This document shows, piece by piece, positions 1 to 64,000 of a DNA stretch of 64,000 nt. The DNA lies in contig JAFLJQ010000098.1 in the NCBI GenBank assembly GCA_022712915.1, positions 1 through 64,000 of the forward strand, in the 5' to 3' direction. Under the pieces are notes generated by a model. It did no database searches and was not told the origin of the DNA. It was given only the letters and a program-made list of their open reading frames with translations. The stretch comes from Gammaproteobacteria bacterium (lineage in GTDB: Bacteria; Pseudomonadota; Gammaproteobacteria; UBA6429; Thiohalophilaceae). The first letter of the stretch is position 1. Each line of letters starts with the position of its first letter. The translations under genes were made by a program, and so were the position numbers.

Positions 1-74
1 TCCCATGCCCATTTCAACTTTCTCAAGCCATTAAGTACCCGGTAGATACATGATTTTTTAGGTTATTAACGGGA

Positions 75-192
75 CAGCAGTGATATGACATACATGAGGA
101 CAAGGTGCCGTCCAGGTGTTCGAGCACGGCGCTGACGCCGCTATCGTGGACTTGTGCCCCTTGGGTGAAAAGTGCATTTTATAGATGTGCCC
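75..192 (-). repeat. Dispersed MITE-like element, partial copy
   Basis: Read on the minus strand from 192, this begins GGGCACATCTATAAAATGC, then cacttttcacccaagg, and continues with the same order of blocks as the elements at 32098 and 39152 (ggggcacaag, a cacctggacggcacc block, catgtatgtcatat). The four bases beyond its outer end (193-196) are TATA, matching the A/T 4-bp duplications of the other copies. The second terminus is not recognisable before the window start, so the copy is truncated, diverged or runs out of the window. Bases 1-74 hold nothing else I recognise. Confidence 0.75.
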
Positions 193-204
193 TATAGCTA
201 TTTG

Positions 205-228
205 TGATTATTTTGTGTCACATAATCA
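205..228. promoter_or_regulatory. Inverted repeat upstream of pyrC
   Basis: TGATTAT and ATAATCA form a perfect 7-bp inverted repeat with a 10-base spacer, about 140 bases upstream of pyrC. It could be an operator or a small hairpin. I cannot assign a regulator, and it does not match the PurR consensus expected for enterobacterial pyrC. The rest of 229-370 shows no clear promoter or attenuator. Confidence 0.3.
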
Positions 229-370
229 ATAACCTTCTGAGTAAATGGGGCTTCCACCCCCTAAAAATCATATAAATACGGAATAAATCCCGATACTGAC
301 GGATTATGTAGGATCATATCCCCTCCCCGTCCTCCCAAAGAGGGAAGGTAGGGATCACCTGTTGGGCAAT

Positions 371-1444
371 ATGGCATATAATAATGCCCCGTTACCTCAT
401 CAAGAGACCGCTTTGAAACAGATTACGATTACCAAACCAGATGACTGGCATTTGCATGTGCGTGACGGTGATGTGCTGAATAATATTATCACTGATACAG
501 CCAAACGCTTTGGCCGAGCCATTATCATGCCGAACCTCAAGCCACCGATCACCACCACCGATCAGGCAGAAGCCTATAGTAAGCGCATTATGGCTGCCAC
601 ACCGGCTGAACTGATGTTTAATCCATTAATGACACTGTATCTCACTGATAACACCCCCGAGGATGAAGTCATCAGAGCCAAACAAAGCGGCTTCGTACAT
701 GCCTTCAAGCTCTACCCAGCCGGGGCAACAACTAACTCTGATGCCGGTGTGACCAATATTCACCAATGTGAAACTACGTTGGAAAAAATGGCCGAACTGG
801 GCATGCCACTTTTGGTGCATGGTGAGGTAACCGCTTCACACATCGACATATTTGACAGAGAAAAGATTTTTATTGATGAAGTCCTGCTACCTTTAATACA
901 GCGTTTGCCAAGTTTGAAAATTGTACTGGAGCACATCACAACACAAGATGCCGTTGATTTTGTTTTAGATGCTGACAGTAATATCGCCGCAACCATTACA
1001 CCACACCACTTGTTATATAACCGTAATGCCCTGCTGGCCGGTGGCATACGACCTCATTACTATTGCCTGCCCATTCTCAAACGAGAAAACCATCGTGAGG
1101 CACTGGTCACGGCGGCCACTTCCGGTAATACAAAATTTTTCCTCGGTACCGATAGCGCACCCCATACACAAAACACCAAAGAATCTGCTTGTGGCTGCGC
1201 AGGAATTTATTCAGCTCATGCCGCCATCGAGCTTTATACCGAAGTATTCGATCAAGTCAATGCCCTAGATAAGCTGGAGGGTTTTGCCAGTTTTTATGGT
1301 GCTGATTTTTATGGATTGCCACGCAATACCGATAGCATCACATTGCAAAAACAAGACTGGACAGTGCCCAACAGCATGACCTTCGGTAAGGAAAAACTCA
1401 TTCCACTACGAGCAGGTGAAACGGTTAGTTGGACGTTATTGTGA
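371..1444 (+). CDS. pyrC: Dihydroorotase (class II, PyrC type)
   Basis: Catalyses reversible cyclisation of N-carbamoyl-aspartate to dihydroorotate, the third step of pyrimidine synthesis, in the cytoplasm. The metal-binding signature [11 protein letters not shown] is at residues about 24-34. Further hallmarks are [12 protein letters not shown] (the lysine that is carboxylated to bridge the metals), [21 protein letters not shown], and FLGTDSAPH with the catalytic aspartate. The length of 357 residues is normal for the family. A TTG three codons upstream also opens the frame, but ATG at 371 is the first standard start; no strong ribosome site precedes either. The gene is monocistronic and ends just before a palindromic repeat. 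Confidence 0.96.
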
Positions 1445-1450
1445 AATTTT

Positions 1451-1689
1451 TACCACGAAGCCTCTGAAGAAACGAAGAGAGCCACATTTAAAAATAAAAA
1501 CCTCACCACCAAGGCACCAAGAAAAGAAAAATATTATTATGCAGGAACGAACCAATATATTCACCTGGTTCAAGGCAGACGCATTGGTCTGCCCTACGGG
1601 TTTAAGTTGAATGATTTTGATTTTTTCTTGGAGCCTTGGTGGTGAAAGGTTTATGTATTTTCTTCGTACCTTCGAGGCTTCGTAGTGAT
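1451..1689. repeat. Long imperfect palindromic repeat element
   Basis: The outer arms read taccacgaagcctctgaag and, as reverse complement of the far end, tcactacgaagcctcgaag. The inner arms are ctcaccaccaaggcaccaag and its near-complement cttggagccttggtggtgaa. The centre contains a perfect 7-bp hairpin, GGCAGAC-gcattg-GTCTGCC. The 240-bp unit fills the gap between convergent pyrC and the GumN-family gene. Sequences of the accaaggcaccaag type are known as dispersed intergenic repeats in many bacteria. There is no coding capacity. It may serve as a two-way terminator or be a non-autonomous mobile element. Confidence 0.7.
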
Positions 1690-1694
1690 AGATC

Positions 1695-2606
1695 TTAATA
1701 AACAGCCGTGACTTTATAGTCTTTCTTTTCCAGCAGACGCAAAATGCCTTCATCACCCGGCAGATGTAAGGCACCCACGGCGATGAAACTGTTACCCTCT
1801 AGCAATCTTGGCTGCATTCTGCGTACCATAAGATAATTTCTATCCAGCAAGGCTTTTTGCTTAAATTTTTCAGCCATCACACTATCTCCTTGCAACATAT
1901 ATTTCTCACTGATCCGTTCCAGACCACTCAGGTCACGTTGCAGGTAATAATGTATCAATTCATCAAAAACCACTGACAAGCGATCAAAAGCCGTAATGGC
2001 ATCATCCAGCATCACAATCTGTTGCTGCAAACTGAATACCTCAAATACGGCAATCTGCTCATGGTTGGTTTCAAGACCATAAGTCTTTTTGCCGTGCAGC
2101 TTAGCTTCCTGATAAAGCAGGTGATCCAGCACAATGCCAGCTCTCGGTTTAGGCATACTCAAAGTAAGCATCACAGCCCAGGGCTTCATACGCTGAACTA
2201 TATCTGCCGGTATATCATAGAGAGTAAGCAAACTAAGGCATGTCTGATAACGTGATTTGCCAATAAGGGATTCCAGTTTCTGTCCATCAGGCAGCAACAT
2301 CAACTGACCAATTTCTTGCATTGAGACGTAATCCATCTTCAACTCGGAAACAAAACTGTCAGCTTGTCGAAGTTTCTGGCTGATGATTTTTGGTAAATGA
2401 GTAACACGTGAGTCATCACTGTGAATCGTAGCAAGGATATAACTTGGGTTTATACCTTGACGATCAATCTGCCAGAGAATGCCGGTCTGTTGACCTGATT
2501 CAGAAAGCCTTGCATAAAGCGGTTCAGTACATATTAAAAACAAACTTGCAATTATAAGTACAAGGGCAGAATATTGTTTTAGCAGCATATCCATTACCTT
2601 ACTCAA
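1695..2606 (-). CDS. TraB/GumN family secreted protein
   Basis: A 303-residue protein with an N-terminal hydrophobic signal segment (residues about 9-30). It has the family hallmarks ILWQIDRQG at the start of the mature region, SYILATIH (canonical GTIH), and a C-terminal [20 protein letters not shown] that matches the family's closing motif. TraB/GumN proteins are predicted metal-dependent, tiki-like hydrolases; the function of most bacterial members is unproven. Acidic residues (E/D) and the two GxxH-like motifs would be the putative metal site. It is divergently transcribed from rnt with a 61-bp gap, and its end abuts a palindromic repeat. Confidence 0.85.
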
Positions 2607-2667
2607 ACTCCAATTTATCTGTTGTGGTCATATCATTTGTTTTCACTATCCGCTATCCTTCCGGCCT

Positions 2668-3303
2668 ATGAGTTCTGCTGTCACTACCAAACTAATATCA
2701 AAACGATTTCGCGGTTTTTTACCCATAGTCATCGATGTCGAAACGGCCGGTTTTGATCCCGAAACCAATGCCTTATTAGAGATTGCGGCAGTCCCAGTAC
2801 ATATCAATAATCTTGGTGCTCTGGTGACCGCCGAAGTAGTGGCCTGCCATGTTGAACCATTTCTTGGCTCAATTCTTGATCCTAAGGCACTGGAGTTTAC
2901 AGGTATTGACCCACATCACCCATTCCGTATGGCTAAACCTGAAAAAGAAGCCCTGGAGCACATATTCAAACCCGTACAAACCCTGTTAAAGAAACACAAC
3001 TGCTCACGAGCCATACTGGTCGGTCATAATCCTTTTTTTGATCTGGGTTTTATTCAAGCCGCAGTAAAGCGTAACAAGATCAAAAAAAATCCCTTTCATG
3101 CCTTCAGCACCTTTGATACTGCCACTCTGGGTGGGCTAGCCTATGGTCAGACCGTGCTGGCACGTGCCGCACAAGCGGCTGGACTGGCCTGGGATAATGA
3201 TAAGGCCCACTCCGCTATCTATGATGCAGAACAAACAGCTAAACTATTTTGTACCATCGTAAACAACTGGGACAAACTGATCGGCATCAAACCGTTCCAA
3301 TAA
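2668..3303 (+). CDS. rnt: Ribonuclease T
   Basis: DEDDh-family 3'-5' exoribonuclease that trims tRNA and other stable RNA 3' ends. Exo motif I is [12 protein letters not shown] (D23, E25). Motif II lies around [13 protein letters not shown], and the closing motif is [13 protein letters not shown], providing the catalytic His and Asp. Length (211 residues) and sequence are close to the classical family. The ribosome site is poor. A strong hairpin follows the stop codon directly, so the gene appears monocistronic. In many gammaproteobacteria rnt lies next to grxD, as it does here, in convergent orientation. Confidence 0.95.
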
Positions 3304-3304
3304 A

Positions 3305-3325
3305 AAACCCGGCCAAGCCGGGTTT
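3305..3325. terminator. Hairpin between rnt and grxD
   Basis: AAACCCGGC-caa-GCCGGGTTT is a perfect 9-bp stem with a 3-base loop, starting two bases after the rnt stop. It has A and T flanks on both sides, so it can serve as a bidirectional terminator for the convergent rnt and grxD genes. Confidence 0.85.
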
Positions 3326-3352
3326 CAGATATGGAGATGCTTGCCGTCAAGT

Positions 3353-3679
3353 TCAAGCTGATGTCTTTTCTGCCGCCTCTTCCACAGCTTTTTTCAAGTC
3401 ACCCTGCTGATACATTTCCAGGGTTATATCACAGCCACCAATCAACTCACCATTGATATAGATCTGAGGGAAGGTCGGCCAATCAGCATAGCGTGGCAGA
3501 TTTTCAAAAATTTCCTGATCCATCAAAACGTTTACATGGGCAAATTCCTTGCCGCAAGCCTGTAACGCCTGAGCAGCGCGCATTGAAAAACCGCACTGAG
3601 GCATTTGTGGTGTCCCTTTCATAAAAATAACGACAGAGTTACCTTTTACTACCTGATCGATTCGTTCCAATACGTCCAT
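3353..3679 (-). CDS. grxD: Monothiol glutaredoxin, Grx4 type
   Basis: A 108-residue single-domain glutaredoxin with the monothiol active site CGFS (Cys29), preceded by FMKGTPQMPQ. The glutathione-binding segments WPTFPQIYINGELIGGCD are present. Such proteins bind a [2Fe-2S] cluster between two monomers with glutathione and serve in Fe-S cluster trafficking. It is convergent with rnt. The 287 bases upstream are AT-rich, with short direct repeats (tttaactcatttaactcatt), and hold no other gene. Confidence 0.95.
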   Translation of the reverse strand: MDVLERIDQVVKGNSVVIFMKGTPQMPQCGFSMRAAQALQACGKEFAHVNVLMDQEIFENLPRYADWPTFPQIYINGELIGGCDITLEMYQQGDLKKAVEEAAEKTSA

Positions 3680-3966
3680 AATTTTAACCTCTCACTTAAT
3701 TTGTAATTCTCTATCCTGATTGAGAATTGAAATAAAACCTTATTTAACTCATTTAACTCATTTACATCACTATATATCCGAGCAAATCACTACACTATTA
3801 TATCGTAATAAATTCCCATTATCTAGAGGGGTTTGATGTTTTTCTTTCAGTTTGTGTTAAACAACCCTCTTCATCAGCTTAATTACTAGCAAGATCAATA
3901 GGATCAACTCATTGAATGAATAAGGATATCTGACAAAAAATCAAGAGCCATAGTAATATTGTTCAG

Positions 3967-4428
3967 TTACTGAAAATTGATCTCCAGATAAAACTGATCT
4001 TTCTCCAACCGAAAAGGCAGAACCACAGTCTGCCCGTCATACTTATGCTCAATCTTGTGTTTTTTCCCCGAAACAATTTCCGGTGACGACATATCAAACA
4101 TATAGCCTCGTTCCGCAAGAATGCTCTTGGCACCCCCTACCAGCATATTAGTCATTTCACCAGTCAAATCCCGGGCCGTATCATCAATCTGCTTCAGGTT
4201 ATCCCCCAACATTTTATGGGCAACCTTGGCAATAGCGCCGGTACTGAAAGAAATCGCCATACTGCCCTTAGTCTTATCAGCTTCCATCACCATGATCCCC
4301 GACACATCTCCCAACGAAATATCATCATTCTTGGGAATGGGTACACCAGGCACAGGCGTTACACCCACCATGGTACTGAATATTTTCATCAATGAATCAA
4401 GCAATGCATTAATAATCAGAATATCCAT
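3967..4428 (-). CDS. cheX: CheX-type chemotaxis phosphatase
   Basis: Last gene of the che operon. The product has the CheC/CheX/FliY phosphatase fold. GEMTNMLVGGAKSIL contains the E-x2-N catalytic pair that dephosphorylates CheY-P, and the first half (LLDSLMKIFSTMVGV, GIMVMEADKTKGSMAISFS) matches CheX-like domains. The open frame extends 13 codons further upstream, but I chose ATG at 4428 because GGAG lies 8 bases before it and the protein then starts MDILIINALLDSL, as is usual in the family. The E. coli-type phosphatase CheZ is not in the window, so this protein is probably the signal terminator. Confidence 0.85.
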   Translation of the reverse strand: MDILIINALLDSLMKIFSTMVGVTPVPGVPIPKNDDISLGDVSGIMVMEADKTKGSMAISFSTGAIAKVAHKMLGDNLKQIDDTARDLTGEMTNMLVGGAKSILAERGYMFDMSSPEIVSGKKHKIEHKYDGQTVVLPFRLEKDQFYLEINFQ

Positions 4429-4479
4429 GTTATCTTCTCCAAGCTGTAACATATCTGTCATTGCCAATAACTCACTTAG

Positions 4480-5316
4480 TTATAGTTTCCGGTAAACAGA
4501 CGGTTGTACCGTTTTTAGTGTAGTTGGTATTCCCAGTAGGTTCTCCGAATGACCAACAAACAAATAACCATCACTCTTCAAGTGCTGAATAATATTATTA
4601 ATCAGGCACTGCTTGGTTGGCTTGTCAAAATAAATCATGACATTCCTCAGGAATATCACATCAAACAAACCAATATCCGGCCAGGGCTGTTCATTCAAAT
4701 TCATATGTCTGAATGTTGCATTTGAGCGGATTTTTTTATCGATCAACATATAACCACTCATATCCCTAACACCCTTCATACAATATTTTTTAAGATAAGG
4801 CTGTGGAATTCGATTTGCAGCATCAACTGGATAAAGTGCTTTCCTGGCCTTTTCAACTATACGAGTGCTGATATCTGTACCCAATATCTCCCAATGAAAT
4901 TTCACTCCGGATTCGGCCATCACCATTGCTGTAGTATAAGCCTCCATACCTGATGAACAAGCGGCACTCCATATCCGGAAAGGGCCACGCCGCGGATCCA
5001 AATTTTTTACATAATTTTCCAGAAAATGAAAATGTTTTTCTTCTCGAAAAAAACTGGTTTCATTAGTTGAAACCAAATCAATCATCATTTGCTGCTCATG
5101 CGCATCGGCCTTAATGAGATTAAGATAATCGGTGTAATTACGAATTTTATGGTAGCGTAAACGTTTTGAAAGCCGACCAGTCAATAATGGTTTCTTTTTC
5201 TCCTTCAATGATATCCCGGCAACACTGTATACCAATTCCTGATAGGCCTCATACTCTGCATCTGTAACATTGACAGATGTATAATCAAAATATTTTTCTT
5301 GCTCAGAATCAAACAC
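4480..5316 (-). CDS. cheR: Chemotaxis protein methyltransferase CheR
   Basis: SAM-dependent glutamate methyltransferase that adapts chemoreceptors. The N-terminal helical domain (residues about 15-85) is followed by the SAM domain with STNETSFFRE, IWSAACSSGMEAYT, LGTDIST, FDVIFLRNVMIYF and YLFVGHSENL. The usual GEEPYS stretch is GMEAYT here, an unusual change next to the SAM pocket. The start is GTG, with GGTGG eight bases upstream. It lies between the second cheW and cheX. The 278-residue length is normal. Confidence 0.94.
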   Translation of the reverse strand: MFDSEQEKYFDYTSVNVTDAEYEAYQELVYSVAGISLKEKKKPLLTGRLSKRLRYHKIRNYTDYLNLIKADAHEQQMMIDLVSTNETSFFREEKHFHFLENYVKNLDPRRGPFRIWSAACSSGMEAYTTAMVMAESGVKFHWEILGTDISTRIVEKARKALYPVDAANRIPQPYLKKYCMKGVRDMSGYMLIDKKIRSNATFRHMNLNEQPWPDIGLFDVIFLRNVMIYFDKPTKQCLINNIIQHLKSDGYLFVGHSENLLGIPTTLKTVQPSVYRKL

Positions 5317-5386
5317 TATCAGCCACCATTTAATTTACTTAAGTACCATAATTTATTTCACCAGGATATTTTCTTACGAGCTTATC

Positions 5387-6013
5387 TTAATTGCCATCAT
5401 CTGCTGACACTTCATCATCCACTACCATTGATTGATTTTCATCGTCTGATTTTTCTACCTTACTCCAGGCATCATCCATCTCTTCAAGTTCATTCCCCGT
5501 ACTTATCTGGGTAAACTGTTTCATATCTGCCATACTCAACAAATTATCAATATTCAGAATAATAATAAAACCATCATCTGTCTTACCCATGCCTTCAATA
5601 TAGCCAGTATTAATATTGCCATTAAATGATGGGGCATCATCAATTTGTGATTCTTGAAAATCTATGACATTACTCACAGCATCCACCAACAAACCAACTT
5701 TCATAGCCTTATCTGCCAACAACAGATCAACCACCACAATACAAGAGCGTCGTGTTACGTCAACCACGTCTCCTCCCAGCCTGACACTCAAATCAATCAC
5801 AGGGATGACCTGACCACGCAGATTAATTGCTCCATTAATGAAGTCAGGCATCATCGGTACATCAATGACATTACCATATTCAATAATTTCCTTAACTTTC
5901 ATGATGCTGACCGCATAGATTTTACCCGGAAGTAAAAAAGTCAGATACTTATGAGCATCCTCATTATCAACATCCAGAATGGTTACGGATTGAATTTCGA
6001 CTGCCTTTACCAT
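5387..6013 (-). CDS. cheW: CheW-type coupling protein (second copy)
   Basis: Scaffold that couples receptors to CheA. The CheW core covers the middle of the protein: KYLTFLLPGKIYAVSIMKVK, EIIEYGNVIDVPMMPDF, INGAINLRGQVIPVIDLS and VDAVSNVIDF. An acidic tail of about 40 residues (EEMDDAWSKVEKSDDENQ) follows the core and is atypical. The frame is open to an ATG at 6064 inside cheB, but GAGGAT precedes the ATG at 6013. That start gives a 208-residue protein and a 19-base gap after cheB, so it is preferred. It is a distant paralogue of the CheW at 8239. Confidence 0.9.
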   Translation of the reverse strand: MVKAVEIQSVTILDVDNEDAHKYLTFLLPGKIYAVSIMKVKEIIEYGNVIDVPMMPDFINGAINLRGQVIPVIDLSVRLGGDVVDVTRRSCIVVVDLLLADKAMKVGLLVDAVSNVIDFQESQIDDAPSFNGNINTGYIEGMGKTDDGFIIILNIDNLLSMADMKQFTQISTGNELEEMDDAWSKVEKSDDENQSMVVDDEVSADDGN

Positions 6014-6032
6014 GGTTTTATCCTCACGTACA

Positions 6033-7127
6033 TCATCTACTTCGGTGCACACCTTCAGCTTCATAAAAATTCATAATTTCCTGCGGTATATCCAATAACG
6101 AAACAATTTTGTCTATACCACCTTTTTTAACTGCTTCATTGGGCATACCATACACCACACAACTGGCCTCATCCTGAGCAATAGTCTGGGCACCGGTATT
6201 ATGCATTTCAGTAATACCCGATGCGCCATCATCACCCATGCCCGTCATTATAACACCCAGTGAATTTTTACCTGCAAACTTGGCAACGGATCGAAATAAC
6301 ACATCCACCGAAGGCTTATGGCGACTCACCAAGGGCCCATCAATTACTTCAACATGATATTGGGCTCCACTGCGTTTTAACATCAAATGTTTACCACCCG
6401 GTGCGATCAATGCCCGGCCAGGTACCACCCTGTCTCTATCACTAGCTTCTTTTACTTCAATCTCACATATCCCATTCAATCTTTCAGAGAATGAAGCAGT
6501 AAATTTTTCCGGCATGTGCTGCACAATCACAATACCGGGAGACACACGAGGTAAGGCAGTGAGCACTGCCTCAAGTGCCTGGATACCACCCGTAGAGGTA
6601 CCAATGGCCACAATCTGATCCGTGGTCTGTGTCATGGCACTTCCCGCTGGCATAATCATGGCATCAGCAGTCAGCTTTGGAGCTATTTTTCTATCCCCTA
6701 CTGGCTTTTTGATTGTAATATTTTTCATTTTAGCCTGAGCCGCAGACTTAACTACATCAATAATTAGTTTGGCTTCATCAGACATAAATTCCTTCGGGTT
6801 AACCTTGGGCTTTTCAATAATATCCACTACACCAGCAGAAATAGCCTGCATAGTAGTTTCAGCACCATGGGTTGTTAGAGTAGAACAAATCACCACTGGC
6901 GTCGGATGTTCAGCCATGATTTTTCGTAAAAATGTAATTCCATCCATGCGTGGCATTTCCACATCCAGCAGGATAACATCAGGCCATTCTTTCTCCATTT
7001 TTGCCATAGCAAAAATAGGATCGACAACGGCTGCCATAACCTCAAGATCAGGATCCTTACTAAGGATATCGCTCAACACCTTACGAATAACCGCAGAATC
7101 ATCGACAATCAATACTTTCTTTTTCAT
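6033..7127 (-). CDS. cheB: Chemotaxis methylesterase/deamidase CheB
   Basis: Receiver domain (residues 1-120; VLIVDDS, phospho-acceptor D55 in [16 protein letters not shown]) joined by a linker to a C-terminal esterase domain. The catalytic triad is visible as Ser in [12 protein letters not shown], His in [12 protein letters not shown] and Asp in [13 protein letters not shown]. CheA phosphorylates the receiver to activate receptor demethylation. The length of 364 residues is standard. It follows cheD by 15 bases. Confidence 0.96.
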
Positions 7128-7142
7128 GATTTACTCTTTCAC

Positions 7143-8141
7143 TTATTTGCTGGCTTTACGAATCCCTACACTACCATTAGATAAATCAAGTTTAATTTTG
7201 CGAGAGTTACTACCACCGGTATCAATCTCTTTAATATGAAACTTATAAAATTTCAGCAATTCTTTTACTTTTTCAATATTTCTATCACCAATTTTCATAC
7301 CTTCTGATTTTTTCATGCCAGGAAACATATCAGATCCCCCATAGATATGAACTTCGTATTCATTCGTTTTAGTAGCATATTTGGCTGCTTGTTTAACAAA
7401 TTCAGCAATCGCACAATCACCATATTTCATATCACATTTACCACCCTGTGATTCGGGCAATATAATGTGGCACATACCACCAATCATAGCCTTTGAATGC
7501 CAAAGTGTAGCTGCTACACAGGAGCCCAACAATGTCGACACAATGGTTGGTGCCCGACCAAAATACAGTTCCCCAGGATGCAAAAATATTTCCATTGCAT
7601 CAACATCGGACTTGACCGACTCTTTTTTGATAAGCGGCGTCTTTTTTATTATTTTTTTATAAACACGGCCATCATGCAAATCAAATTTTATTTTACGTGA
7701 ACCATTTACATCAATATCTAGCTCTGTGAGATCAAACTCATTCAATTTCAAAAAATTCTTTATTTTTTCAATATTCTTGCCACCACCCTTATTAATCGAA
7801 TCATCCTGCATTGCATCTTCACCATCCTTCTTACCATAAACCCGAACCTCATACTCTCTTGCAGGGGTTTTATATTTACCGGCTAGTTTGGCAAATTCAG
7901 CGATAGCACAATCACCATAATGCATGTCGCATGACCCCTCAGGTGAATCCGGCACCACAATATGGCACATGCCACCAATTTTTGTTTTCGGATGCCAAAA
8001 CGTAATTGCTATACGGGAGTGCAACATGGTTGAAATAATTGCCGGAGCTGCGCCGAAATAAAGCTCACCAGACTGGATAAATATTTCCATTGCATCAACT
8101 GCTGCATCATTACCTTGACGTTCATCCGCGATTAATGCCAT
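7143..8141 (-). CDS. cheD: Tandem double CheD protein; N-terminal copy lacks the catalytic Cys
   Basis: CheD deamidates receptor glutamines and, in Bacillus and Thermotoga, binds CheC. This protein is twice the usual length (332 residues), with two full CheD domains: about 15-160 and about 178-325. Domain 2 has an intact active site: STLLGSCVAATLWH (Cys208) and GGMCHIILPE (His225). In domain 1 the equivalent segment reads STMLHSRIAITFWH, so Cys is replaced by Arg43, although GGMCHIVVP keeps His60. Both domains retain the MEIF...GELYFG opening and a C-terminal GSRKIKFDL or NSRKIKLDL strand. Domain 1 is therefore probably a non-catalytic regulatory or binding module. Intragenic duplication is inferred. 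Confidence 0.9.
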   Translation of the reverse strand: MALIADERQGNDAAVDAMEIFIQSGELYFGAAPAIISTMLHSRIAITFWHPKTKIGGMCHIVVPDSPEGSCDMHYGDCAIAEFAKLAGKYKTPAREYEVRVYGKKDGEDAMQDDSINKGGGKNIEKIKNFLKLNEFDLTELDIDVNGSRKIKFDLHDGRVYKKIIKKTPLIKKESVKSDVDAMEIFLHPGELYFGRAPTIVSTLLGSCVAATLWHSKAMIGGMCHIILPESQGGKCDMKYGDCAIAEFVKQAAKYATKTNEYEVHIYGGSDMFPGMKKSEGMKIGDRNIEKVKELLKFYKFHIKEIDTGGSNSRKIKLDLSNGSVGIRKASK

Positions 8142-8238
8142 ATCCTGTTTGCAACCTTATCATTAACAATTAATGGAATAACAACATTTGTCTCTATTGC
8201 CAATACCTATTCCCATATATACAAATAATTCAATAACC

Positions 8239-8808
8239 TTATTTCATAGCAGTTTCGACCAATGTTGCCAATTCAGTTACAGAAAACACCCTATCCATAT
8301 CCAGTAAAATAATAAACTCTTCATCTACATTACCCATACCGGAAATATAATCACTTTTTATTTTAGTACCAAATGAAGGTGTTGCTTCGATATTATCTTC
8401 ATGTATGCCCACCACTTGTTCGACTGCATCTACGACAAAACCAATATCCATAACTTCACCTTCATCTTCCATTTCAGTAATAATCACACAAGTTCGTCGA
8501 GATAGTTCACTACCAGCATCACACTCAAGACGTTCAGCCAAATCAACAATCGGCACCACATTACCGCGTAAGTTAAGCACGCCACGGATACTGGGAGGGG
8601 TCATAGGGATACGGGTAATACCACCGTATTCTATAATCTCCTTGATACGGGTAATCTCAACACCATAGGCTGTGTTATTCAGGCGAAATGTCAGAAACTT
8701 GTCCCCTTCCATGTCTCGATCGATTCCACCTTCGATAAGTTCTTCACCCAATATACCCTCAGCAAGTTCATTCAGAGACGGTGCACTGGATCTATTCAAT
8801 TCAGACAT
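8239..8808 (-). CDS. cheW: CheW-type coupling protein (first copy)
   Basis: A 189-residue protein with an acidic N-terminal leader of about 35 residues and one CheW domain: FLTFRLNNTAYGVEITRIK, EIIEYGGITRIPMTPP, IRGVLNLRGNVVPIVDLAER, VVDAVEQVVGI and FIILLDMDRVF. It bridges MCP signalling tips and CheA. It follows the large Cache-type MCP gene by 52 bases and precedes the double cheD gene, so it is co-transcribed in the che operon. Confidence 0.94.
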   Translation of the reverse strand: MSELNRSSAPSLNELAEGILGEELIEGGIDRDMEGDKFLTFRLNNTAYGVEITRIKEIIEYGGITRIPMTPPSIRGVLNLRGNVVPIVDLAERLECDAGSELSRRTCVIITEMEDEGEVMDIGFVVDAVEQVVGIHEDNIEATPSFGTKIKSDYISGMGNVDEEFIILLDMDRVFSVTELATLVETAMK

Positions 8809-8860
8809 GGTCTTTGCCTCATTTTATATTTCTCTGTAAATTAAAATTTCCACTCAACAA

Positions 8861-11437
8861 TTAGAAACTTTCAAAATCTTTTTCATTGATCGGGCTATCA
8901 CCTGGCTTATCACCTTGCTCAGCCAGTTTATCAATATGGTAATTGGTCTTTTGATGGTGCACAGGTTCAACCTTAATAGCATTATCATCCGGGGTGATCC
9001 TATGTGGTGTGATGACTCGGGCTTGCACAACAGGCTGTTGTTTGGCCTGTTGTCTAACAGGCTCAGGCTCTGGAGTAGCCAACCTGGTTTGTTTGACTGC
9101 CACAGGTTTCGGTTTAGACGGCGGTTTAGACACAAGCTCTTTGGCCAACGAGTGATTGCTCACAGTGGCTGATTCATGATTTTTAGTGACACTACCTGCC
9201 ACCTCCTTGACTTGCGTCTGACGCAATGCACCACTGCCAGAATTCAACTTGAAGAAACCAATGATTTCCTGTAATTGAGCTGCCTGAGAATTCATTTCTT
9301 CTGAGGTGGCCGCAAGCTCTTCTGATGAAGAAGCAGCCTGTTGCGCGCCCTGATCCAGTTGCCCCATGGCACTGTTCACCTGCTCCACACCTGAGGTTTG
9401 TTCTTCTGATGCAGCAGTGATCTCCTGTACCAGAGTCGCGGTCTTCTGAATTCCCGGCACAATTTCCTGAATCAAACCACCGGCCTTCTCAGCAATCTGC
9501 ACACTACTACCGGCCAGCTCACTAATCTCGGCTGCCGAAGTCTGACTGCGTTCTGCTAATTTTCGCACTTCATCGGCCACCACCGCAAAGCCCTTACCTT
9601 GTTCGCCGGCTCGAGCTGCTTCAATTGCAGCATTCAAGGCCAACAAGTTAGTCTTGTAAGCAATGTCTTCGATCAGACTGATGCGACTGGCAATCGACTT
9701 CATGGCCTCTACCGTATCGCCCACTGCCTGACCACCTTCTACCGCCTGCTTGGATGCCGTGCCGGCAATGGCATCGGTGGCACGGGCATTTTCTGTGTTC
9801 TGTGTAATGGATGCGTTCATTTCTTCCAGTGAGGCACTGGTCTCTTCAACACTGGCGGCCTGCTCGCTGGCCGCCTGGCTCAGACTTTGAGATGAGGCGC
9901 TGACTTGTTGGGAAGCCGCCGCAATATTTTCCACAGCCGACTTAACCTCAAGTAAAACACCCTGGACCTTTTCAACAAAACCATTAAAGGAACGTGCCGT
10001 CTGACCCAACTCATCATGACCAAAGTCCGGCAGGCGTTGCGTGAGATCACCATCACCGTCACGCAAATCATCCACCGCTGCCAACATTTGATTCAGTGGT
10101 CTGGCTATCACAACTCTGGCAAAGACCGTGGCGATAAAGGTTACAATGACCAACACTATCAGGGCAGTAACCACAATCAGGTTGCGCATATTGTAGACCG
10201 GTGCAAAAGCCTCGGCTTCATCGACCTCGGCCATCATGACCCACTTCATATCCTGGATCTTGAGCGGACGGTAAGCGGATAAAACCGGGATATCACGATA
10301 ATCATTAAAAATTTCTGTATGAGTCTTACCATTCATTGCCGCCTGGGTTCCTTGCGTCTTGACCGGCTGCAGGCCAATCGCCGTGCCTTGTGCCTTTATT
10401 TGATTAATGACACCCTTTTCCAGGCCCACTTCGTCCATCAGTTTGAAATAACCTTCCTTGTCTTCGATCAGTAAACGGGATTGGCTACGCAGGGTGAAAT
10501 CATCCGCCACAATGTAAGTCTCGCCACTATCCCCTAAACCAATGTCCTTCCACCTGTTATTGCTAGTCATAACATTATTGATCTTGTCCACCGGCATCTG
10601 AAATACCAATACACCGATTTTTTTACCATGATCAAAAATCGGTGAGGCTATAAACGAAGCCGGTGCCATATACGAGGCCGGATAGGGTTTGAAATCAACC
10701 GCCCTGGCAAAGCTGTCTGAACTAGCACTGACGGCCTGGCGGAAGACCTCGGCAAAATTGGTATTGCTATAAGGACCGTTCTTCAATGAAGTTGCATAAT
10801 CAGCTTCTTTAAAGACACTGTAGACAATCTCACCCGTGCGATGGTCAATCAGGAAAATATCGTAATAACCAAACTTTTCCAGATAGTTACGAATGATCGG
10901 ATGATACTCTGCATGATATTTACTATAAGCACTGGCATCACTGGCGCGATCAAGCTGATGTTTGGAGCCTAGAGGATTAGGATTTTGTGTAATATACAAA
11001 CTCTGCAGAATCAGAGCGGTATCACTACTCGGCATAAATTCACTGCTCGACGCACTATGGCCACTACGTTCTTTATACAGTGGCAGAAATTTTGTATTGT
11101 AAAAATTGGAAACATGGGCCTTGTAGGCACTGGCGTCCTTTATATTCAGATCTGATTTAACATCGTTAAAGCTCCGTTTAAAGTCACGCATGGCAAACTT
11201 AATCGTCTCACTTTCAGAGAAAGTCAACACCTGGTCACGGATGCTAACGTAATAATCCTCGATCTGCGTAGCCTTGATCTCACGCACCGCAGTCAGCTTG
11301 TTAAATGACTCCTGCTGCAAGGCAGTTTGAGACACGTCATAACTAACAATGGCAACAGATAAAATAGCCAGCAGGCTGGCACTTAAAAATGCCACCAGCA
11401 CTTTATTCCCTACTTTGAGGTTCATAAAAAACTTCAT
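8861..11437 (-). CDS. Methyl-accepting chemotaxis protein with large Cache-like sensor and CheR-tether-like tail
   Basis: A transmembrane chemoreceptor of 858 residues. TM1 lies at about 10-30. A periplasmic region of about 390 residues, apparently a Cache-type sensor ([32 protein letters not shown]), precedes TM2 ([20 protein letters not shown]). A HAMP domain follows, then the signalling hairpin with tip [21 protein letters not shown] Pro/Gln-rich linker of about 130 residues ends in ...NEKDFESF. The last five residues, DFESF, fit the aromatic-xx-aromatic pattern of the CheR/CheB-tethering pentapeptide (NWETF in enterics). The frame opens six codons earlier, but GGAG lies 6 bases before ATG at 11437 ([10 protein letters not shown]), so that start is chosen. 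Confidence 0.92.
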
Positions 11438-11480
11438 TCTAACTCCATAAACCACTGCATTTTAATTGTGTAAACAACCA

Positions 11481-13706
11481 TTAATGTAAAATTGGAGCTT
11501 CATCATTTGATGGTTTTGAACTGTCGGCACGATGCATACGTCCATACATTTTTTCGGCTTGTTCGGTAGCACGTTGCACCAAATTAGGCACATCCAAAAT
11601 AACCGCCACATCACCTGTCCCAAGAATTGTGGCTCCACTGATGCCCTTGAGCTTTTGCAGGATCTTGCCCATCGGTTTGATCACCGTTTGAAATTCACCC
11701 AACAATTCATCAACGACAAATCCAGCCTTCTGGTTACCAAATTGCACCACCACAATATTCTCACGGTTGACTTCACTGTTGCGGTCATTGAAAAATTCCC
11801 GCAGACGCAAGAAAGGCAAAACCTCACCACGAAGATTGATATAACTCTGTACCGCAACCTCTTTTTGTTCTTCTGCATTGAGTTCAATACATTCATGTAT
11901 AGTATCCAGCGGAATAACATAACTGGAACCACCCACACCCACCAGAAATCCATCAATAATGGCGAGGGTAAGGGGCAGACGGATACTGACTGTTGTTCCT
12001 TCACCTAATTTACTGTCGATATCTACCGCACCACGCAAGGCTTCAATGTTTCGCCTCACTACATCCATGCCCACTCCTCGACCCGACAGGTTAGTGACCT
12101 GCTCTACCGTGGAAAAACCTGCTTCAAAAATCAGATGGTAAACATCATTGTCCGACATATTCACTTCATCCACATTCATGCCACGTTCTTTTGCCTTGGC
12201 AAGAATTTTTTCTCTTGAAAGACCACGGCCATCATCAGTTACCTCAATAACAATACTGCCCGAATCATGGAAAGCATTAAGCTTTAAAATACCCTGTTCA
12301 GATTTACCCGCGATACGACGTTCATCTGCAGATTCAATACCATGATCCATGGAATTACGCACTAGATGCATAAGCGGGTCACCGATGCGTTCCACCACGG
12401 TTTTATCCAGCTCAGTATCAGCACCACTGATTTCTAGTTTTATGGATTTGCCAAGCTCCTTACTCACATCACGTACCACACGTTGAAAACGGGTAAAGGT
12501 TTCACCGATCTGAACCATGCGCAGATTAAGAGCATTATCACGAATATCGTCTACCAAGCGGCCCACACTGGACATGGACTCTAGCAATTTTTCATCGCCC
12601 AATTTATGGGCAAGCAAATTACTGGATGCTCCGGCAATCACTAACTCACCCACTAGATTAATTAGTTTATCCAACTTACTGGCATCAACACGAATGACTC
12701 GATTGGCCGACTTGGTCTGATCCATGATCCTTTCCTGCTTGGCCAGGGCCGCATCAACCACAGACTGTTTAACGACATGTTTATCAACCAGCAGTTGACC
12801 AATTTTTATCTCCATTTCACCACTTGCCTGACTCAGCACATCAGAAAGTAGTTGACTTTGTTTAAGCAACACTTCCTGTAATTCTGCATCGGTCACCGCA
12901 CCACACTTCACCAGAATTTCGCTCAGACGCATTTCTTCATCGGGCAACTGTTCGATCATCTCAGCAAACAGGTCATATTTACTGGTCGGTGGCAAAATAT
13001 GGATATCACTCATTTCCTTGACGAATTCAAATACCGATTCAAGCTGCTGACAGTCCACTTCACCTTCAAAATTAACCTCAAAAGAAAGGTAGCAGTGTTC
13101 TGGTTCGGTTATTTTCAGACTAGGTAATTCGCCATACAGGGTTGTTACGCTAACCTCACCCATGCGACGTAAATAACGAATAAACGAAATCGGATCCATA
13201 CCATTCTGCAGAACCTCACGATCAAAGTGCATTGAGATATGCCAATTATCAAACACCTCAGAATGACCTTTGTCTATTAAGTTACTGTCATCCGCCTGAC
13301 CAGCAATCGTGGCATGGGGATCAAGAAACGGGCTTAACTGCGTAATCAGTGACACACCTTCCTGACGAATTTCATCGCTCAATTCTTGATCACCGTTAAT
13401 AGCAAGCTGCACGAGTACACCCATATGATCCCGGCAAGAGAGTAAGACAGCAATCAAATTACTTTCAATCTGAGTGTCACCCACACGGACACGATCAAGC
13501 ACATTCTCAACTATATGGGTAAACTCAACAATATTATCAAAACCAAAAACACCACCAGTACCTTTAATAGTATGGGCCGCCCGAAAGATGGCATTGATCA
13601 AGGTATCATCGTCAGGTTCATTTTCCAGGCGTAATAAAGACTCTTCCATCAGATTAAGTAATTCTGATGCCTCATGCTCAAACGATTCTACTGCACTATC
13701 ACCCAT
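11481..13706 (-). CDS. cheA: Chemotaxis histidine kinase CheA
   Basis: Soluble hub kinase of the chemoreceptor array (741 residues). The HPt domain has the phosphorylated His45 in FRAAHTIKGTGG. A long middle region (about 130-330) may contain the response-regulator docking domain. Dimerisation and kinase domains follow, with VGELVIAGASS, LMHLVRNSMDHGIES (N box), VTDDGRGLSREK and FSTVEQVTNLSGRGVGMDVV. The C-terminal CheW-like P5 domain includes IPLDTIHECIEL and INLRGEVLPFLRLREFF. It passes phosphate to CheY (14071) and CheB. It is preceded by STAS and cheY genes in the same operon. Confidence 0.96.
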   Translation of the reverse strand: MGDSAVESFEHEASELLNLMEESLLRLENEPDDDTLINAIFRAAHTIKGTGGVFGFDNIVEFTHIVENVLDRVRVGDTQIESNLIAVLLSCRDHMGVLVQLAINGDQELSDEIRQEGVSLITQLSPFLDPHATIAGQADDSNLIDKGHSEVFDNWHISMHFDREVLQNGMDPISFIRYLRRMGEVSVTTLYGELPSLKITEPEHCYLSFEVNFEGEVDCQQLESVFEFVKEMSDIHILPPTSKYDLFAEMIEQLPDEEMRLSEILVKCGAVTDAELQEVLLKQSQLLSDVLSQASGEMEIKIGQLLVDKHVVKQSVVDAALAKQERIMDQTKSANRVIRVDASKLDKLINLVGELVIAGASSNLLAHKLGDEKLLESMSSVGRLVDDIRDNALNLRMVQIGETFTRFQRVVRDVSKELGKSIKLEISGADTELDKTVVERIGDPLMHLVRNSMDHGIESADERRIAGKSEQGILKLNAFHDSGSIVIEVTDDGRGLSREKILAKAKERGMNVDEVNMSDNDVYHLIFEAGFSTVEQVTNLSGRGVGMDVVRRNIEALRGAVDIDSKLGEGTTVSIRLPLTLAIIDGFLVGVGGSSYVIPLDTIHECIELNAEEQKEVAVQSYINLRGEVLPFLRLREFFNDRNSEVNRENIVVVQFGNQKAGFVVDELLGEFQTVIKPMGKILQKLKGISGATILGTGDVAVILDVPNLVQRATEQAEKMYGRMHRADSSKPSNDEAPILH

Positions 13707-13739
13707 CGTTTACTCCATCAACAGACTTGTCTGCTTTCA

Positions 13740-14057
13740 CTAGTTAATTGCCCGATTATCGAAATCATCAAAATGCCTTTCCAAGCCAAAAATCTCCATC
13801 ACTTCTTTGACGGCCGGACTGACAGAGACAAGCTTAAATTTCTTGTCATTTTCCAGACAGTTTGTCTGGGCCTGTATCAATAGCTGAAAGCACGAGGTGT
13901 CGATTTCCGACACACTGGCAAGATTTAAATTGACATGTGAGGCCTGTTTAATTGCTTCTTCGAGTTCTTTTTTAAACTCATTGACATGATAAATAGTTAA
14001 CTCACCTTCTACCACGGCATCACAAACATCATCTTTGATCTCGACATTGAATTGCAT
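13740..14057 (-). CDS. STAS-domain protein in che operon
   Basis: A 105-residue single STAS domain (anti-sigma-antagonist fold). It has the central motif VSEIDTSCFQLLIQAQ, where the Thr/Ser after Asp is the potential phosphorylation site, and the second-half signature FKLVSVSPAVKEVMEIFGLE. Such genes sit between cheY and cheA in many beta- and gammaproteobacterial che operons, where a signalling or scaffolding role is suspected but not settled. Spacing to cheY is 13 bases and to cheA 33 bases. Confidence 0.9.
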   Translation of the reverse strand: MQFNVEIKDDVCDAVVEGELTIYHVNEFKKELEEAIKQASHVNLNLASVSEIDTSCFQLLIQAQTNCLENDKKFKLVSVSPAVKEVMEIFGLERHFDDFDNRAIN

Positions 14058-14070
14058 ACGCTCTCCAGCC

Positions 14071-14439
14071 TTAAGGCATAATCAGTTTTGACACAGCATC
14101 AAGCATTTGTTCCGGTTTGAACGGCTTAACCATCCAGGCCTTGACCCCTGCACCGCGACCTTCATCTTTCAAATCTTCTCCCGATTCTGTTGTCAACATA
14201 ATAATGGGGGTAAACTTATACGCCGACATATCCTTGATCTTTTTCACCATTTCAATACCGTTCATATTGGGCATATTCACATCACTAATAATGAGATGAA
14301 TTTTTTTGCCATCCAGTTGATTCAGACCTTCCTGACCATCTGCTCCTTCGATTACCTCATAACCAGCATTCTTTAATGCAATGCCAACCACTTCTCGCAG
14401 TGAATCTGAATCATCCACAATCAATATCGTCTTTGACAT
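14071..14439 (-). CDS. cheY: CheY-type single-domain response regulator
   Basis: A 122-residue receiver with the acidic pocket ILIVDDSDS, phospho-acceptor D53 in LIISDVNMPNMNG, Thr in PIIMLTTES and Lys in AWMVKPFKPEQM. All switch residues are intact, so it is a functional phosphorylation target of CheA. The KPFKPEQMLDAVSKL ending is typical of the PatA/VsiG-like CheY subgroup encoded in che operons. It follows the first MCP gene and precedes the STAS gene. Confidence 0.94.
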   Translation of the reverse strand: MSKTILIVDDSDSLREVVGIALKNAGYEVIEGADGQEGLNQLDGKKIHLIISDVNMPNMNGIEMVKKIKDMSAYKFTPIIMLTTESGEDLKDEGRGAGVKAWMVKPFKPEQMLDAVSKLIMP

Positions 14440-14481
14440 TGCTGCTCTCCTGTTTCATTACCGACTAAATATTCAACACGT

Positions 14482-15681
14482 TTAGAAAAAATCAATTTCT
14501 ACTTCCTCCGGCCCTCCCACAGATTCACCATTGTGTAAACGGCGTTGCTCTTCTGTGGTATAGCCCTTTTGTAAATCTGCCAATAAATCGGCAAGATTAT
14601 ATGCTTCAAATATTCCCTGTAGACGCTGTTTCTGTTTATCGGCCATTACATCAGAAAATTGATGCATCGATTGAACAACATGCACAAGAATCTGACTAAC
14701 GCGATCCTGAAACTGCAATGACACCAAAATGTCATTAATTTCTTTAACAATATCAATGCTGACATCTTTCAATATCGTAGATGAATCGACCAGCCCAGCT
14801 GTAATGCCATGCAATTCCCCAAGCACGATATTAATAACCTCACGTGCTTCTGATTCTGCTGCTTCATCCTGAATTGATGCTTGTTCAGCACTTAACAAGG
14901 TCAGCTTCATAGCATCATTGACCGTGTTGACCATCAGCACAATCTGTTCACCGGCCTTGCCAGACTGAATGGATAATTCACGCACCTCATCTGCCACGAC
15001 GGCAAAACCCCGCCCCATTTCACCAGCACGAGCCGCTTCAATAGCTGCATTCAAGGCCAGTAGATTGGTCTGTGAGGCAATACTTTCCACAGAATTGGCC
15101 ATATTTTTCAAATCATCGGTATGCCCAACCAGCTCCGCCACTTGGTATTTAAGATTTTCACGCATCTGAGTGGACTGGGCCATACGATCAACAAGGTGGG
15201 ACAACTTATCACGGCTACCGTCAAATACAGCAACAACATTATGTTCATTGTCACCATCAATACCACCTGCCGACTGTGATGTGTTCACGGCAGCCGTCAG
15301 ATTTGTCACCAGACCACCAAAACGTTTAGACAACGTTTTAATCGCCTCTTCAGTCTGCATTCTGGACAGTTCCACTTGTTTGCCTGTTAGCTCACATAAT
15401 TGTCCAATGGCATATTCCATAGACTCGATAAACGCCTGAGGCGCCCGCTCCTTCTTAAGCCCATCGATGGTCTCTTGCCATTGTTGATCCAGGTTTTTTT
15501 TAAACACCTTCCCCTGATGCTTTGTTAACAACAACCATCCAGTGAAAACACCTGCCACCAGCAGGCTGTATAACAAACTCTTGCTTGTTATACCTTCGAA
15601 CAGCAATACCGCCACAAGCACGCCAATAATCAGCAACAAAAATATAATGTTCCTATTCACAACCCATACTCTGCCTATCAT
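14482..15681 (-). CDS. Methyl-accepting protein with short TM hairpin and no periplasmic sensor
   Basis: A 399-residue receptor-like protein that opens the che operon. Two adjacent TM segments (about 10-30 and 34-54) are joined by only a few residues, so there is no periplasmic ligand domain. A coiled signalling part follows, with tip [20 protein letters not shown] and [20 protein letters not shown], and a C-terminal [16 protein letters not shown] segment. It probably senses an internal or membrane state. The tail ends in EEVEIDFF. Promoter elements for the operon should lie in 15682-15850, where short inverted repeats such as aagtct-cgtt-agactt are visible. Confidence 0.9.
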
Positions 15682-16423
15682 GTTTTGCCATGTATTTACC
15701 GGCCATTACCGCTAACGTTCAAAACAGAGTTATCTGATAAACCCCAACAGTCGATAGAATATTCAAAATGCAGCGATATTAAAGTCTCGTTAGACTTAAA
15801 TTAAATAAGTCTTTATAGTGGAGCCTGCAAAAAAACATTCAAGTCTCCTACCCTTATCGTCATTTAACCGTAAGACTTTATAAGTAAGCACTAACGGAAT
15901 GCCTGGTGTTAACAACTCTTAACCAAAGCTAGCCATATGGCATGGCATCAAGAATATACAAGCAACGCTAAGACATAAAAAAAGGCCGCAAATGCAAGCT
16001 TTTTCAATTGCCTTAATACACATAATTTATGTTTATTTTCCCAGTTTAATTATCCGACCATCCATCTAATCTCCATGCAATATTTACAACCACAGATGGG
16101 GGAAAATAAAATTTATCAACAACACTTTCACAACCTAAAGACACAGACAAAACTCACAGCACTTTCTCTTAAAATAAACATCAACAGTATTATAGGCTTA
16201 ACAAATACAAGCATTTTATCTTGATATATTGTTAATTATTCCCCACACCATGTAAGCCATATCAAACAATTTTGGCGATATCAAATATTCAAATACAAGC
16301 ATCAATTAATTAACTAATGCTGCAAAAATAATTGCCGCTATGAACATTGTTACAATTTGTGTCTTAATCATTCAGGCGGCCATAAAACGCCCACAAATAA
16401 AGCATAAACAGGGATAGTTAATA
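15682..16423. other. AT-rich intergenic region between the che operon and the MCP triplet
   Basis: This 742-bp divergent region has no gene. Near the che operon it carries a small inverted repeat (aagtctcgttagactt, about 15782-15797). The rest is AT-rich with stop codons in all frames. It must hold the promoters for both directions, but no sigma-28 (TAAA-N15-GCCGATAA) or sigma-54 element is clear by eye. Confidence 0.5.
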
Positions 16424-16522
16424 ATGTCTAAACACGCCTTTATTTTGTTTATTGTTTGGCAGAACAATTTGCCGCGCCATATACAACCAGTAAATCAACA
16501 CTTTGTACTCAAAACTCATTAA
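16424..16522 (+). pseudogene. Alpha-carbonic anhydrase remnant (copy 1, 32 codons)
   Basis: A 32-codon frame starts MSKHAFILFIVWQNN and ends IQPVNQHFVLKTH. The end matches the C-terminus of the frameshifted anhydrase at 20897 ([13 protein letters not shown]), and the beginning matches the second remnant at 18188 (MSKQAFLMFIINR). Nearly the whole catalytic domain has been deleted in frame between them. It stands directly upstream of an MCP gene, exactly as in the other two copies, which identifies it as the most reduced anhydrase of a tandem [CA+MCP] array. Confidence 0.8.
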
Positions 16523-16549
16523 TCACATATCTAAGGAAAGGAAAAAAAC

Positions 16550-18127
16550 ATGAGTCAATTAACCATTAGTACAAAAAATATATCCTTACGTAACCTGATC
16601 ATAATACTGAGTGGCGTAATGATTTTTGGCATGTTGCTGATTTCATCTATCTCAATAAGCAAAATGTCATCCATCGGTGTTGAAATAGAAGCAATAGCCG
16701 AACGTGATATCCCGTTCACCAAGGCCGCAACCACTATAACTATCGACCAACTGGAGCAAGCAGTTAACTATGAACGGGTCTTGCATTTTGGCGAAGAGAT
16801 GCACCGTGAAAAATCAGCCGTGCCTCATTTCAAACACGCAATTGAGGAATTTGAACAATTCTCTGCCAACGTCGAAAAAGAGATCAAACAAGGAGAGAGG
16901 CTCGCTGAGGAAGCATATCAGGCGGCCCATTCCAAAATACAAAAAGACGAATTCGAGCATGTACTAAAACAGTTGAAGGATATTCAAACAAAACACAAAA
17001 ATTATGAAAATCTTGCCAACCAAACCTTTGAGCTCATTTCCGTCGACAAAATGCATGCAGCCTATAGTCTGGCTGAGAAAATAGATATTGAAGAGAAAAA
17101 TCTCATCAAGGAGCTGAAAACACTGGAAGCAGAAATTATTAAGTTTACTAAAAATGCCGCCCGTACTGCGGAGCACCATGAACAGACCGCACAAACATCC
17201 ATCAGTATCATTTCCATCATCGCTATCAGTATGGGGCTGATCTTCTCTCTGTTAATCATTCGAGCCATATCCAAACCACTAACGATGATGCAGGCCGCAG
17301 CAAATATTCTACGTGATGGCAACCTGACCTATCGACTGCCCGATTTTGGCAACAACGAAATCGGTAAAACAGCGACCTCATTGAATGGCTTTATCGAACG
17401 TCTTCATAGTATTCTAAAAGAAGTCCACAGTTCCGTGGACAACATCACTTCCGCCTCAGAACAGATCAGTGCCACTGCCCAGTCAATGAGTCAGTCTGCC
17501 AGTGAACAGGCGGCAGGTGTCGAAGAAACCAGTGCAACTATCGAGGAAATGTCCGCGACAATTGAACAAAATGCTGACAATGCCACCACAACAGAGGCCA
17601 TTGCAGATCAAACCACTAAACAGGCATTAACCGGCGGTGAAGCCGTGACCGAAACCGTTGAGGCAATGCGCACTATTGCTCAGAAAATCAATCTCATTGA
17701 AGACATTGCATATAAAACCAACCTGCTGGCACTCAATGCGGCGATTGAAGCTGCTCGTGCCGGGGAACACGGTAAGGGCTTTGCAGTAGTGGCCGAGGAA
17801 GTTCGTAAACTAGCCGAGCGCAGTCAAACTGCGGCGACTGAAATTGGTGAAGGTGCTGTCAGCAGTGTTGCCGTGGCTGAACGGGCGGGAGACCTGATCA
17901 AGCAAGTGGTGCCAGGAATTCAGAAGACGGCCTCACTTATCCAGGAAATATCGGCCGCTTCCGTTGAACAAAAAACAGGCACGGTACAAATTGTCCAGTC
18001 TATTACACAAATGGATGCCATTGCCCAACAAGCAGCCTCATCCTCCGAGGAATTGGCTGCAACGGCTGAAGAAATGAACTCACAGTCTGAACAGTTAAAA
18101 AAACGCGTAAGTTACTTCAGTATATGA
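16550..18127 (+). CDS. Methyl-accepting chemotaxis protein, array copy 1
   Basis: A 525-residue receptor. TM1 is at about 14-37, with an all-helical periplasmic domain of about 175 residues that looks like a four-helix bundle ([30 protein letters not shown], long coiled coil). TM2 is at about 213-233 and is followed by HAMP ([19 protein letters not shown]) and a full signalling domain with tip [20 protein letters not shown]. It ends [13 protein letters not shown] with no tether motif. An AAGGAAAGG ribosome site precedes the start. It is highly similar to the receptors at 18445 and 21738 over the full length, indicating recent tandem duplication. Confidence 0.93.
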
Positions 18128-18187
18128 AAAACCGCCTTACATATCAGGAGTCATGCCCAAATCACCGCCATTGAGGGGTAGTTGATA

Positions 18188-18418
18188 ATGTCTAAGCAGG
18201 CTTTTCTAATGTTTATTATTAACAGAACAATTTGCAGCACTGTTACGGCAAATAATGAAGGAATTCATTGGTGCAATAGTAGTTCAAAAGCCCATAAAAA
18301 AATGAAACAGCCTCGTCAGACACCCCTTAATCAAATCATAAAATTCATTTCGACCGTGGGTAAAAATACCCGCCCCATGCCAGCAGAAGATCAACTTCTT
18401 CTGTTCAACATTCATTAA
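18188..18418 (+). pseudogene. Alpha-carbonic anhydrase remnant (copy 2, 76 codons)
   Basis: An open frame starts MSKQAFLMFIINRTICS, like copy 1, then jumps to anhydrase C-terminal sequence: NNEGIHWCN followed by KQPRQTPLNQIIKFISTVG. This parallels the KQPRQASSSQIRKFVSTVG of the copy at 20897. The segment carrying all three zinc histidines is missing, so it cannot be catalytic. It is placed 26 bases before the second MCP gene. It may still be translated as a small exported peptide, but decay by internal deletion is the simplest reading. Confidence 0.85.
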
Positions 18419-18444
18419 TCATACATTTTCAAAGGAAGAAAAAC

Positions 18445-20022
18445 ATGAGCCTATTAAACATTAGCACTAAAAATATATCCTTACGCAACCTGGTCATTAT
18501 ACTGGGTAGTGTAATGATTTTTGGCATGTTGTTAATCGCATCTATCTCAATAAACAAAATGTCATCTATTGGTGCCGAAATAGAAGCATTGGCCGAACGT
18601 GATATTCCACTCACCGAGGCAGTAACCATTATCACTATCCACCAACTGGAACAGGTTGTTTACTATGAACGTGCCTTGCGCTTTGGTGAAGAGATGAACA
18701 GGGGAAAATCAGCAAGCTCTAAATTCAAACAGACAATCAAAGAATTCAACAAACTTTCTGCTATGGTCGACAAAGAAATCACGCATGGGGAAAAACTGGC
18801 TGAAGAAGCAATCTATGCAGCCCATTCCAATGAGGAAAAGGCCGAATTCGAGCATGCACTAAAAATTCTGAAGCAGATTGAAGTTGAACACAAAAATTAT
18901 GACATTCATGCCAACGAAATATTCGAACTGGTAGACACAGGTAAAATGCAAACAGCCTATAGCCTGGCTGAAAAAATAGAAGCTGAAGAAGAAAAACTCA
19001 TCAACGAACTGAAAAATCTAGAAGAAAAAATCATAAAATTCACTGAAAAAGCCGCCCGCACTGCAGAGCAGCATGAACAGACAGCACAGACATTAATCAG
19101 CACCATTTCTATCATAGCCATCAGTATGGGACTGGTCTTCTCACTTATAATCATCCGTGCTATTTCTAAACCTATGATCATATTGCAGGCTGCAGCAGAT
19201 ATTCTACGTGATGGTGACCTGACCTATCGACTGCCCGATTTTGGAAACAATGAAATTGGCAAGACAGCGACTTCATTGAATAGTTTTGTCGAACGTCTGC
19301 ATAGCGTTTTAAAGGAAGTCAACAGTTCTGTGGACAACATCGCCTCCGCCTCAGGACAGATCAGTGCCACTGCCCAGTCAATGAGCCAATCGGCCAGTGA
19401 ACAGGCCGCAGGTGTCAAAGAAACCAGTGCAACTATCGAGGAAATGTCCGCAACCATTGAACAGAATGCCGACAATGCCACTACAACAGAAGCCATTGCA
19501 GACCAAACTTCTAAACAGGCATTAACCGGTGGTGAGGCCGTGACCGAAACCGTTCAGGCAATGCGCACAATTGCTCAAAAAATAAACCTCATTAAAGACA
19601 TCGCTTATAAAACCAACCTGCTGGCACTCAATGCGGCCATTGAAGCGGCTCGTGCCGGGGAACACGGCAAAGGCTTTGCAGTAGTGGCCGAGGAAGTTCG
19701 TAAACTGGCTGAGCACAGTCAAACTGCGGCGGCTGAAATAAGTAAAGGTGCCATCAACAGCGTGACTGTTGCAGAACGAGCAGGAAAACTAATCAAAGAA
19801 GTAGTTCCAGGAATTCAGGAAACAGCCTCGCTCATTCAGGAGATATCCGCCGCTTCCGTTGAACAAAAAACGGGCACGACTCAAATTGTCCAATCCATTA
19901 CTCAAATGGACGCCGTTGCCCAACAGGCGGCCTCATCCTCCGAGGAATTATCTGCAACGGCTGAAGAAATGAACTCACAGTCTGAACAGTTAAAAGAACA
20001 AGTGGCTTACTTTAAAATATAA
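18445..20022 (+). CDS. Methyl-accepting chemotaxis protein, array copy 2
   Basis: A 525-residue receptor with the same plan as its neighbours: TM1 at about 14-37, helical periplasmic bundle ([18 protein letters not shown]), TM2 at about 213-233, HAMP ([19 protein letters not shown]) and signalling domain. The tip reads [20 protein letters not shown], and the following stretch has [14 protein letters not shown] where the paralogues have KLAERSQT. Most differences from copy 1 lie in the periplasmic region, which suggests diversification of the sensed signal while the signalling part stays near-identical. An AAAGGAAG ribosome site lies just upstream. Confidence 0.93.
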
Positions 20023-20093
20023 AATTACACGATGACTTTGTATTTTTTCCCCATCCGCCAGCATCTGATGTGGCAAGTCAAAGATAGTCATTC

Positions 20094-20129
20094 GACCTGG
20101 TAATAAAGTATGTTTATTATTACCAGGTC
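20094..20129 (+). terminator. Strong hairpin after MCP copy 2
   Basis: GACCTGGTAATAA and TTATTACCAGGTC form a 13-bp perfect stem around a short T-rich loop, 72 bases after the MCP stop. No U-run follows, so it is a hairpin-type terminator or an RNA-stabilising structure rather than a classical intrinsic terminator. Downstream to 20896 the region is AT-rich and I find no gene in it. Confidence 0.6.
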
Positions 20130-20896
20130 GGGGCACTGTTTAAAGCATATTCGCTAGTTAGGCCAGCATCACCATCTGACAGTCTCTACAAGACTGACCT
20201 CTAAAAATCTACCATAGTAGATCACAAGCATCTATATGTAGCACCTCAACCATCCATAGTTCAGGGCAATTTTTTATTTTACAATAAACCATCCCTCAAC
20301 AAGCTGTGAGAAATAAAATTCAAGCACCTTCAACCCTGTAATTCGAAAAGACAGAACAACAGGGCCCATCCCACTTCACAATATTTAACAAAAATACATC
20401 GCTACCCCAATGACAATTTCGGCAAATTATTATCACCCTGCTTAGTTAATGGCTTGCGCGGTCTAAAATGAACGTTCGACATAAAAACCAGCCGTCAAAC
20501 ACATTTTGATCGCCAATACACAAAATGACACAGAAAAAACTTAATCTCGCATCTCATAAAAATAAGTTTGAATACCCTGGACACACCTTCGTTTTCCTCA
20601 AACATGCAAACAAAACAACCCCGCCGTTCTTTGCTCCCTTTGCGAATTATATTTTAAATGAGTTTAACATTTAACAGAACAACCATAAAAACCACAACAG
20701 CATTATCGTAAACTATAACCAGACTACCTTTAATTATAATTATTTTAGCAATAACTTGCTAAGGCATTCCAAAAATCATCCGATATAAATCCTGTTAGGT
20801 TTTTGCTATTCACATCTAATTTGTTAATTTATGTGTCTTAAAATATTAGCAACACCATATAACATTAGAAAACAACATCACTCAGGAAGAACCATT
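20130..20896. other. AT-rich intergenic region before carbonic anhydrase
   Basis: About 770 bp with stop codons in all frames and no recognisable gene or remnant. The last 30 bases include CAGGAAG (20883-20889), a good ribosome site for the anhydrase ATG at 20897. An upstream in-frame ATG at 20831 is therefore rejected as the start. Confidence 0.5.
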
Positions 20897-21714
20897 ATGT
20901 TTAAATATATTTTTCCTTCATTGTTTTTTGCAAGCGCTATTGTTAGCAATGCCTTTGCAAGCAGTGGTGATAACCACTGGCGTTATAGTGGATCAGATGG
21001 CCCTGAAAATTGGGGGCTTCTATCTCATGACTACAAACTCTGTTCTGCTGGCAGGAATCAATCACCGATTGATATCAAAAGCTCGGCGCAAAGTGGGTTA
21101 TTTAAGTTACATTTTAATTATCAACCCGCAACCTTACAAATCCTGAATAATGGCCACACCATTCAGTTCAACTATGGACAGATCAATTCAGGTTCAGAAC
21201 ATTTTGTAAAGATTGAAGATAAGCAATACGCCTTGCCGACGGCCATGGAACATAACAGCAGTCTGAGTATTAGTGGTGAAATTTATAATCTGATACAAAT
21301 CCATTTCCATTCACCCTCAGAACATAAAGTGAACGGTCGCGCCTACCCGTTGGAAGCGCATTTCGTGCACATAAACAAGGTCAGCTAGCCGTGGTGGGCG
21401 TGCTATTTGATAAGGGTGACAATAACGGTTTCACTCGTTCACCCTGGCAACATTTGCCCTCTTCGGCCGGTGAACCACAGACTATCAATAGTGTTCGCCT
21501 GAATGCCGAAGACCTTCTACCAGGTAACCGTGACTATTATCACTGTCGTGGCTCACTAACGACACCACATTGCAGTGAAGGCATGCGTTGGTTTGTCATG
21601 AAACAACCTCGCCAGGCCTCCAGCAGCCAAATTAGGAAATTTGTTTCAACAGTAGGTAAAAATGCCCGCCCCGTACAAGCAGTGAATCGACGTTTTGTCC
21701 TCAAAACAAATTAA
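20897..21714 (+). pseudogene. Periplasmic alpha-carbonic anhydrase, frameshifted (copy 3)
   Basis: Zinc enzyme interconverting CO2 and bicarbonate. It starts with a signal peptide (MFKYIFPSLFFASAIVSNAFA), then HWRYSGSDGPENWG, GRNQSPIDI and IQIHFHSPSEHKVNG (two zinc His). EAHFVH supplies the third zinc His. Right after HFVHINK the frame ends at TAG (21386-21388), while the family continuation QLAVVGVLFDKGDNNGF resumes in another frame and runs normally to 21714 (LTTPHCSEGMRWFVM, KQPRQASSSQIRKFVSTVG). A single one-base indel near 21377-21385 explains this. All other residues look intact, so the lesion is recent, a sequencing error, or less likely a programmed shift. It lies 23 bases before MCP copy 3. 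Confidence 0.88.
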
Positions 21715-21737
21715 TATTAACTCAAGGCAGCAAACAC

Positions 21738-23321
21738 ATGAACCTGTTAAACCTTAATATCAAAAATATATCCTTACGCATGCTTGTCACGGCACTGAGT
21801 GGAGTACTGATTCTTGGCTTATTGGTCATCACATTTGTTTCGATTGGTAAAATGGCTTCCATCGGTACCGAAATCGAGGCACTCGCCGAACGGGATATCC
21901 CGCTGACCAGGGCCGTAACGCGTATTACGTTCCACCAACTGGAACAGGCCATCAGTTTTGAACGGGCCCTGCGCTTTGGCGAAGAAATGCGCCGGGAAAA
22001 ATCAGCCGTGCCTCATTTCAAACATGCACTTGAAAAATTCGAGGAACTCTCGACTCAGGTCGAAAATGAAATAAAACAGGGGGAAAAACTGGCTGAAGAA
22101 GCATTTCATGTGGCCCATTCCAGTCAAGACAAGACCGAATTTAAACATGTTCTAAAAATACTCAAACAGATTGAAACAGAACACATAAGTTACGAGCTTC
22201 ATGCCAACCAGGCCTTTGAGCTGATCGTCACCGGTAAACTACATGCGGCCTATGTGCTGGCTGAAAAAATTGAAGTAGAGGAAGAAAAGCTCACCAAAGC
22301 GCTAGAGACGCTGGAAGAAGAGATCGCCAAATTTACGGAGACGGCAGCCCAAACCGCGAAACACGATGAACAGACCGCACTGGTATTAATTAGTATCATA
22401 TCCACCATCGCGATTGGTACAGGTTTGATAATGTCTCTGCTTATTATCCGCGCGATCTCCAGGCCCCTGTCCACCATGCTGGCGGCCGTGGATGACCTGC
22501 GCAATGGCGATGGTGATCTGACCTATCGATTGCCCGACTTTGGCAACAACGAAGTCGGTAAAACCGCTACTTCATTGAACGGCTTCATCAAGCGTATGCA
22601 GGGTGTCATACAGGAGGTCCGAAGCTCAGTGGATAATATCACCGCAGCCTCAGATCAAGTCAGTGCCGCTGCCCAGGCCTTGAGTCAGACAGCAAGTGAA
22701 CAGGCCGCCGGTATCGAAGAAACCAGTGCGACGATTGAGGAAATGTCTGCGACCATTGAACAAAATGCCGATAATGCCACCGCAACAGAGGCCCTTTCAG
22801 AAAAAACATCCAAACAATCATTAACCGGTGGTGAAGCCGTGGCTGAAACCGTTGATGCCATGCGCTCGATTGCGGAAAAAATAAAAATCATTGAAGACAT
22901 CGCTTATAAAACTAACCTGCTGGCACTCAATGCGGCCATTGAAGCCGCCCGTGCCGGTGAACACGGCAAGGGCTTTGCTGTGGTGGCTGATGAAGTGCGT
23001 AAGCTGGCCGAGCGCAGTCAAACCGAAGCTGCTCAGATCAGTGAAAGTACGGTCAGCAGTGTTGCCGTTGCAGAACGAGCTGGCGAACTGATTAAAGAAG
23101 TGGTGCCGAGTATCCAGAAGACGGCCTCGCTGATTCAGGAGATCTCGGCGGCCTCTGTTGAACAAAAAACAGGAACCAACCAGATTGTCACGGCCATTTC
23201 ACAAATGGACATGGTTGCCCAGCAAACAGCCTCTTCTTCCGAAGAACTGGCCGCAACGGCGGAGGAATTAAATGGACAGTCTGGGCAATTAAAAGAGCTG
23301 GTGGCTTACTTCAAAGTATAA
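21738..23321 (+). CDS. Methyl-accepting chemotaxis protein, array copy 3
   Basis: A 527-residue receptor. TM1 is at about 14-37, then a helical periplasmic bundle ([18 protein letters not shown]), TM2 at about 213-235, HAMP ([18 protein letters not shown], two residues longer than in copies 1 and 2), and a signalling domain with tip [20 protein letters not shown]. Synonymous positions are more GC-rich than in the other two copies, and its anhydrase partner is the best preserved. This copy may therefore be closest to the ancestral pair. It ends four bases from the convergent hydantoinase gene. Confidence 0.93.
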
Positions 23322-23324
23322 AGC

Positions 23325-24875
23325 TTACGCTTTTTTATCCTGACTCCTACCCCAGCCACCGCCACCGGCTGAAGCCAGACTGAGGCGGTCGCCCGTTTTA
23401 ACATCGAGACTCACCTTGGGTGGCAGAGTTGATCGATTCAACTTATTCTCTCCCAGCTGAGCAGATTGGCCGTTGGCCAGCCCCCACGGAGCATGCAAGC
23501 GTCGCTCAGTCAACAGGGTCGCCGTTGCGTTTTGCAAGAACTCAATCTCACGCAGCAAACCATTGCCCCCCCTGTGACGCCCTGCCCCACCCGAACCAAC
23601 ACGAATGCTATATGTGTGGATACGAAGAGGATAGCGGCTCTCCAGCACCTCAATGGGGGTGTTGCGGGTATTAGTCATATGGGTTTGCACAGCAGATTGG
23701 CCTGGCTGATCGGCACCGGCCCCCATACCACCACCCATGGTTTCGTAATAATCCCAACTGTGCTGGCCGACATAACCACCCATAGCCAAATTATTCATAC
23801 TGCCATGACTGGCTGCCGGAATTTGCTCAGGGATGGCCTGAGCCAATGCTCCCATGATGACATCGACGATGCGTGTGCTGGTTTCCACATTACCGGCCGC
23901 CACCGCAGCAGGACGGCGTGCATTCACCAAACACCCTTCGGGTGCCGTAATGCTGATAGGCCGGAAGCTACCCGCACAGGCCGGAGTCTGATCGGGCATC
24001 AAACAGCGAAACACATAATAGACCGCTGCCGCCGCAACGGATAAAGGACAATTAATATTGCCTGTTGTCTGCCCAGCCGTGCCGGTAAAATCGACCTGCA
24101 CCCGATGTTGGTGAATACGCACCATCGCCTGAATACGAAGATCATGGTTTCCCATACCATCATCATCCATTAAATCCACAAAGTGATATTCACCATCAGG
24201 GATATCAGCCAGTGCTACCCTGGCCAGTCGCTCACCATAATCGTTCAAGGCCGCGACGGCTAAATGAAACTCATCACAACCCAGCCCACTGATTAGCTGT
24301 CCCAACCTCTGCAAGCCTGTGCAATTGGCGCTGATTTGAGCGGCAAAATCACCTCGCCCCTGTAACTCACTGCGAGTCTGACTCACAATACTCGTTAAAT
24401 AGTCATCATCCACCTTGCCATTCTTCAGCAAACGGGTCGGTGGTATCACCAAACCTTCTTCTTCAAGCGAGCTTGAAATGGGCATTGAACCCGGAGTTTT
24501 TGCACCAATATCAGCATGATGTGCACGATTAGCAACAAATGCCCACAATTTACCCTTGATAAATAATGGTGCGATAACGGTAATATCGGGCAAATGGGTT
24601 CCGCCAAGATAGGGATCGTTAACAATCACCATATCACCATCTTGCCAATCAAAATCCCCGACAATCCCGCCCATGGCATAGGCCATGCTCCCAAGGTGAA
24701 CCGGGATATGGGCGGCCTGGGCACACAGCTGCCCCTTGGCATCAAAAATCGCACAGGAATAATCAAGCCGATCGCGAATGTTGGGGGAGAAAGCAGCCTT
24801 TTGCAGCACCACCCCCATCTCATCACAGATGGCACTAATGCGGCTGGTGAAAATACTAAGTTCTATAGCATTCAT
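23325..24875 (-). CDS. Hydantoinase B / 5-oxoprolinase HyuB-family subunit
   Basis: A 516-residue member of the HyuB family, which hydrolyses cyclic amides such as hydantoins or 5-oxoproline with ATP, normally together with HyuA. Visible hallmarks are IRDRLDYSCAIFD, DMVIVNDPYLGGTHLPDI, FVANRAHHADIGAKTPGSM, VDFTGTAGQTTGNINCP, YYETMGGGMGAGADQPGQS and a C-terminal VGSGGAGRHRGGNGL. No HyuA gene is adjacent, so either the partner lies elsewhere or the subunit works alone. It is convergent with MCP copy 3, with only three bases between stop codons. Confidence 0.88.
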   Translation of the reverse strand: MNAIELSIFTSRISAICDEMGVVLQKAAFSPNIRDRLDYSCAIFDAKGQLCAQAAHIPVHLGSMAYAMGGIVGDFDWQDGDMVIVNDPYLGGTHLPDITVIAPLFIKGKLWAFVANRAHHADIGAKTPGSMPISSSLEEEGLVIPPTRLLKNGKVDDDYLTSIVSQTRSELQGRGDFAAQISANCTGLQRLGQLISGLGCDEFHLAVAALNDYGERLARVALADIPDGEYHFVDLMDDDGMGNHDLRIQAMVRIHQHRVQVDFTGTAGQTTGNINCPLSVAAAAVYYVFRCLMPDQTPACAGSFRPISITAPEGCLVNARRPAAVAAGNVETSTRIVDVIMGALAQAIPEQIPAASHGSMNNLAMGGYVGQHSWDYYETMGGGMGAGADQPGQSAVQTHMTNTRNTPIEVLESRYPLRIHTYSIRVGSGGAGRHRGGNGLLREIEFLQNATATLLTERRLHAPWGLANGQSAQLGENKLNRSTLPPKVSLDVKTGDRLSLASAGGGGWGRSQDKKA

Positions 24876-25033
24876 TTTATTAAGTATTTTATAGTGTCTA
24901 GAATCATTCTATTATGTCAGCCTTCGATCCCAGACAGGAAATAATCCTCCTTCACGGGGTGGTAAAATAAAAATACCACAGTAAAATACTAAACTAATAA
25001 TTATTCAATAATACCAACACAGAGGAAAAAATC

Positions 25034-25111
25034 ATGAATCCATTAGACTCCATTACTGGAACCATCATTACAGGCTTCGTACTGGCCATCATTATTATGC
25101 TGGTTCTGTAA
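25034..25111 (+). CDS. 25-residue single-pass membrane peptide
   Basis: ATG at 25034 is preceded by AGAGGAAAAAATC, a strong ribosome site. The frame encodes a short polar start (MNPLDSITGT) followed by one hydrophobic segment (IITGFVLAIIIMLVL) and a stop. It lies 61 bases upstream of the membrane gene at 25173 in the same direction, so the two may form an operon and the peptide could be a small accessory subunit. The assignment rests on ribosome site, composition and context only. Confidence 0.5.
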   Translation: MNPLDSITGTIITGFVLAIIIMLVL

Positions 25112-25172
25112 TACAGTCCACTAGCATTATTTTAGAACATCAGAACTATTTTAAAGAATAACGGAGATTAAA

Positions 25173-25664
25173 ATGAACGACTTATCACTTGCAGTATGGT
25201 TCCACGTGATGGCTGGTATTACCTGGATCGGGCTATTGTATTATTTCAACTTCGTACAGATACCGGGTATGGGCAAAGCCAAGGCCGATGGTACGGCAGC
25301 CGGTATCACCAAACACATCGCACCACGAGCCCTGCTATGGTTCCGCTGGGCAGCAGTGGTCACCTGGATCACCGGTGCGGGTGCCCTGCAAAAAACAGTA
25401 GGCCTGGTTGAAGCCTTCACCTTTGCCAATGAACAGGCAAGCATAATTGGCATAGGCTCCTGGTTGGGAACCATTATGTTATTCAATGTCTGGGTTTTGA
25501 TCTGGCCTAACCAGAAAAAAGTACTCGGTCTGGTTGAAGCCAGTGATGCAGAAAAGGCCAAGGCAGGTCGTATTGCCCTGTTGGCCTCACGCGCCAATAC
25601 CGCCCTGTCTATCCCGATGCTGATGAGCATGGTTGCATATGGCCATGGTGGTTTCCCAATATAA
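25173..25664 (+). CDS. Four-TM membrane protein, PuuD-like (urate oxidase N-terminal type)
   Basis: A 163-residue integral membrane protein. TM segments are at about 5-27 (VWFHVMAGITWIGLLYYFNF), 52-72 (ALLWFRWAAVVTWITGAGAL), 85-108 and 138-158. The HxxAGxxWIGxLYYxNFVQ pattern recalls the membrane part of bacterial PuuD-type urate hydroxylase and related heme-coordinating bundles; conserved His and Trp could bind a cofactor. The catalytic cytochrome tail of real PuuD is absent, so a urate role is uncertain. AACGGAG lies upstream, and a strong terminator follows. Confidence 0.6.
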   Translation: MNDLSLAVWFHVMAGITWIGLLYYFNFVQIPGMGKAKADGTAAGITKHIAPRALLWFRWAAVVTWITGAGALQKTVGLVEAFTFANEQASIIGIGSWLGTIMLFNVWVLIWPNQKKVLGLVEASDAEKAKAGRIALLASRANTALSIPMLMSMVAYGHGGFPI

Positions 25665-25690
25665 TTCACAGTTAGTCTAGTCATAACGAC

Positions 25691-25718
25691 AAACCCGGCT
25701 TTGGCCGGGTTTATCTTT
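25691..25718 (+). terminator. Intrinsic terminator
   Basis: AAACCCGGC-ttt-GGCCGGGTTT forms a GC-rich stem, followed by a T-rich tail (atctttttt). It ends the PuuD-like transcription unit and separates it from argD. Confidence 0.9.
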
Positions 25719-25819
25719 TTTGGGGGGTTGCTCATTCCGTATTCTTATATAGAATAAACCCCTAGATGGCGGCCTGCTGTTCAAACGGGCTGCTTTTTTT
25801 ATTTTTGCTGGAAAAGACA

Positions 25820-26995
25820 ATGACCAATCATCTAATGACAAATTATGCCCCCATGGCTGTGAGCTTCACACGGGGTGCGGGTGCCCTTATCTGGGATACA
25901 AATGGCAAACAATATCTGGATGCCCTCGGGGGTATTGCGGTGTGCGCTCTAGGCCACGCCCATCCGGCAGTGTCCAAAGCCATTTGTGAACAGGCCGGGC
26001 AACTCATGCATACCTCCAACCTGTATACCATCGATCTGCAGATTCAATTAGCTGATCGTCTTTGTCACCACGCAGGAATGGAGCAGGCTTTTTTTAGCAA
26101 CTCTGGCGCTGAAGCCAATGAAGCCGCCATCAAGCTGGCACGAATGTTTGGCCACAGCAAGGAAATTGCTATACCGCAGATCATTGTCATGCAGGGCAGT
26201 TTTCATGGCCGCACCATGGCAACCTTGTCGGCTACCGGTAATCCAAAAGTCCAGGCAGGATTTGAACCCCTGGTAGAAGGCTTTATTCATGTGCCCTATA
26301 ATGATATCGAAGCGGTTAAAACACTTGCTACAGAAAATAAAAATATCGTTGCAATCCTGGTAGAACCGATCACAGGAGAAGGTGGGATCAAGGTTCCAGC
26401 CGCCAATTACCTCAACCAATTACGCACGATATGCGATACCCATGACTGGTTATTAATGCTGGATGAAATTCAAACCGGCATGTGCCGCACAGGCAAATGG
26501 TTTGCCCATCAACACAACAACATCAAACCCGATGTAATGACTCTGGCCAAGGCCCTTGGCAACGGTATGCCGATCGGTGCCTGCCTGGCAGGCTCCAAAG
26601 CTGCCAACATTTTCCAACCCGGTAATCACGGCTCAACCTACGGTGGCAACCTGCTGGCCTGCCGTGCAGCCCTGGCCGTAATCCAGACCATGGAACAGGA
26701 AAATCTTGCACGGCGCGCAGATGAATTGGGCAAAACTATCCAGCAAGGATTAAAAAACAAGTTACGCAACACAAAAGGTGTGCTGGAAATCCGCGGTAAG
26801 GGCTTGATGATCGGTATCGAACTCAATCGTCCTTGTGTTGAACTGGTAGCTCAAGCACTTGAACAAGGCATACTCATCAACGTAACGGCTAACTCTGTTG
26901 TGCGCTTACTTCCCCCCCTGATCATCAGTAATAATGAAGCTGAACAAATCGTCAACCATGTCAGCACACTGATTGAGAATTTTCTCAGCCACTAA
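25820..26995 (+). CDS. argD: Acetylornithine aminotransferase
   Basis: PLP enzyme making N-acetylornithine from N-acetylglutamate semialdehyde. A class III aminotransferase of 391 residues: NSGAEANEAAIKLAR, FHGRTMATLSATG, LVEPITGEGGI, LLMLDEIQTGMCRTGKWFA, and TLAKALGNGMPIGA with the Schiff-base Lys. The frame is open 18 codons upstream, but ATG at 25820 is preceded by GGAAAAG and gives the expected N-terminus (MTNHLMTNYAPMAVSF). It is followed 24 bases later by argF, so it belongs to an arginine operon; argE and argA lie nearby. Confidence 0.95.
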   Translation: MTNHLMTNYAPMAVSFTRGAGALIWDTNGKQYLDALGGIAVCALGHAHPAVSKAICEQAGQLMHTSNLYTIDLQIQLADRLCHHAGMEQAFFSNSGAEANEAAIKLARMFGHSKEIAIPQIIVMQGSFHGRTMATLSATGNPKVQAGFEPLVEGFIHVPYNDIEAVKTLATENKNIVAILVEPITGEGGIKVPAANYLNQLRTICDTHDWLLMLDEIQTGMCRTGKWFAHQHNNIKPDVMTLAKALGNGMPIGACLAGSKAANIFQPGNHGSTYGGNLLACRAALAVIQTMEQENLARRADELGKTIQQGLKNKLRNTKGVLEIRGKGLMIGIELNRPCVELVAQALEQGILINVTANSVVRLLPPLIISNNEAEQIVNHVSTLIENFLSH

Positions 26996-27019
26996 ATCCA
27001 GCCAGAAGAGGACGGCAAA

Positions 27020-27925
27020 ATGACAAAACATTTTCTGACACTATTGGATCTTGATAAAGATGAGGCAGAAACACTCATCCAGCGTGCTATCGAACTTAAA
27101 AAAATGGTCCAAGAAGACACCCCTCATGAGCTTTTTAAGAACAAAACACTGGCCATGATTTTCGACAAGTCATCCACCCGTACCCGCGTATCTTTTGAAA
27201 CCGCCATGGTGCAGTTTGGTGGTCATGCTATATTTCTGTCACCACGCGACACCCAGTTGGGTCGCGGCGAACCCATCGAAGATAGCGCACGGGTTTTGTC
27301 ACGCATGGTCGACATCATTATGATTCGTACCTTTGAGCATGAAAAGATCGAAAAATTTGCTGAATATTCACAGGTTCCGGTTATCAATGCCCTGACCGAT
27401 ATGTATCACCCCTGTCAACTGCTTGCCGATATCCTGACCTATGTCGAACACCGTGGCAGTATCAAAGGCAAGAAAATAGCCTGGATTGGTGATGGTAATA
27501 ATATGTGTCACTCCTATATCAATGCAGCGCGTCTATTTGATTTTAAGTTACACATCGCCTCACCGGCCGGTTATGAGCCAGATCAACAAATAATGAGTGC
27601 CGCAGGTGATTGTGTCAGTTTCACAAGTGATCCCAAACAGGCGTCTGAACAAGCCGATCTAGTCGTGACTGATGTCTGGGCGAGTATGGGCCAGGAGGAA
27701 GAACAGCGGAAACGCGAAAAAAGCTTCCATAATTTTCAGGTCAATCAAGCGCTGATGACCGGAGCAAAACCTGATGCACTGTTTATGCACTGCCTGCCAG
27801 CACACCGAGGAGAAGAGGTCAGCGCCGAAGTAATCGATGGCCCACAAAGTGTAGTCTGGGATGAGGCTGAAAACCGCTTGCATAGCCAAAAAGCCCTGTT
27901 GGAATTACTGCTTAACAGCCGCTAG
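27020..27925 (+). CDS. argF: Ornithine carbamoyltransferase
   Basis: Converts ornithine and carbamoyl phosphate to citrulline. A 301-residue protein with the carbamoyl-phosphate motif [11 protein letters not shown] (residues about 49-59), [24 protein letters not shown], and the ornithine-binding [22 protein letters not shown] precedes the ATG. It pairs with argD upstream; the next gene, encoding a Sel1 protein, starts 40 bases after the stop and could be read through. Confidence 0.96.
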
Positions 27926-27965
27926 AACCACCCCATTTTTAAACAAGACATGCTATACATAAGCT

Positions 27966-28550
27966 ATGGATTTTAAAAAACTGCCAGCTACTTTTTGCAT
28001 CCTGACCTTGATTCTGGCCACATTGCCCACAACGGGTTTTACTAAAGACATGGCTGAAGGACTGGCGAGCTATCAGGCGGGCCATTATGAAGAGGCCTAT
28101 AAAATCTGGTTACCTCTGGCACAAAAAGGGGATGCCAATGCCCAATTTAATCTGGGTCTGTTGTATCGAAACGGCTTTGGGATAAAACAAAATGATCGCG
28201 AAGCCCTGGGCTGGTTCAGCCAGGCCGCACAACAAGGCCTGCTCGATGCACAATACAATACTGGTCTGATGTACATGGAAGGCCGCGGTGTGGCGATCAG
28301 TAGAATTGAGGCCTTCAAATGGTGGGAACTGGCGGCCGCAAAAGAGCATGCCGATGCACAACACAATCTGGCCGTACTTTATGCCTACGGAATTGCAACC
28401 GCTACCGACACAACAAAAGCACTGGATCTTTGGCATCGCTCCGCAGCCCAAGGCCATGAGGGAGCACGCAAGGCTCTCTATCAAGCCTATAACGAAGGTT
28501 TGTTCGGTTTAAAACCCGATAAAGAAAAAGCCAAGCAGTGGCAAGATTAG
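27966..28550 (+). CDS. Exported Sel1-repeat protein
   Basis: A 194-residue protein with a signal peptide (residues about 5-26, ending TTGFTKD) and four Sel1-like repeats of about 36 residues: YEEAYKIWLPLAQKGDANAQ, ALGWFSQAAQQGLLDAQYN, AFKWWELAAAKEHADAQHN and ALDLWHRSAAQGHEGARKA. Such solenoids mediate protein contacts in the periplasm. The position after argF is not informative about function. Confidence 0.88.
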   Translation: MDFKKLPATFCILTLILATLPTTGFTKDMAEGLASYQAGHYEEAYKIWLPLAQKGDANAQFNLGLLYRNGFGIKQNDREALGWFSQAAQQGLLDAQYNTGLMYMEGRGVAISRIEAFKWWELAAAKEHADAQHNLAVLYAYGIATATDTTKALDLWHRSAAQGHEGARKALYQAYNEGLFGLKPDKEKAKQWQD

Positions 28551-28670
28551 CCCCTACCCAATAATGGGTTAAAAAGATTTATAGGGACAAACCAATGTGT
28601 CCACTATATTTAATGGACTAGCGTACTCCCGTTTTCAATTTCAAACAGATAAATCAGGTTCTTTCACAAA

Positions 28671-28685
28671 TGAGATTTGTTATCA
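28671..28685 (+). promoter_or_regulatory. Candidate Fur box
   Basis: TGAGATTTGTTATCA matches the 7-1-7 Fur consensus TGATAAT-N-ATTATCA at 11 of 14 positions. It lies 11 bases before the start of the iron-type ABC ATPase gene, a position where bound repressor would block transcription or translation initiation. Binding is not demonstrated. Confidence 0.5.
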
Positions 28686-28696
28686 TTTGCTGAATT

Positions 28697-29746
28697 ATGA
28701 AACCCTTACTTGAACTCGATCAGATCACCTGTCACTACCGTGGCCATACTGCGGTACATAAACTCAGCCTACATGTCAATCAAGGTGATCTATTTTGCCT
28801 GTTAGGACCCAGCGGTTGTGGCAAAACTACCGTACTACGTGCTATCGCGGGCTTTGAAACTGTCCACAGCGGCCAGATTTCTCTACGCGGCAAAAATATC
28901 TCAACCGCCCACTACACCCTGCCACCCGAAAAACGTCGCATTGGCATGGTCTTTCAAGACTACGCCCTATTCCCACATATGAATGTCCACAGCAATGTCA
29001 GCTTTGGTTTGCAAGACAAACGCCCCACAGAGCGCAACCGAATTGCCCATGAAATGCTGGAGACCGTCGGGCTGACAGGATATGGCCAGCGCTATGTACA
29101 TGAACTCTCTGGTGGCCAACAGCAACGTGTGGCCCTCGCTCGTGCCCTTGCCCCACAACCGGATCTAATCCTATTAGATGAACCCTTCTCCAATCTGGAT
29201 GTAGAAATGCGTGAACGCCTTAGCCAGGAAGTCCGGCAGATTCTAAAATTACAGGGCACGACAGGTATCATGGTCACCCATGATCAAATGGAAGCCTTCG
29301 CGGTAGGCGACCAAATCGGGGTCATGAATCATGGTCAGCTCCTGCAAAAAGATACAGCTTATAACCTCTATCATTCACCGGAAAACCCCTTTGTAGCTGA
29401 TTTTATCGGTCAGGGTGTCTTCCTCGATGGCATACTATTATCTCCTGATACAGTCAAAACCGAATTAGGTATTATTGTAGGTGACCGTGCTTATGACTGG
29501 CCCATCAAGACCCCAGTCAAACTATTATTACGACCAGACGATCTGATCAGTGATCCTGAAGGCCACTTACAAGCAGAAGTTATCCACAAAGCTTTCAAGG
29601 GTGCTGAGATTATGTACACCCTGCGCCTCAAAACCGGTACCAAAGTGCTTTCCCTATTTCCCAGCCACCATGACCACAATATCGGTGAGCAGGTGCGCTT
29701 ACAACTCGCCCCAGATCACATGGTGATCTTCCGTACAAAGGACTAG
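28697..29746 (+). CDS. ABC transporter ATPase, FbpC-like (Fe3+/polyamine/sulfate group)
   Basis: A 349-residue cytoplasmic ATPase: Walker A GPSGCGKTT (about 37-45), Q loop MVFQDYALFPHM, signature LSGGQQQRVALARALAP, Walker B LILLDEPFSNLD and switch VTHDQMEAFAVGD. The C-terminal TOBE-like part (residues about 240-349; VKLLLRPDDLI) is as in FbpC and PotA. The sequence best fits the ferric-iron group, and a Fur-like box overlaps its leader. No permease or binding-protein gene is adjacent, so its membrane partner must be elsewhere. Confidence 0.85.
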   Translation: MKPLLELDQITCHYRGHTAVHKLSLHVNQGDLFCLLGPSGCGKTTVLRAIAGFETVHSGQISLRGKNISTAHYTLPPEKRRIGMVFQDYALFPHMNVHSNVSFGLQDKRPTERNRIAHEMLETVGLTGYGQRYVHELSGGQQQRVALARALAPQPDLILLDEPFSNLDVEMRERLSQEVRQILKLQGTTGIMVTHDQMEAFAVGDQIGVMNHGQLLQKDTAYNLYHSPENPFVADFIGQGVFLDGILLSPDTVKTELGIIVGDRAYDWPIKTPVKLLLRPDDLISDPEGHLQAEVIHKAFKGAEIMYTLRLKTGTKVLSLFPSHHDHNIGEQVRLQLAPDHMVIFRTKD

Positions 29747-29946
29747 GTTCCTCTACATCTTGTCAAATAATACTTTGTTATACCCGTTTGTGGCGAATTG
29801 ACCAAACAGGTGTTAGTCTTAATGTGATAATTTAAAGAACTTATAATTAAGTTCATCACATAGATGACGAAAAAATGACAAAATGCAGTTTTAAATTGAA
29901 TGTTCTTACTTTATCGCAAAATCCTAAAGGAGGGTACAGGGAGTAA

Positions 29947-30066
29947 ATGAGTATTTTAAGTTTCTTTCCAACGAAGTCCGCAGTACACATAAAGGATTTA
30001 ATCAGAGATTTTTTGGAGAAATATGACGTAGAACGCAGTCTACTTCTTAGTAAACTTTTACATTAA
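29947..30066 (+). CDS. Possible 39-residue small protein
   Basis: ATG at 29947 is preceded by AAAGGAGGGTACAGGGAG, an unusually strong ribosome site. The product starts MSILSFFPTKSAVHIKDL and continues as an amphipathic helix ending in LLLSKLLH. It is the only credible frame in the 358-bp gap between the ABC ATPase gene and the SH3 gene. I recognise no family. The start faintly recalls the MinE-type MSxLxFF opening, but nothing else fits. Confidence 0.4.
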   Translation: MSILSFFPTKSAVHIKDLIRDFLEKYDVERSLLLSKLLH

Positions 30067-30104
30067 CGATATTTTCCATATTAAAAAATCAACAGGGTAT
30101 TGCC

Positions 30105-30782
30105 GTGAGTCGAATTATTGTTCTGTTTTTATTATCGCTATCAATTTTTGCAAGTGAAGCGCAAGCCGCTACCAAATATGTCAGCGATCATCTGATTATC
30201 ACCCTGCGCTCAGGCTCAGGCAATCAGTACAAACTTATAAAAACCATTACCACAGGCACCAAACTTGAGATCCTGCAGGAACTGACTGATATCGGTTATG
30301 CTCAGGTCAGGCTGAATGATGGAACCGAAGGCTGGGTTCGCACCCAATATCTGGTAGATAGCCCGGTTGCGCAACTACGCCTTGAGAGGTTGCAAAAGCG
30401 GTATGAAAAACTCAAAAAAAGATCCAGCGGTGGTACAGAGGAGTTAAAAACACTCAAGGCTGAGTTTAGCAAACTGAATCAGGATTACATTAAACTCACC
30501 AAAGAGCACAAGATAATATCGGATCGTATGGATAGAATTAATCAGGTTGCAGCAAAGCCTATTTTACTGGACAAGGAAAACCGCGAACTCAAGGAACAAA
30601 ATGTCACCCTCACCAATGAAATGCAATTAGTTTCCCAGGAGAATCAGATCCTCAAAGATCGCTCTGACCGAGACTGGTTTGTTGCCGGTGCCGGTGTCAT
30701 CTTCATCGGCATCCTGCTTGGTCTGCTGTTGCCAAAATTCCGTAGCAGCAAGAAAAACAGTTGGAGTGGCAGCAGTCTGTAA
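30105..30782 (+). CDS. SH3b-domain protein with coiled coil and C-terminal membrane anchor (TIGR04211-like)
   Basis: A 225-residue protein with a GTG start. A signal peptide (residues about 4-22, ending SEAQAA) is followed by a bacterial SH3 domain (about 25-85; LIITLRSGSGNQYKLIKTI, GWVRTQYL), a long coiled coil (about 90-190) and one C-terminal TM (VAGAGVIFIGILLGLLLP) before a basic tail. This layout matches the YgiM/TIGR04211 group of inner-membrane-anchored envelope proteins of unknown role. It is followed 54 bases later by argE. Confidence 0.85.
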   Translation: MSRIIVLFLLSLSIFASEAQAATKYVSDHLIITLRSGSGNQYKLIKTITTGTKLEILQELTDIGYAQVRLNDGTEGWVRTQYLVDSPVAQLRLERLQKRYEKLKKRSSGGTEELKTLKAEFSKLNQDYIKLTKEHKIISDRMDRINQVAAKPILLDKENRELKEQNVTLTNEMQLVSQENQILKDRSDRDWFVAGAGVIFIGILLGLLLPKFRSSKKNSWSGSSL

Positions 30783-30836
30783 AGCTGATTAATCGTTGAT
30801 GAGATAGACGCCGGATATCTCACCAACTAAACAAAC

Positions 30837-31991
30837 ATGACCCATACACCCACGCTCAAATTCATGTTGGAGGGCCTGATTGCCACGCCCTCCATCAGCA
30901 GTGTTGACTCCAACCACGATCAGAGCAATCTTCAAGTCATTCAACTACTGGCCAACTGGCTGGATACACTCGGTTTTCAATGTGAAATTCTGCCCCTAAC
31001 GAAAAATCCTGGTAAGGCTAATCTGATCGCAACACTGGGTGAAGGTCCTGGAGGGCTGGTACTGGCGGGGCATACCGACACCGTACCCTATGATGAAGGG
31101 CGTTGGAAACACGACCCCTTCAAACTCATTGAACTAGACAATCGCTTTTATGGTCTTGGCACCTCGGACATGAAAAGTTTTCTGGCGCTGGCTATTGAGG
31201 CAACTAAAGCCTACACAGCCAAAGACTTTAAACAACCCTTGATCATTCTCGCCACGGCCGATGAAGAAAGTTCTATGGATGGTGCTCGTGAACTGGTCAA
31301 GTTGGGTAAACCAAAAGCACGTTATGCCATTATCGGCGAACCCACCGGATTAAAACCGGTACGCGCCCATAAGGGTATGATGATGGAAGCTATTCGGCTA
31401 ATTGGCCAATCAGGCCACTCAAGTGATCCGTCTTTAGGCAATAATGCCCTTGAAGGCATGCACAAAGTAATTGGAAGCATCCTCAACTGGCAAAAAAAAT
31501 TACAACAACAATACCAGAATCCATTATTTCACATATCCTATCCAACCATCAATTTGGGACATATTCATGGTGGGGACAATCCAAATCGGATCTGCGGTGA
31601 GTGTGAGCTGTATATCGATCTCCGCCCCTTACCCGGTATGGATATCATTGCACTACAGGAAGAATTGGAACAGCAGATCAACAACATCATCAAGCCAACA
31701 GGGCTCAGCCTTGAAATCCGGCACCTAATGCAAGCAGTCAACCCGATGGAAACGGCCTCAGATAGTCAAATAGTGCAAAGCGTGGAAAAATTAACCCGGC
31801 ATACTGCCGAAGCAGCAGCCTATAGTACTGAGGCACCTTTCCTGAATCAACTCGGTATGGAAACCATCATTCTGGGGCCCGGTCAAATTGCACAAGCCCA
31901 TCAAGCAGATGAATACCTGTTGCTTGATAACATCACGCCAATGATAAAAATTCTGCAACAAGTCATTCAACAGTTCTGTCTCACTGAATAA
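30837..31991 (+). CDS. argE: Acetylornithine deacetylase
   Basis: M20-family zinc amidohydrolase that removes acetate from N-acetylornithine to give ornithine. A 384-residue protein with metal motifs LVLAGHTDTVP, FYGLGTSDMKSFLAL, ATADEESSMDGAR (catalytic Glu pair) and IIGEPTGLKPVRAHKG. The dimerisation/lid domain includes GHIHGGDNPNRICGECEL. C-terminal AQAHQADEYLLLD supplies the last zinc His. Together with argA (39470), argD and argF it shows the linear, acetate-releasing arginine route. Confidence 0.95.
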   Translation: MTHTPTLKFMLEGLIATPSISSVDSNHDQSNLQVIQLLANWLDTLGFQCEILPLTKNPGKANLIATLGEGPGGLVLAGHTDTVPYDEGRWKHDPFKLIELDNRFYGLGTSDMKSFLALAIEATKAYTAKDFKQPLIILATADEESSMDGARELVKLGKPKARYAIIGEPTGLKPVRAHKGMMMEAIRLIGQSGHSSDPSLGNNALEGMHKVIGSILNWQKKLQQQYQNPLFHISYPTINLGHIHGGDNPNRICGECELYIDLRPLPGMDIIALQEELEQQINNIIKPTGLSLEIRHLMQAVNPMETASDSQIVQSVEKLTRHTAEAAAYSTEAPFLNQLGMETIILGPGQIAQAHQADEYLLLDNITPMIKILQQVIQQFCLTE

Positions 31992-32097
31992 ACCCGTGAT
32001 GACAAACCTATAATATCAAGCCAGTAAACATAACTGACCACAACAACCTATCTTACACAATACTGACAACTCTCTTTATTACAACCGAATAACTATA

Positions 32098-32285
32098 GGG
32101 CACTTCTATAAATGCACTTTTCACCCAAGGGGCACAAATCAGAGATAACGGTGTCAGTGCAGTACTCGAACACCTGGACGGCACCTCATGTATGTCATAT
32201 CACGGCGGTTCTTGGATTCTGGCTCCATGCTTCATCCAACCTCCTGCTCTGACTTCCTTGCTCTCACGAAAAAATTACATCATCT
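32098..32285 (+). repeat. Dispersed MITE-like element, copy with one clear terminus
   Basis: Starts GGGCACTTCTATAAATGCAC at 32098, directly after TATA (32094-32097), and shares ttttcaccc-aggggcacaa, cacctggacggcacctcatg, tcttggattctggctcc and ttccttgctctcac blocks with the copies at 75-192 and 39152-39410. The expected opposite terminus is not clear. The element runs into the end of the acyltransferase gene, whose stop codon lies at 32287. It fills most of the gap after argE; 31992-32097 shows nothing else. Confidence 0.75.
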
Positions 32286-32286
32286 T

Positions 32287-33051
32287 CTAAGCCCACGTAC
32301 GAGTTATAGAATGATGCCGATAGCGTGAGGTGATTTTATTACAATCCAGCAAAACAAACACATCCACCACTCCAAATTCGGCATCCAGATATGGTTCTCC
32401 ACAAATCACGGCGCCTTGTCTAATATAAGACTTTAACAAGGTTGGCATAATGACATCTTCACTCACAGGTGTAGACGAATATTTTAGTGGTATAAGAGGA
32501 CGAACTCGCTGTTCATCTTCTGAATAATGTTTATTACGTAAAACATGCATGAGTGAATTAATATATTGATCTCCAGTTGACAAAGGTATGCTAGCACAAC
32601 CGATCAGGTAATCAATCTTGCTCAAAGAAACAATTCTGGCAATTCCCTGCCAGAGGATAGTCAGAGCAATGCCACTGCGATAAGCGGGGTGCACACAGGT
32701 TCGTCCAATTTCAAGAAACTTGCCGGACATATTGATGATGCGGCTAATTTCAAACTCGGTTTCAGAATAAAAACAACCTGTATGAACAATATCAGTGTCA
32801 ACCAACAGTCGTGTCGTAGCCACAACCTGACGAGTTGATTGATCAATCACCATCAGATGCCGACTATAATCATCAAATCTATCCTTGTTAAGCCGGACAT
32901 CCGATCCTATATTGGTCCCGATCTCATTTGAAAAAATTTCATATCGAAAACTCAGGCATTTTTCAATTTCCTTCGGATCCTTGGCAATCACCGTAGTAAA
33001 ACGGTTTTTTTTTCCATACTTAACAGCCAGATTACTGTTTATATTCATCAT
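32287..33051 (-). CDS. OlsB-like GNAT N-acyltransferase (ornithine lipid type)
   Basis: About 255 residues, with the COG3176/OlsB pattern: FRYEIFSNEIG, FDDYSRHLMVIDQS, VVATTRLL, FYSETEFEISRI, FLEIGRTCVHPAYRSGIAL, LIGCASIPLSTGD, LLKSYIRQGAVICGEP and FGVVDVFVLLD. OlsB proteins attach a 3-hydroxyacyl group from ACP to ornithine, the first step of phosphorus-free ornithine lipids; related acyltransferases occur elsewhere, so the substrate is inferred. GAGG lies 5 or 8 bases before two successive ATG codons (33051, 33048). Two adjacent Pho-box units upstream (33116-33137) support a phosphate-starvation role. An OlsA partner is not in the window. Confidence 0.78.
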   Translation of the reverse strand: MMNINSNLAVKYGKKNRFTTVIAKDPKEIEKCLSFRYEIFSNEIGTNIGSDVRLNKDRFDDYSRHLMVIDQSTRQVVATTRLLVDTDIVHTGCFYSETEFEISRIINMSGKFLEIGRTCVHPAYRSGIALTILWQGIARIVSLSKIDYLIGCASIPLSTGDQYINSLMHVLRNKHYSEDEQRVRPLIPLKYSSTPVSEDVIMPTLLKSYIRQGAVICGEPYLDAEFGVVDVFVLLDCNKITSRYRHHSITRTWA

Positions 33052-33115
33052 TTCATCCTCATTCAATTTATGATCATAATCTAGGCTACGCAGATTGAAT
33101 ATTTTTTACCCTTTA

Positions 33116-33137
33116 ATGACAATTAGATGACATGTGA
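33116..33137 (-). promoter_or_regulatory. Candidate Pho box (two 11-bp units)
   Basis: On the plus strand ATGACAATTAG and ATGACATGTGA stand head to tail with exact 11-bp spacing. Read on the minus strand each gives TGTCAT, the PhoB half-site core, in the orientation of the OlsB-like gene 65 bases downstream. This is the canonical tandem arrangement bound by PhoB. Confidence 0.7.
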
Positions 33138-33239
33138 AAAAAGATGAGATTTAAACTTTTTGTGCAAGCAATCTGATAACTGGAGGTGTAAATGAGATAT
33201 TTATTTTACCACCTACCTTGGTGATTGATGTTAAAGAAC

Positions 33240-33416
33240 TTATTTTTCCTTGAATGAACGGAAGTACTACAGGCACGACTGCACAGATGCACGAGGTTGG
33301 ATGAAGAGAAGAGAAGCCTAAAACCGCAGTCTATATGGAAGGTAAGAAGATTTGAGTATGAGGTTGACGCTGCTATCGCATACCTGCCAGGGTAAAAAGC
33401 CATTTTAGACAAGCCC
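33240..33416 (-). repeat. Diverged copy of the MITE-like element
   Basis: Read on the minus strand from 33416: GGGCTTGTCTAAAATGGC, then ttttaccc, a block resembling gcgatagcagcgtcaacc, and later ttcatccaacctcg. These occur in the same order as in the better copies. TTTA (33417-33420) flanks the terminus. The inner end is not identifiable. An open frame of 68 codons inside it is an incidental product of the repeat. Other bases of 33138-33467 show no feature. Confidence 0.55.
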
Positions 33417-33467
33417 TTTAGCCTACACCGCGGCTAGAATAAGCCTTGGCATGACAATCCAGTGCAC

Positions 33468-35036
33468 TTATCGTAAAAAAATCTGGATGCCCTGAGGCGG
33501 CGTTGGCACCCCCAAAAGTATCAGGGAATGATCCTCAAAAGCACCCAAATCAACCACACCTCCCGCCAAAAAGCGAGCCTGAGATCTTTCTGGAGCAAGA
33601 TACATACGATCGAGGATCACGCCGTCAAGATCACTAGTACCTGCATCAACACAAGTAGAAGTAGAAATAAGCGTAAAATCAAACGAGGCAACGTCATTAA
33701 AACAGAGAGGTTCTCCCAGGTTCCACTCAACAAGAGATACCCCGGTAGAAACTGAAACTGATGCACCCACCTCTGGCGTTCGAATATTGCTCCAACCAGC
33801 ATTAATCCAGTTAGAACTATCAAATCTTGCCTGGCCAAAACGATTTAAAATGAATAAATTTGAATCGCCATTTTGATAGATAATGTTATTTTTCATACTG
33901 ACCGTCTCTTCATTTGTTGACAGGTCAAACAGGCGCATGTAATACGCTAAATTCACCGTAGTATTGATATAGACCGTATTATTATAAAAATGCAGAGTGC
34001 CTTTTCTATAAATATCCCATACACCGGTATCACCACCATAGTGAATCATATTACTTGTAGAGGCCGTAGTTCGATCTACTACGTCATTCACAAATACATT
34101 GCCATAGACATAGGTATGTCTAAATTCTGGCAGTGGTACCAAATAATCATAAGCTTCTTCTGGATCTACCAAATCCAATACACGAGCCCCTGTTTCTATC
34201 CAATTGTGTCTAATCACCGTGCCCGCTGAGCGATCCTTGAGCACTGACCCCACCGCCCCGGACCTCAAACGCCCAAGGTGATTATATTGAAAGGTGATAC
34301 CAGCTGTCTGGGTATAGATATTATGTTGACGGAAACTATCTGGAGTACCATTATCATGGATGTGATTCTTTTCAATCAGAATATTATGCGAAACCTGATT
34401 TGCCCCGCCCGGCTTTGACAAAACAAACAAACCATTACCGTTATCCGTAATTTCACAGTTTCGAACAATTAGGTTATCGACCAATACTGCCCAGATAGCA
34501 GCGGCACCATCGCCATAATTTCTCACAACTCCTGCACTGTTTGTATACGTATAACCGCTATATGCACCCTCTATTCGGAGGTCTTCAAATGTGATGTGCT
34601 GAGGTTTGTAAGTCGCATAAGGATCCGTCGATGCCCGTTTAATAAGAAAAACCGCCAGAAATTCATCGTATTGTTCACTAAAAAATCCCGCCATATTGGC
34701 CGGTGTAGTGGCATTATGACCACTAATGATCGGTCGTTCTCCATTAGATCCTCTAATGCCACGGATAACAACAGGTTGCTCCGCTGTCCCCTGAGCACGT
34801 AAACCAACCTTTGTGCGGTATGGTTCTGCTCGATAGTGAATATTAACCGTATCACCTGCAGCTAAGCTAAGCCAGGGAACACCATCGAGCTCAGTCAACG
34901 CCTCATCTGGCCCAACATAATAATTGGTAGCTGTAGCATTTAAAGAAAGCGTCAACATCCATAAGACCAAAAAACACCTCTTATAATCCAAAATCAGGTA
35001 TTTTAAACCACTCTCTATTGCTATTTTCATCATCAT
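33468..35036 (-). CDS. Secreted right-handed parallel beta-helix protein
   Basis: A 522-residue protein with an N-terminal export signal (FLVLWMLTLSLNATA). The sequence is typical of pectate-lyase-like parallel beta-helices: repeated IVIRGIRG, ITFEDLRIEGAY, LIVRNCEITDNGNGL, ILIEKNHIHDNG and LHFYNNTVYINTTV rungs, plus a closing VVDLGAFED motif common in such proteins. The fold usually serves polysaccharide cleavage or binding; substrate and catalytic residues are not evident. It is probably co-transcribed with the lipoprotein gene upstream (116-bp gap), behind the repeat array at 35706, which would place it under phosphate control. Confidence 0.8.
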   Translation of the reverse strand: MMMKIAIESGLKYLILDYKRCFLVLWMLTLSLNATATNYYVGPDEALTELDGVPWLSLAAGDTVNIHYRAEPYRTKVGLRAQGTAEQPVVIRGIRGSNGERPIISGHNATTPANMAGFFSEQYDEFLAVFLIKRASTDPYATYKPQHITFEDLRIEGAYSGYTYTNSAGVVRNYGDGAAAIWAVLVDNLIVRNCEITDNGNGLFVLSKPGGANQVSHNILIEKNHIHDNGTPDSFRQHNIYTQTAGITFQYNHLGRLRSGAVGSVLKDRSAGTVIRHNWIETGARVLDLVDPEEAYDYLVPLPEFRHTYVYGNVFVNDVVDRTTASTSNMIHYGGDTGVWDIYRKGTLHFYNNTVYINTTVNLAYYMRLFDLSTNEETVSMKNNIIYQNGDSNLFILNRFGQARFDSSNWINAGWSNIRTPEVGASVSVSTGVSLVEWNLGEPLCFNDVASFDFTLISTSTCVDAGTSDLDGVILDRMYLAPERSQARFLAGGVVDLGAFEDHSLILLGVPTPPQGIQIFLR

Positions 35037-35152
35037 AATCTCTTAAAATACGAAATGGAGCCGATTCCCGACATTCTGGATAAACAATGCAGTAAAGAAA
35101 AAAACTTGCCCATATTTAATCAAAGATATCCTTTTCACCCAGTTTATCCATA

Positions 35153-35575
35153 TCAATATATATCAACACACGAAGGTAAGGATGGGGGTGAAAGTCCAAC
35201 ATAATTAATAGAATACACCTGCAAACAAATTGTATCCCCAACACGTAAACCCAAACCGTCACTTTTTAAATCATGAAACATCACTGGCGACTCAGGAGAA
35301 AAACCTGCATCCGTTACATTAATATCAATCAACTTAGTATGAATGGTTTCCAGTGTCGGCCCTCTAAAAATAGAATAACCCGTTACCATTTCAAGATCTG
35401 GGTTTGCACTCCATTTCAGTTCAAGCGTACTCATAGATGGACAATTATCGACACAACCAGCAACTGGGGGGGGGGTAGGTGTAGGGGAATCATCACGTTC
35501 ACCACCACAAGCACTAAGCAACAACACAAACATAATAACCAATGCATCCAATATTGTTATATTTGATGAATTCAT
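35153..35575 (-). CDS. Small lipoprotein with fibronectin-III-like domain and C10 tract
   Basis: A 140-residue protein with lipobox LLSAC (Cys about residue 22), a PTPTPPP linker and a beta-sandwich-like domain (LELKWSANPDLEMVTGYSIF, GLRVGDTICLQVYSINYVG) resembling FnIII modules. The Pro-Pro-Pro codons contain ten consecutive C in the coding strand (G10 at 35466-35475 on plus). Homopolymers of this length slip easily, and a one-base change would cut off the domain just after the lipid anchor. It precedes the beta-helix gene and lies behind an 11-bp repeat array. Confidence 0.75.
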   Translation of the reverse strand: MNSSNITILDALVIMFVLLLSACGGERDDSPTPTPPPVAGCVDNCPSMSTLELKWSANPDLEMVTGYSIFRGPTLETIHTKLIDINVTDAGFSPESPVMFHDLKSDGLGLRVGDTICLQVYSINYVGLSPPSLPSCVDIY

Positions 35576-35705
35576 ATTGCCTGCCTTTCCAACGTTAACA
35601 AATGACTAATTTCAAGAAGGCAATGGTATTGCGTTATTCAGGCACTGTAAACAAAAGCATCCGACACGAAGAAACAAAATGTGAACTGCTACTCCAACAT
35701 CAGAC

Positions 35706-35749
35706 TAATATCACATTAACATCACACTAATGTAACACTAATATAACAA
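35706..35749 (-). promoter_or_regulatory. Four tandem 11-bp repeats, degenerate Pho-box-like
   Basis: TAATATCACAT, TAACATCACAC, TAATGTAACAC and TAATATAACAA follow one another without gaps. On the minus strand each contains TGTGA or TGTTA, one base off the PhoB core TGTCA, in the same orientation and with the same 11-bp period as the better boxes at 33116 and 37772. They lie about 130 bases before the lipoprotein gene. Nothing else is seen in 35576-35940. Confidence 0.55.
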
Positions 35750-35940
35750 TTAACGCATGAATAAAATCAAGACCCCAAGCATATTTGCAATAAAGTCTAA
35801 GTCTTATTCTCATTCTTAACGAGATATCATACCTATCACACGATCATATAAAATTACGAAGTAGATACCTTATTTCAACAACTCAGCAAAATCGCATTGA
35901 ATTTTTCATCAATTTGACACCATGTAAAATTATCAACCAT

Positions 35941-37176
35941 TCAAGCTCTTTCCACCGCAAGCCTGCTCGTACACTGCATCACAGAGACATCTGTTTTGAC
36001 CACTGAACTATAAATATGCTGATAAAAATCACGCATTTTTTCGGCCATGATAGGGGATGACCATTGTTTAACATAATCTATAGCTTCAGCTGTCATCAGC
36101 TTTTGCCGTGCCTTGTCTTGTAAAACAGTTACCACCTTGTCCGAAAAATCCTTCGTATCCTCATTTGCAATTATCGCTCCTTTCTGAGGAAAAAGAATAT
36201 CTTTTGTTCCCATCTCGGCAGTGGATACCACGGGCAAGCCCATGGCCATGGCCTCAAGCAATACCAGCCCCTGCATCTCAGTTTTTGAGGAAAAAACAAA
36301 AATGTCACCTGCTTGGTAACACTCTAACAATTCACTTTCCCTGCTTAAATAACCAATAAAATAAACGCTATCCTGTAATTCGGACTGCTGCACCTTTTTT
36401 TGCAAAGATGTTTTTGCTGGCCCTTCACCTGCAATAAGCAAGATCACTTCAGGTAATATATTTTTTACTTCAGAAAGCACATCGATCAGAAAACCAATAT
36501 TTTTCTCAAATGCAACACGGCCGATATGCAGCAGAACAGGACGATCAACAGGAATTTTCTGTTTTTGTAAAAATAACTCACGATTCTTTTTGGGTACATC
36601 TGGCATGGTAATGCCGGTTGGAATAATAGACATTCGGGTAGAAATGCCGTACTCCTGCAATTTATCTTGCATGGCTGTAGAAGGTACAACCAGAGCATCA
36701 AGGCGATTACATTGCGTTCTGGAAAACCAGCGTGCCGCAAATCGCAACCAGGCCTTGGGCAAAAAGGGAATGTAATGGTAAAAATATTCTTCAAAGAAAG
36801 TGTGATAGGTTTCAATCACCGGAACACTCATTTTCTTTGCCAATGCCATCCCCATAGAATGAGCAATAAAAGGGGTTTGAATATGGATCAGATCATACCG
36901 TCTGCTTGCGAGTATTGTTTCAAGTATAGTTGATATATCTGCAAGATATTTTTTCTTCAATATCCTGTCTTCGGGGTCAAACATGATTCTGCCAGAAGGC
37001 ACCCTAATAATATCATTTTCTATATCATAAATAAGTTTATTATGCCCATCATAGGCAGGGGCAATCAGTGTCGACTCCACACCCAAGGTTAGCAATTCCT
37101 TACGAAATGTTTGGATTGAAGTTGAAACGCCATTGACTCTTGGAAAATAAACGTCAGATACCATTAACACATGCAT
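35941..37176 (-). CDS. Glycosyltransferase family 4 (possible diacylglycerol glycosyltransferase)
   Basis: A GT-B retaining transferase of 411 residues. The N-terminal domain begins MHVLMVSDVYFPRVNGVSTS, with DLIHIQTPFIAHSMG and VIETYHTFFEEYFYHY. The C-terminal domain has LLHIGRVAFEKNIGFLIDVL, VILLIAGEGP, DIFVFSSKTEMQGLVLLEAM and GLPVVST, with the E-x7-E motif. The frame opens four codons earlier, but GGTGA sits 5 bases before the ATG at 37176. This GT4 type includes glycolipid synthases acting on diacylglycerol. Its pairing with a PAP2 phosphatase gene behind a Pho box supports phosphorus-free glycolipid synthesis, but the acceptor is inferred. Confidence 0.82.
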   Translation of the reverse strand: MHVLMVSDVYFPRVNGVSTSIQTFRKELLTLGVESTLIAPAYDGHNKLIYDIENDIIRVPSGRIMFDPEDRILKKKYLADISTILETILASRRYDLIHIQTPFIAHSMGMALAKKMSVPVIETYHTFFEEYFYHYIPFLPKAWLRFAARWFSRTQCNRLDALVVPSTAMQDKLQEYGISTRMSIIPTGITMPDVPKKNRELFLQKQKIPVDRPVLLHIGRVAFEKNIGFLIDVLSEVKNILPEVILLIAGEGPAKTSLQKKVQQSELQDSVYFIGYLSRESELLECYQAGDIFVFSSKTEMQGLVLLEAMAMGLPVVSTAEMGTKDILFPQKGAIIANEDTKDFSDKVVTVLQDKARQKLMTAEAIDYVKQWSSPIMAEKMRDFYQHIYSSVVKTDVSVMQCTSRLAVERA

Positions 37177-37197
37177 ATTGTTCACCATTTGTCATAT

Positions 37198-37656
37198 TCA
37201 GATGGTCGATATAAGAATAGCTGCCAAGCACAAACCGATTGCCGCACCTGCCAGTACATCGATTGGATAATGAAAACCAAGAACCACTCGTGACATCGCG
37301 ACCAAAAAAGAAAATGGCACCAGTATCCAAGCTAAAAATGGTACATAATATATGGCAATCAAAGTAAATGAAACGGCGTGCAAAGTATGCCCTGAAGGAA
37401 AACTATACTGATCGAGCGGCGCTGTTCCCAACACAATATTAATACTCTTAACAAAGGGCCTCGGTCTTTCAGTCAAGGATTTGATAAGAGTGTAGATAAT
37501 GAATCCGGCAACACCAGCCGCAGCCATTCATAATGCGACATGTATCGCATCAATACCATAAACTAATGGAATGACTACAATCAAGCCATACCACAACGGC
37601 CCATTTCCCATTCGACTTATCAGAGTAAACAATTGTCTAATGTATTTTTTCAACAT
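37198..37656 (-). pseudogene. PAP2-family membrane phosphatase interrupted by in-frame TGA
   Basis: The reading frame starts at ATG 37656 (MLKKYIRQLFTLISRMGNG, then LWYGLIVVIPLVYGIDAIHV). It meets TGA at 37528-37530, immediately followed in frame by ATG, and continues with AAAGVAGFIIYTLIKSLTERPRPF, YSFPSGHTLHAVSFT and MSRVVLGFHYPIDVLAG. The three PAP2 signature motifs (KxxxxxxRP, PSGH, SRxxxxxHxxxD) are all after the stop. TGAATG could allow reinitiation and give two half proteins, with the catalytic half intact. PAP2 enzymes dephosphorylate phosphatidic acid or undecaprenyl diphosphate. It is upstream of the GT4 gene. Confidence 0.8.
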
Positions 37657-37771
37657 GCCGATTAAAGTAGCAACAAACCTGCATCTCAAAGTTGCTAAAA
37701 CGCTCCAGAAATAATGTGCTTTTAAAAATATTCATATATATCACCTCTGCTAAACAAAATAGGCAAATAAT

Positions 37772-37815
37772 ATGACATTTAAATGACTAAAAAATGAATC
37801 TGGCATGACAAGTAA
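37772..37815 (-). promoter_or_regulatory. Candidate Pho box array (four 11-bp units)
   Basis: ATGACATTTAA, ATGACTAAAAA, ATGAATCTGGC and ATGACAAGTAA stand in direct tandem with exact 11-bp period. Read on the minus strand they give TTGTCAT-type PhoB half-sites facing the PAP2/GT4 genes 116 bases downstream. This is the strongest of three similar arrays in this cluster. The remaining bases to 38070 hold only AT-rich sequence and short repeats such as gtaagtacttac. Confidence 0.75.
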
Positions 37816-38070
37816 AAACCATATCCTTACGAAGCCTCATCAATTCCTGAAAAAAAATATCGATTTAAAATAACCGTTATTAATAACGTAAGTACTTACA
37901 CAATCAAAATATTAAAGTACTACATAAGTTGATTACCTTACCTTTTAAAACAGGGTCTAAGGCAAAGTAAACCCTCTGATTAATCATTATTCATATGTAC
38001 TGGATCATTGTAATCATTACGGTTATCTGTAATATGTATGACAATATAATCCTTGCATGGGGAACCATCT

Positions 38071-38613
38071 ATGGCCTCACTATCAACCAGATCTGCTTTA
38101 CTGCGCCACACCATTTTAATGGTGCTTTCAGGATTGCTAACAGCCTGTGCCACATACATTCCCGATCACATTAAAAATACACCGGCAGAAAACCTGACTC
38201 TCACTCAGGTTCAAAATGAACCAAAAAAACACCAGGGTAAAATTATCCGCTGGGGAGGCAGTATCATTTCAACTCAAAACCTGATAGACAAGACCCAACT
38301 GACAATCCTTGCCCACACACTGAATCAATACGGAGAACCTCAACAGGGTGACCATAGCCATGGTCGCTTTATAGCAATAATCAGCGGCTTTCTAGACCCT
38401 GCGATTTATGCTCCAGGCCGGGCCATCACCGTTTATGGAAAATTCAACAAACTACTGAATAAAAATATCGATAGTTTTGAATACCACTATCCACTGGTCG
38501 ATGTAACGCATACTTATTTATGGGATGTCTCAAAAAAATACAATTACTATGACCACCCCTACTGGTATGATCCTTGGTATCCATATTACTACCCTTCCTG
38601 GCAACGTCGTTAA
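38071..38613 (+). CDS. Slp-family outer membrane lipoprotein (first of pair)
   Basis: A 180-residue protein with signal and lipobox (LSGLLTAC), then the Slp pattern: LTLTQVQNEPKKHQGKIIRW and GGSIISTQNLIDKTQLTILA, ending in HTYLWD plus an aromatic-rich tail (YYDHPYWYDPWYPYYYPSW). Slp lipoproteins are induced by starvation or carbon stress in E. coli; their activity is unknown. TTG at 38053 also opens the frame, but ATG at 38071 is preceded by GGGGA. A paralogue follows 6 bases after the stop. Confidence 0.85.
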   Translation: MASLSTRSALLRHTILMVLSGLLTACATYIPDHIKNTPAENLTLTQVQNEPKKHQGKIIRWGGSIISTQNLIDKTQLTILAHTLNQYGEPQQGDHSHGRFIAIISGFLDPAIYAPGRAITVYGKFNKLLNKNIDSFEYHYPLVDVTHTYLWDVSKKYNYYDHPYWYDPWYPYYYPSWQRR

Positions 38614-38619
38614 GCAAAT

Positions 38620-39108
38620 ATGAATAGCCGTTTTATAGCATTTCTTTACATTTTAGTATTGCTCACGGCCTGTGCCCAACTGCCCAAATTTGACACCCGG
38701 CAGGTTGACAAAAACCTGTTCCCAAGCCATATCGCACATGACATAAAAAACCTCAGAGGCAAGACCGTAATGTGGGGTGGCACGATCATTTCCGGAAAAA
38801 ACTTAAAAGACTCCACCCGCCTGGAGGTACTAGCCTACCCACTAGATGGTGATGGCTGGCCAGGACAAGATCAAAAACCCCTAGGCCGGTTCTTTTTATC
38901 CGAACAAGGCTACCTGGAAACTGCTGACTATTCCAAAGGCCGGATCATAACCGTGGTCGGTACAGTTCAAGATATAGAACAAGGTAAGGTCGGCGAATCT
39001 CCCTATATCTATCCTGTACTCCAGAGCCAACAACTCCACCTGTGGGATAAAATAGATCAAAAAAGCAATACCGGCGTCCAATTTGGCATAGGCATCATGT
39101 TTCGCTAG
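38620..39108 (+). CDS. Slp-family outer membrane lipoprotein (second of pair)
   Basis: A 162-residue paralogue of its upstream neighbour: signal with lipobox LLTAC, LRGKTVMWGGTIISGKNLKD, LEVLAYPLDGDGWPGQDQ, GRFFLSEQGYLE and HLWDKIDQKSN. It lacks the Trp/Tyr-rich tail of the first copy and ends in a short beta-like GVQFGIGIMFR, as is usual in Slp/YeaY proteins. The two are a tandem duplication with strongly diverged sequence and are surely co-transcribed. Confidence 0.85.
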   Translation: MNSRFIAFLYILVLLTACAQLPKFDTRQVDKNLFPSHIAHDIKNLRGKTVMWGGTIISGKNLKDSTRLEVLAYPLDGDGWPGQDQKPLGRFFLSEQGYLETADYSKGRIITVVGTVQDIEQGKVGESPYIYPVLQSQQLHLWDKIDQKSNTGVQFGIGIMFR

Positions 39109-39151
39109 CCCCCCTTCCCAGCCGGTATAAAACATTGATAAACTGACATAA

Positions 39152-39410
39152 GGGCGCTTCTATTAAATGCACTTTTCACCCACAGGGGCACAAGTCCGCG
39201 ATAACCACGTCAGCGCAGTGCTTAAATCCTCATGTATGTCATATACACGGCTGTTCTAGGATTCTGGCTCCATGCTTCATCCAATCTCCTGCTCTGACCT
39301 CCATGGAGGGAGGAAATGCAAAAGGATTGTATGGAACAATCCTTGCCATGCAATCGTGCACGCGGTCCTTCCTTGCTCTCACAAAAAAACCTCTATTTAT
39401 AGAAGCGTCC
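39152..39410. mobile_element. MITE-like non-autonomous element, 259 bp, complete
   Basis: Left end GGGCGCTTCTATTAAATG; right end, as reverse complement, GGACGCTTCTATAAATAG. The two ends are imperfect inverted repeats of about 18 bp. ATAA is present on both sides (39148-39151 and 39411-39414), a 4-bp target duplication. The inside has no coding potential but holds a perfect 9-bp hairpin (AAGGATTGT...ACAATCCTT). It shares several internal blocks with the copies at 75-192 and 32098-32285. It sits between the slp pair and argA. The mobilising transposase is not in the window. Confidence 0.82.
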
Positions 39411-39469
39411 ATAAGCCATTAAATGCTATAGTATTTTCATATTCATAACTAAACCGGTTTCAGATCAGC

Positions 39470-40795
39470 TTGGACAACCATCAACACAATTCAGAATACG
39501 TACGCTGGTTTCGTAATTCCTCTCCGTACATCAATGCCTTTCGCGGTCGAACCTTCGTGGTCGCCTTCGGTGGAGAAATGCTCACAGATGCCCAGTTTGC
39601 ACCTCTGGTTCATGATATAGCCCTGCTCAACAGCCTCGGCGTCAGGCTGGTACTGGTGCACGGGGCACGGCCACAAATCGAACAACGACTCAATGAAAGA
39701 GGAATCGAGCTCAAATATGCAAATAGCCTGCGCATCACAGATGACGAAGCCCTCAAATGCGTCAAAGAAGCTGCAGGCAGTATGCGGATCGAAATCGAAT
39801 CCCTGCTCTCCATGGGCGTCAGCAATACGCCCATGGACAGTGCAGACATCCGGGTTGTATCCGGCAATTATGTTACGGCTCAACCTCTGGGCATCCGTGA
39901 TGGAGTAGATTATCTGCATACCGGTGAAGTCAGAAGTATCGACGCCGAGGCCGTCCACTGGCAACTGGATGATGGAGCCATCGTATTATTGTCCCCCATC
40001 GGCTACTCACCCACAGGTGAAGTTTTTAACCTCAGCGCCGAAGATATCGCCACAGCAGCCGCCATTCAATTACAAGCAGACAAACTCATTTGCCTGATAG
40101 ATAGCGAAGGCATCAATGATGAGCAACAACGGCTACTGCGTGAACTAACCTTGCCAGAAGCCCAAAAACAACTAACTCAAAACCAGCCTGCACTGGCTCC
40201 TGATGTTATCCGATACCTGCGCAGTGCCATTACTGTATGCCAAGCCGGTATCCCTCGCACTCACCTTATCAGCCGGCATATCGATGGTGGCATCCTGCTG
40301 GAACTGTTTACCCGCGATGGTATTGGCCTATTAATCACCGCCGAAAATTTTGAAGATACTCGCCTAGCGGCAATCGATGATGTGGGTGGATTACTAGAAC
40401 TCATCGCCCCTCTAGAAAAAAATGGCACATTGATGCGGCGGTCACGTGAACGGCTAGAAATGGAAATCGAGCATTTCATCGTCGTCGAACGTGATGGTAT
40501 GATCATCGCCTGCGCCGCACTCTATCCCTATAAAAAGGAAAAAATAGCCGAGTTGGCCTGCTTGGCGGTGCACCCGGACTACCGAAAAAAAAATCGTGGC
40601 GATATATTATATAACTACCTGGAAAAACAGGCCAAACAACGGGGTCTGCAAAAATTATTTGTGCTTACCACCCGCACAGCACACTGGTTTCAGGAACGGG
40701 GCTTTAATGAAATCGATATAAAACAACTTCCGATAGAAAAACAAGCCTTATATAACTATCAACGCAACTCCAAAGTATTTATGAAAAAAATATAA
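39470..40795 (+). CDS. argA: N-acetylglutamate synthase (kinase-like + GNAT)
   Basis: Acetylates glutamate as the first step of arginine synthesis. The 441-residue protein has an amino-acid-kinase-like regulatory domain (about 1-290; VRWFRNSSPYINAFRGRTFV, LVLVHGARPQIEQRL, SPIGYSPTGEVFNL, GIPRTHLISRHIDGG) and a C-terminal GNAT domain (about 295-440; CAALYPYKKEKIAELACLAV, HPDYRKKNRGDILYNYLE). The start is TTG, which the conserved HxHN...VRWFR opening requires; the ribosome site is weak. The next gene, dam, follows almost immediately, so the two are probably co-transcribed. Confidence 0.95.
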   Translation: MDNHQHNSEYVRWFRNSSPYINAFRGRTFVVAFGGEMLTDAQFAPLVHDIALLNSLGVRLVLVHGARPQIEQRLNERGIELKYANSLRITDDEALKCVKEAAGSMRIEIESLLSMGVSNTPMDSADIRVVSGNYVTAQPLGIRDGVDYLHTGEVRSIDAEAVHWQLDDGAIVLLSPIGYSPTGEVFNLSAEDIATAAAIQLQADKLICLIDSEGINDEQQRLLRELTLPEAQKQLTQNQPALAPDVIRYLRSAITVCQAGIPRTHLISRHIDGGILLELFTRDGIGLLITAENFEDTRLAAIDDVGGLLELIAPLEKNGTLMRRSRERLEMEIEHFIVVERDGMIIACAALYPYKKEKIAELACLAVHPDYRKKNRGDILYNYLEKQAKQRGLQKLFVLTTRTAHWFQERGFNEIDIKQLPIEKQALYNYQRNSKVFMKKI

Positions 40796-40801
40796 GTGGT
40801 T

Positions 40802-41620
40802 ATGGCAAAATCAAGCAACACTAAACCTTTTCTAAAATGGGCCGGTAACAAATACCGCATTATAGATCGCATCCAGCGCCTGTTGCCAAAAGGTGAACGC
40901 CTACTTGAACCCTTTATCGGTTCTGGAGCCGTCTTTCTGAATACCGATTATGATCGCTACCTGTTAACCGATAACAATCCAGACCTAATTAATCTCTACC
41001 AACTCCTTAAAGACGAAGGTCAGGATTTCATTCATTACTGCAAACGATTTTTTGGCGACAGATACAATACCGAAGATTGTTATTACAAACGTCGCACTGA
41101 ATTCAACAAGACAAAAAACATACGCCGCAAGGCCGCGTTATTTTTATATTTCAACCGTCATGGCTACAATGGCTTATGCCGTTATAATAAAAAAGGAGGT
41201 TTCAACGTCCCCTTTGGTCGTTACAAACGGCCCTATTTTCCCGCCAAGGAAATGCTCGCATTTCACCAGAAAGCCCAGCATGCAGAGTTCTGTCTAATCG
41301 ACTTTTCCCATAGCATGCAACAAGCCCAGAAAGGTGATGTCATCTACTGTGATCCCCCCTATTATCCTCTCACCCCTTCATCCAACTTCACCGCCTATAG
41401 CCCAGGTGGTTTCAGTGAAAACCAGCAACGCCAATTGGCCGAAATCGCCCGCGATTGCCGACAACGCGACATTCCCGTACTAATTTCAAATCACAATACA
41501 AGTTTCACACTCGAAGTTTACAACGATGCCAAACTTGAGCATTTCAAGGTCAGACGTTACATCAGTTGCAATGGCAACAAACGAGGGCAGGCAGGAGAAC
41601 TGTTGGCATTGTTTGCCTAA
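40802..41620 (+). CDS. dam: DNA adenine methylase (GATC type)
   Basis: Class D12 N6-adenine methyltransferase of 272 residues. The SAM motif FLKWAGNKYRIIDRI is at the N-terminus, followed by LLEPFIGSGAVFLNT, YLLTDNNPDLINLY, FLYFNRHGYNGLCRYN, catalytic VIYCDPPYYPL, ISNHNT and a closing KRGQAGELLALF. It closely follows the Dam family, so GATC methylation is expected. A GTG immediately after the argA stop could also serve as start; ATG at 40802 is preferred. The gene probably depends on argA transcription and translation. Confidence 0.94.
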   Translation: MAKSSNTKPFLKWAGNKYRIIDRIQRLLPKGERLLEPFIGSGAVFLNTDYDRYLLTDNNPDLINLYQLLKDEGQDFIHYCKRFFGDRYNTEDCYYKRRTEFNKTKNIRRKAALFLYFNRHGYNGLCRYNKKGGFNVPFGRYKRPYFPAKEMLAFHQKAQHAEFCLIDFSHSMQQAQKGDVIYCDPPYYPLTPSSNFTAYSPGGFSENQQRQLAEIARDCRQRDIPVLISNHNTSFTLEVYNDAKLEHFKVRRYISCNGNKRGQAGELLALFA

Positions 41621-41679
41621 ACAATTTGTTCTGATTTATTTTATTTCGCCAATGTACAAACTATAACTTCAAGACTTTA

Positions 41680-41808
41680 GGGCCTCTCTAAAAATTCGAT
41701 CAAGCATATAATGGCAAGGAAAAACAAGTGTGAAAACGAAGTTTACACGTACTAAATGAGCATTTTTAACACAGCCAATGCTGCTTCAGTGGATTTTTAG
41801 AGACGCCC
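41680..41808. mobile_element. MITE-like non-autonomous element, 129 bp, complete
   Basis: Left end GGGCCTCTCTAAAAATTC and right end, as reverse complement, GGGCGTCTCTAAAAATCC form good inverted repeats, followed on both sides by TTTA (41676-41679 and 41809-41812) as 4-bp target duplication. It has no coding capacity. It is a short relative of the 259-bp element. The remaining gap (41813-42189) is AT-rich without recognisable content. Confidence 0.85.
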
Positions 41809-42189
41809 TTTAGTTATTTATCTTGCCGTTAGCAACGCAGCAATATTTGGCGTTTCTCTTCTGCGTATTGATTCCGTGTATACTTTCTAATCACTTCTTC
41901 GTCAAATTCAACCCGCATAGCAGGTGGTTTTGAGTTAATCCCTAAAAGGAAATTAGACTATCTTGCCCCCAAAAGAGGTAAGAAATCTATATTATTTCAC
42001 TCGATACTCAAAACTACGTTGTTCCGCCTAATTTTCTTTCCTAATACTGCACATACGCGCTAATTTTCGCTTCATCTAACCCTGCCGTATCTGTTTATTT
42101 AAAAACATCCACGTTTAAATATTAATTTCTTTTTATTATGAGAACATCCATCTGAATCAAGTCAAGAAAACTGATTTATTAGTTGATAT

Positions 42190-42582
42190 CTAGTGCAGGC
42201 TGACCATATGCCTTTCTATCTGCGCCATTAATTCCCGTTGGTCAAATGGCTGCAATAGAAAATCATTGGCTCCAGCCTCCAGAGCACGTTGCATTTTCTG
42301 CTTTTCATAATTATTAATTAATATCAGGATGGGAACATTTTCCCAACTCTTCTGGTTACGAATATTGCTAATCATACCGCTATCATTATCACAGGAAATT
42401 TTGTTACCCATGATAATCAAACGAGGTGACAGACAATCATTTTGTGTGATGTGATCATGATGACTGGGATTGATTGTAATCACCTTATAACCTTCTCGTG
42501 ATAACAAATAGTCCAGTAAAAATGCCATGCGGGCATCTTCCTCAACAATGAGAATAGTGTTGTTTGTACTTGCAGTGGCCAT
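42190..42582 (-). CDS. Pseudo-receiver domain protein
   Basis: A 130-residue stand-alone receiver fold: TILIVEEDARMAFLLDYLLS, PRLIIMGNKISCDN, VPILILINNYEKQ, ALEAGANDFLLQPFDQREL. The fold is clear, but the phospho-acceptor Asp (normally LIIxDxxM) is replaced in MGNK, the switch Thr/Ser is Ile in ILILIN, and the Lys of KPF is Gln in QPF. Phosphorylation is therefore not expected; constitutive protein binding is more likely. It has no partner gene adjacent and neighbours a decayed region. Confidence 0.8.
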   Translation of the reverse strand: MATASTNNTILIVEEDARMAFLLDYLLSREGYKVITINPSHHDHITQNDCLSPRLIIMGNKISCDNDSGMISNIRNQKSWENVPILILINNYEKQKMQRALEAGANDFLLQPFDQRELMAQIERHMVSLH

Positions 42583-42639
42583 CGTTATTACCTCTTACTC
42601 ATCAAACCAGCAAAATAACGAATTACTAAGCTTTCTGCG

Positions 42640-43399
42640 TTGATATGTTGACTTCAAATGTCGACCATTTTGCAAATGCTCTTTAGTGTATTTTTGTTAA
42701 AATGTAACTAAAGTTTTCAGAAACATGGCACAACATGCATCACTGTCTATTGCAGGTATAAATAATTCAATCGGGTCTTTGACTTGGGAGGAATTTTGAA
42801 TAGAATATCCTGCCCTTTTCCCTGTGTGGTATGCTAATCGCTCGCTCGACCTGCATGAAAGCAGTGCGGATTATCAATTGTTTATCTTGCTCAATGTTTA
42901 GCAGGAAGGTTATCAGGTACAATTTTTGATATCGGTTTTTTGTCCGATGAACAATTATTGGGGGCTTACCTGTCTCATCATATCAGTACGGGGCTATGAA
43001 CTTGCCGTTCTAATATTGAGCACGCCAGGGCAAACAATAAACGTGATGCTTGTATATACTTCAAGGCAAGGCAGGAGGGATTAATATCATTCTCCATTGC
43101 CGTTGGAAGAGAATCACCGTTTAGTTAGAGCATACTCATACTGCAATTGGACGTGACATTTTCTCTTTCACTATCTGGGTTATTTGTTCAGATGGATATT
43201 TCTTTTTGTAACTCTCTTTATCTTCATAGGCGTGGCTTTTATACTGTTGAGCAATTTAGCTTACGGTCTGAACACTTTGAAATTACACGTACAAAATACG
43301 GAATGAACAAGATAACCTCGCTGTTGACTTTCGATCCTGCTGCCTAAATCACCGAGTTCTGCGGTCACGCTATGATGGTACGATAGCGTTGTCATATCT
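42640..43399. other. Decayed region, unrecognised former coding sequence
   Basis: About 760 bp without an intact gene. Plus-strand frames show gene-like stretches broken by stops and shifts (for example GTIFDIGFLSDEQLLGAYLS near 42920-42980 and a 66-codon tail to 43347). They suggest an eroded gene that I cannot identify. A 6-bp hairpin (cgctat...atagcg) lies near 43370. Confidence 0.4.
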
Positions 43400-43690
43400 T
43401 CACAGTAGTTCTTTATAATCATTCATACGTTTTGCTGTTACTTCAAAACCATTTTCAACCATCGCATTTACATCAACAGTATCATTTCGTAACAATCGCT
43501 AGGCCCCCTCACTTAATGCCGCATTACCTTCACTGTATTGTAAAGGAAGATAGCCCGTATGACGGGCTAGCATTACACCTGTTTTTACCCATTGCTAGGT
43601 GCATCAGAGGATCCCCCAACTCTGCTTGCCAAAGCATCCTCTTAAACCACTGTTGTGCATCATAATTATTTAACGCTTCCTCATAAAGTC
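43400..43690 (-). pseudogene. Degenerate minus-strand gene, possible Sel1-type repeat protein
   Basis: Minus-strand translation gives WFKRMLWQAELGDPLMHLAM, which resembles a Sel1-type repeat, then a frameshift and a credible C-terminus (DTVDVNAMVENGFEVTAKRM, ending KELL-stop at 43400). In-frame stops interrupt the middle. A perfect 8-bp hairpin (TAGCCCGT-atg-ACGGGCTA) lies at 43551-43569. It is decayed beyond firm assignment. Confidence 0.45.
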
Positions 43691-43774
43691 AGCCCCAATA
43701 ATACTGCCTGGACAATTCTGTGCGACCATATTCCCCAATATCCACACCTCATTTCCAGGAAAAAAATATGGGTT

Positions 43775-44140
43775 AAGAACCAACCCATTAATCACCAGAA
43801 AAATGCTACAAATCCAGGCTTGTGAGGTTCGGGCAGTTTTTGCCGTGATGCGACTCAAGCCATAACCATTCTTGCCCTAACCAAATTTGCTTTCAATCAG
43901 AATGCATTGCCGGTAATCGTCATGCCGCTGTTTTTTCGGTCGTCCCTATGGCTTGCCAGCATAATGAATACTCAGCACCATAAGGACACCCCCGGTTCTC
44001 TCACATACCATACAAGGGGGTGAATATCTTTTCAGGATACACCCCGTGCCGTTCCTTATAGGCCTCGACCTGACGTTTTAAATCCTTGCCTCAATAAAAG
44101 ACATCCCAACGAAGTGAGTCGACACAAGCAATGCCGTTTC
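43775..44140 (-). mobile_element. IS5-type transposase remnant (C-terminal part)
   Basis: Minus-strand translation contains LKRQVEAYKERHGVYPEK, a broken RENR-like stretch, then ILIESKFG-stop-GKNGYGLSRI and TSQAWICSIFLVINGLVL. This is the C-terminal order of IS5-type DDE transposases (catalytic Glu region EGKFGQGKxxYGL). Several stops and shifts make it non-functional. No terminal repeats were found. It marks the left side of the intact catabolic locus starting at 44337. Confidence 0.75.
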
Positions 44141-44336
44141 CGGTGTAGTACATGCTTTTTCTAGAGATTGTAAAAAGACTCTAAATAAGGTATTTACGAG
44201 TGATTATTACTATCTTTGGACAGTTCACAAAAAACAACAAAACAGGATCCAGAGGGAAAGATACTGTTTATAATGATTAGATCAACAATAAGTGTACATT
44301 TCCAGGTGGGCTTCTTTAAAAGACACATCTACGCTA

Positions 44337-45071
44337 TCAAATATACCCCATGCGCACGGCTAATTTCTCACGAGCTTCTATGAGCAAGTCTCCCCATGAG
44401 ACTTGACGCCGCTCCAGTGGTGCTGAGATAGAGAGACCTGCTACGGGCCGTTGACGTTCGTCGAAGAGTAATACACCAATACAACCAACACCCATTTCTG
44501 CCTCTTCGTCATCCAGGGCAATACCTATTTTGGCGACTTGCTGGCAGTGGGCGATGAGCTCTTCGACATCGATAATGGTATTTTCCGTATAGCGGCGTAG
44601 ACCATTGCGCAGAGCATAAGCTCGAATCGCCCCTTCCCCAGCCATACCCAACATCAGTTTACCCACCGCAGTAACGTGCAAGGGTGCACGACTGCCGATA
44701 ATCTGCTCGACACGCATCATGCGTTTGGAGACTTTACGGCCGACATAGATCACCTGATCCCCCTCTTGCTGGGTGAGGTTGACCGACTCCCCTACCTGGT
44801 CGCGCAATGCCGCCATAATCGGTGCTGCGGTCTCGACCAAATCCACCTGCCCTGAGGCGCTACGCCCCAGCGCCACCAGTTTTGGCCCTAGGTGATAACC
44901 ATCACCCACCCGCTCCACAAAGCCATTTTCAATCATGGAGGTCAAGATACGATACGCCGTTGAGGTGTGTAGCCCGGTCTCGGCAGACAGTATTTTTAAG
45001 GTAACGGGCTCGTTGTATCTAGAGATGGCCTCTAATAAGTGTGTCAGTCGGTTGATTACCTGAATCGTCAC
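44337..45071 (-). CDS. IclR-family transcriptional regulator
   Basis: A 244-residue regulator with an N-terminal winged helix-turn-helix (residues about 5-65; VTLKILSAETGLHTSTAYRI and LTSMIENGFVERVGDGYHLG) and a C-terminal effector domain (about 75-240; PLHVTAVGKLMLG, GIALDDEEAEMGVGCIGVLL, AGLSISAP). It is divergent from the ThDP-enzyme operon with a 150-bp shared region, so it is the likely regulator. That region holds an imperfect palindrome, CGATACCGTATTG, near 45139-45151, as a possible operator. The ligand is unknown, presumably the operon's substrate. Confidence 0.9.
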   Translation of the reverse strand: MTIQVINRLTHLLEAISRYNEPVTLKILSAETGLHTSTAYRILTSMIENGFVERVGDGYHLGPKLVALGRSASGQVDLVETAAPIMAALRDQVGESVNLTQQEGDQVIYVGRKVSKRMMRVEQIIGSRAPLHVTAVGKLMLGMAGEGAIRAYALRNGLRRYTENTIIDVEELIAHCQQVAKIGIALDDEEAEMGVGCIGVLLFDERQRPVAGLSISAPLERRQVSWGDLLIEAREKLAVRMGYI

Positions 45072-45221
45072 TATTGCTCCTTATTGTCGATGCTGGATTT
45101 TGAAATATTGCCGCTTTTATTCTCGCATTGTGAAAACGATACCGTATTGCAAAATATTACCACTTACCTTACCTTTAACACAATCCTGACTACTATTATT
45201 AACCTTTCATGAGGAGCCACC

Positions 45222-47432
45222 ATGAACACAGCAACAGCCACCCCCACACCATTCTATGAAGGCATTCAACACTTCAACGAGGCGTGGCCGAATTACCAGC
45301 AATACGCCAGCAAAGCGGCTATTGCCCAAGGGTCGAATGCGATCAGTGATAGCAGCGATAAAGGTGCAGCCTATCAAAGTCAGTTAATGGCCGACGCCTT
45401 GCGTTACCTCACCTTGCAGGTCTGTGGTTCTAAGGGTTCAGGCCATCCTGGTGGTTTTGCCAGCTCGGCTGACGCCTATGCCGCACTGGTGATGTTGGGC
45501 CATACCAATATCGTTACCGAGGTGGGGCATCATGCACCGGGCTTTTATAGCGCGATGTTTTTAGATACCTCGCTGGAAGAGATGGGCATCAGCACCGTGA
45601 CACAAATGATGGCCCGATTCCGCGAACAGGAGGGCCTGCTCGGTCATCTGTCCGGTGCCATTCCCGGTTTGCTGGCCCCTGCTGGTCCACTGGGACAAGG
45701 CCAACATTTTGCCATGGCCGGTGCCTTGCTGAATCCCGGCACCTTGTTCCCCTTCACCCTGGGTGATGGTGGTATGGGCGAACCCTACATACTCTCGGCG
45801 ATGATGCATTTCAACACCGCCTACCCAGACTCCACTAATTTCTTACCGACCTTGGTATGGAACGGTTATAGCCAGGAGCATCACTCCATGGTTTCTCGCA
45901 TGAGTAATGAGGAGATGACCGCCTACTGGACAGGCCACGGATTTAAAGAGGTAGTACTGGTCGATGCCAAAGATTTTGATGATGTAAACCAAGAAGGGGC
46001 CTATGTGGATAGCACTAGGTTCTCTTTCGAACAACGCCTAGCCTTTAGCCAGGCTATTTTAGAAGGCATGGATAAAGCTGCACAATTGGCCCTCAACGGT
46101 ACGTTGACCTGCTTCATCATTAAACAATTGAAGGGTGCGGGTGTGCATGCAACGGGAGCGAAATCGCATAACCTCTACCCCACCGACACCCTGGAGGCTG
46201 AACATATTGTTGCAGGTCTTAAACGCCGTGCAATCAATACGGAGGCATGGGAGCTGGTGCGCGAAAACTTCGTGCGTGCCGGTGGTGGTCCTGCGGTAAA
46301 AACCGTGGTCACCGAATTCGAGCGGGCACTGCCAGAATTAGGTGAACTGCCTTTCACTGAATTTACCAAAGGCGAAAAAGCGGTACCCTCTACCACCATG
46401 GGTATCTTGGTAGGCGCGGTGGGTTTAGCCGATCCGGGTTATATTGTTACCAATGCCGATGGCAATGAAGCATCCGCGATGAAAAACATCAATGATGTAT
46501 TGAAGATTCGCCACCCAACGGTTGATCCACTGTATAACCAGGAACCCAATGGCCAGGTCTATGAGCCACTGAACGAAGATGCCTGCGCAGGTTTAGCCGG
46601 TGGTCTGGCGCTGTTTGGTTCACGCTCCATCTGGTTGTCCTATGAAAGTTTTGCGATTAACGGCTGGCCGATTATTCAAACAGTCGGGCAGGCTATGGCT
46701 GAGCTACGTCGCACCACTCCCTCGGTGGTGACCATGTTTACTGCCGGTGCCTTGGAACAAGGTCGTAACGGCTGGACTCATCAACGTCCCGAAATCGAAA
46801 ACTATTTTGCAGCGATGATGCGCAATGGTAATGCCTATCCGTTGTTTCCGTGTGATGCCAATGCCATCCAGGTGGCCTATGACTATGCTACCAACAGTAG
46901 CAACAAGGTGATGACCATTATTGCATCCAAGAGCCCACTACCCATTTACATGAGCCTGGACGAAGCACGTGACGCGATGCAAAAAGGGGCGGCAACCATT
47001 TATGAAAGTACTTCGGGCGATAAGGGCACGGTGGTCTTTGCTGTCACCGGCGACATGGTTTTTCTACCCGTGTTTGAAGCCAAAGATCGACTCGAAGCCG
47101 AGGGTTATAAGGTGCGCATCGTGGCCGTGGTTAATCCACGTCAACTCTATCGCGCTACGGATGTTGCATGGTCAACGGTGACCGCTGGCGAAAACAGTTT
47201 CATGCGTGACCAGGACTTTAACCAGCTGTTTGATGCGGATCTGTTATTGGCGGTTAGCGGCGGCCCTAGTGCACCACTGGAACCCGTATTGTTGCGCACC
47301 CGCGCACCCAATCGTGATGTTGTTTGTTGGAAACGTGGTGAGACCACCGCCACCCCTGGCGAGATCATGGGCTTTAACGGCATCACCGCTGAGATCATGT
47401 GTGAACGCGCCGCGGCCTTGATTTCTGGTTAA
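45222..47432 (+). CDS. Divergent phosphoketolase/transketolase-like ThDP enzyme
   Basis: A 736-residue protein. The N-terminal ThDP half has SKGSGHPGGFASSADAYAAL, GHHAPGFYSAMF, APAGPLGQGQHFAMAGALL (transketolase-like), then FTLGDGGMGEPYILSAMMHF and FLPTLVWNGYSQEHHSMVSR. These last two follow the phosphoketolase layout (GDGExETGP, LPILHLNGYK). The second half, WTHQRPEIENYF, LFPCDANAIQVAYDYA, VVFAVTGDMVFLPV and GETTATPGEIMGFN, parallels phosphoketolase FSHQDPG, LPPDANTLL and TTTPFDMVVLN. The phosphoketolase IHEGGELG motif is missing, so acetyl-phosphate formation cannot be assumed. AGGAGCC precedes the start. It leads an operon with a DUF1537 kinase and GlcDEF. Confidence 0.8.
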   Translation: MNTATATPTPFYEGIQHFNEAWPNYQQYASKAAIAQGSNAISDSSDKGAAYQSQLMADALRYLTLQVCGSKGSGHPGGFASSADAYAALVMLGHTNIVTEVGHHAPGFYSAMFLDTSLEEMGISTVTQMMARFREQEGLLGHLSGAIPGLLAPAGPLGQGQHFAMAGALLNPGTLFPFTLGDGGMGEPYILSAMMHFNTAYPDSTNFLPTLVWNGYSQEHHSMVSRMSNEEMTAYWTGHGFKEVVLVDAKDFDDVNQEGAYVDSTRFSFEQRLAFSQAILEGMDKAAQLALNGTLTCFIIKQLKGAGVHATGAKSHNLYPTDTLEAEHIVAGLKRRAINTEAWELVRENFVRAGGGPAVKTVVTEFERALPELGELPFTEFTKGEKAVPSTTMGILVGAVGLADPGYIVTNADGNEASAMKNINDVLKIRHPTVDPLYNQEPNGQVYEPLNEDACAGLAGGLALFGSRSIWLSYESFAINGWPIIQTVGQAMAELRRTTPSVVTMFTAGALEQGRNGWTHQRPEIENYFAAMMRNGNAYPLFPCDANAIQVAYDYATNSSNKVMTIIASKSPLPIYMSLDEARDAMQKGAATIYESTSGDKGTVVFAVTGDMVFLPVFEAKDRLEAEGYKVRIVAVVNPRQLYRATDVAWSTVTAGENSFMRDQDFNQLFDADLLLAVSGGPSAPLEPVLLRTRAPNRDVVCWKRGETTATPGEIMGFNGITAEIMCERAAALISG

Positions 47433-47486
47433 CCACAACCGCGCTCCCTCCTTCTATATAGAAGGGGGCATTAAGGAAGAATGACC

Positions 47487-48830
47487 ATGACACAAACAAA
47501 AATTATTGTATTGGATGACGACCCTACCGGCTCACAAACCGTACATGGCTGTTTATTACTGACCCGCTGGGATATCAATAGCCTTTGCATCGCGTTACAG
47601 GATGAAGCACCACTGTTTTTTGTGCTCACCAATACACGCGGCATGGATGCACAAAAGGCTGCCACACTCACTCGTGAGGTGTGCCAGAACCTGCAAGTTG
47701 CCTTAAAAAAATTGGCCGCTGACGGAATCGAAATCAATCCCATTTTAGTTAGCCGTTCTGACTCCACACTGCGTGGCCACTACCCGGTGGAAACCGATGT
47801 AATTGCGGAAGAATTGGGGCCCTTTGATGCACACTTTTTGGTGCCGGCCTTTTTTGAAGGCGGACGTATCACCCGTGATGCCAACCATTATTTAGTTGTC
47901 GATGGTAAAGAGATTCCCGTACATGAAACCGAGTTTGCCAAGGATTCGGTGTTTGCTTTCAGCCACAGTTTTTTACCCGATTATGTAGAAGAAAAAACCG
48001 CCGGGTGCATCAAGGCCGATCAGGTTGAACAATTTTTATTAGCCGATGTAAGGGGAGATTGTTCGGCACGTCTCAATACACTCAAAGACAATGTCTGTTG
48101 CAGCGTGGATGGTGAAACCCAGGCTGACTTAGACCATTTTGCAAAACAACTCAGCACTGCGGCACAAGCAGGCAAACGTTTCCTGTTTCGCAGCGGCGCA
48201 AGCCTGCTCACTGCCCTGGCAGCCTTACCTAAACAACCGGTTGCCCCTGAGCAGATGGCATTTTATGTGCGGGATGAAAAACCTGGCGCGATTATCGTCG
48301 GTTCACACGTGCAAAAAACCACTTCACAACTTAATCAACTTTTACAACAGAGTGACATTCAAGGCATCGAAGTGGATGTGGCACGTATTGCCGAAGAGCG
48401 GGAAACACTCTTACAAAAAACCTTACAGCAGGCCGATGCAGCCCATGCAAAAGGACTCACGCCCGTTATCTATACCAGCCGTAGCGAGTTAAGTTTTGCA
48501 ACACAGGCATTACGGCTGGCCTTTGGCGAGTCCGTATCCGCCTTGTTAATGGATGTGGTGCGTGGCCTACCAAAAACCATTGGATTCCTGATCAGCAAAG
48601 GTGGCATCACCTCCAATGATGTATTAAGCAGCGGTTTATCACTGCGTCAATCCCGCGTACTGGGACAGGTTTTGCCTGGTTGTTCGGTGGTGCGCTGTCC
48701 GGCCGACCACGCACGCTACCCCAACTTACCGGTGGTGATATTCCCCGGCAATGTGGGGGATGACAACGCCCTGGCCGTCGCCTACCAACGCCTGACACAG
48801 AGCAACAAGGAGGCGCTTGCCACTGCGTAA
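47487..48830 (+). CDS. DUF1537 four-carbon acid sugar kinase family protein
   Basis: A 447-residue ATP-dependent kinase of the family that includes the tetronate kinases (OtnK, DtnK) and 3-oxo-isoapionate kinase. The N-terminal domain begins KIIVLDDDPTGSQTVHG and has LFFVLTNTRGMDAQKA, LVSRSDSTLRGHYPVETDV and VPAFFEGGRITRDANHY. The C-terminal nucleotide-binding domain has GAIIVGSHVQKTTSQL, GFLISKGGITSNDVLSSGL and VVIFPGNVGDDNAL. Substrate cannot be read from sequence; a C4 sugar acid is most likely. AAGGAAG precedes two close ATGs, and I chose the second (47487). It lies 54 bases after the ThDP gene. Confidence 0.88.
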   Translation: MTQTKIIVLDDDPTGSQTVHGCLLLTRWDINSLCIALQDEAPLFFVLTNTRGMDAQKAATLTREVCQNLQVALKKLAADGIEINPILVSRSDSTLRGHYPVETDVIAEELGPFDAHFLVPAFFEGGRITRDANHYLVVDGKEIPVHETEFAKDSVFAFSHSFLPDYVEEKTAGCIKADQVEQFLLADVRGDCSARLNTLKDNVCCSVDGETQADLDHFAKQLSTAAQAGKRFLFRSGASLLTALAALPKQPVAPEQMAFYVRDEKPGAIIVGSHVQKTTSQLNQLLQQSDIQGIEVDVARIAEERETLLQKTLQQADAAHAKGLTPVIYTSRSELSFATQALRLAFGESVSALLMDVVRGLPKTIGFLISKGGITSNDVLSSGLSLRQSRVLGQVLPGCSVVRCPADHARYPNLPVVIFPGNVGDDNALAVAYQRLTQSNKEALATA

Positions 48831-48898
48831 TCAGTATAAGGATATCGTTTTAATAACGAGTTACTTTTTTTAGTTATTTTTTAAGGGAGGCAAGGCTT

Positions 48899-50401
48899 AT
48901 GCATACTGAGTTATTTACCATAGCAACACCGCCCGAACCAACGTTGGGTAAACCAGCATTGGTAGAAAAACTGCGTCAGTTTCTCACTAGCGATGCCGTA
49001 TTGTGTGACGAAGAATTGTTGCGCCCTTACGAATGTGATGCCTTGTCGGCCTATCGACACCTGCCAATGATTGTAGTGCTGCCCAGCACCCTTGATCAGA
49101 TACAACAGATCATGCGGCTCTGTTATCAGCATAATGTGCCTGTGATTGCCCGCGGTGCGGGCACCGGTTTATCCGGTGGCGCCACTCCGGCTGGTGATGG
49201 TGTGGTGATGAGTCTGGCCAAGTTTATTTCTATTCTTGAGGTCGATCCCATTGCACGCACCGCAGTGGTACAACCCGGCGTTCGAAACCTAGCTATCTCA
49301 CAAGCGGTGGCTGCCCATGGGCTCTATTACGCACCCGATCCCTCTTCACAAATTGCCTGCACCATTGGCGGTAATGTGGCAGAAAATTCTGGTGGTGTGC
49401 ACTGCCTGAAATATGGTTTAACCGTGCACAATGTGCGCAAGGTAAAACTGGTTACTATGGACGGTGAGTTGATTACCCTGGGTTCCGATTCATTGGATAG
49501 CAGTGGTTATGATTTACTGGCACTGATCAACGGTTCCGAAGGTATGCTCGGTGTTGTGGTGGAAGTCACGGTCAAGCTAACACCAATTCCAGAACGGGCA
49601 CAAGTGGTGCTGGCGGCATTTAATGATGTAGAAAAAGCCGGTGGCGCAGTGAGTGACATCATCGCCGCTGGGATTATTCCCGGTGGTTTGGAGATGATGG
49701 ACAAACTGGCCGTTCAAGCAGCAGAAGATTTTGTCCATGTTGGATATCCCACCGATGCAGAAGCGATATTGCTGTGTGAAATTGATGGTACCAATGAAGA
49801 GGTATCAGAGCAGATACGTATCGTGCATGAGGTGATGCATCAATCTGGTGCTACAGAAGTTCGTACTGCACGTGACGAAGAAGAGCGCCAGGCGTTTTGG
49901 AAAGGACGCAAGGCAGCCTTCCCAGCAGTGGGACGCCTTGCCCCTGATTATTACTGCATGGATGGCACCATTCCACGCAAGCACCTACCTTATATTTTGC
50001 GCCGTATGGCCGAGCTCTCTATTGAATATGACCTACGTGTTGCCAATGTTTTTCATGCCGGTGATGGCAACCTGCACCCGCTGATTTTGTATGATGCCAA
50101 CCACCCTGGTGAACTTGCCCGCACCGAAGAGTTTGGCGGAAAAATACTGGAACTATGCATTGAAGTTGGTGGCAGTATTACTGGCGAACACGGTGTCGGC
50201 ATAGAAAAATTGCAACAGATGCATTTGCAATTTAATTACGAAGAGCTGACCCAATTTCATGCGGTTAAACATGTCTTTGACCCTAAGGGTCTGCTCAATC
50301 CAGGCAAGGCCGTGCCAACACCAAAACGCTGCTCTGAATACAAACAACTGCCTTCGCAAAACGAAGACAAACATCAACATAAGGCGTGTACCTCCTCATG
50401 A
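48899..50401 (+). CDS. glcD: GlcD-type FAD 2-hydroxyacid oxidase subunit
   Basis: A 500-residue FAD-linked oxidase (PCMH/vanillyl-alcohol oxidase fold). FAD-binding motifs are PVIARGAGTGLSGGATPAGD, IGGNVAENSGGVHCLKYGLT and GSEGMLGVVVEVTVKLTP. The C-terminal cap has RVANVFHAGDGNLHPLILYD and GGSITGEHGVGIEKL. With GlcE and GlcF it oxidises glycolate or a related D-2-hydroxy acid and passes electrons to quinone. A GGGAGG ribosome site lies upstream, and the stop overlaps the glcE start. The kinase and ThDP partners suggest that here the substrate may be a larger sugar acid. Confidence 0.92.
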   Translation: MHTELFTIATPPEPTLGKPALVEKLRQFLTSDAVLCDEELLRPYECDALSAYRHLPMIVVLPSTLDQIQQIMRLCYQHNVPVIARGAGTGLSGGATPAGDGVVMSLAKFISILEVDPIARTAVVQPGVRNLAISQAVAAHGLYYAPDPSSQIACTIGGNVAENSGGVHCLKYGLTVHNVRKVKLVTMDGELITLGSDSLDSSGYDLLALINGSEGMLGVVVEVTVKLTPIPERAQVVLAAFNDVEKAGGAVSDIIAAGIIPGGLEMMDKLAVQAAEDFVHVGYPTDAEAILLCEIDGTNEEVSEQIRIVHEVMHQSGATEVRTARDEEERQAFWKGRKAAFPAVGRLAPDYYCMDGTIPRKHLPYILRRMAELSIEYDLRVANVFHAGDGNLHPLILYDANHPGELARTEEFGGKILELCIEVGGSITGEHGVGIEKLQQMHLQFNYEELTQFHAVKHVFDPKGLLNPGKAVPTPKRCSEYKQLPSQNEDKHQHKACTSS

Positions 50402-51462
50402 ATCAGGATATTAGCCAAACATTACAGCAACAGATACTCAGTGCCCTAGAAACAGGCTCACAGCTGCAAATCCAGGGCGGTGGCAGTAAACATTTTCTTG
50501 GTCACATAAGTAAATCAACGCCATTACAGGTTAGTGCTCATCAGGGCATCATCAGTTACGACCCGGTTGAGCTGGTTGTCACTGCCCGGGCAGGTACACG
50601 ACTGAGCGAATTAGAAAACACCTTGGCTGAACAGAATCAAATGCTGCCCTTTGAACCACCGCACTTTGGCCCACTAGCCACCCTCGGCGGCACCATTGCC
50701 TGTGGCCTTGCTGGGCCTAGTCGTTCTTTTAGCGGATCAGCACGGGATTATGTGCTGGGCGTAAAAATGATCAACGGCAAAGGTGAAATTCTTAACTTTG
50801 GTGGCCAGGTGATGAAAAATGTTGCGGGTTATGACTGCTCACGTTTGATGGCGGGGGCAATGGGTACACTGGGTGTATTATTAGAAGTGAGTCTTAAAGT
50901 GCTACCCAAACCAGCCGCAGAAATAACATTGGTGCAAAGTAAAACACCAGAGCAAGCGATCGATGCCATGAATCATTGGTCAGGTAAATCCCTACCTCTG
51001 AGTGCGGGCTGTTATGTAAACGGCCAACTTTATCTTCGCCTTAATGGCGCTAAAACTGCCGTCGACGGTGCACATAAAGTCATCGGTGGTGAATTGCTCA
51101 ATGACAGTGCTGAGTTCTGGACATCCATTAAGGAACACCAACATACATTTTTTCAATCCACGCTTCCTTTATGGCGTCTGTCTGTGCCTGCCAAAACACC
51201 TGTTTTAACATTAAGCGGAGAGAATTTAATCGATTGGTGCGGCGCACAGCGCTGGTTATTCAGTGATCATGATGCCGACCATATCCGCAAAGATATCTCT
51301 GAATTGGGTGGTCACGCCACCTTGTTCCGCCGTCAAAGCGAGCTGATGGCTGACACCTATCAACTGCCTGACACGAACATTATGCAACTACACCAGCGCC
51401 TTAAGTTGGCCTTTGATCCTGCCGGAATTTTTAATCCCGGCCGCCTCTACCCTGGTTTATAA
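50398..51462 (+). CDS. glcE: GlcE-type FAD-binding oxidase subunit
   Basis: A 354-residue second FAD-binding subunit of the glycolate-oxidase-like complex: LQIQGGGSKHFLG (PCMH opening), PPHFGPLATLGGTIACGLAG, VKMINGKGEILNFGGQVMKN, VAGYDCSRLMAGAMGTLG and a closing FDPAGIFNPGRLYPG. The ATG at 50398 overlaps the glcD stop in an ATGA arrangement, indicating translational coupling; the longer frame from a GTG at 50386 is less likely. Confidence 0.92.
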   Translation: MNQDISQTLQQQILSALETGSQLQIQGGGSKHFLGHISKSTPLQVSAHQGIISYDPVELVVTARAGTRLSELENTLAEQNQMLPFEPPHFGPLATLGGTIACGLAGPSRSFSGSARDYVLGVKMINGKGEILNFGGQVMKNVAGYDCSRLMAGAMGTLGVLLEVSLKVLPKPAAEITLVQSKTPEQAIDAMNHWSGKSLPLSAGCYVNGQLYLRLNGAKTAVDGAHKVIGGELLNDSAEFWTSIKEHQHTFFQSTLPLWRLSVPAKTPVLTLSGENLIDWCGAQRWLFSDHDADHIRKDISELGGHATLFRRQSELMADTYQLPDTNIMQLHQRLKLAFDPAGIFNPGRLYPGL

Positions 51463-51476
51463 AATACGGATCACTC

Positions 51477-52694
51477 ATGCAAACCAAGCTATCAGACTCC
51501 ATAAAAATGACGGCCATCGGCAAAGAAGCCGATGCAATTTTACGCAGCTGTGTGCACTGTGGATTCTGCACGGCTACCTGTCCCACCTATCAACAACTGG
51601 GCGATGAACTGGATAGCCCGCGTGGTCGCATCTATTTGATCAAACAGATGCTGGAAGACAATACGGTCAGCAGAAAAACACAAACACATTTAGACCGCTG
51701 CCTGACTTGTCGTGCATGTGAAACCACCTGTCCATCCGGTGTTAAGTATGGTCGACTAATTGAGATAGGACGACACTACATTGATCAAAAAGTGTCACGA
51801 AAATTATCTGACCGCCTGACCCGCAAAATTTTACGCAGTATTCTTCCCTACCCTAAACGATTAAAACCGTTGCTCAAGATCTCGCAGTTGCTCAAACCTT
51901 TTTTGCCTGCTCCATTAAAAAATAAAGTACCAAAACAACAGACTCAATCTATTTTGCCTAATACCGAGCATGCACGCAAAATGATCGCCCTGGGCGGCTG
52001 CGCCCAATCTGTGATCAAACCCGGCACTAATTCCGCTGCCGCTACAATTTTGGATAAACTTGGCATCTCTTTAGTCACCCCCACGGCAGCTGGATGCTGC
52101 GGTGCAGTCAGTTATCATTTGAATAAAAACGAAGAAGGGTTGGCATTCATGCGCCACAACATCGACACCTGGTGGCCACTAATCGAATCGGGTTATGAGG
52201 GTATAATGATCAGTGCCAGTGGCTGTGGTGCGATGGTAAAAGAATACGGCGACGCTTTAAAATACGACCCGGCTTATGCAGAAAAAGCCGCCCGTATCTC
52301 ATCCTTGAGCAAAGACCCGTGCGAAATAATCCTTAACGAAGATTTGTCGACACTCAAACTGAACAAAAAAGATAAAAAAATTGCCTTTCAAACACCTTGC
52401 ACCCTGCAACATGCACAACAACTTAATGGCCGAGTTGAAGCCCTGCTCACACAATTGGGCTTTACACTCACCAGCGTAACAGATGGACACCTCTGCTGTG
52501 GCTCCGCAGGTACTTACTCCATTTTACAGCCGAAGATGTCACAATCACTGCTCGACAACAAACTCGGCACTCTGATGGCCGAGCAACCCGATGTTATCGC
52601 TACCGCCAATATCGGCTGCCAGATGCATATGGAAACTAAATCCACGGTGCCGGTTAAACACTGGTTAGAGATTATTGCTGATGCCATGGCGTAA
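51477..52694 (+). CDS. glcF: GlcF-type iron-sulfur subunit
   Basis: A 405-residue electron-transfer subunit with two 4Fe-4S motifs, CVHCGFCTATCPTY and CLTCRACETTCPSG, and two CCG domains (AAGCCGAVSYHLN and LCCGSAGTYSILQP). It takes electrons from the GlcD/GlcE flavins to membrane quinones. It ends the operon; the downstream 90 bases show no clear hairpin. Confidence 0.94.
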   Translation: MQTKLSDSIKMTAIGKEADAILRSCVHCGFCTATCPTYQQLGDELDSPRGRIYLIKQMLEDNTVSRKTQTHLDRCLTCRACETTCPSGVKYGRLIEIGRHYIDQKVSRKLSDRLTRKILRSILPYPKRLKPLLKISQLLKPFLPAPLKNKVPKQQTQSILPNTEHARKMIALGGCAQSVIKPGTNSAAATILDKLGISLVTPTAAGCCGAVSYHLNKNEEGLAFMRHNIDTWWPLIESGYEGIMISASGCGAMVKEYGDALKYDPAYAEKAARISSLSKDPCEIILNEDLSTLKLNKKDKKIAFQTPCTLQHAQQLNGRVEALLTQLGFTLTSVTDGHLCCGSAGTYSILQPKMSQSLLDNKLGTLMAEQPDVIATANIGCQMHMETKSTVPVKHWLEIIADAMA

Positions 52695-52786
52695 ACACTT
52701 ACTTGGTGCGTGTATCTACAGCCAAAATGTATTCCCCAAAAACAAGTCGCTTAATAAAGCTTCCCCATAAAATCACCCCCATAATC

Positions 52787-53026
52787 TTACCTGGCCAATT
52801 TTGTGTGTCCATGCTCCCACTCAACAAATAACTCTACATAAACAAGACACTTATTTAAAAGTATTTCATTTATAACAACTAAATGATCACGCATATTTGA
52901 TATCAGATGTTGCTGCATCATTTCTGGAAACTGAACAAGTTGCCTTACATCATTTTCAACAGCCGATACCGAACTTATTGAGAGCACCAGCGTTAATACC
53001 GCTAATTGTGTTATTTTATTCGCCAT
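52787..53026 (-). CDS. Small exported protein, probably truncated
   Basis: About 79 residues, starting MANKITQLAVLTLVLSISSV (signal peptide), then VRQLVQFPEMMQQHLISNMR and DHLVVINEIL. This recalls a family of small periplasmic proteins with QLVxLPxxMQxHMLxNMRDHL. In that family a longer helical domain follows, but here the sequence diverges after INEIL and soon stops, suggesting a frameshifted or shortened C-terminus. GGAAGG precedes the ATG at 53026. Function is unknown. Confidence 0.55.
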   Translation of the reverse strand: MANKITQLAVLTLVLSISSVSAVENDVRQLVQFPEMMQQHLISNMRDHLVVINEILLNKCLVYVELFVEWEHGHTKLAR

Positions 53027-53284
53027 ACGTTTACCTTCCGTGAAATGCATTCATGCTCAATTCTTCAACAAATTCATCGGGCGTTTTTAATGCCTACAAA
53101 GTTCAATAACCTGCTGTATTTTCCTTGAAGAGAAACCTGTCATTCCCATCTTGATAAATACTCAGGATACACCTATAGTCACCCATAATTGAAGACAGAA
53201 ATATTAACCTAAGAATATATCAATACTACCAGACATATATTAATGTCACACAAAAAACACAAATCGAGATATAATTGAAACGCT

Positions 53285-53899
53285 ATGAATATCAACAATA
53301 CCCAATGGAATAAAATTCGGTACACATTATATGCACCTTTCTATAACATCATCAAAAACATCACCAGAAAAGCACGAAAGCGTTCTATTGAACTGCTAAA
53401 AATAAAGCCCAAAGAAAAAGTACTTTTAGTTGGTGTCGGCACAGGCCTGGACTTTGAGTTTTTACCAAAAGAGGCTGAAATAACTGCCATCGACCTAACT
53501 CCGGCTATGGTAATCAAAGCAAAACAAAAAGCGGCGCAGCTTGAACTACCCGTGAATATCCAAGTAATGAACGCAGAAACATTGTCATTTGATACAGAGT
53601 ATTTTGACGTTGTCATTTTGCACCTGATTTTAGCGGTTATCCCAAATCCAGTAACTTGCGCAAAAGAAGTACACAGAGTCATCAAAACCAATGGCAGAGC
53701 AGTTATTTTTGATAAATTTTTACCCGATGGTACAACTCCCCCGATATTTAGAAAATTTATAAACATAATAATTAATGCCTTATTTACAGACATAAACAGA
53801 CAATTAGGTCCAATACTTAAGAAATCAAACCTAAAAAAAATTCATCACGAACCATCAATTTTTAGTGGCTTATTTAGCATTACGATTGCGACAAAATGA
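53285..53899 (+). CDS. Class I SAM-dependent methyltransferase
   Basis: A 204-residue protein: an N-terminal helical segment (YAPFYNIIKNITRKARKRSI), then motif I VLLVGVGTGLDFEFLP, ITAIDLTPAMVIKAKQKA, FDVVILHLILAVIPNP and KTNGRAVIFDKFLPDGT. It resembles the UbiE/PmtA-like group that methylates quinones or phospholipids; the substrate is unknown. It is Lys-rich and AT-rich compared with the preceding glc operon, and stands alone between unrelated genes. Confidence 0.85.
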   Translation: MNINNTQWNKIRYTLYAPFYNIIKNITRKARKRSIELLKIKPKEKVLLVGVGTGLDFEFLPKEAEITAIDLTPAMVIKAKQKAAQLELPVNIQVMNAETLSFDTEYFDVVILHLILAVIPNPVTCAKEVHRVIKTNGRAVIFDKFLPDGTTPPIFRKFINIIINALFTDINRQLGPILKKSNLKKIHHEPSIFSGLFSITIATK

Positions 53900-54113
53900 A
53901 TTTATTCCACCATTAAAAAAATCAATTAACAGACATCCATCCTTACATTTAAATTAAAAACCAACAAAATCACAAATTTTATTTTATGTAGCCAAAAACT
54001 ATTCTGATACCGTACAGGAACAAACCATCAAACCAGGAAGGGATTCCGCTTATGCCATATTAACAATTTATAGAAATAATTCCTGACTGGTTAATCAGCA
54101 CTTAACAAACAAG

Positions 54114-54578
54114 TTATGGAAGTTTACGCCCCATTTCTACCTGGGTTACCGGGCCTCCTGTGGGACTCATATAATCGACTGACGTAGTATGACTCATCAC
54201 CATGAAACCCATTTTTTCAAATATACCTACATTGCCGGTCTCCTCAATGACACATAGCACCACAGCACACAACTCAGCATCTATGGCCAATTGTTCTACC
54301 GCAGCCAGCAACGATCGACAAAAACCTCTTTGGCGGTGATTTGGGTGTACAGCAATCCCCTGAATATACAAACGGTCATCTTGTACGACATATTCCGCTG
54401 TAGCCACCACAATTTCATCATCAACCGCAACAAGCGTAATAGCCGGCATTGTTTGCTGTGTGTCCTTCTTTTTTCGCGGACGGTATATGCACCGCAGTTG
54501 TTGTGTCGCGGTATCAATAAGACGTCGCAGCACCATTGCATCATCATCACATGCTTCCCTTACAAAAAAATTTGTCAC
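54114..54578 (-). CDS. GNAT-family N-acetyltransferase
   Basis: A 154-residue single GNAT domain: VREACDDDAMVLRRLIDTAT, TLVAVDDEIVVATAEYV, and the acetyl-CoA loop LYIQGIAVHPNHRQRGFCRS, then LCVIEETGNVGIFEKMGF. The acceptor is unknown. It has no operon partner. Confidence 0.8.
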   Translation of the reverse strand: MTNFFVREACDDDAMVLRRLIDTATQQLRCIYRPRKKKDTQQTMPAITLVAVDDEIVVATAEYVVQDDRLYIQGIAVHPNHRQRGFCRSLLAAVEQLAIDAELCAVVLCVIEETGNVGIFEKMGFMVMSHTTSVDYMSPTGGPVTQVEMGRKLP

Positions 54579-54659
54579 AACACACTCATAAACAACAAAG
54601 ACGAGGATAACAAATTAAAATCATTCATATTTATCACCACTTTATATTCCACCCATTTA

Positions 54660-54943
54660 TCAACCATATTGAAAAACATAATAAGTTAACCCTGCAATCA
54701 TCAAAAATACGACCCCGCTTAAATGTCTGTCTTTTGCAAAACTAAACGAGAATACACCGAAAATATAAAATACATCGCTGGCAGCACACAAAATAATTTA
54801 AGCATAACTTTCATGCCAGGCGTGTTGCTCCCCACAAAAAACAACCAAACACCCAGTACGCAAAAATAACTATGTGCCATGAAAATCGCATGATATCCCC
54901 TTGGAAAAATCATACTTAAACAAATAGCGGACTTTGTTACCAT
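54660..54943 (-). pseudogene. Frameshifted small membrane protein
   Basis: A 74-codon frame encodes two hydrophobic segments (YFCVLGVWLFFVG and LFCVLPAMYFIFSVYS). A neighbouring frame continues naturally with FAKDRHLSGVVFLMIAGLTY and YVFQYG before a stop at 54660, so one base was probably lost or gained near 54740. No ribosome site is seen upstream. Family not recognised. The rest of 54944-55347 shows no gene. Confidence 0.45.
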
Positions 54944-55347
54944 GAAATGAACGAATTAAACAAATCTCTCACCTAGGTATAAATAAGCAATCCCTGTCAA
55001 AAAACATAATAAAATGGCTACAACAAACGTAAGATACCCTTTAAACCTAATGCCAAAGCTAATATGATATCGTTTTTTTATTTCGCAGTTATAAAACTAG
55101 CGCCTTCTAATGTCAGCACTAATAAATTTTGGCTCATCCGACGCTTCTAAAACTAATACAAGCTAAAATATGACTGTATTTCGAGATAGCATTTGTTTAT
55201 CAATAGCGTATTTTCGCCATTAGAAAACATGTTCACGCTGATACATTTATCAAACTTCTATTATGAATAATATTCATGGCATAAAATACCCATAATAACG
55301 TCATTATGCCAGTCATTATGTATAACGGCATTTTCTCTTAGTATTCC

Positions 55348-55500
55348 TTATTTTACAAAACCATTGTTTTTATAACTGGCTATTGCCCGTTTATTGTACT
55401 CCATAACTCTAAATTCTACTTTATAAAGATTCAAATCATCAAATGCAAATTTGAGGACACATTGTGTAATCTCATGCCCGTAGCCTTTATTCCAGAACAT
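55348..55500 (-). pseudogene. GNAT acetyltransferase C-terminal fragment (RimJ/RimL type)
   Basis: A 50-codon minus-strand frame starts FWNKGYGHEITQCVLKFAFD and ends VEFRVMEYNKRAIASYKNNG-FVK. This is the typical end of RimJ/RimL-like acetyltransferases (NKGYGTEA, HKVELRV, NxxAIxxYxxxGF). The N-terminal half is absent, and a stop lies just upstream in frame. It is a remnant, too short for the ORF track, directly downstream of the HD-domain gene. Confidence 0.75.
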
Positions 55501-55522
55501 TACTTAGCAGTTCATTAAATGC

Positions 55523-56119
55523 TTACCTGAGAATACCATTGGATACAGCTTCCTCTAATTTAACTTTCATTACTTTCCAGAGTTTTTGGCTCCCTTCGTT
55601 AATACGGCTATTTAGTGAAAACACCTCATCTTTAGACACCTTATTTTCACTCCAACTATGGCCTCCACCATGCAGGTTATGGAGTAACGGAGGCACACGA
55701 TCAATGGCTTTTGCGAACTTTGAATCAGCCGTTTCGCCTAACTCGAACTCATGCCAGAGTTCCATATATTCTTTAGTCTTATGCTCAGGAAGAAAATTTA
55801 GAACACGCTCAAGGCCAGCAGCCTCTTTGTTTTTCTGCTCTTGAGTTTCACTGGCATAAATAATGGTGTCTCCGACATCAATTTCACCAAGATCATGGAT
55901 AAGAAGCATTTTAATAATACGATCAATGTTAATTTTTTCATTAGCATAGTCTTTTAACATTAAAGCCGACAGGCATACATGCCAGCTATGTTCCGCAGAA
56001 TTTTCATAACGATCCAGGCCGACAGGCCTTGTTTTTCGATGAACGTCCTTAAGCTTCTCAACTTCGACCATAAAAGCTAACACTTGTTCTATTTCTTCCA
56101 ATGGGTTCTCCTTAAGCAT
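55523..56119 (-). CDS. HD-domain phosphohydrolase (YfbR/HDDC2-like)
   Basis: A 198-residue metal-dependent phosphohydrolase: ENSAEHSWHVCLSALML (first His), MLLIHDLGEIDVGDTI (the HD pair), then EHKTKEYMELWHEFELGETA and FAKAIDRVPPLLHNLHGGG. It closely follows the 5'-deoxynucleotidase/HDDC2 pattern, acting on nucleoside monophosphates, although substrate range varies. An AAGGAG ribosome site is present. It is flanked on both sides by pseudogenes and appears intact. Confidence 0.85.
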   Translation of the reverse strand: MLKENPLEEIEQVLAFMVEVEKLKDVHRKTRPVGLDRYENSAEHSWHVCLSALMLKDYANEKINIDRIIKMLLIHDLGEIDVGDTIIYASETQEQKNKEAAGLERVLNFLPEHKTKEYMELWHEFELGETADSKFAKAIDRVPPLLHNLHGGGHSWSENKVSKDEVFSLNSRINEGSQKLWKVMKVKLEEAVSNGILR

Positions 56120-56148
56120 TTAAGCATGTGCTCCATATTGATAAGTTG

Positions 56149-56700
56149 TTAAATATTCGCCCCAAGATCTTTGACCATAGAAATCCACTTTTTCCTTTTT
56201 TGATGAGTGGAGCCGTTAATAGAGGTGAACTTAGTAAACTGTACAACTTTAATGCCACAAAATCCAAGGATGGTTCGTTTCATTTCATTATGCCCAGCCC
56301 TGTGATACATCCAGCAGTAATACTATGATGGTGCATCCATTATGACGATCAAGTGCACCCAGAAAGAAACTTATCCAAAAATATAGAATTATCACGACAT
56401 TTAAAAAAAGCCGGGCAAAAAACTTGATCAAAAAAAATTTCATTAAAACTGGCAATGAAAACCATGTGATATGGCCATTGAATGAATTTCTGAGCCCTGG
56501 CTAACTCAGGTTCGAGTTCTTTTTTTTGTTATACCCTTTTCAAAGAACCGGATCAAACTTTAACTCTCCAAGTTGAAGGTCACGAGCTAAGAATCCGCAT
56601 TTTTTGCACTTTCGATATACAATCTAGCCAATGTGCCATTAAAACTAACTCTGCCAGGAAAACCATAAACAACGAGAGTTTTCTTTTTTATGACTGTTCC
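56149..56700 (-). pseudogene. NAD(P)H quinone reductase, flavodoxin fold, decayed
   Basis: The minus strand can be read as a nearly complete Flavodoxin_2 enzyme split by stops and shifts: KKKTLVVYGFPGRVSFNGTL, DLQLGELKFDPVL-stop-KGY, ELEPELARAQKFIQWPYHMV, VIMDAPS-stop-YYCWMYHRAGHN, then TILGFCGIKVVQFTKF and KRKKWISMVKDLG before the stop at 56149. The order and spacing match the YwrO/MdaB-like family. The start codon appears to have become ATA. The plus-strand frame at 56128 is only its antisense. Confidence 0.82.
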
Positions 56701-56829
56701 AGCGCCTTTATAGTAGAGACTAAACGGGCATCCGTCCTAATATTGACACAAAAGTGGATAAAGCATATTTTTGTGGCAAGAATAAATACAAGTTAAAGGC
56801 GTTAGTCATGCTCCAACCCCTTTATGCTC

Positions 56830-57150
56830 AGGCCGCACCGGTTATTCCAGAAAAAACATACCCAATAGGTTACCTTTTTGCCTAACTGATTACCTGGAAT
56901 TAATGGACTGGGCAGGCTGAATTCTACGAGAAAGTAAACGAGGTAACATTCATAATGACGTACCACCAATTTTAGAACTACTCAGCATGGACACAAAACA
57001 CTAGCTATACCTAGCCAACTATTTCGAGAACCCTTTTGAATGACTTGGTCAGTTCGGCCACCAAACTCAAACAGACCTGTCAAAAACTGGATTATCAACG
57101 AACGTCAGAGCAACACAGTTGTGAAACCTGTTTTCCATAGCCTTTAATTT
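56830..57150 (+). mobile_element. REP-associated (TnpA_REP-like) transposase remnant 1
   Basis: Plus-strand translation gives DYLELMDWAG-stop-ILRESKRGNI, HNDVPPILELLSMDTKH and LYLANYFENPFE. This is the C-terminal region typical of single-copy REP-associated IS200-like transposases (LVDWTGRxLRxDKRGxI, PPILxRLxID, FxRxF). Several stops make it inactive, and the N-terminal catalytic part is gone. A second remnant of the same region lies at 60430. Bases 56701-56829 and 57151-57464 show nothing else. Confidence 0.75.
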
Positions 57151-57464
57151 CTCCACACATAAGAATCAATATAGTCAATGGATTGTTGAGGTCTGTGGCT
57201 GTTTTGTATTTCAACGGCATTCATTCCATAGTATTAATTTCGGTTAAATGAACAAATAATTATGATTGTTTACACCAATAAAAAGTTTGCCAATTGCGAA
57301 ACAAAAAATTATATGTTTTTTAAATTTTTAAAGTTAAATGTCTCATTAGTGCTCCCTAGCTATATTTGGAGCCTCAAGCTCAGCTACTAAAGTTTTAGTG
57401 TCCACGGTGATCACCAAATCGCGATAATCAACCATGGACGGCAGTGGTGCAGACGGTAAGCTTT

Positions 57465-58431
57465 TTATTTTCTCTCTATACTTGCTTTGGTTCTGAGTTC
57501 TTCAATATGTGCGGCAATCATCTGAGGCCTGCGCTGGTTCTGCAGGAACCTCTTGATAAAATCACTGACCTCTTGGTAGGGAATAGTCCCTGCGGGTCTT
57601 ATATCAATCAGTTTCACGATATGGTAACCAAACGGCGTTTCAAACACCTTGCTTAGCTCATTTTCTTTTAAGGAAAACACGATCTTGTCAAACTTTGGAG
57701 GCATGTAGTTTCTCTTGATATATCCAAGATCACCGCCAGCATCCTTTGCCTCAGCAGAGTCAGAGTGCTCTTTGGCAAGCTCGGCAAAATCTGCTCCCTC
57801 AACGATTATACGCCTAAGCTTCTCGGCTTTTTGGTGAATTTTCTCTTTTTCTTCGGGCTTGGCACCATCTGCAACACTTAACAGAATGTGGCTTAACCGC
57901 ATCGTTTCATCTCTCTTAAAAGGTGTTTTTTCATAATACGATTTTATTTCCTTTTCAGAGACATGGGGGTCGAGCAATCCTTGGCTCTTTAGATATTCCT
58001 CCATAAAGACTTTTCGCTTGGCGGTCACTTGCAACTGCTCAACTGTCTGGTTGTACGTTTTTAGATCGCTTTGAAAACGCTCCTCAGATTTAAGCCCTGC
58101 CTTTATGGATTGAAATTTCTGCTTGATTTTCTCATCAATGTCTGGAATATCCAATGTTTGACCTGCCTGATACAAAAGCTCCTGCTTAATTATCTTATCT
58201 ACGACATTATTCCTCATTCTCTCTATCAAACCAGCTTGAGGATCTTTGTGTTTACGCAACTGCTGAGTGAGTTCCATTTCCATCTAGCTCTCATAAATTG
58301 GCTTGCCGTTAACATTTGCTACTATTTTCCCTGCCCCCTCTGTCAAAGTCACTGCCTTCTCACTGCATGCCGACAAAGTGATAACAAGGCAAGGTAAAAG
58401 CCATAAATAATAGCCCATTTATAGTGCTCAT
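57465..58431 (-). pseudogene. PpiC-type peptidyl-prolyl isomerase lipoprotein with frameshift and stop
   Basis: From 58283 the frame is a 272-residue periplasmic foldase: SurA-N-like helices, then a parvulin domain with RLSHILLSVADG, FAELAKEHSDSAEAKDAGGD, LGYIKRNYMPPKF and VFETPFGYHIVKLIDIRP. Upstream, TAG at 58284-58286 interrupts the same frame after ANVNGKPIYES. Further upstream, the lipobox (LVITLSAC) and the start at 58431 are separated by a one-base shift. The ancestral protein was thus a lipoprotein of about 320 residues. The present frame from ATG 58283 may still produce a cytoplasmic foldase domain without export. It is downstream of the S8 protease on the same strand, recalling protease-foldase pairs. 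Confidence 0.82.
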
Positions 58432-58461
58432 TTTCTTATTCATCAATGTTTGGTCCTTTCT

Positions 58462-58716
58462 CTATTGTTTCTGAATAATGACATTTGCGGAAGTATCAAT
58501 GCCCCCTAAAGGTATGAAGGTAACCTCGAAAACAGTGCCAGTGGCATCCAGATCAAAGGTGGTTAGCTGCGGGGTATTTCCCAAGGGGCCTTTGAAAAAC
58601 TGTCTCATCACCAAGTCTGGCCGAATGCGACCGTTTTCAGTAACCAAAACGAACACCCCGGCGAGGGAATCGTTTTGTATGGTTACGTGATATGGCGCAT
58701 CCTCAAATGTAACCAT
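58462..58716 (-). CDS. Short ORF overlapping the S8 protease end; possible detached C-terminal domain
   Basis: An 84-residue frame, MVTFEDAPYHVTIQNDSL then LVTENGRIRPDLVMRQFFKG and GTVFEVTFIPLGGID, with an apparent beta-sandwich-like pattern. Its start overlaps the last 34 bases of the protease gene in another frame, at a point where the protease ends in an unremarkable RKWLHLRMRHIT. A one-base shift would fuse the two into one protein of about 490 residues. Whether this is a frameshifted C-terminal domain or a coupled small gene cannot be decided by eye. Confidence 0.5.
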   Translation of the reverse strand: MVTFEDAPYHVTIQNDSLAGVFVLVTENGRIRPDLVMRQFFKGPLGNTPQLTTFDLDATGTVFEVTFIPLGGIDTSANVIIQKQ

Positions 58717-59939
58717 TTTCGGCTGTCCGCTTGCTCTCTTATCAGGTTTATGGATATAGGAGGGATGACTGCAGCACTAACCAGACCATATCCATATTGC
58801 TCATCTCGTCCAGGCTCACCCAGATCCACAGCAGTAGTCTGTAGTCTCTGCCGCAGATCCCTATTATCCACTCGTCCGTCATTGTTTGCATCACCCACAC
58901 CAGCCGACAACACCAAGGCTGCAGTACCAGTAACATGGGCGGCAGACTGGGAAGTACCATGTAACTCGGTATAACCATTATATTGAGAGGTGGACCATAT
59001 ACTCAGCCCCGGGGCAGCCAACTCCACTTTCGGATCAATTGGTGCAAAAAATCCTCGCTGATCCATCAGATCAGTACCTGTCACGGCAATAACCGAATCA
59101 TAAGCATCTGGAAAGGTAGCAGCGCCACTAAATGTGTTCCCCGCTGCCGCAACGATCAGCACACCAGCCTCATAAGCGGCATCACAAGCTTCCTGAAGTA
59201 CTGGAGAGTCAGGCCCTGAAATGCTGAGATTGACAATATCCATACCGTTATCCACAGCCCACTGGATACCGGCAACGATAGTGCCTGGCGTGCCAAAACC
59301 ACCGCCATCCAATGACTTAACCGCATAAAGCGAAACTTCAGGTGCCACGCCAACAACACCAATACCATTTGCTTCTGCGCCAATAATGCCGGCTATATGC
59401 GTACCGTGGCTATTCCAGCTATCATCCATAGGATCAGCATCATTGTAGATAAAATCATAACCACCACGATAATTAGCATTCAGATCTTCATGGTTGTAAT
59501 CAATGCCGGTGTCAATCACGGCGACCTTAACCTCCCTGCTGGTTATGCCTCTATCATGTGCTTCCTTACTACCGATATGCTGCACACTCCAGGTCGCCTG
59601 GTACTCAGTATCGTCAGCGATGAGCTCTGCGGTGAATGACTCTAACACTAAAGGAGTGTATGTAAGCTCTATTGTTGTAACAACTTTTTTTTCTTCCACA
59701 TAGGCGACAAGTGGATTGCCACGCAATTCAATCATCGCCTGTCCCGGTAGCTTTGCAGCGATGGCAGGGATCAGGCAATAGACACGGTCGACAGTGCCAC
59801 CAACACCTTGAATCAGATCTTGTTCAGGTTGTCCTGGTTGCTGATGAAATCCTACGATTACCGAATACTCTGCTGCAAAAGTTGTTGTTGGAAAGGCAAA
59901 ACAGATGAAGAGGGCTACTATAGAACAAATTGGATTCAA
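58683..59939 (-). CDS. Secreted subtilisin-like serine protease (S8)
   Basis: A 418-residue protein with a signal peptide (ending TTTFAA, about residue 23), an I9-like propeptide (about 24-110; YSVIVGFHQQP) and a peptidase domain with catalytic D143 (VAVIDTGIDYNHEDL), H178 (NSHGTHIAGIIG), oxyanion N268 (IVAAAGNTFSG) and S330 (LHGTSQSAAHVTGTAAL). A Ca-binding-like loop, GDANNDGRVDNRDL, precedes LRQRLQTTAVDLGEPG and YGYGLVSAA, typical for the domain end. The triad is complete, so it is probably active outside the cell or in the periplasm. A PpiC gene follows. Confidence 0.93.
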   Translation of the reverse strand: MNPICSIVALFICFAFPTTTFAAEYSVIVGFHQQPGQPEQDLIQGVGGTVDRVYCLIPAIAAKLPGQAMIELRGNPLVAYVEEKKVVTTIELTYTPLVLESFTAELIADDTEYQATWSVQHIGSKEAHDRGITSREVKVAVIDTGIDYNHEDLNANYRGGYDFIYNDADPMDDSWNSHGTHIAGIIGAEANGIGVVGVAPEVSLYAVKSLDGGGFGTPGTIVAGIQWAVDNGMDIVNLSISGPDSPVLQEACDAAYEAGVLIVAAAGNTFSGAATFPDAYDSVIAVTGTDLMDQRGFFAPIDPKVELAAPGLSIWSTSQYNGYTELHGTSQSAAHVTGTAALVLSAGVGDANNDGRVDNRDLRQRLQTTAVDLGEPGRDEQYGYGLVSAAVIPPISINLIREQADSRKWLHLRMRHIT

Positions 59940-60014
59940 CTAATAAGTGCATAACTTGAATGAGTAAAAAAAGTGGCCCGTCACCTGTAGGCTGACCGTT
60001 TTGACTCCGACAAG

Positions 60015-60165
60015 AGATGCAACGATGAAATTCTACGAGCAACGATGCCAGATTTACATCCTAAAGAAAAGCGGTATGTGCCAACAAGCAATAGCAGACA
60101 CTATTGGTGTGAGTCAATCAACGAACAGGCAAGTATTCTGTGCCTTGGGCCAAATAATTTAGAAT
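60015..60165 (+). mobile_element. IS30-family transposase N-terminal remnant
   Basis: From 60025 the plus strand encodes YEQRCQIYILKKSGMCQQAI and ADTIGVSQSTNRQ, the helix-turn-helix start of IS30-type transposases (YEQRxQIxALKxxGxSQxxIAxxIGVSxSTISREL). It then breaks down; no DDE part follows. No inverted repeats were found. Its proximity to a REP-type transposase remnant points to a former insertion hot spot. Confidence 0.75.
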
Positions 60166-60429
60166 AGCATTCGACTCCCACAGATATTCATTTTTACTGA
60201 CTTCAAGAACAGGTATTCTTGTATTAGGTGTTAGGGTTCATTTTTTCAAATTGATTCGTGTCTGTTTCTCCTGCCAATATATCAACATGAACCCACTCAT
60301 GATCTATTCTCAAAAACTACATCATCAGCTTTATTTTATAACAATTACCCAAAAGCATATCGCCATATACCTTGTACACAATACCTCCTTATTTACTTAA
60401 ATGCATAACACACCAATATGCCCAAAGTC

Positions 60430-60715
60430 TAACAAGTGACCTGAAACTTGTGGACTGCACGGGGCAAATTCTGCGTGGACATAAATGAGGTGTCACCTCT
60501 AATGACATACCGCTAATTTTAAAACGGCTTAGCACGAACACAAGACATTGACTCTTCTGACCAACTACCTCAAAAGCCCGTTTAAAGACCTGAGCAGTTC
60601 AGCCTACAAACTCCAACAGGCTTGTTAAACGTTGGCCTACCAACGAACACCGGAACTTCACAGTTATAAAACCTGTTTTCCGTAGCCTTTAATTTTTCCG
60701 TAAGTTCAGTGTAAT
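60430..60715 (+). mobile_element. REP-associated (TnpA_REP-like) transposase remnant 2
   Basis: Plus-strand reading gives LVDCTGQILRGHK-stop-GVTSN, DIPLILKRLSTNTRH and a degenerate tail. This is the same C-terminal region as the remnant at 56830, with a shared block attataaaacctgttttcc (here) near both ends. The two are independently decayed paralogues about 3.6 kb apart. Bases 60166-60429 and 60716-61014 have no other recognised content apart from the hairpin below. Confidence 0.72.
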
Positions 60716-60931
60716 AAACAAGGCACCCATTTCGAAATAGGTATTCTCCAGTTAATCACTGATGCCACCTCATAGAAATTTTTACCGGCTCCGATCCCCA
60801 TTGCAGACGTAAATGAATGAACGCTTCAGTGAAACGTTCATTACTCAATAATCCTTAATTGGAAAGAATCAACAGAACTGACATGATATCTTGCGATTCA
60901 AAGCCCTTGTTGACCAATTTGCGATGTAACT

Positions 60932-60963
60932 CCTGTTGGCTATGCTCTCGCCTAGCCAACAGG
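60932..60963. terminator. Perfect 11-bp hairpin downstream of recA
   Basis: CCTGTTGGCTA and TAGCCAACAGG form a perfect 11-bp stem with a 10-base loop, 52 bases beyond the recA stop. There is no U-run, so it may terminate, protect the recA mRNA 3' end, or be a remnant palindrome from the neighbouring REP-type elements. Confidence 0.5.
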
Positions 60964-61014
60964 TTCATTGCTGAAGATCGGATTTTTTACTCATATCCGA
61001 TCAAGGGACAGACT

Positions 61015-62085
61015 TCAGACCTCAGCCTCGGCCAACTTCTGTTTTGTTGCTTTTTCTGCCTTTTCTGCTTTTGGTGCTTCAGTAACAGGGGCAGTACTTG
61101 GCAACAGCTCGGCTCGAATCCGCGCTTCAATATCATCTGAGATGGTCGGATTTTCTTTCAGGAAAGTACGCACATTGTCCTTACCCTGACCAATACGGTC
61201 ACCGTTGTAGCTGTACCAGGCACCGGCCTTGTCGATGATCTCTAACTTAACGCCCAGGGTAATGATTTCACCATGACGAGAAATGCCCTCACCATAGAGA
61301 ATATCGAACTCAGCCTGTTTAAAAGGAGGTGCAACCTTATTCTTCACCACTTTAACGCGGGTTTCATTACCTACCACTTCATCACCACGCTTGATAGCAC
61401 CGGTACGGCGAATATCCAGACGAACAGAAGAATAAAATTTGAGGGCATTACCTCCGGTAGTGGTCTCAGGGTTGCCGAACATTACACCAATCTTCATACG
61501 GATCTGGTTAATAAAAATCACCATAGTATTAGAGCGTTTGATGTTGCCGGTCAGTTTGCGCAAGGCCTGTGACATCAAACGGGCCTGTAGCCCTACGTGA
61601 TGGTCACCCATATCACCTTCAATTTCAGCCTTGGGTGTCAGGGCCGCGACAGAGTCGATCACCACAATATCCACCGCGTTGGAGCGCACCAGCATATCGG
61701 TGATTTCCAGGGCCTGTTCACCCGTATCCGGTTGAGAAACCAACAACTCATCCACATTCACACCCAGCTTTTCGGCATAAACCGGGTCAAGTGCATGTTC
61801 GGCATCGACAAATGCGGCGGTGCCTCCCATCTTCTGACACTCGGCAATGACCTGTAGGGTCAGGGTTGTCTTACCAGAAGATTCCGGACCATAGATTTCA
61901 GCGACACGCCCACGGGGCAAACCACCAATACCCAGCGCCACATCCAGTCCTATTGAACCGGTCGAAATCGCCTGGATATCACGGATGACCGAGCCATCCC
62001 CCATGCGCATGACTGCACCCTTACCAAACTGCTTTTCAATCTGACTTAATGCTGCACTTAACGCTTTTGATTTATTATCATCCAT
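61015..62085 (-). CDS. recA: Recombinase A
   Basis: Strand-exchange ATPase and SOS coprotease (356 residues). It has Walker [14 protein letters not shown] (about 66-78), [20 protein letters not shown], Walker [15 protein letters not shown]1 [16 protein letters not shown] and L2 [20 protein letters not shown], with an acidic/Lys-rich C-tail ([20 protein letters not shown]). An AGAGG ribosome site is present. No canonical LexA box (CTGT-N8-ACAG) is visible in the 130 bases upstream, and no recX follows. pncC and thpR are upstream on the same strand, a common gammaproteobacterial order. Confidence 0.98.
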
Positions 62086-62215
62086 TTATATTTACCTCTA
62101 TTGTCGTCCCGACCCTTCCCTTGACCCGAATTAGAACCTCAATTCACTCTAGCCATTATTTCACAGATTGTCATGCTGACCTAGATCGATTCTCAGCTAT
62201 AAACAGATAGGTCAA

Positions 62216-62764
62216 TCACAGCAATGGCCAAGAATTAAGCACTTCATACTCAACGCCTTCCGCATGAGTCTTTGACTGAATCAGACAAAATGACCTGACC
62301 TGCCAGCCTAGTGGGGATATATCAACGTCATCAGGGCCGTCTTTTGCCTTACGGATTAAACTCAGGTGTGGACGATAAGGCCTTATTTCAGCTTGATAGC
62401 CACAATTCGTAGCCAAAACCTGATTCAGGCTAGTCTGAAGATCAATAAGGGGGACTGGAATGGCCCTCGGTGCTAGATAGATTACTTTTGGCCTTGGCCA
62501 GTAAGCTAGATAATCAAGACTTAACGTAAAGGGCTCTGCTCGCAATTGACTGGCCGCCTCCTGCATACAATGCATCGTGTCCGCATCTACCGAGCCGATA
62601 AAGGCCAGGGTGGTATGCCAATTATGTAAAGATATCGGATAACCACAGTAAATTTGGAGAGGTTTATCTACGGCCTGCTGTATACGCGTACGCAGCCCAA
62701 CCTCAGGCCAGAGGGCAAAAAATAACCGATAGCGTTCAACCGTTTTCGGCAAGACAGGTTTCAA
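62216..62764 (-). CDS. thpR: RNA 2',3'-cyclic phosphodiesterase (2H family)
   Basis: A 182-residue 2H phosphoesterase with the duplicated H-x-T/S-x motifs HTTLAFIG and HLSLIRK, and LFFALWPEVGLR at the start. Members open 2',3'-cyclic phosphates and were first described as RNA ligases (LigT). The start at 62764 overlaps the pncC end by 29 bases, which suggests translational coupling. recA lies 130 bases downstream. Confidence 0.9.
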   Translation of the reverse strand: MKPVLPKTVERYRLFFALWPEVGLRTRIQQAVDKPLQIYCGYPISLHNWHTTLAFIGSVDADTMHCMQEAASQLRAEPFTLSLDYLAYWPRPKVIYLAPRAIPVPLIDLQTSLNQVLATNCGYQAEIRPYRPHLSLIRKAKDGPDDVDISPLGWQVRSFCLIQSKTHAEGVEYEVLNSWPLL

Positions 62765-63245
62765 CCCCCTGCAAGGCAGTCACCACCGCCTGACGACGTA
62801 CAGCATTCCTGTCCCCTGTAAAAATATGCTGCTCACAACGAATTTCTTCATCCTGCATAGCCCAGGCAAACCACACCAATCCTACCGGCTTAGATTCAGA
62901 ACCGCCATCAGGCCCGGCAATACCCGTAATGGACAGACTGATATTCGCATGACTGTGTTGCAGTGCACCTCTCGCCATTTCCCGTGCAGTCAATTCACTC
63001 ACCGCACCATGATGCTCAATAACCGTGGCCTCAACACCCAGCATTTCCTGTTTAGCCAGATTGCTATAGGTGACAAAACCTCGCTCAAACCAGGCCGAAC
63101 TGCCTGCTACATCGGTCAAGATCTTGGCCACCCAGCCCCCCGTACAGGATTCTGCACTGCACAGCATCCATGACCGTTGCCTCAGCACCTGCCCCACCTG
63201 ATGGGCCGATTGTTGCAAATCGGCATCTGTTATGACTGTGCTCAC
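62736..63245 (-). CDS. pncC: Nicotinamide-nucleotide amidase (CinA C-terminal type)
   Basis: A 169-residue stand-alone CinA C-terminal domain that deamidates NMN in pyridine nucleotide recycling. It has MLCSAESCTGGWVAKILTD, WFERGFVTYSNLAKQEMLGV, ITGIAGPDGGSESKPVGLVW and GDRNAVRRQAVV. The AESCTGG and SITGIAGPxGG motifs are intact. It is first gene of the pncC-thpR-recA series. Confidence 0.94.
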   Translation of the reverse strand: MSTVITDADLQQSAHQVGQVLRQRSWMLCSAESCTGGWVAKILTDVAGSSAWFERGFVTYSNLAKQEMLGVEATVIEHHGAVSELTAREMARGALQHSHANISLSITGIAGPDGGSESKPVGLVWFAWAMQDEEIRCEQHIFTGDRNAVRRQAVVTALQGVETCLAENG

Positions 63246-63350
63246 AAGGCTGATCTCCGCTTATTAATTGGTAATGTCGGTTTAAATAGTCTAAAAATAT
63301 AACGTTAGCGGTATAAATGATCTCAAATCAGGGACGTCGATACTAACACC

Positions 63351-63638
63351 ATGGAAATCACAGGTTCATTTCATCCACCCGCACCCTATACGAATGCCGC
63401 CCAGGCAGAAAACCCGTCCCGACCTCGCACCCATTCCGATGAACAAAACCAGCAAATATCCACCCCAATCCAACAGGTAGCCAAACCACAACAAAATGGG
63501 TTCGAACATAACCGTAAACGCTTTAACACTCAGGAAAAGGATCTATCACACTCGGTGCAGCAGGCCATTAACCACTATATTGACTCGGATTTTGCAGGGG
63601 GGCCAGAATTAATGAATCGTATCGATGTTTTTGCGTAA
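63351..63638 (+). CDS. Small hydrophilic protein of unknown function
   Basis: A 95-residue, Gln/Asn/Pro-rich soluble protein without signal or TM. The first 60 residues look disordered (QQISTPIQQVAKPQQNGFEH), and the last 30 are more ordered (HSVQQAINHYIDSDFAGGPE and LMNRIDVFA). The C-terminal end resembles small proteobacterial proteins encoded near pncC, but I cannot name a family. The ribosome site is weak. It is divergent from pncC. Confidence 0.55.
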   Translation: MEITGSFHPPAPYTNAAQAENPSRPRTHSDEQNQQISTPIQQVAKPQQNGFEHNRKRFNTQEKDLSHSVQQAINHYIDSDFAGGPELMNRIDVFA

Positions 63639-63657
63639 TCGCTCACCCCAGCTTTTA

Positions 63658-63785
63658 GACACCTCTAAAAACACATTTCTCCCACGGTAACTGCACCGAG
63701 ATCGACATATATCTCGAGGGCATGGCATATTCTACGAGTAAAACATCCTTACTCCCGTGAAAAATCACTCTTTTCAGGTGAGCCC
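63658..63785. mobile_element. MITE-like non-autonomous element, 128 bp
   Basis: The left end reads GACACCTCTAAAAACACATT and the right end, as reverse complement, GGGCTCACCTGAAAAGAGTG. The inverted similarity is weaker than in the 129-bp copy, but length, position of GGGC and TCTAAAAA blocks, and flanking TTTA on both sides (63654-63657 and 63786-63789) fit the family. The right TTTA contains the TAA stop of the PilZ gene. An internal palindrome, gatcgacatatatctcgag, is visible. Confidence 0.65.
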
Positions 63786-63786
63786 T

Positions 63787-64000
63787 TTAGTCATCCAACA
63801 TTTGTTGAATCACGGCACCAATTTCATAACCATTGGCATGGCGTTGCTTGGCCAGGCGAACAACCCTGACCAGAGCGTGTAGAGGGGAGGTCAGCTCGTT
63901 TTTTGGAGCAATTTGGACTTCGAGCAGCGTTTCTTCCGGGATACCGCGCTCCGAAACAAACATCAGGCCACGACCACTCAGATTTTTAACTCGGCCATAA
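63787..64000 (-). CDS. PilZ-domain protein (partial, C-terminal part)
   Basis: The minus strand is open from the window edge to TAA at 63787-63789. It begins YGRVKNLSGRGLMFVSERGI and continues PEETLLEVQIAP, LVRVVRLAKQRHANGYEIGA and VIQQMLDD. The xVxNLSxxGLxF strand and RVVRxxxxxxxxYEIGxxF pattern are those of a c-di-GMP-binding PilZ domain. The N-terminal RxxxR motif lies outside the window. It would link to motility or surface attachment. A small mobile element abuts its stop codon. Confidence 0.8.
   Translation of the reverse strand, partial: YGRVKNLSGRGLMFVSERGIPEETLLEVQIAPKNELTSPLHALVRVVRLAKQRHANGYEIGAVIQQMLDD

Follow-up and report, generated by a model that had tools for sequence, protein, structure and literature searches.

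The window, i.e. the whole stretch of 64,000 nucleotides that was analysed, contains an operon encoding a ThDP enzyme, a DUF1537 kinase and the subunits GlcD, GlcE and GlcF, with an IclR-family gene on the opposite strand:

44337..45071, minus strand: IclR-family regulator, divergent from the operon (Pfam and NCBIfam search)
45121..45155, plus strand: 35-bp operator TCTCGCATTGTGAAAACGATACCGTATTGCAAAAT, a putative IclR site (motif match, 47.0 bits)
45222..47432, plus strand: ThDP enzyme of 736 aa from a new phosphoketolase-superfamily clade, proposed to be a glyoxylate ketol-transferase
47481..48830, plus strand: DUF1537 (SBD_N/NBD_C) kinase of the DDDPTG / SRSDSTLRGHYP subgroup, a proposed oxo-tetronate 4-kinase
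48899..50401, plus strand: GlcD, predicted FAD subunit of glycolate dehydrogenase (family searches)
50398..51462, plus strand: GlcE, subunit of glycolate dehydrogenase (open reading frame list and NCBIfam score)
51477..52694, plus strand: GlcF, iron-sulphur subunit of glycolate dehydrogenase (open reading frame list and NCBIfam score)

Every gene named in the original prediction was found at these coordinates and the motifs it quoted for the ThDP protein were present in the translation. The open reading frame list starts GlcE at a GTG at 50386; a start at the ATG at 50398 overlaps the stop codon of GlcD as ATGA. GlcE and GlcF scored above the NCBIfam cut-offs while GlcD fell slightly under the equivalog cut-offs (561 against 567.9 and 789.5 against 897, 1–12% below). 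The genes had been proposed to form a coherent pathway unit and a genome-neighbourhood analysis showed that they are not accidental neighbours. The same DUF1537 kinase adjoins the ThDP gene in 65 of 81 loci from related genomes, with a divergent IclR gene there too, and the IclR-ThDP-kinase order was seen again in tens of genera. The 35-bp operator motif carries 45 bits of information and occurs in 50 of 55 IclR/ThDP intergenic regions. The copy between the IclR and ThDP genes is unique within the window, the next best match scoring 6.8 bits. Scanning for generic promoters added no information. Conservation of the neighbourhood and of the operator thus rules out chance adjacency.

The ThDP proteins form a tight family with ∼68–86% identity among members. 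In the tree they made up their own clade (99/98), adjoining a clade of XFP and XFP-like proteins (95/92) and apart from the transketolases and two phosphoketolase clades. The expectation of an uncharacterised phosphoketolase-like ThDP enzyme was therefore borne out by a position outside the sampled phosphoketolase and transketolase clades. The Pfam domains XFP_N, XFP and XFP_C were recognised at 41.7, 41.9 and 28 bits (cut-offs 23.7, 22 and 23.4). The NCBIfam phosphoketolase models gave 84–116 bits, at best 115.5, against cut-offs of at least 777, and the transketolase model TIGR00232 gave 40 bits against 682. These scores and the tree rule out a canonical phosphoketolase or transketolase. A plasmid search for relatives returned nothing beyond phosphoketolase-type proteins.

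Phosphoketolase (XFP, PF09364/PF03894/PF09363) has in common with the enzyme its fold (according to the best Foldseek hits), the ThDP motif, the Glu and His residues of catalysis and the Gln and Asn of the QN loop, but identity is only ∼27%, the length is 736 rather than ∼800 aa, the clades are separate, H548 is replaced by Arg, the SNR phosphate motif is changed and there are basic residues specific to the family. With transketolase the enzyme shares the overall fold, the GDG...N cofactor motif, GPLGQG and the catalytic Glu/His set, whereas D469 of the E. coli enzyme and an aligned Phe and Ile become the phosphoketolase-like N516, Y474 and K304. The residues of ThDP chemistry are intact and invariant within the family. 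H75, H103, H142, H316, E452, H520, Q513 and N516, all invariant, match H64, H97, H142, H320, E479, H553, Q546 and N549 of XFP, residues with catalytic roles in that enzyme. Q513, N516, Y474, K304 and K570 separate the enzyme from transketolase and all are phosphoketolase residues, so that it may still be capable of forming an acyl phosphate. Given that the residues aligned to the SNR motif at the phosphate site of XFP and transketolase are altered, the ligand would be somehow unlike X5P or F6P. The family-specific basic residues R515, H309, K314, R430 and R522 could hold a carboxylate.

Conservation of the QN-loop residues Q513 and N516 would also suit a second phosphoketolase, making acetyl phosphate from sugar phosphates and hence acetyl-CoA for removal of glyoxylate by malate synthase, with the kinase in a side role. 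Malate synthase does adjoin the cluster in four loci (L003, L004, L008 and L137). However, the window's genome encodes a canonical phosphoketolase (G000:C267) and no malate synthase, only 8 of the 31 genomes carrying the ThDP family (carriers) have malate synthase, and the near-constant kinase partner would be left without explanation, making this role improbable.

The kinase contains the SBD_N and NBD_C domains (186 and 138 bits) and is similar over its full length to a 2-OtnK-like subgroup, with the DDDPTG and SR(S/G)DSTLRGH motifs present. It is 34% identical over 482 aa to an Arthrobacter kinase encoded beside LtnD- and FBA-like genes, a protein whose own activity is assigned from gene context. 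The nearest kinases are predicted 2-oxo-tetronate, not 3-oxo-tetronate, kinases, and E. coli YgbK, of the 3-oxo-tetronate kinase type, gave just a 180-residue match (E 0.05). A phmmer search of solved structures gave no match to the kinase, and a profile search gave remote DUF1537-like entries alone. In other genomes the subgroup adjoins LtnD-like dehydrogenases and class II aldolases. A three-step L-threonate route comprises LtnD, 2-OtnK and an F_bP_aldolase-type 2-OtnC and ends at DHAP (PMC12540250). The locus shares with this route the DDDPTG kinase subgroup (33–39% identity) and sometimes an adjacent class II aldolase, but has a ThDP enzyme and GlcDEF instead of LtnD, and its hosts are lithoautotrophs.

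The original prediction noted that characterised DUF1537 pathways work with aldolases or decarboxylases. This is still useful, the nearest kinase group adjoining class II (F_bP_aldolase) enzymes. No dedicated decarboxylase was linked in most loci. A class II aldolase gene lies directly 3' of the kinase gene in L003, L010 and L139 and adjoins IclR in L105 and L014. One of some sort is present in 61 of 61 genomes, a count that is uninformative. The adjacent aldolases are ∼32–40% identical to Arthrobacter, Rhodococcus and Deinococcus proteins and form their own 58–60% group; their identity as clear 2-OtnC orthologues is unsupported. A 731-aa open frame in G282, considered as a kinase-aldolase fusion, was rejected as two adjacent genes.

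The distribution of the ThDP family was compared with that of other enzymes. RuBisCO was present in 30 of 31 carriers and in 132 of 291 non-carriers (Fisher p = 7.5e-9), with two RuBisCO genes in the window's genome. Glyoxylate is a by-product of RuBisCO's mistaken use of oxygen. Glycolate-type GlcD (>500 bits) was found in 27 of the 31 carriers and Gcl in none, the best score in the window's genome being 360 bits against a cut-off of 711. TSR-like genes occurred in eight carriers, above cut-off in four. Malate synthase showed no anticorrelation among RuBisCO genomes (8/31 against 8/30), a comparison that is uninformative, and obligate co-occurrence of the ThDP family with TSR or malate synthase was not found among the 31 carriers. 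Neighbouring genes in other loci encode malate synthase G or A, an aminotransferase, GlcG, LutABC, glycerate 2-kinase and a TRAP transporter, which deal with glyoxylate or related acids. Carriers with a genus name are mostly lithoautotrophs.

The regulatory genes supplied a further comparison. The best NCBIfam model for IclR was BhcR (146 bits, under the 350 cut-off), and its effector domain aligns with those of the glyoxylate-responsive AllR and IclR of E. coli. The locus regulator thus shares the IclR family and, by alignment, a glyoxylate-type ligand domain with BhcR of the BHAC pathway and with glyoxylate-binding AllR/IclR, but its score stays under the cut-off of the BhcR equivalog model, the genes it controls are others, and glyoxylate is only a putative ligand. 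In one genome (G113) the same operator motif (49.4 bits) lies upstream of Gcl-Hyi-TSR-GlcF, as does an IclR with 58% identity; on the far side of this IclR is an aminotransferase of glyoxylate type. This genome, of the same family group (f78) as the carrier G327, has no member of the ThDP family. The 58% identity is that between the window's IclR and the IclR adjoining Gcl in L171. Since the same operator and a related IclR precede Gcl-Hyi-TSR-GlcF in G113, the ThDP-kinase pair resembles a replacement for the Gcl branch, and this regulatory evidence is the strongest. Phosphoglycolate recycling by chemolithoautotrophs has been little studied; work on Cupriavidus necator noted this gap and found the glycerate pathway (Gcl-Hyi-TSR) and the malate cycle (PMC7486775). 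In Calvin-cycle bacteria the glycerate pathway likewise serves as a sink for the glyoxylate that GlcDEF forms, and in G113 it is under the same IclR and operator as the ThDP-kinase pair, but the carriers lack Gcl and mostly TSR, having the unrelated ThDP enzyme and DUF1537 kinase instead.

The original prediction had GlcDEF oxidising a hydroxyacid, followed by the kinase and lastly the ThDP enzyme. Catabolism of a C4 sugar acid in this order would take erythronate or threonate to 2-oxo-tetronate and its 4-phosphate, which the ThDP enzyme would decarboxylate or use for transfer. The kinase is indeed nearest to those of predicted 2-oxo-tetronate operons, ThDP enzymes decarboxylate 2-oxo acids and the gene order is compatible. 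However, the RuBisCO link, the glycolate-type GlcD, the malate synthase and other neighbours and the Gcl-Hyi-TSR swap favour glyoxylate, and the hosts are mostly lithoautotrophs, so this order is most likely wrong and C4 sugar-acid catabolism has little probability. RuBisCO co-occurrence, the type of GlcD, the glyoxylate-handling neighbours and the Gcl swap lead instead to glycolate/glyoxylate salvage, in which the ThDP enzyme probably acts on glyoxylate, before the kinase. It is very probable that the ThDP-kinase pair is a glyoxylate sink in the phosphoglycolate salvage of Calvin-cycle bacteria. The explanation as a whole, a glyoxylate-assimilation module that is a non-orthologous replacement for Gcl-Hyi-TSR and uses C2-ketol chemistry, is given a probability of about 0.55.

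In this module glycolate from RuBisCO oxygenation or uptake would be oxidised to glyoxylate by GlcDEF. The ThDP enzyme would form 3-oxo-tetronate and an aldose phosphate by moving a two-carbon ketol onto glyoxylate, with F6P, X5P or S7P as the donor; C2 transfer was one option of the original prediction and is kept here as something we infer, as are the substrates. The kinase would phosphorylate the C4 hydroxyl of 3-oxo-tetronate, and the 4-phospho-oxo-tetronate may then lose CO2 to leave DHAP, either unaided or through the action of an enzyme of the class II aldolase type. The net reaction would be glyoxylate + X5P + ATP to G3P + DHAP + CO2 + ADP, with neither nitrogen shuttling nor reductant. 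Control would be by IclR through the 35-bp operator, probably with glyoxylate sensed. The odds on this exact chemistry, from ketol transfer to loss of CO2, are about even.

The ThDP enzyme might instead act as Gcl does, joining two glyoxylates into tartronate semialdehyde and CO2, with the kinase converting the isomer hydroxypyruvate to 3-phosphohydroxypyruvate for reduction to 3-phosphoglycerate. Gcl is what appears to be directly replaced under the same operator, the carbon yield would be better (for each glyoxylate the proposed ketol transfer gives up one CO2, a poorer balance than that of Gcl), 2-oxo-tetronate is the next higher homologue of hydroxypyruvate and TSR or glycerate kinase lies near some clusters. 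The scarcity of TSR-like genes counts against it, though the kinase variant would bypass TSR. So do the sugar-handling residues of phosphoketolase/transketolase type in an enzyme outside the Gcl/acetolactate synthase superfamily, and the known DUF1537 substrates, so far all of four carbons or more. Gcl-like chemistry is thus unlikely.

For the ketol-transfer module, no description of a ThDP-kinase route was found in the literature searched, and the conserved gene pair appears to point to an undescribed photorespiration-like route in RuBisCO bacteria. It is a conserved and regulated candidate in hosts related to oxidisers of iron, sulphur, ammonia and nitrite, without Gcl and mostly without malate synthase. 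A natural photorespiration bypass, in which a new family of ThDP enzymes loads glyoxylate with a C2 ketol taken from sugar phosphates of the Calvin cycle and the kinase and an aldolase-type decarboxylase bring the C4 product back into that cycle as DHAP, without Gcl, glycine or malate synthase, is a tentative proposal at slightly worse than even odds. If true, it would bring a new ThDP reaction, give a function to an unassigned enzyme family that is spread over many genera and offer a short bypass, free of nitrogen shuttling and of reductant demand, that could be tried in synthetic photorespiration.

The gene positions in the original prediction were confirmed by the gene listing of the window, as was the ATGA overlap, in which ATG 50398 is the likeliest GlcE start. 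Pfam found domains XFP_N, XFP and XFP_C in the ThDP protein, SBD_N and NBD_C in the kinase, and FAD-linked oxidase and IclR domains in the operon region. GlcE and GlcF score above their NCBIfam cut-offs and GlcD slightly below. The ThDP protein gave 115 bits against phosphoketolase cut-offs of at least 777 and 40 bits against a transketolase cut-off of 682. Elsewhere in the window, a gene for a D12-class adenine DNA methyltransferase (40796-41620) comes immediately after an N-acetylglutamate synthase-like gene (39470-40795; amino-acid kinase plus GNAT).

Scanning the GTDB species genomes yielded 214 confirmed relatives of the ThDP protein, nearly all proteobacterial by title (Gallionella, Candidatus Nitrotoga, Thiobacillus, Sulfuriferula, Nitrosospira, Thiogranum and Sedimenticola among them), and the loci of the best 80 were analysed. 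In an 18-member alignment the other members were 68-78% identical to the window protein, and phosphoketolases of the same genomes, including the window genome's own, were only ∼27% identical to the family. A phylum-wide search at E 1e-25 retrieved only full family members, one from another class. The ThDP protein, originally described as combining transketolase-like and phosphoketolase-like motifs, belonged with its family to a separate clade in a tree that was one maximum-likelihood search with long deep branches. Next to this clade were the canonical phosphoketolases and a small group of phosphoketolase-like proteins; transketolases lay well away. Foldseek with the predicted structure (pLDDT 79, pTM 0.81) ranked phosphoketolases first and transketolases second. 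That the enzyme is a second phosphoketolase is considered very unlikely. A second distinct phosphoketolase-like clade (L169:3281-5668, on Novosphingobium plasmid pLA4 and annotated xylulose 5-phosphate 3-epimerase, and locus L103) adjoins ribose-phosphate pyrophosphokinase and thymidine phosphorylase genes and may have a role in nucleoside breakdown.

Residues H75, H103, H142, H316, E452 and H520, the cofactor motif GDG(181-183)...N214, and Y474, Q513, N516 and K570 were kept in every sampled family row; their roles are presumed from XFP and transketolase. Q513 and N516 are as in the phosphoketolase QN-loop, unlike transketolase. The S-N-R stretch of phosphoketolases, which we take to bind the substrate phosphate, is not retained, and residues unique to the family include H104, H309, K314, R430, H431, R515, R522, R640, R644 and R705. 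The protein is thus probably an active ThDP enzyme of altered specificity. Its added basic residues would be compatible with a carboxylate substrate, for example glyoxylate.

The family occurs in 31 of 322 sampled genomes of the class, spanning 27 genera. RuBisCO was present in 30/31 carriers versus 132/291 non-carriers (Fisher p = 7.5e-9, genomes treated as independent), the sole exception being an assembly 86% complete and 6% contaminated. Among 58 near relatives the figures were 13/14 and 25/44. Two RuBisCO genes are present in the window's genome, where searches found neither Gcl (best match 360 bits against a cut-off of 711) nor malate synthase nor tartronate semialdehyde reductase (TSR). 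Gcl was found in none of the 31 carriers, malate synthase and TSR-like genes in 8 each, and glycolate-type GlcD in 27.

The expected recurrence of the gene set held for the kinase (65 of 81 ThDP loci) and IclR (62 of 81), many loci lacking either being short contigs, and only in part for GlcD/E/F (27-32 of 81). More distant carriers have the same neighbours; G451, a genome of another class, has the full IclR-ThDP-kinase-GlcDEF set. Subsets of loci also carry genes for malate synthase A, a glyoxylate-type aminotransferase, GlcG, TSR, glycerate 2-kinase, or TRAP or branched-chain-type transporters, and malate synthase G (1204 bits against a cut-off of 565) occurs together with LutABC-type genes.

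A 35-bp motif, TTTCACATTATGAAAACGATTcTGTATTGTGAAAT (consensus, 44.7 bits), was present in the IclR/ThDP intergenic regions of 50/55 loci and in 0/40 shuffled loci. Further matches lie nearly all at this junction, with two or three copies in some loci. One clear match elsewhere (49.4 bits) separates an IclR gene from an operon of Gcl, hydroxypyruvate isomerase (Hyi), TSR and GlcF in G113. This genome lacks the ThDP family and shares family group f78 with carrier G327.

Putative operator and the operon sharing it
45121-45155 (window): putative operator site, 47.0 bits; next best score in 64 kb, 6.8
6028-13383 of L171 (G113:C1:414000-433000): Gcl-Hyi-TSR-GlcF operon, sharing the operator of the window's operon and with an IclR resembling the window's

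A pair of imperfect direct repeats of 29 nt, 49 nt apart, occupies window 45088-45165; the second repeat overlaps the operator, and the first could be another, degenerated copy of the site. The window's genome encodes GlcD and GlcE a second time (L126/L174, G000:C1); there a gene for a ∼520-aa protein separates the two, and the operator motif gave no match.

The G113 IclR is 58% identical to that of the window, its Gcl scores 972 bits (cut-off 711), and a BhcA-like aminotransferase lies on the far side of IclR. Since regulator type, operator and glycolate dehydrogenase partner are shared and the glyoxylate-consuming enzymes differ, the ThDP-kinase pair is, judged from gene content in this one genome, a non-orthologous replacement for the Gcl branch. 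Mainly because of this swap, we consider that the pair would act as a glyoxylate sink in phosphoglycolate salvage (probability roughly 85%).

The window's kinase is distant from E. coli YgbK and 33-39% identical, over its full length, to plasmid kinases of Deinococcus, Rhodococcus, Arthrobacter, Niallia, Priestia and Ligilactobacillus. Genes for LtnD- or GarR-like dehydrogenases accompany these kinases, and the sets of Deinococcus, Rhodococcus and Arthrobacter also include class II aldolases. The three-step L-threonate route has such a gene set, in which 2-OtnK and a 2-OtnC of the F_bP_aldolase type turn 2-oxo-threonate into DHAP (PMC12540250). Among the loci of our family, L003, L010 and G282 (L139) have a class II aldolase directly 3' of the kinase, and L105 and L014 have one next to IclR. 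C4-acid catabolism, against which the RuBisCO association speaks, we think very unlikely. For the glyoxylate sink, the ThDP enzyme would transfer a ketol group onto glyoxylate to give 3-oxo-tetronate, a tautomer of the substrate expected for the kinase group; the kinase would phosphorylate this, and decarboxylation would yield DHAP. Gcl-like chemistry, which the swap in G113 might suggest, seems unlikely. Ketol transfer is favoured because it unites the ThDP family, kinase, aldolases and glyoxylate, and we put the complete scheme of transfer, phosphorylation and decarboxylation at about even odds.

No description of the family or pathway was found in the literature searched, where subscription papers were mostly outside coverage. 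Phosphoglycolate salvage is a known kind of pathway; the route and enzyme would be new.

The DUF1537 kinase is duplicated near the ThDP gene in L066 and L069 (Candidatus Nitrotoga). Near the ThDP locus in L003, L004, L008 and L136 (e.g. L008:4679-5398) lies a gene for a fumarylacetoacetase/MhpD-like protein of 239 aa that matched no NCBIfam model at E 1e-30; in the first three it adjoins malate synthase G.
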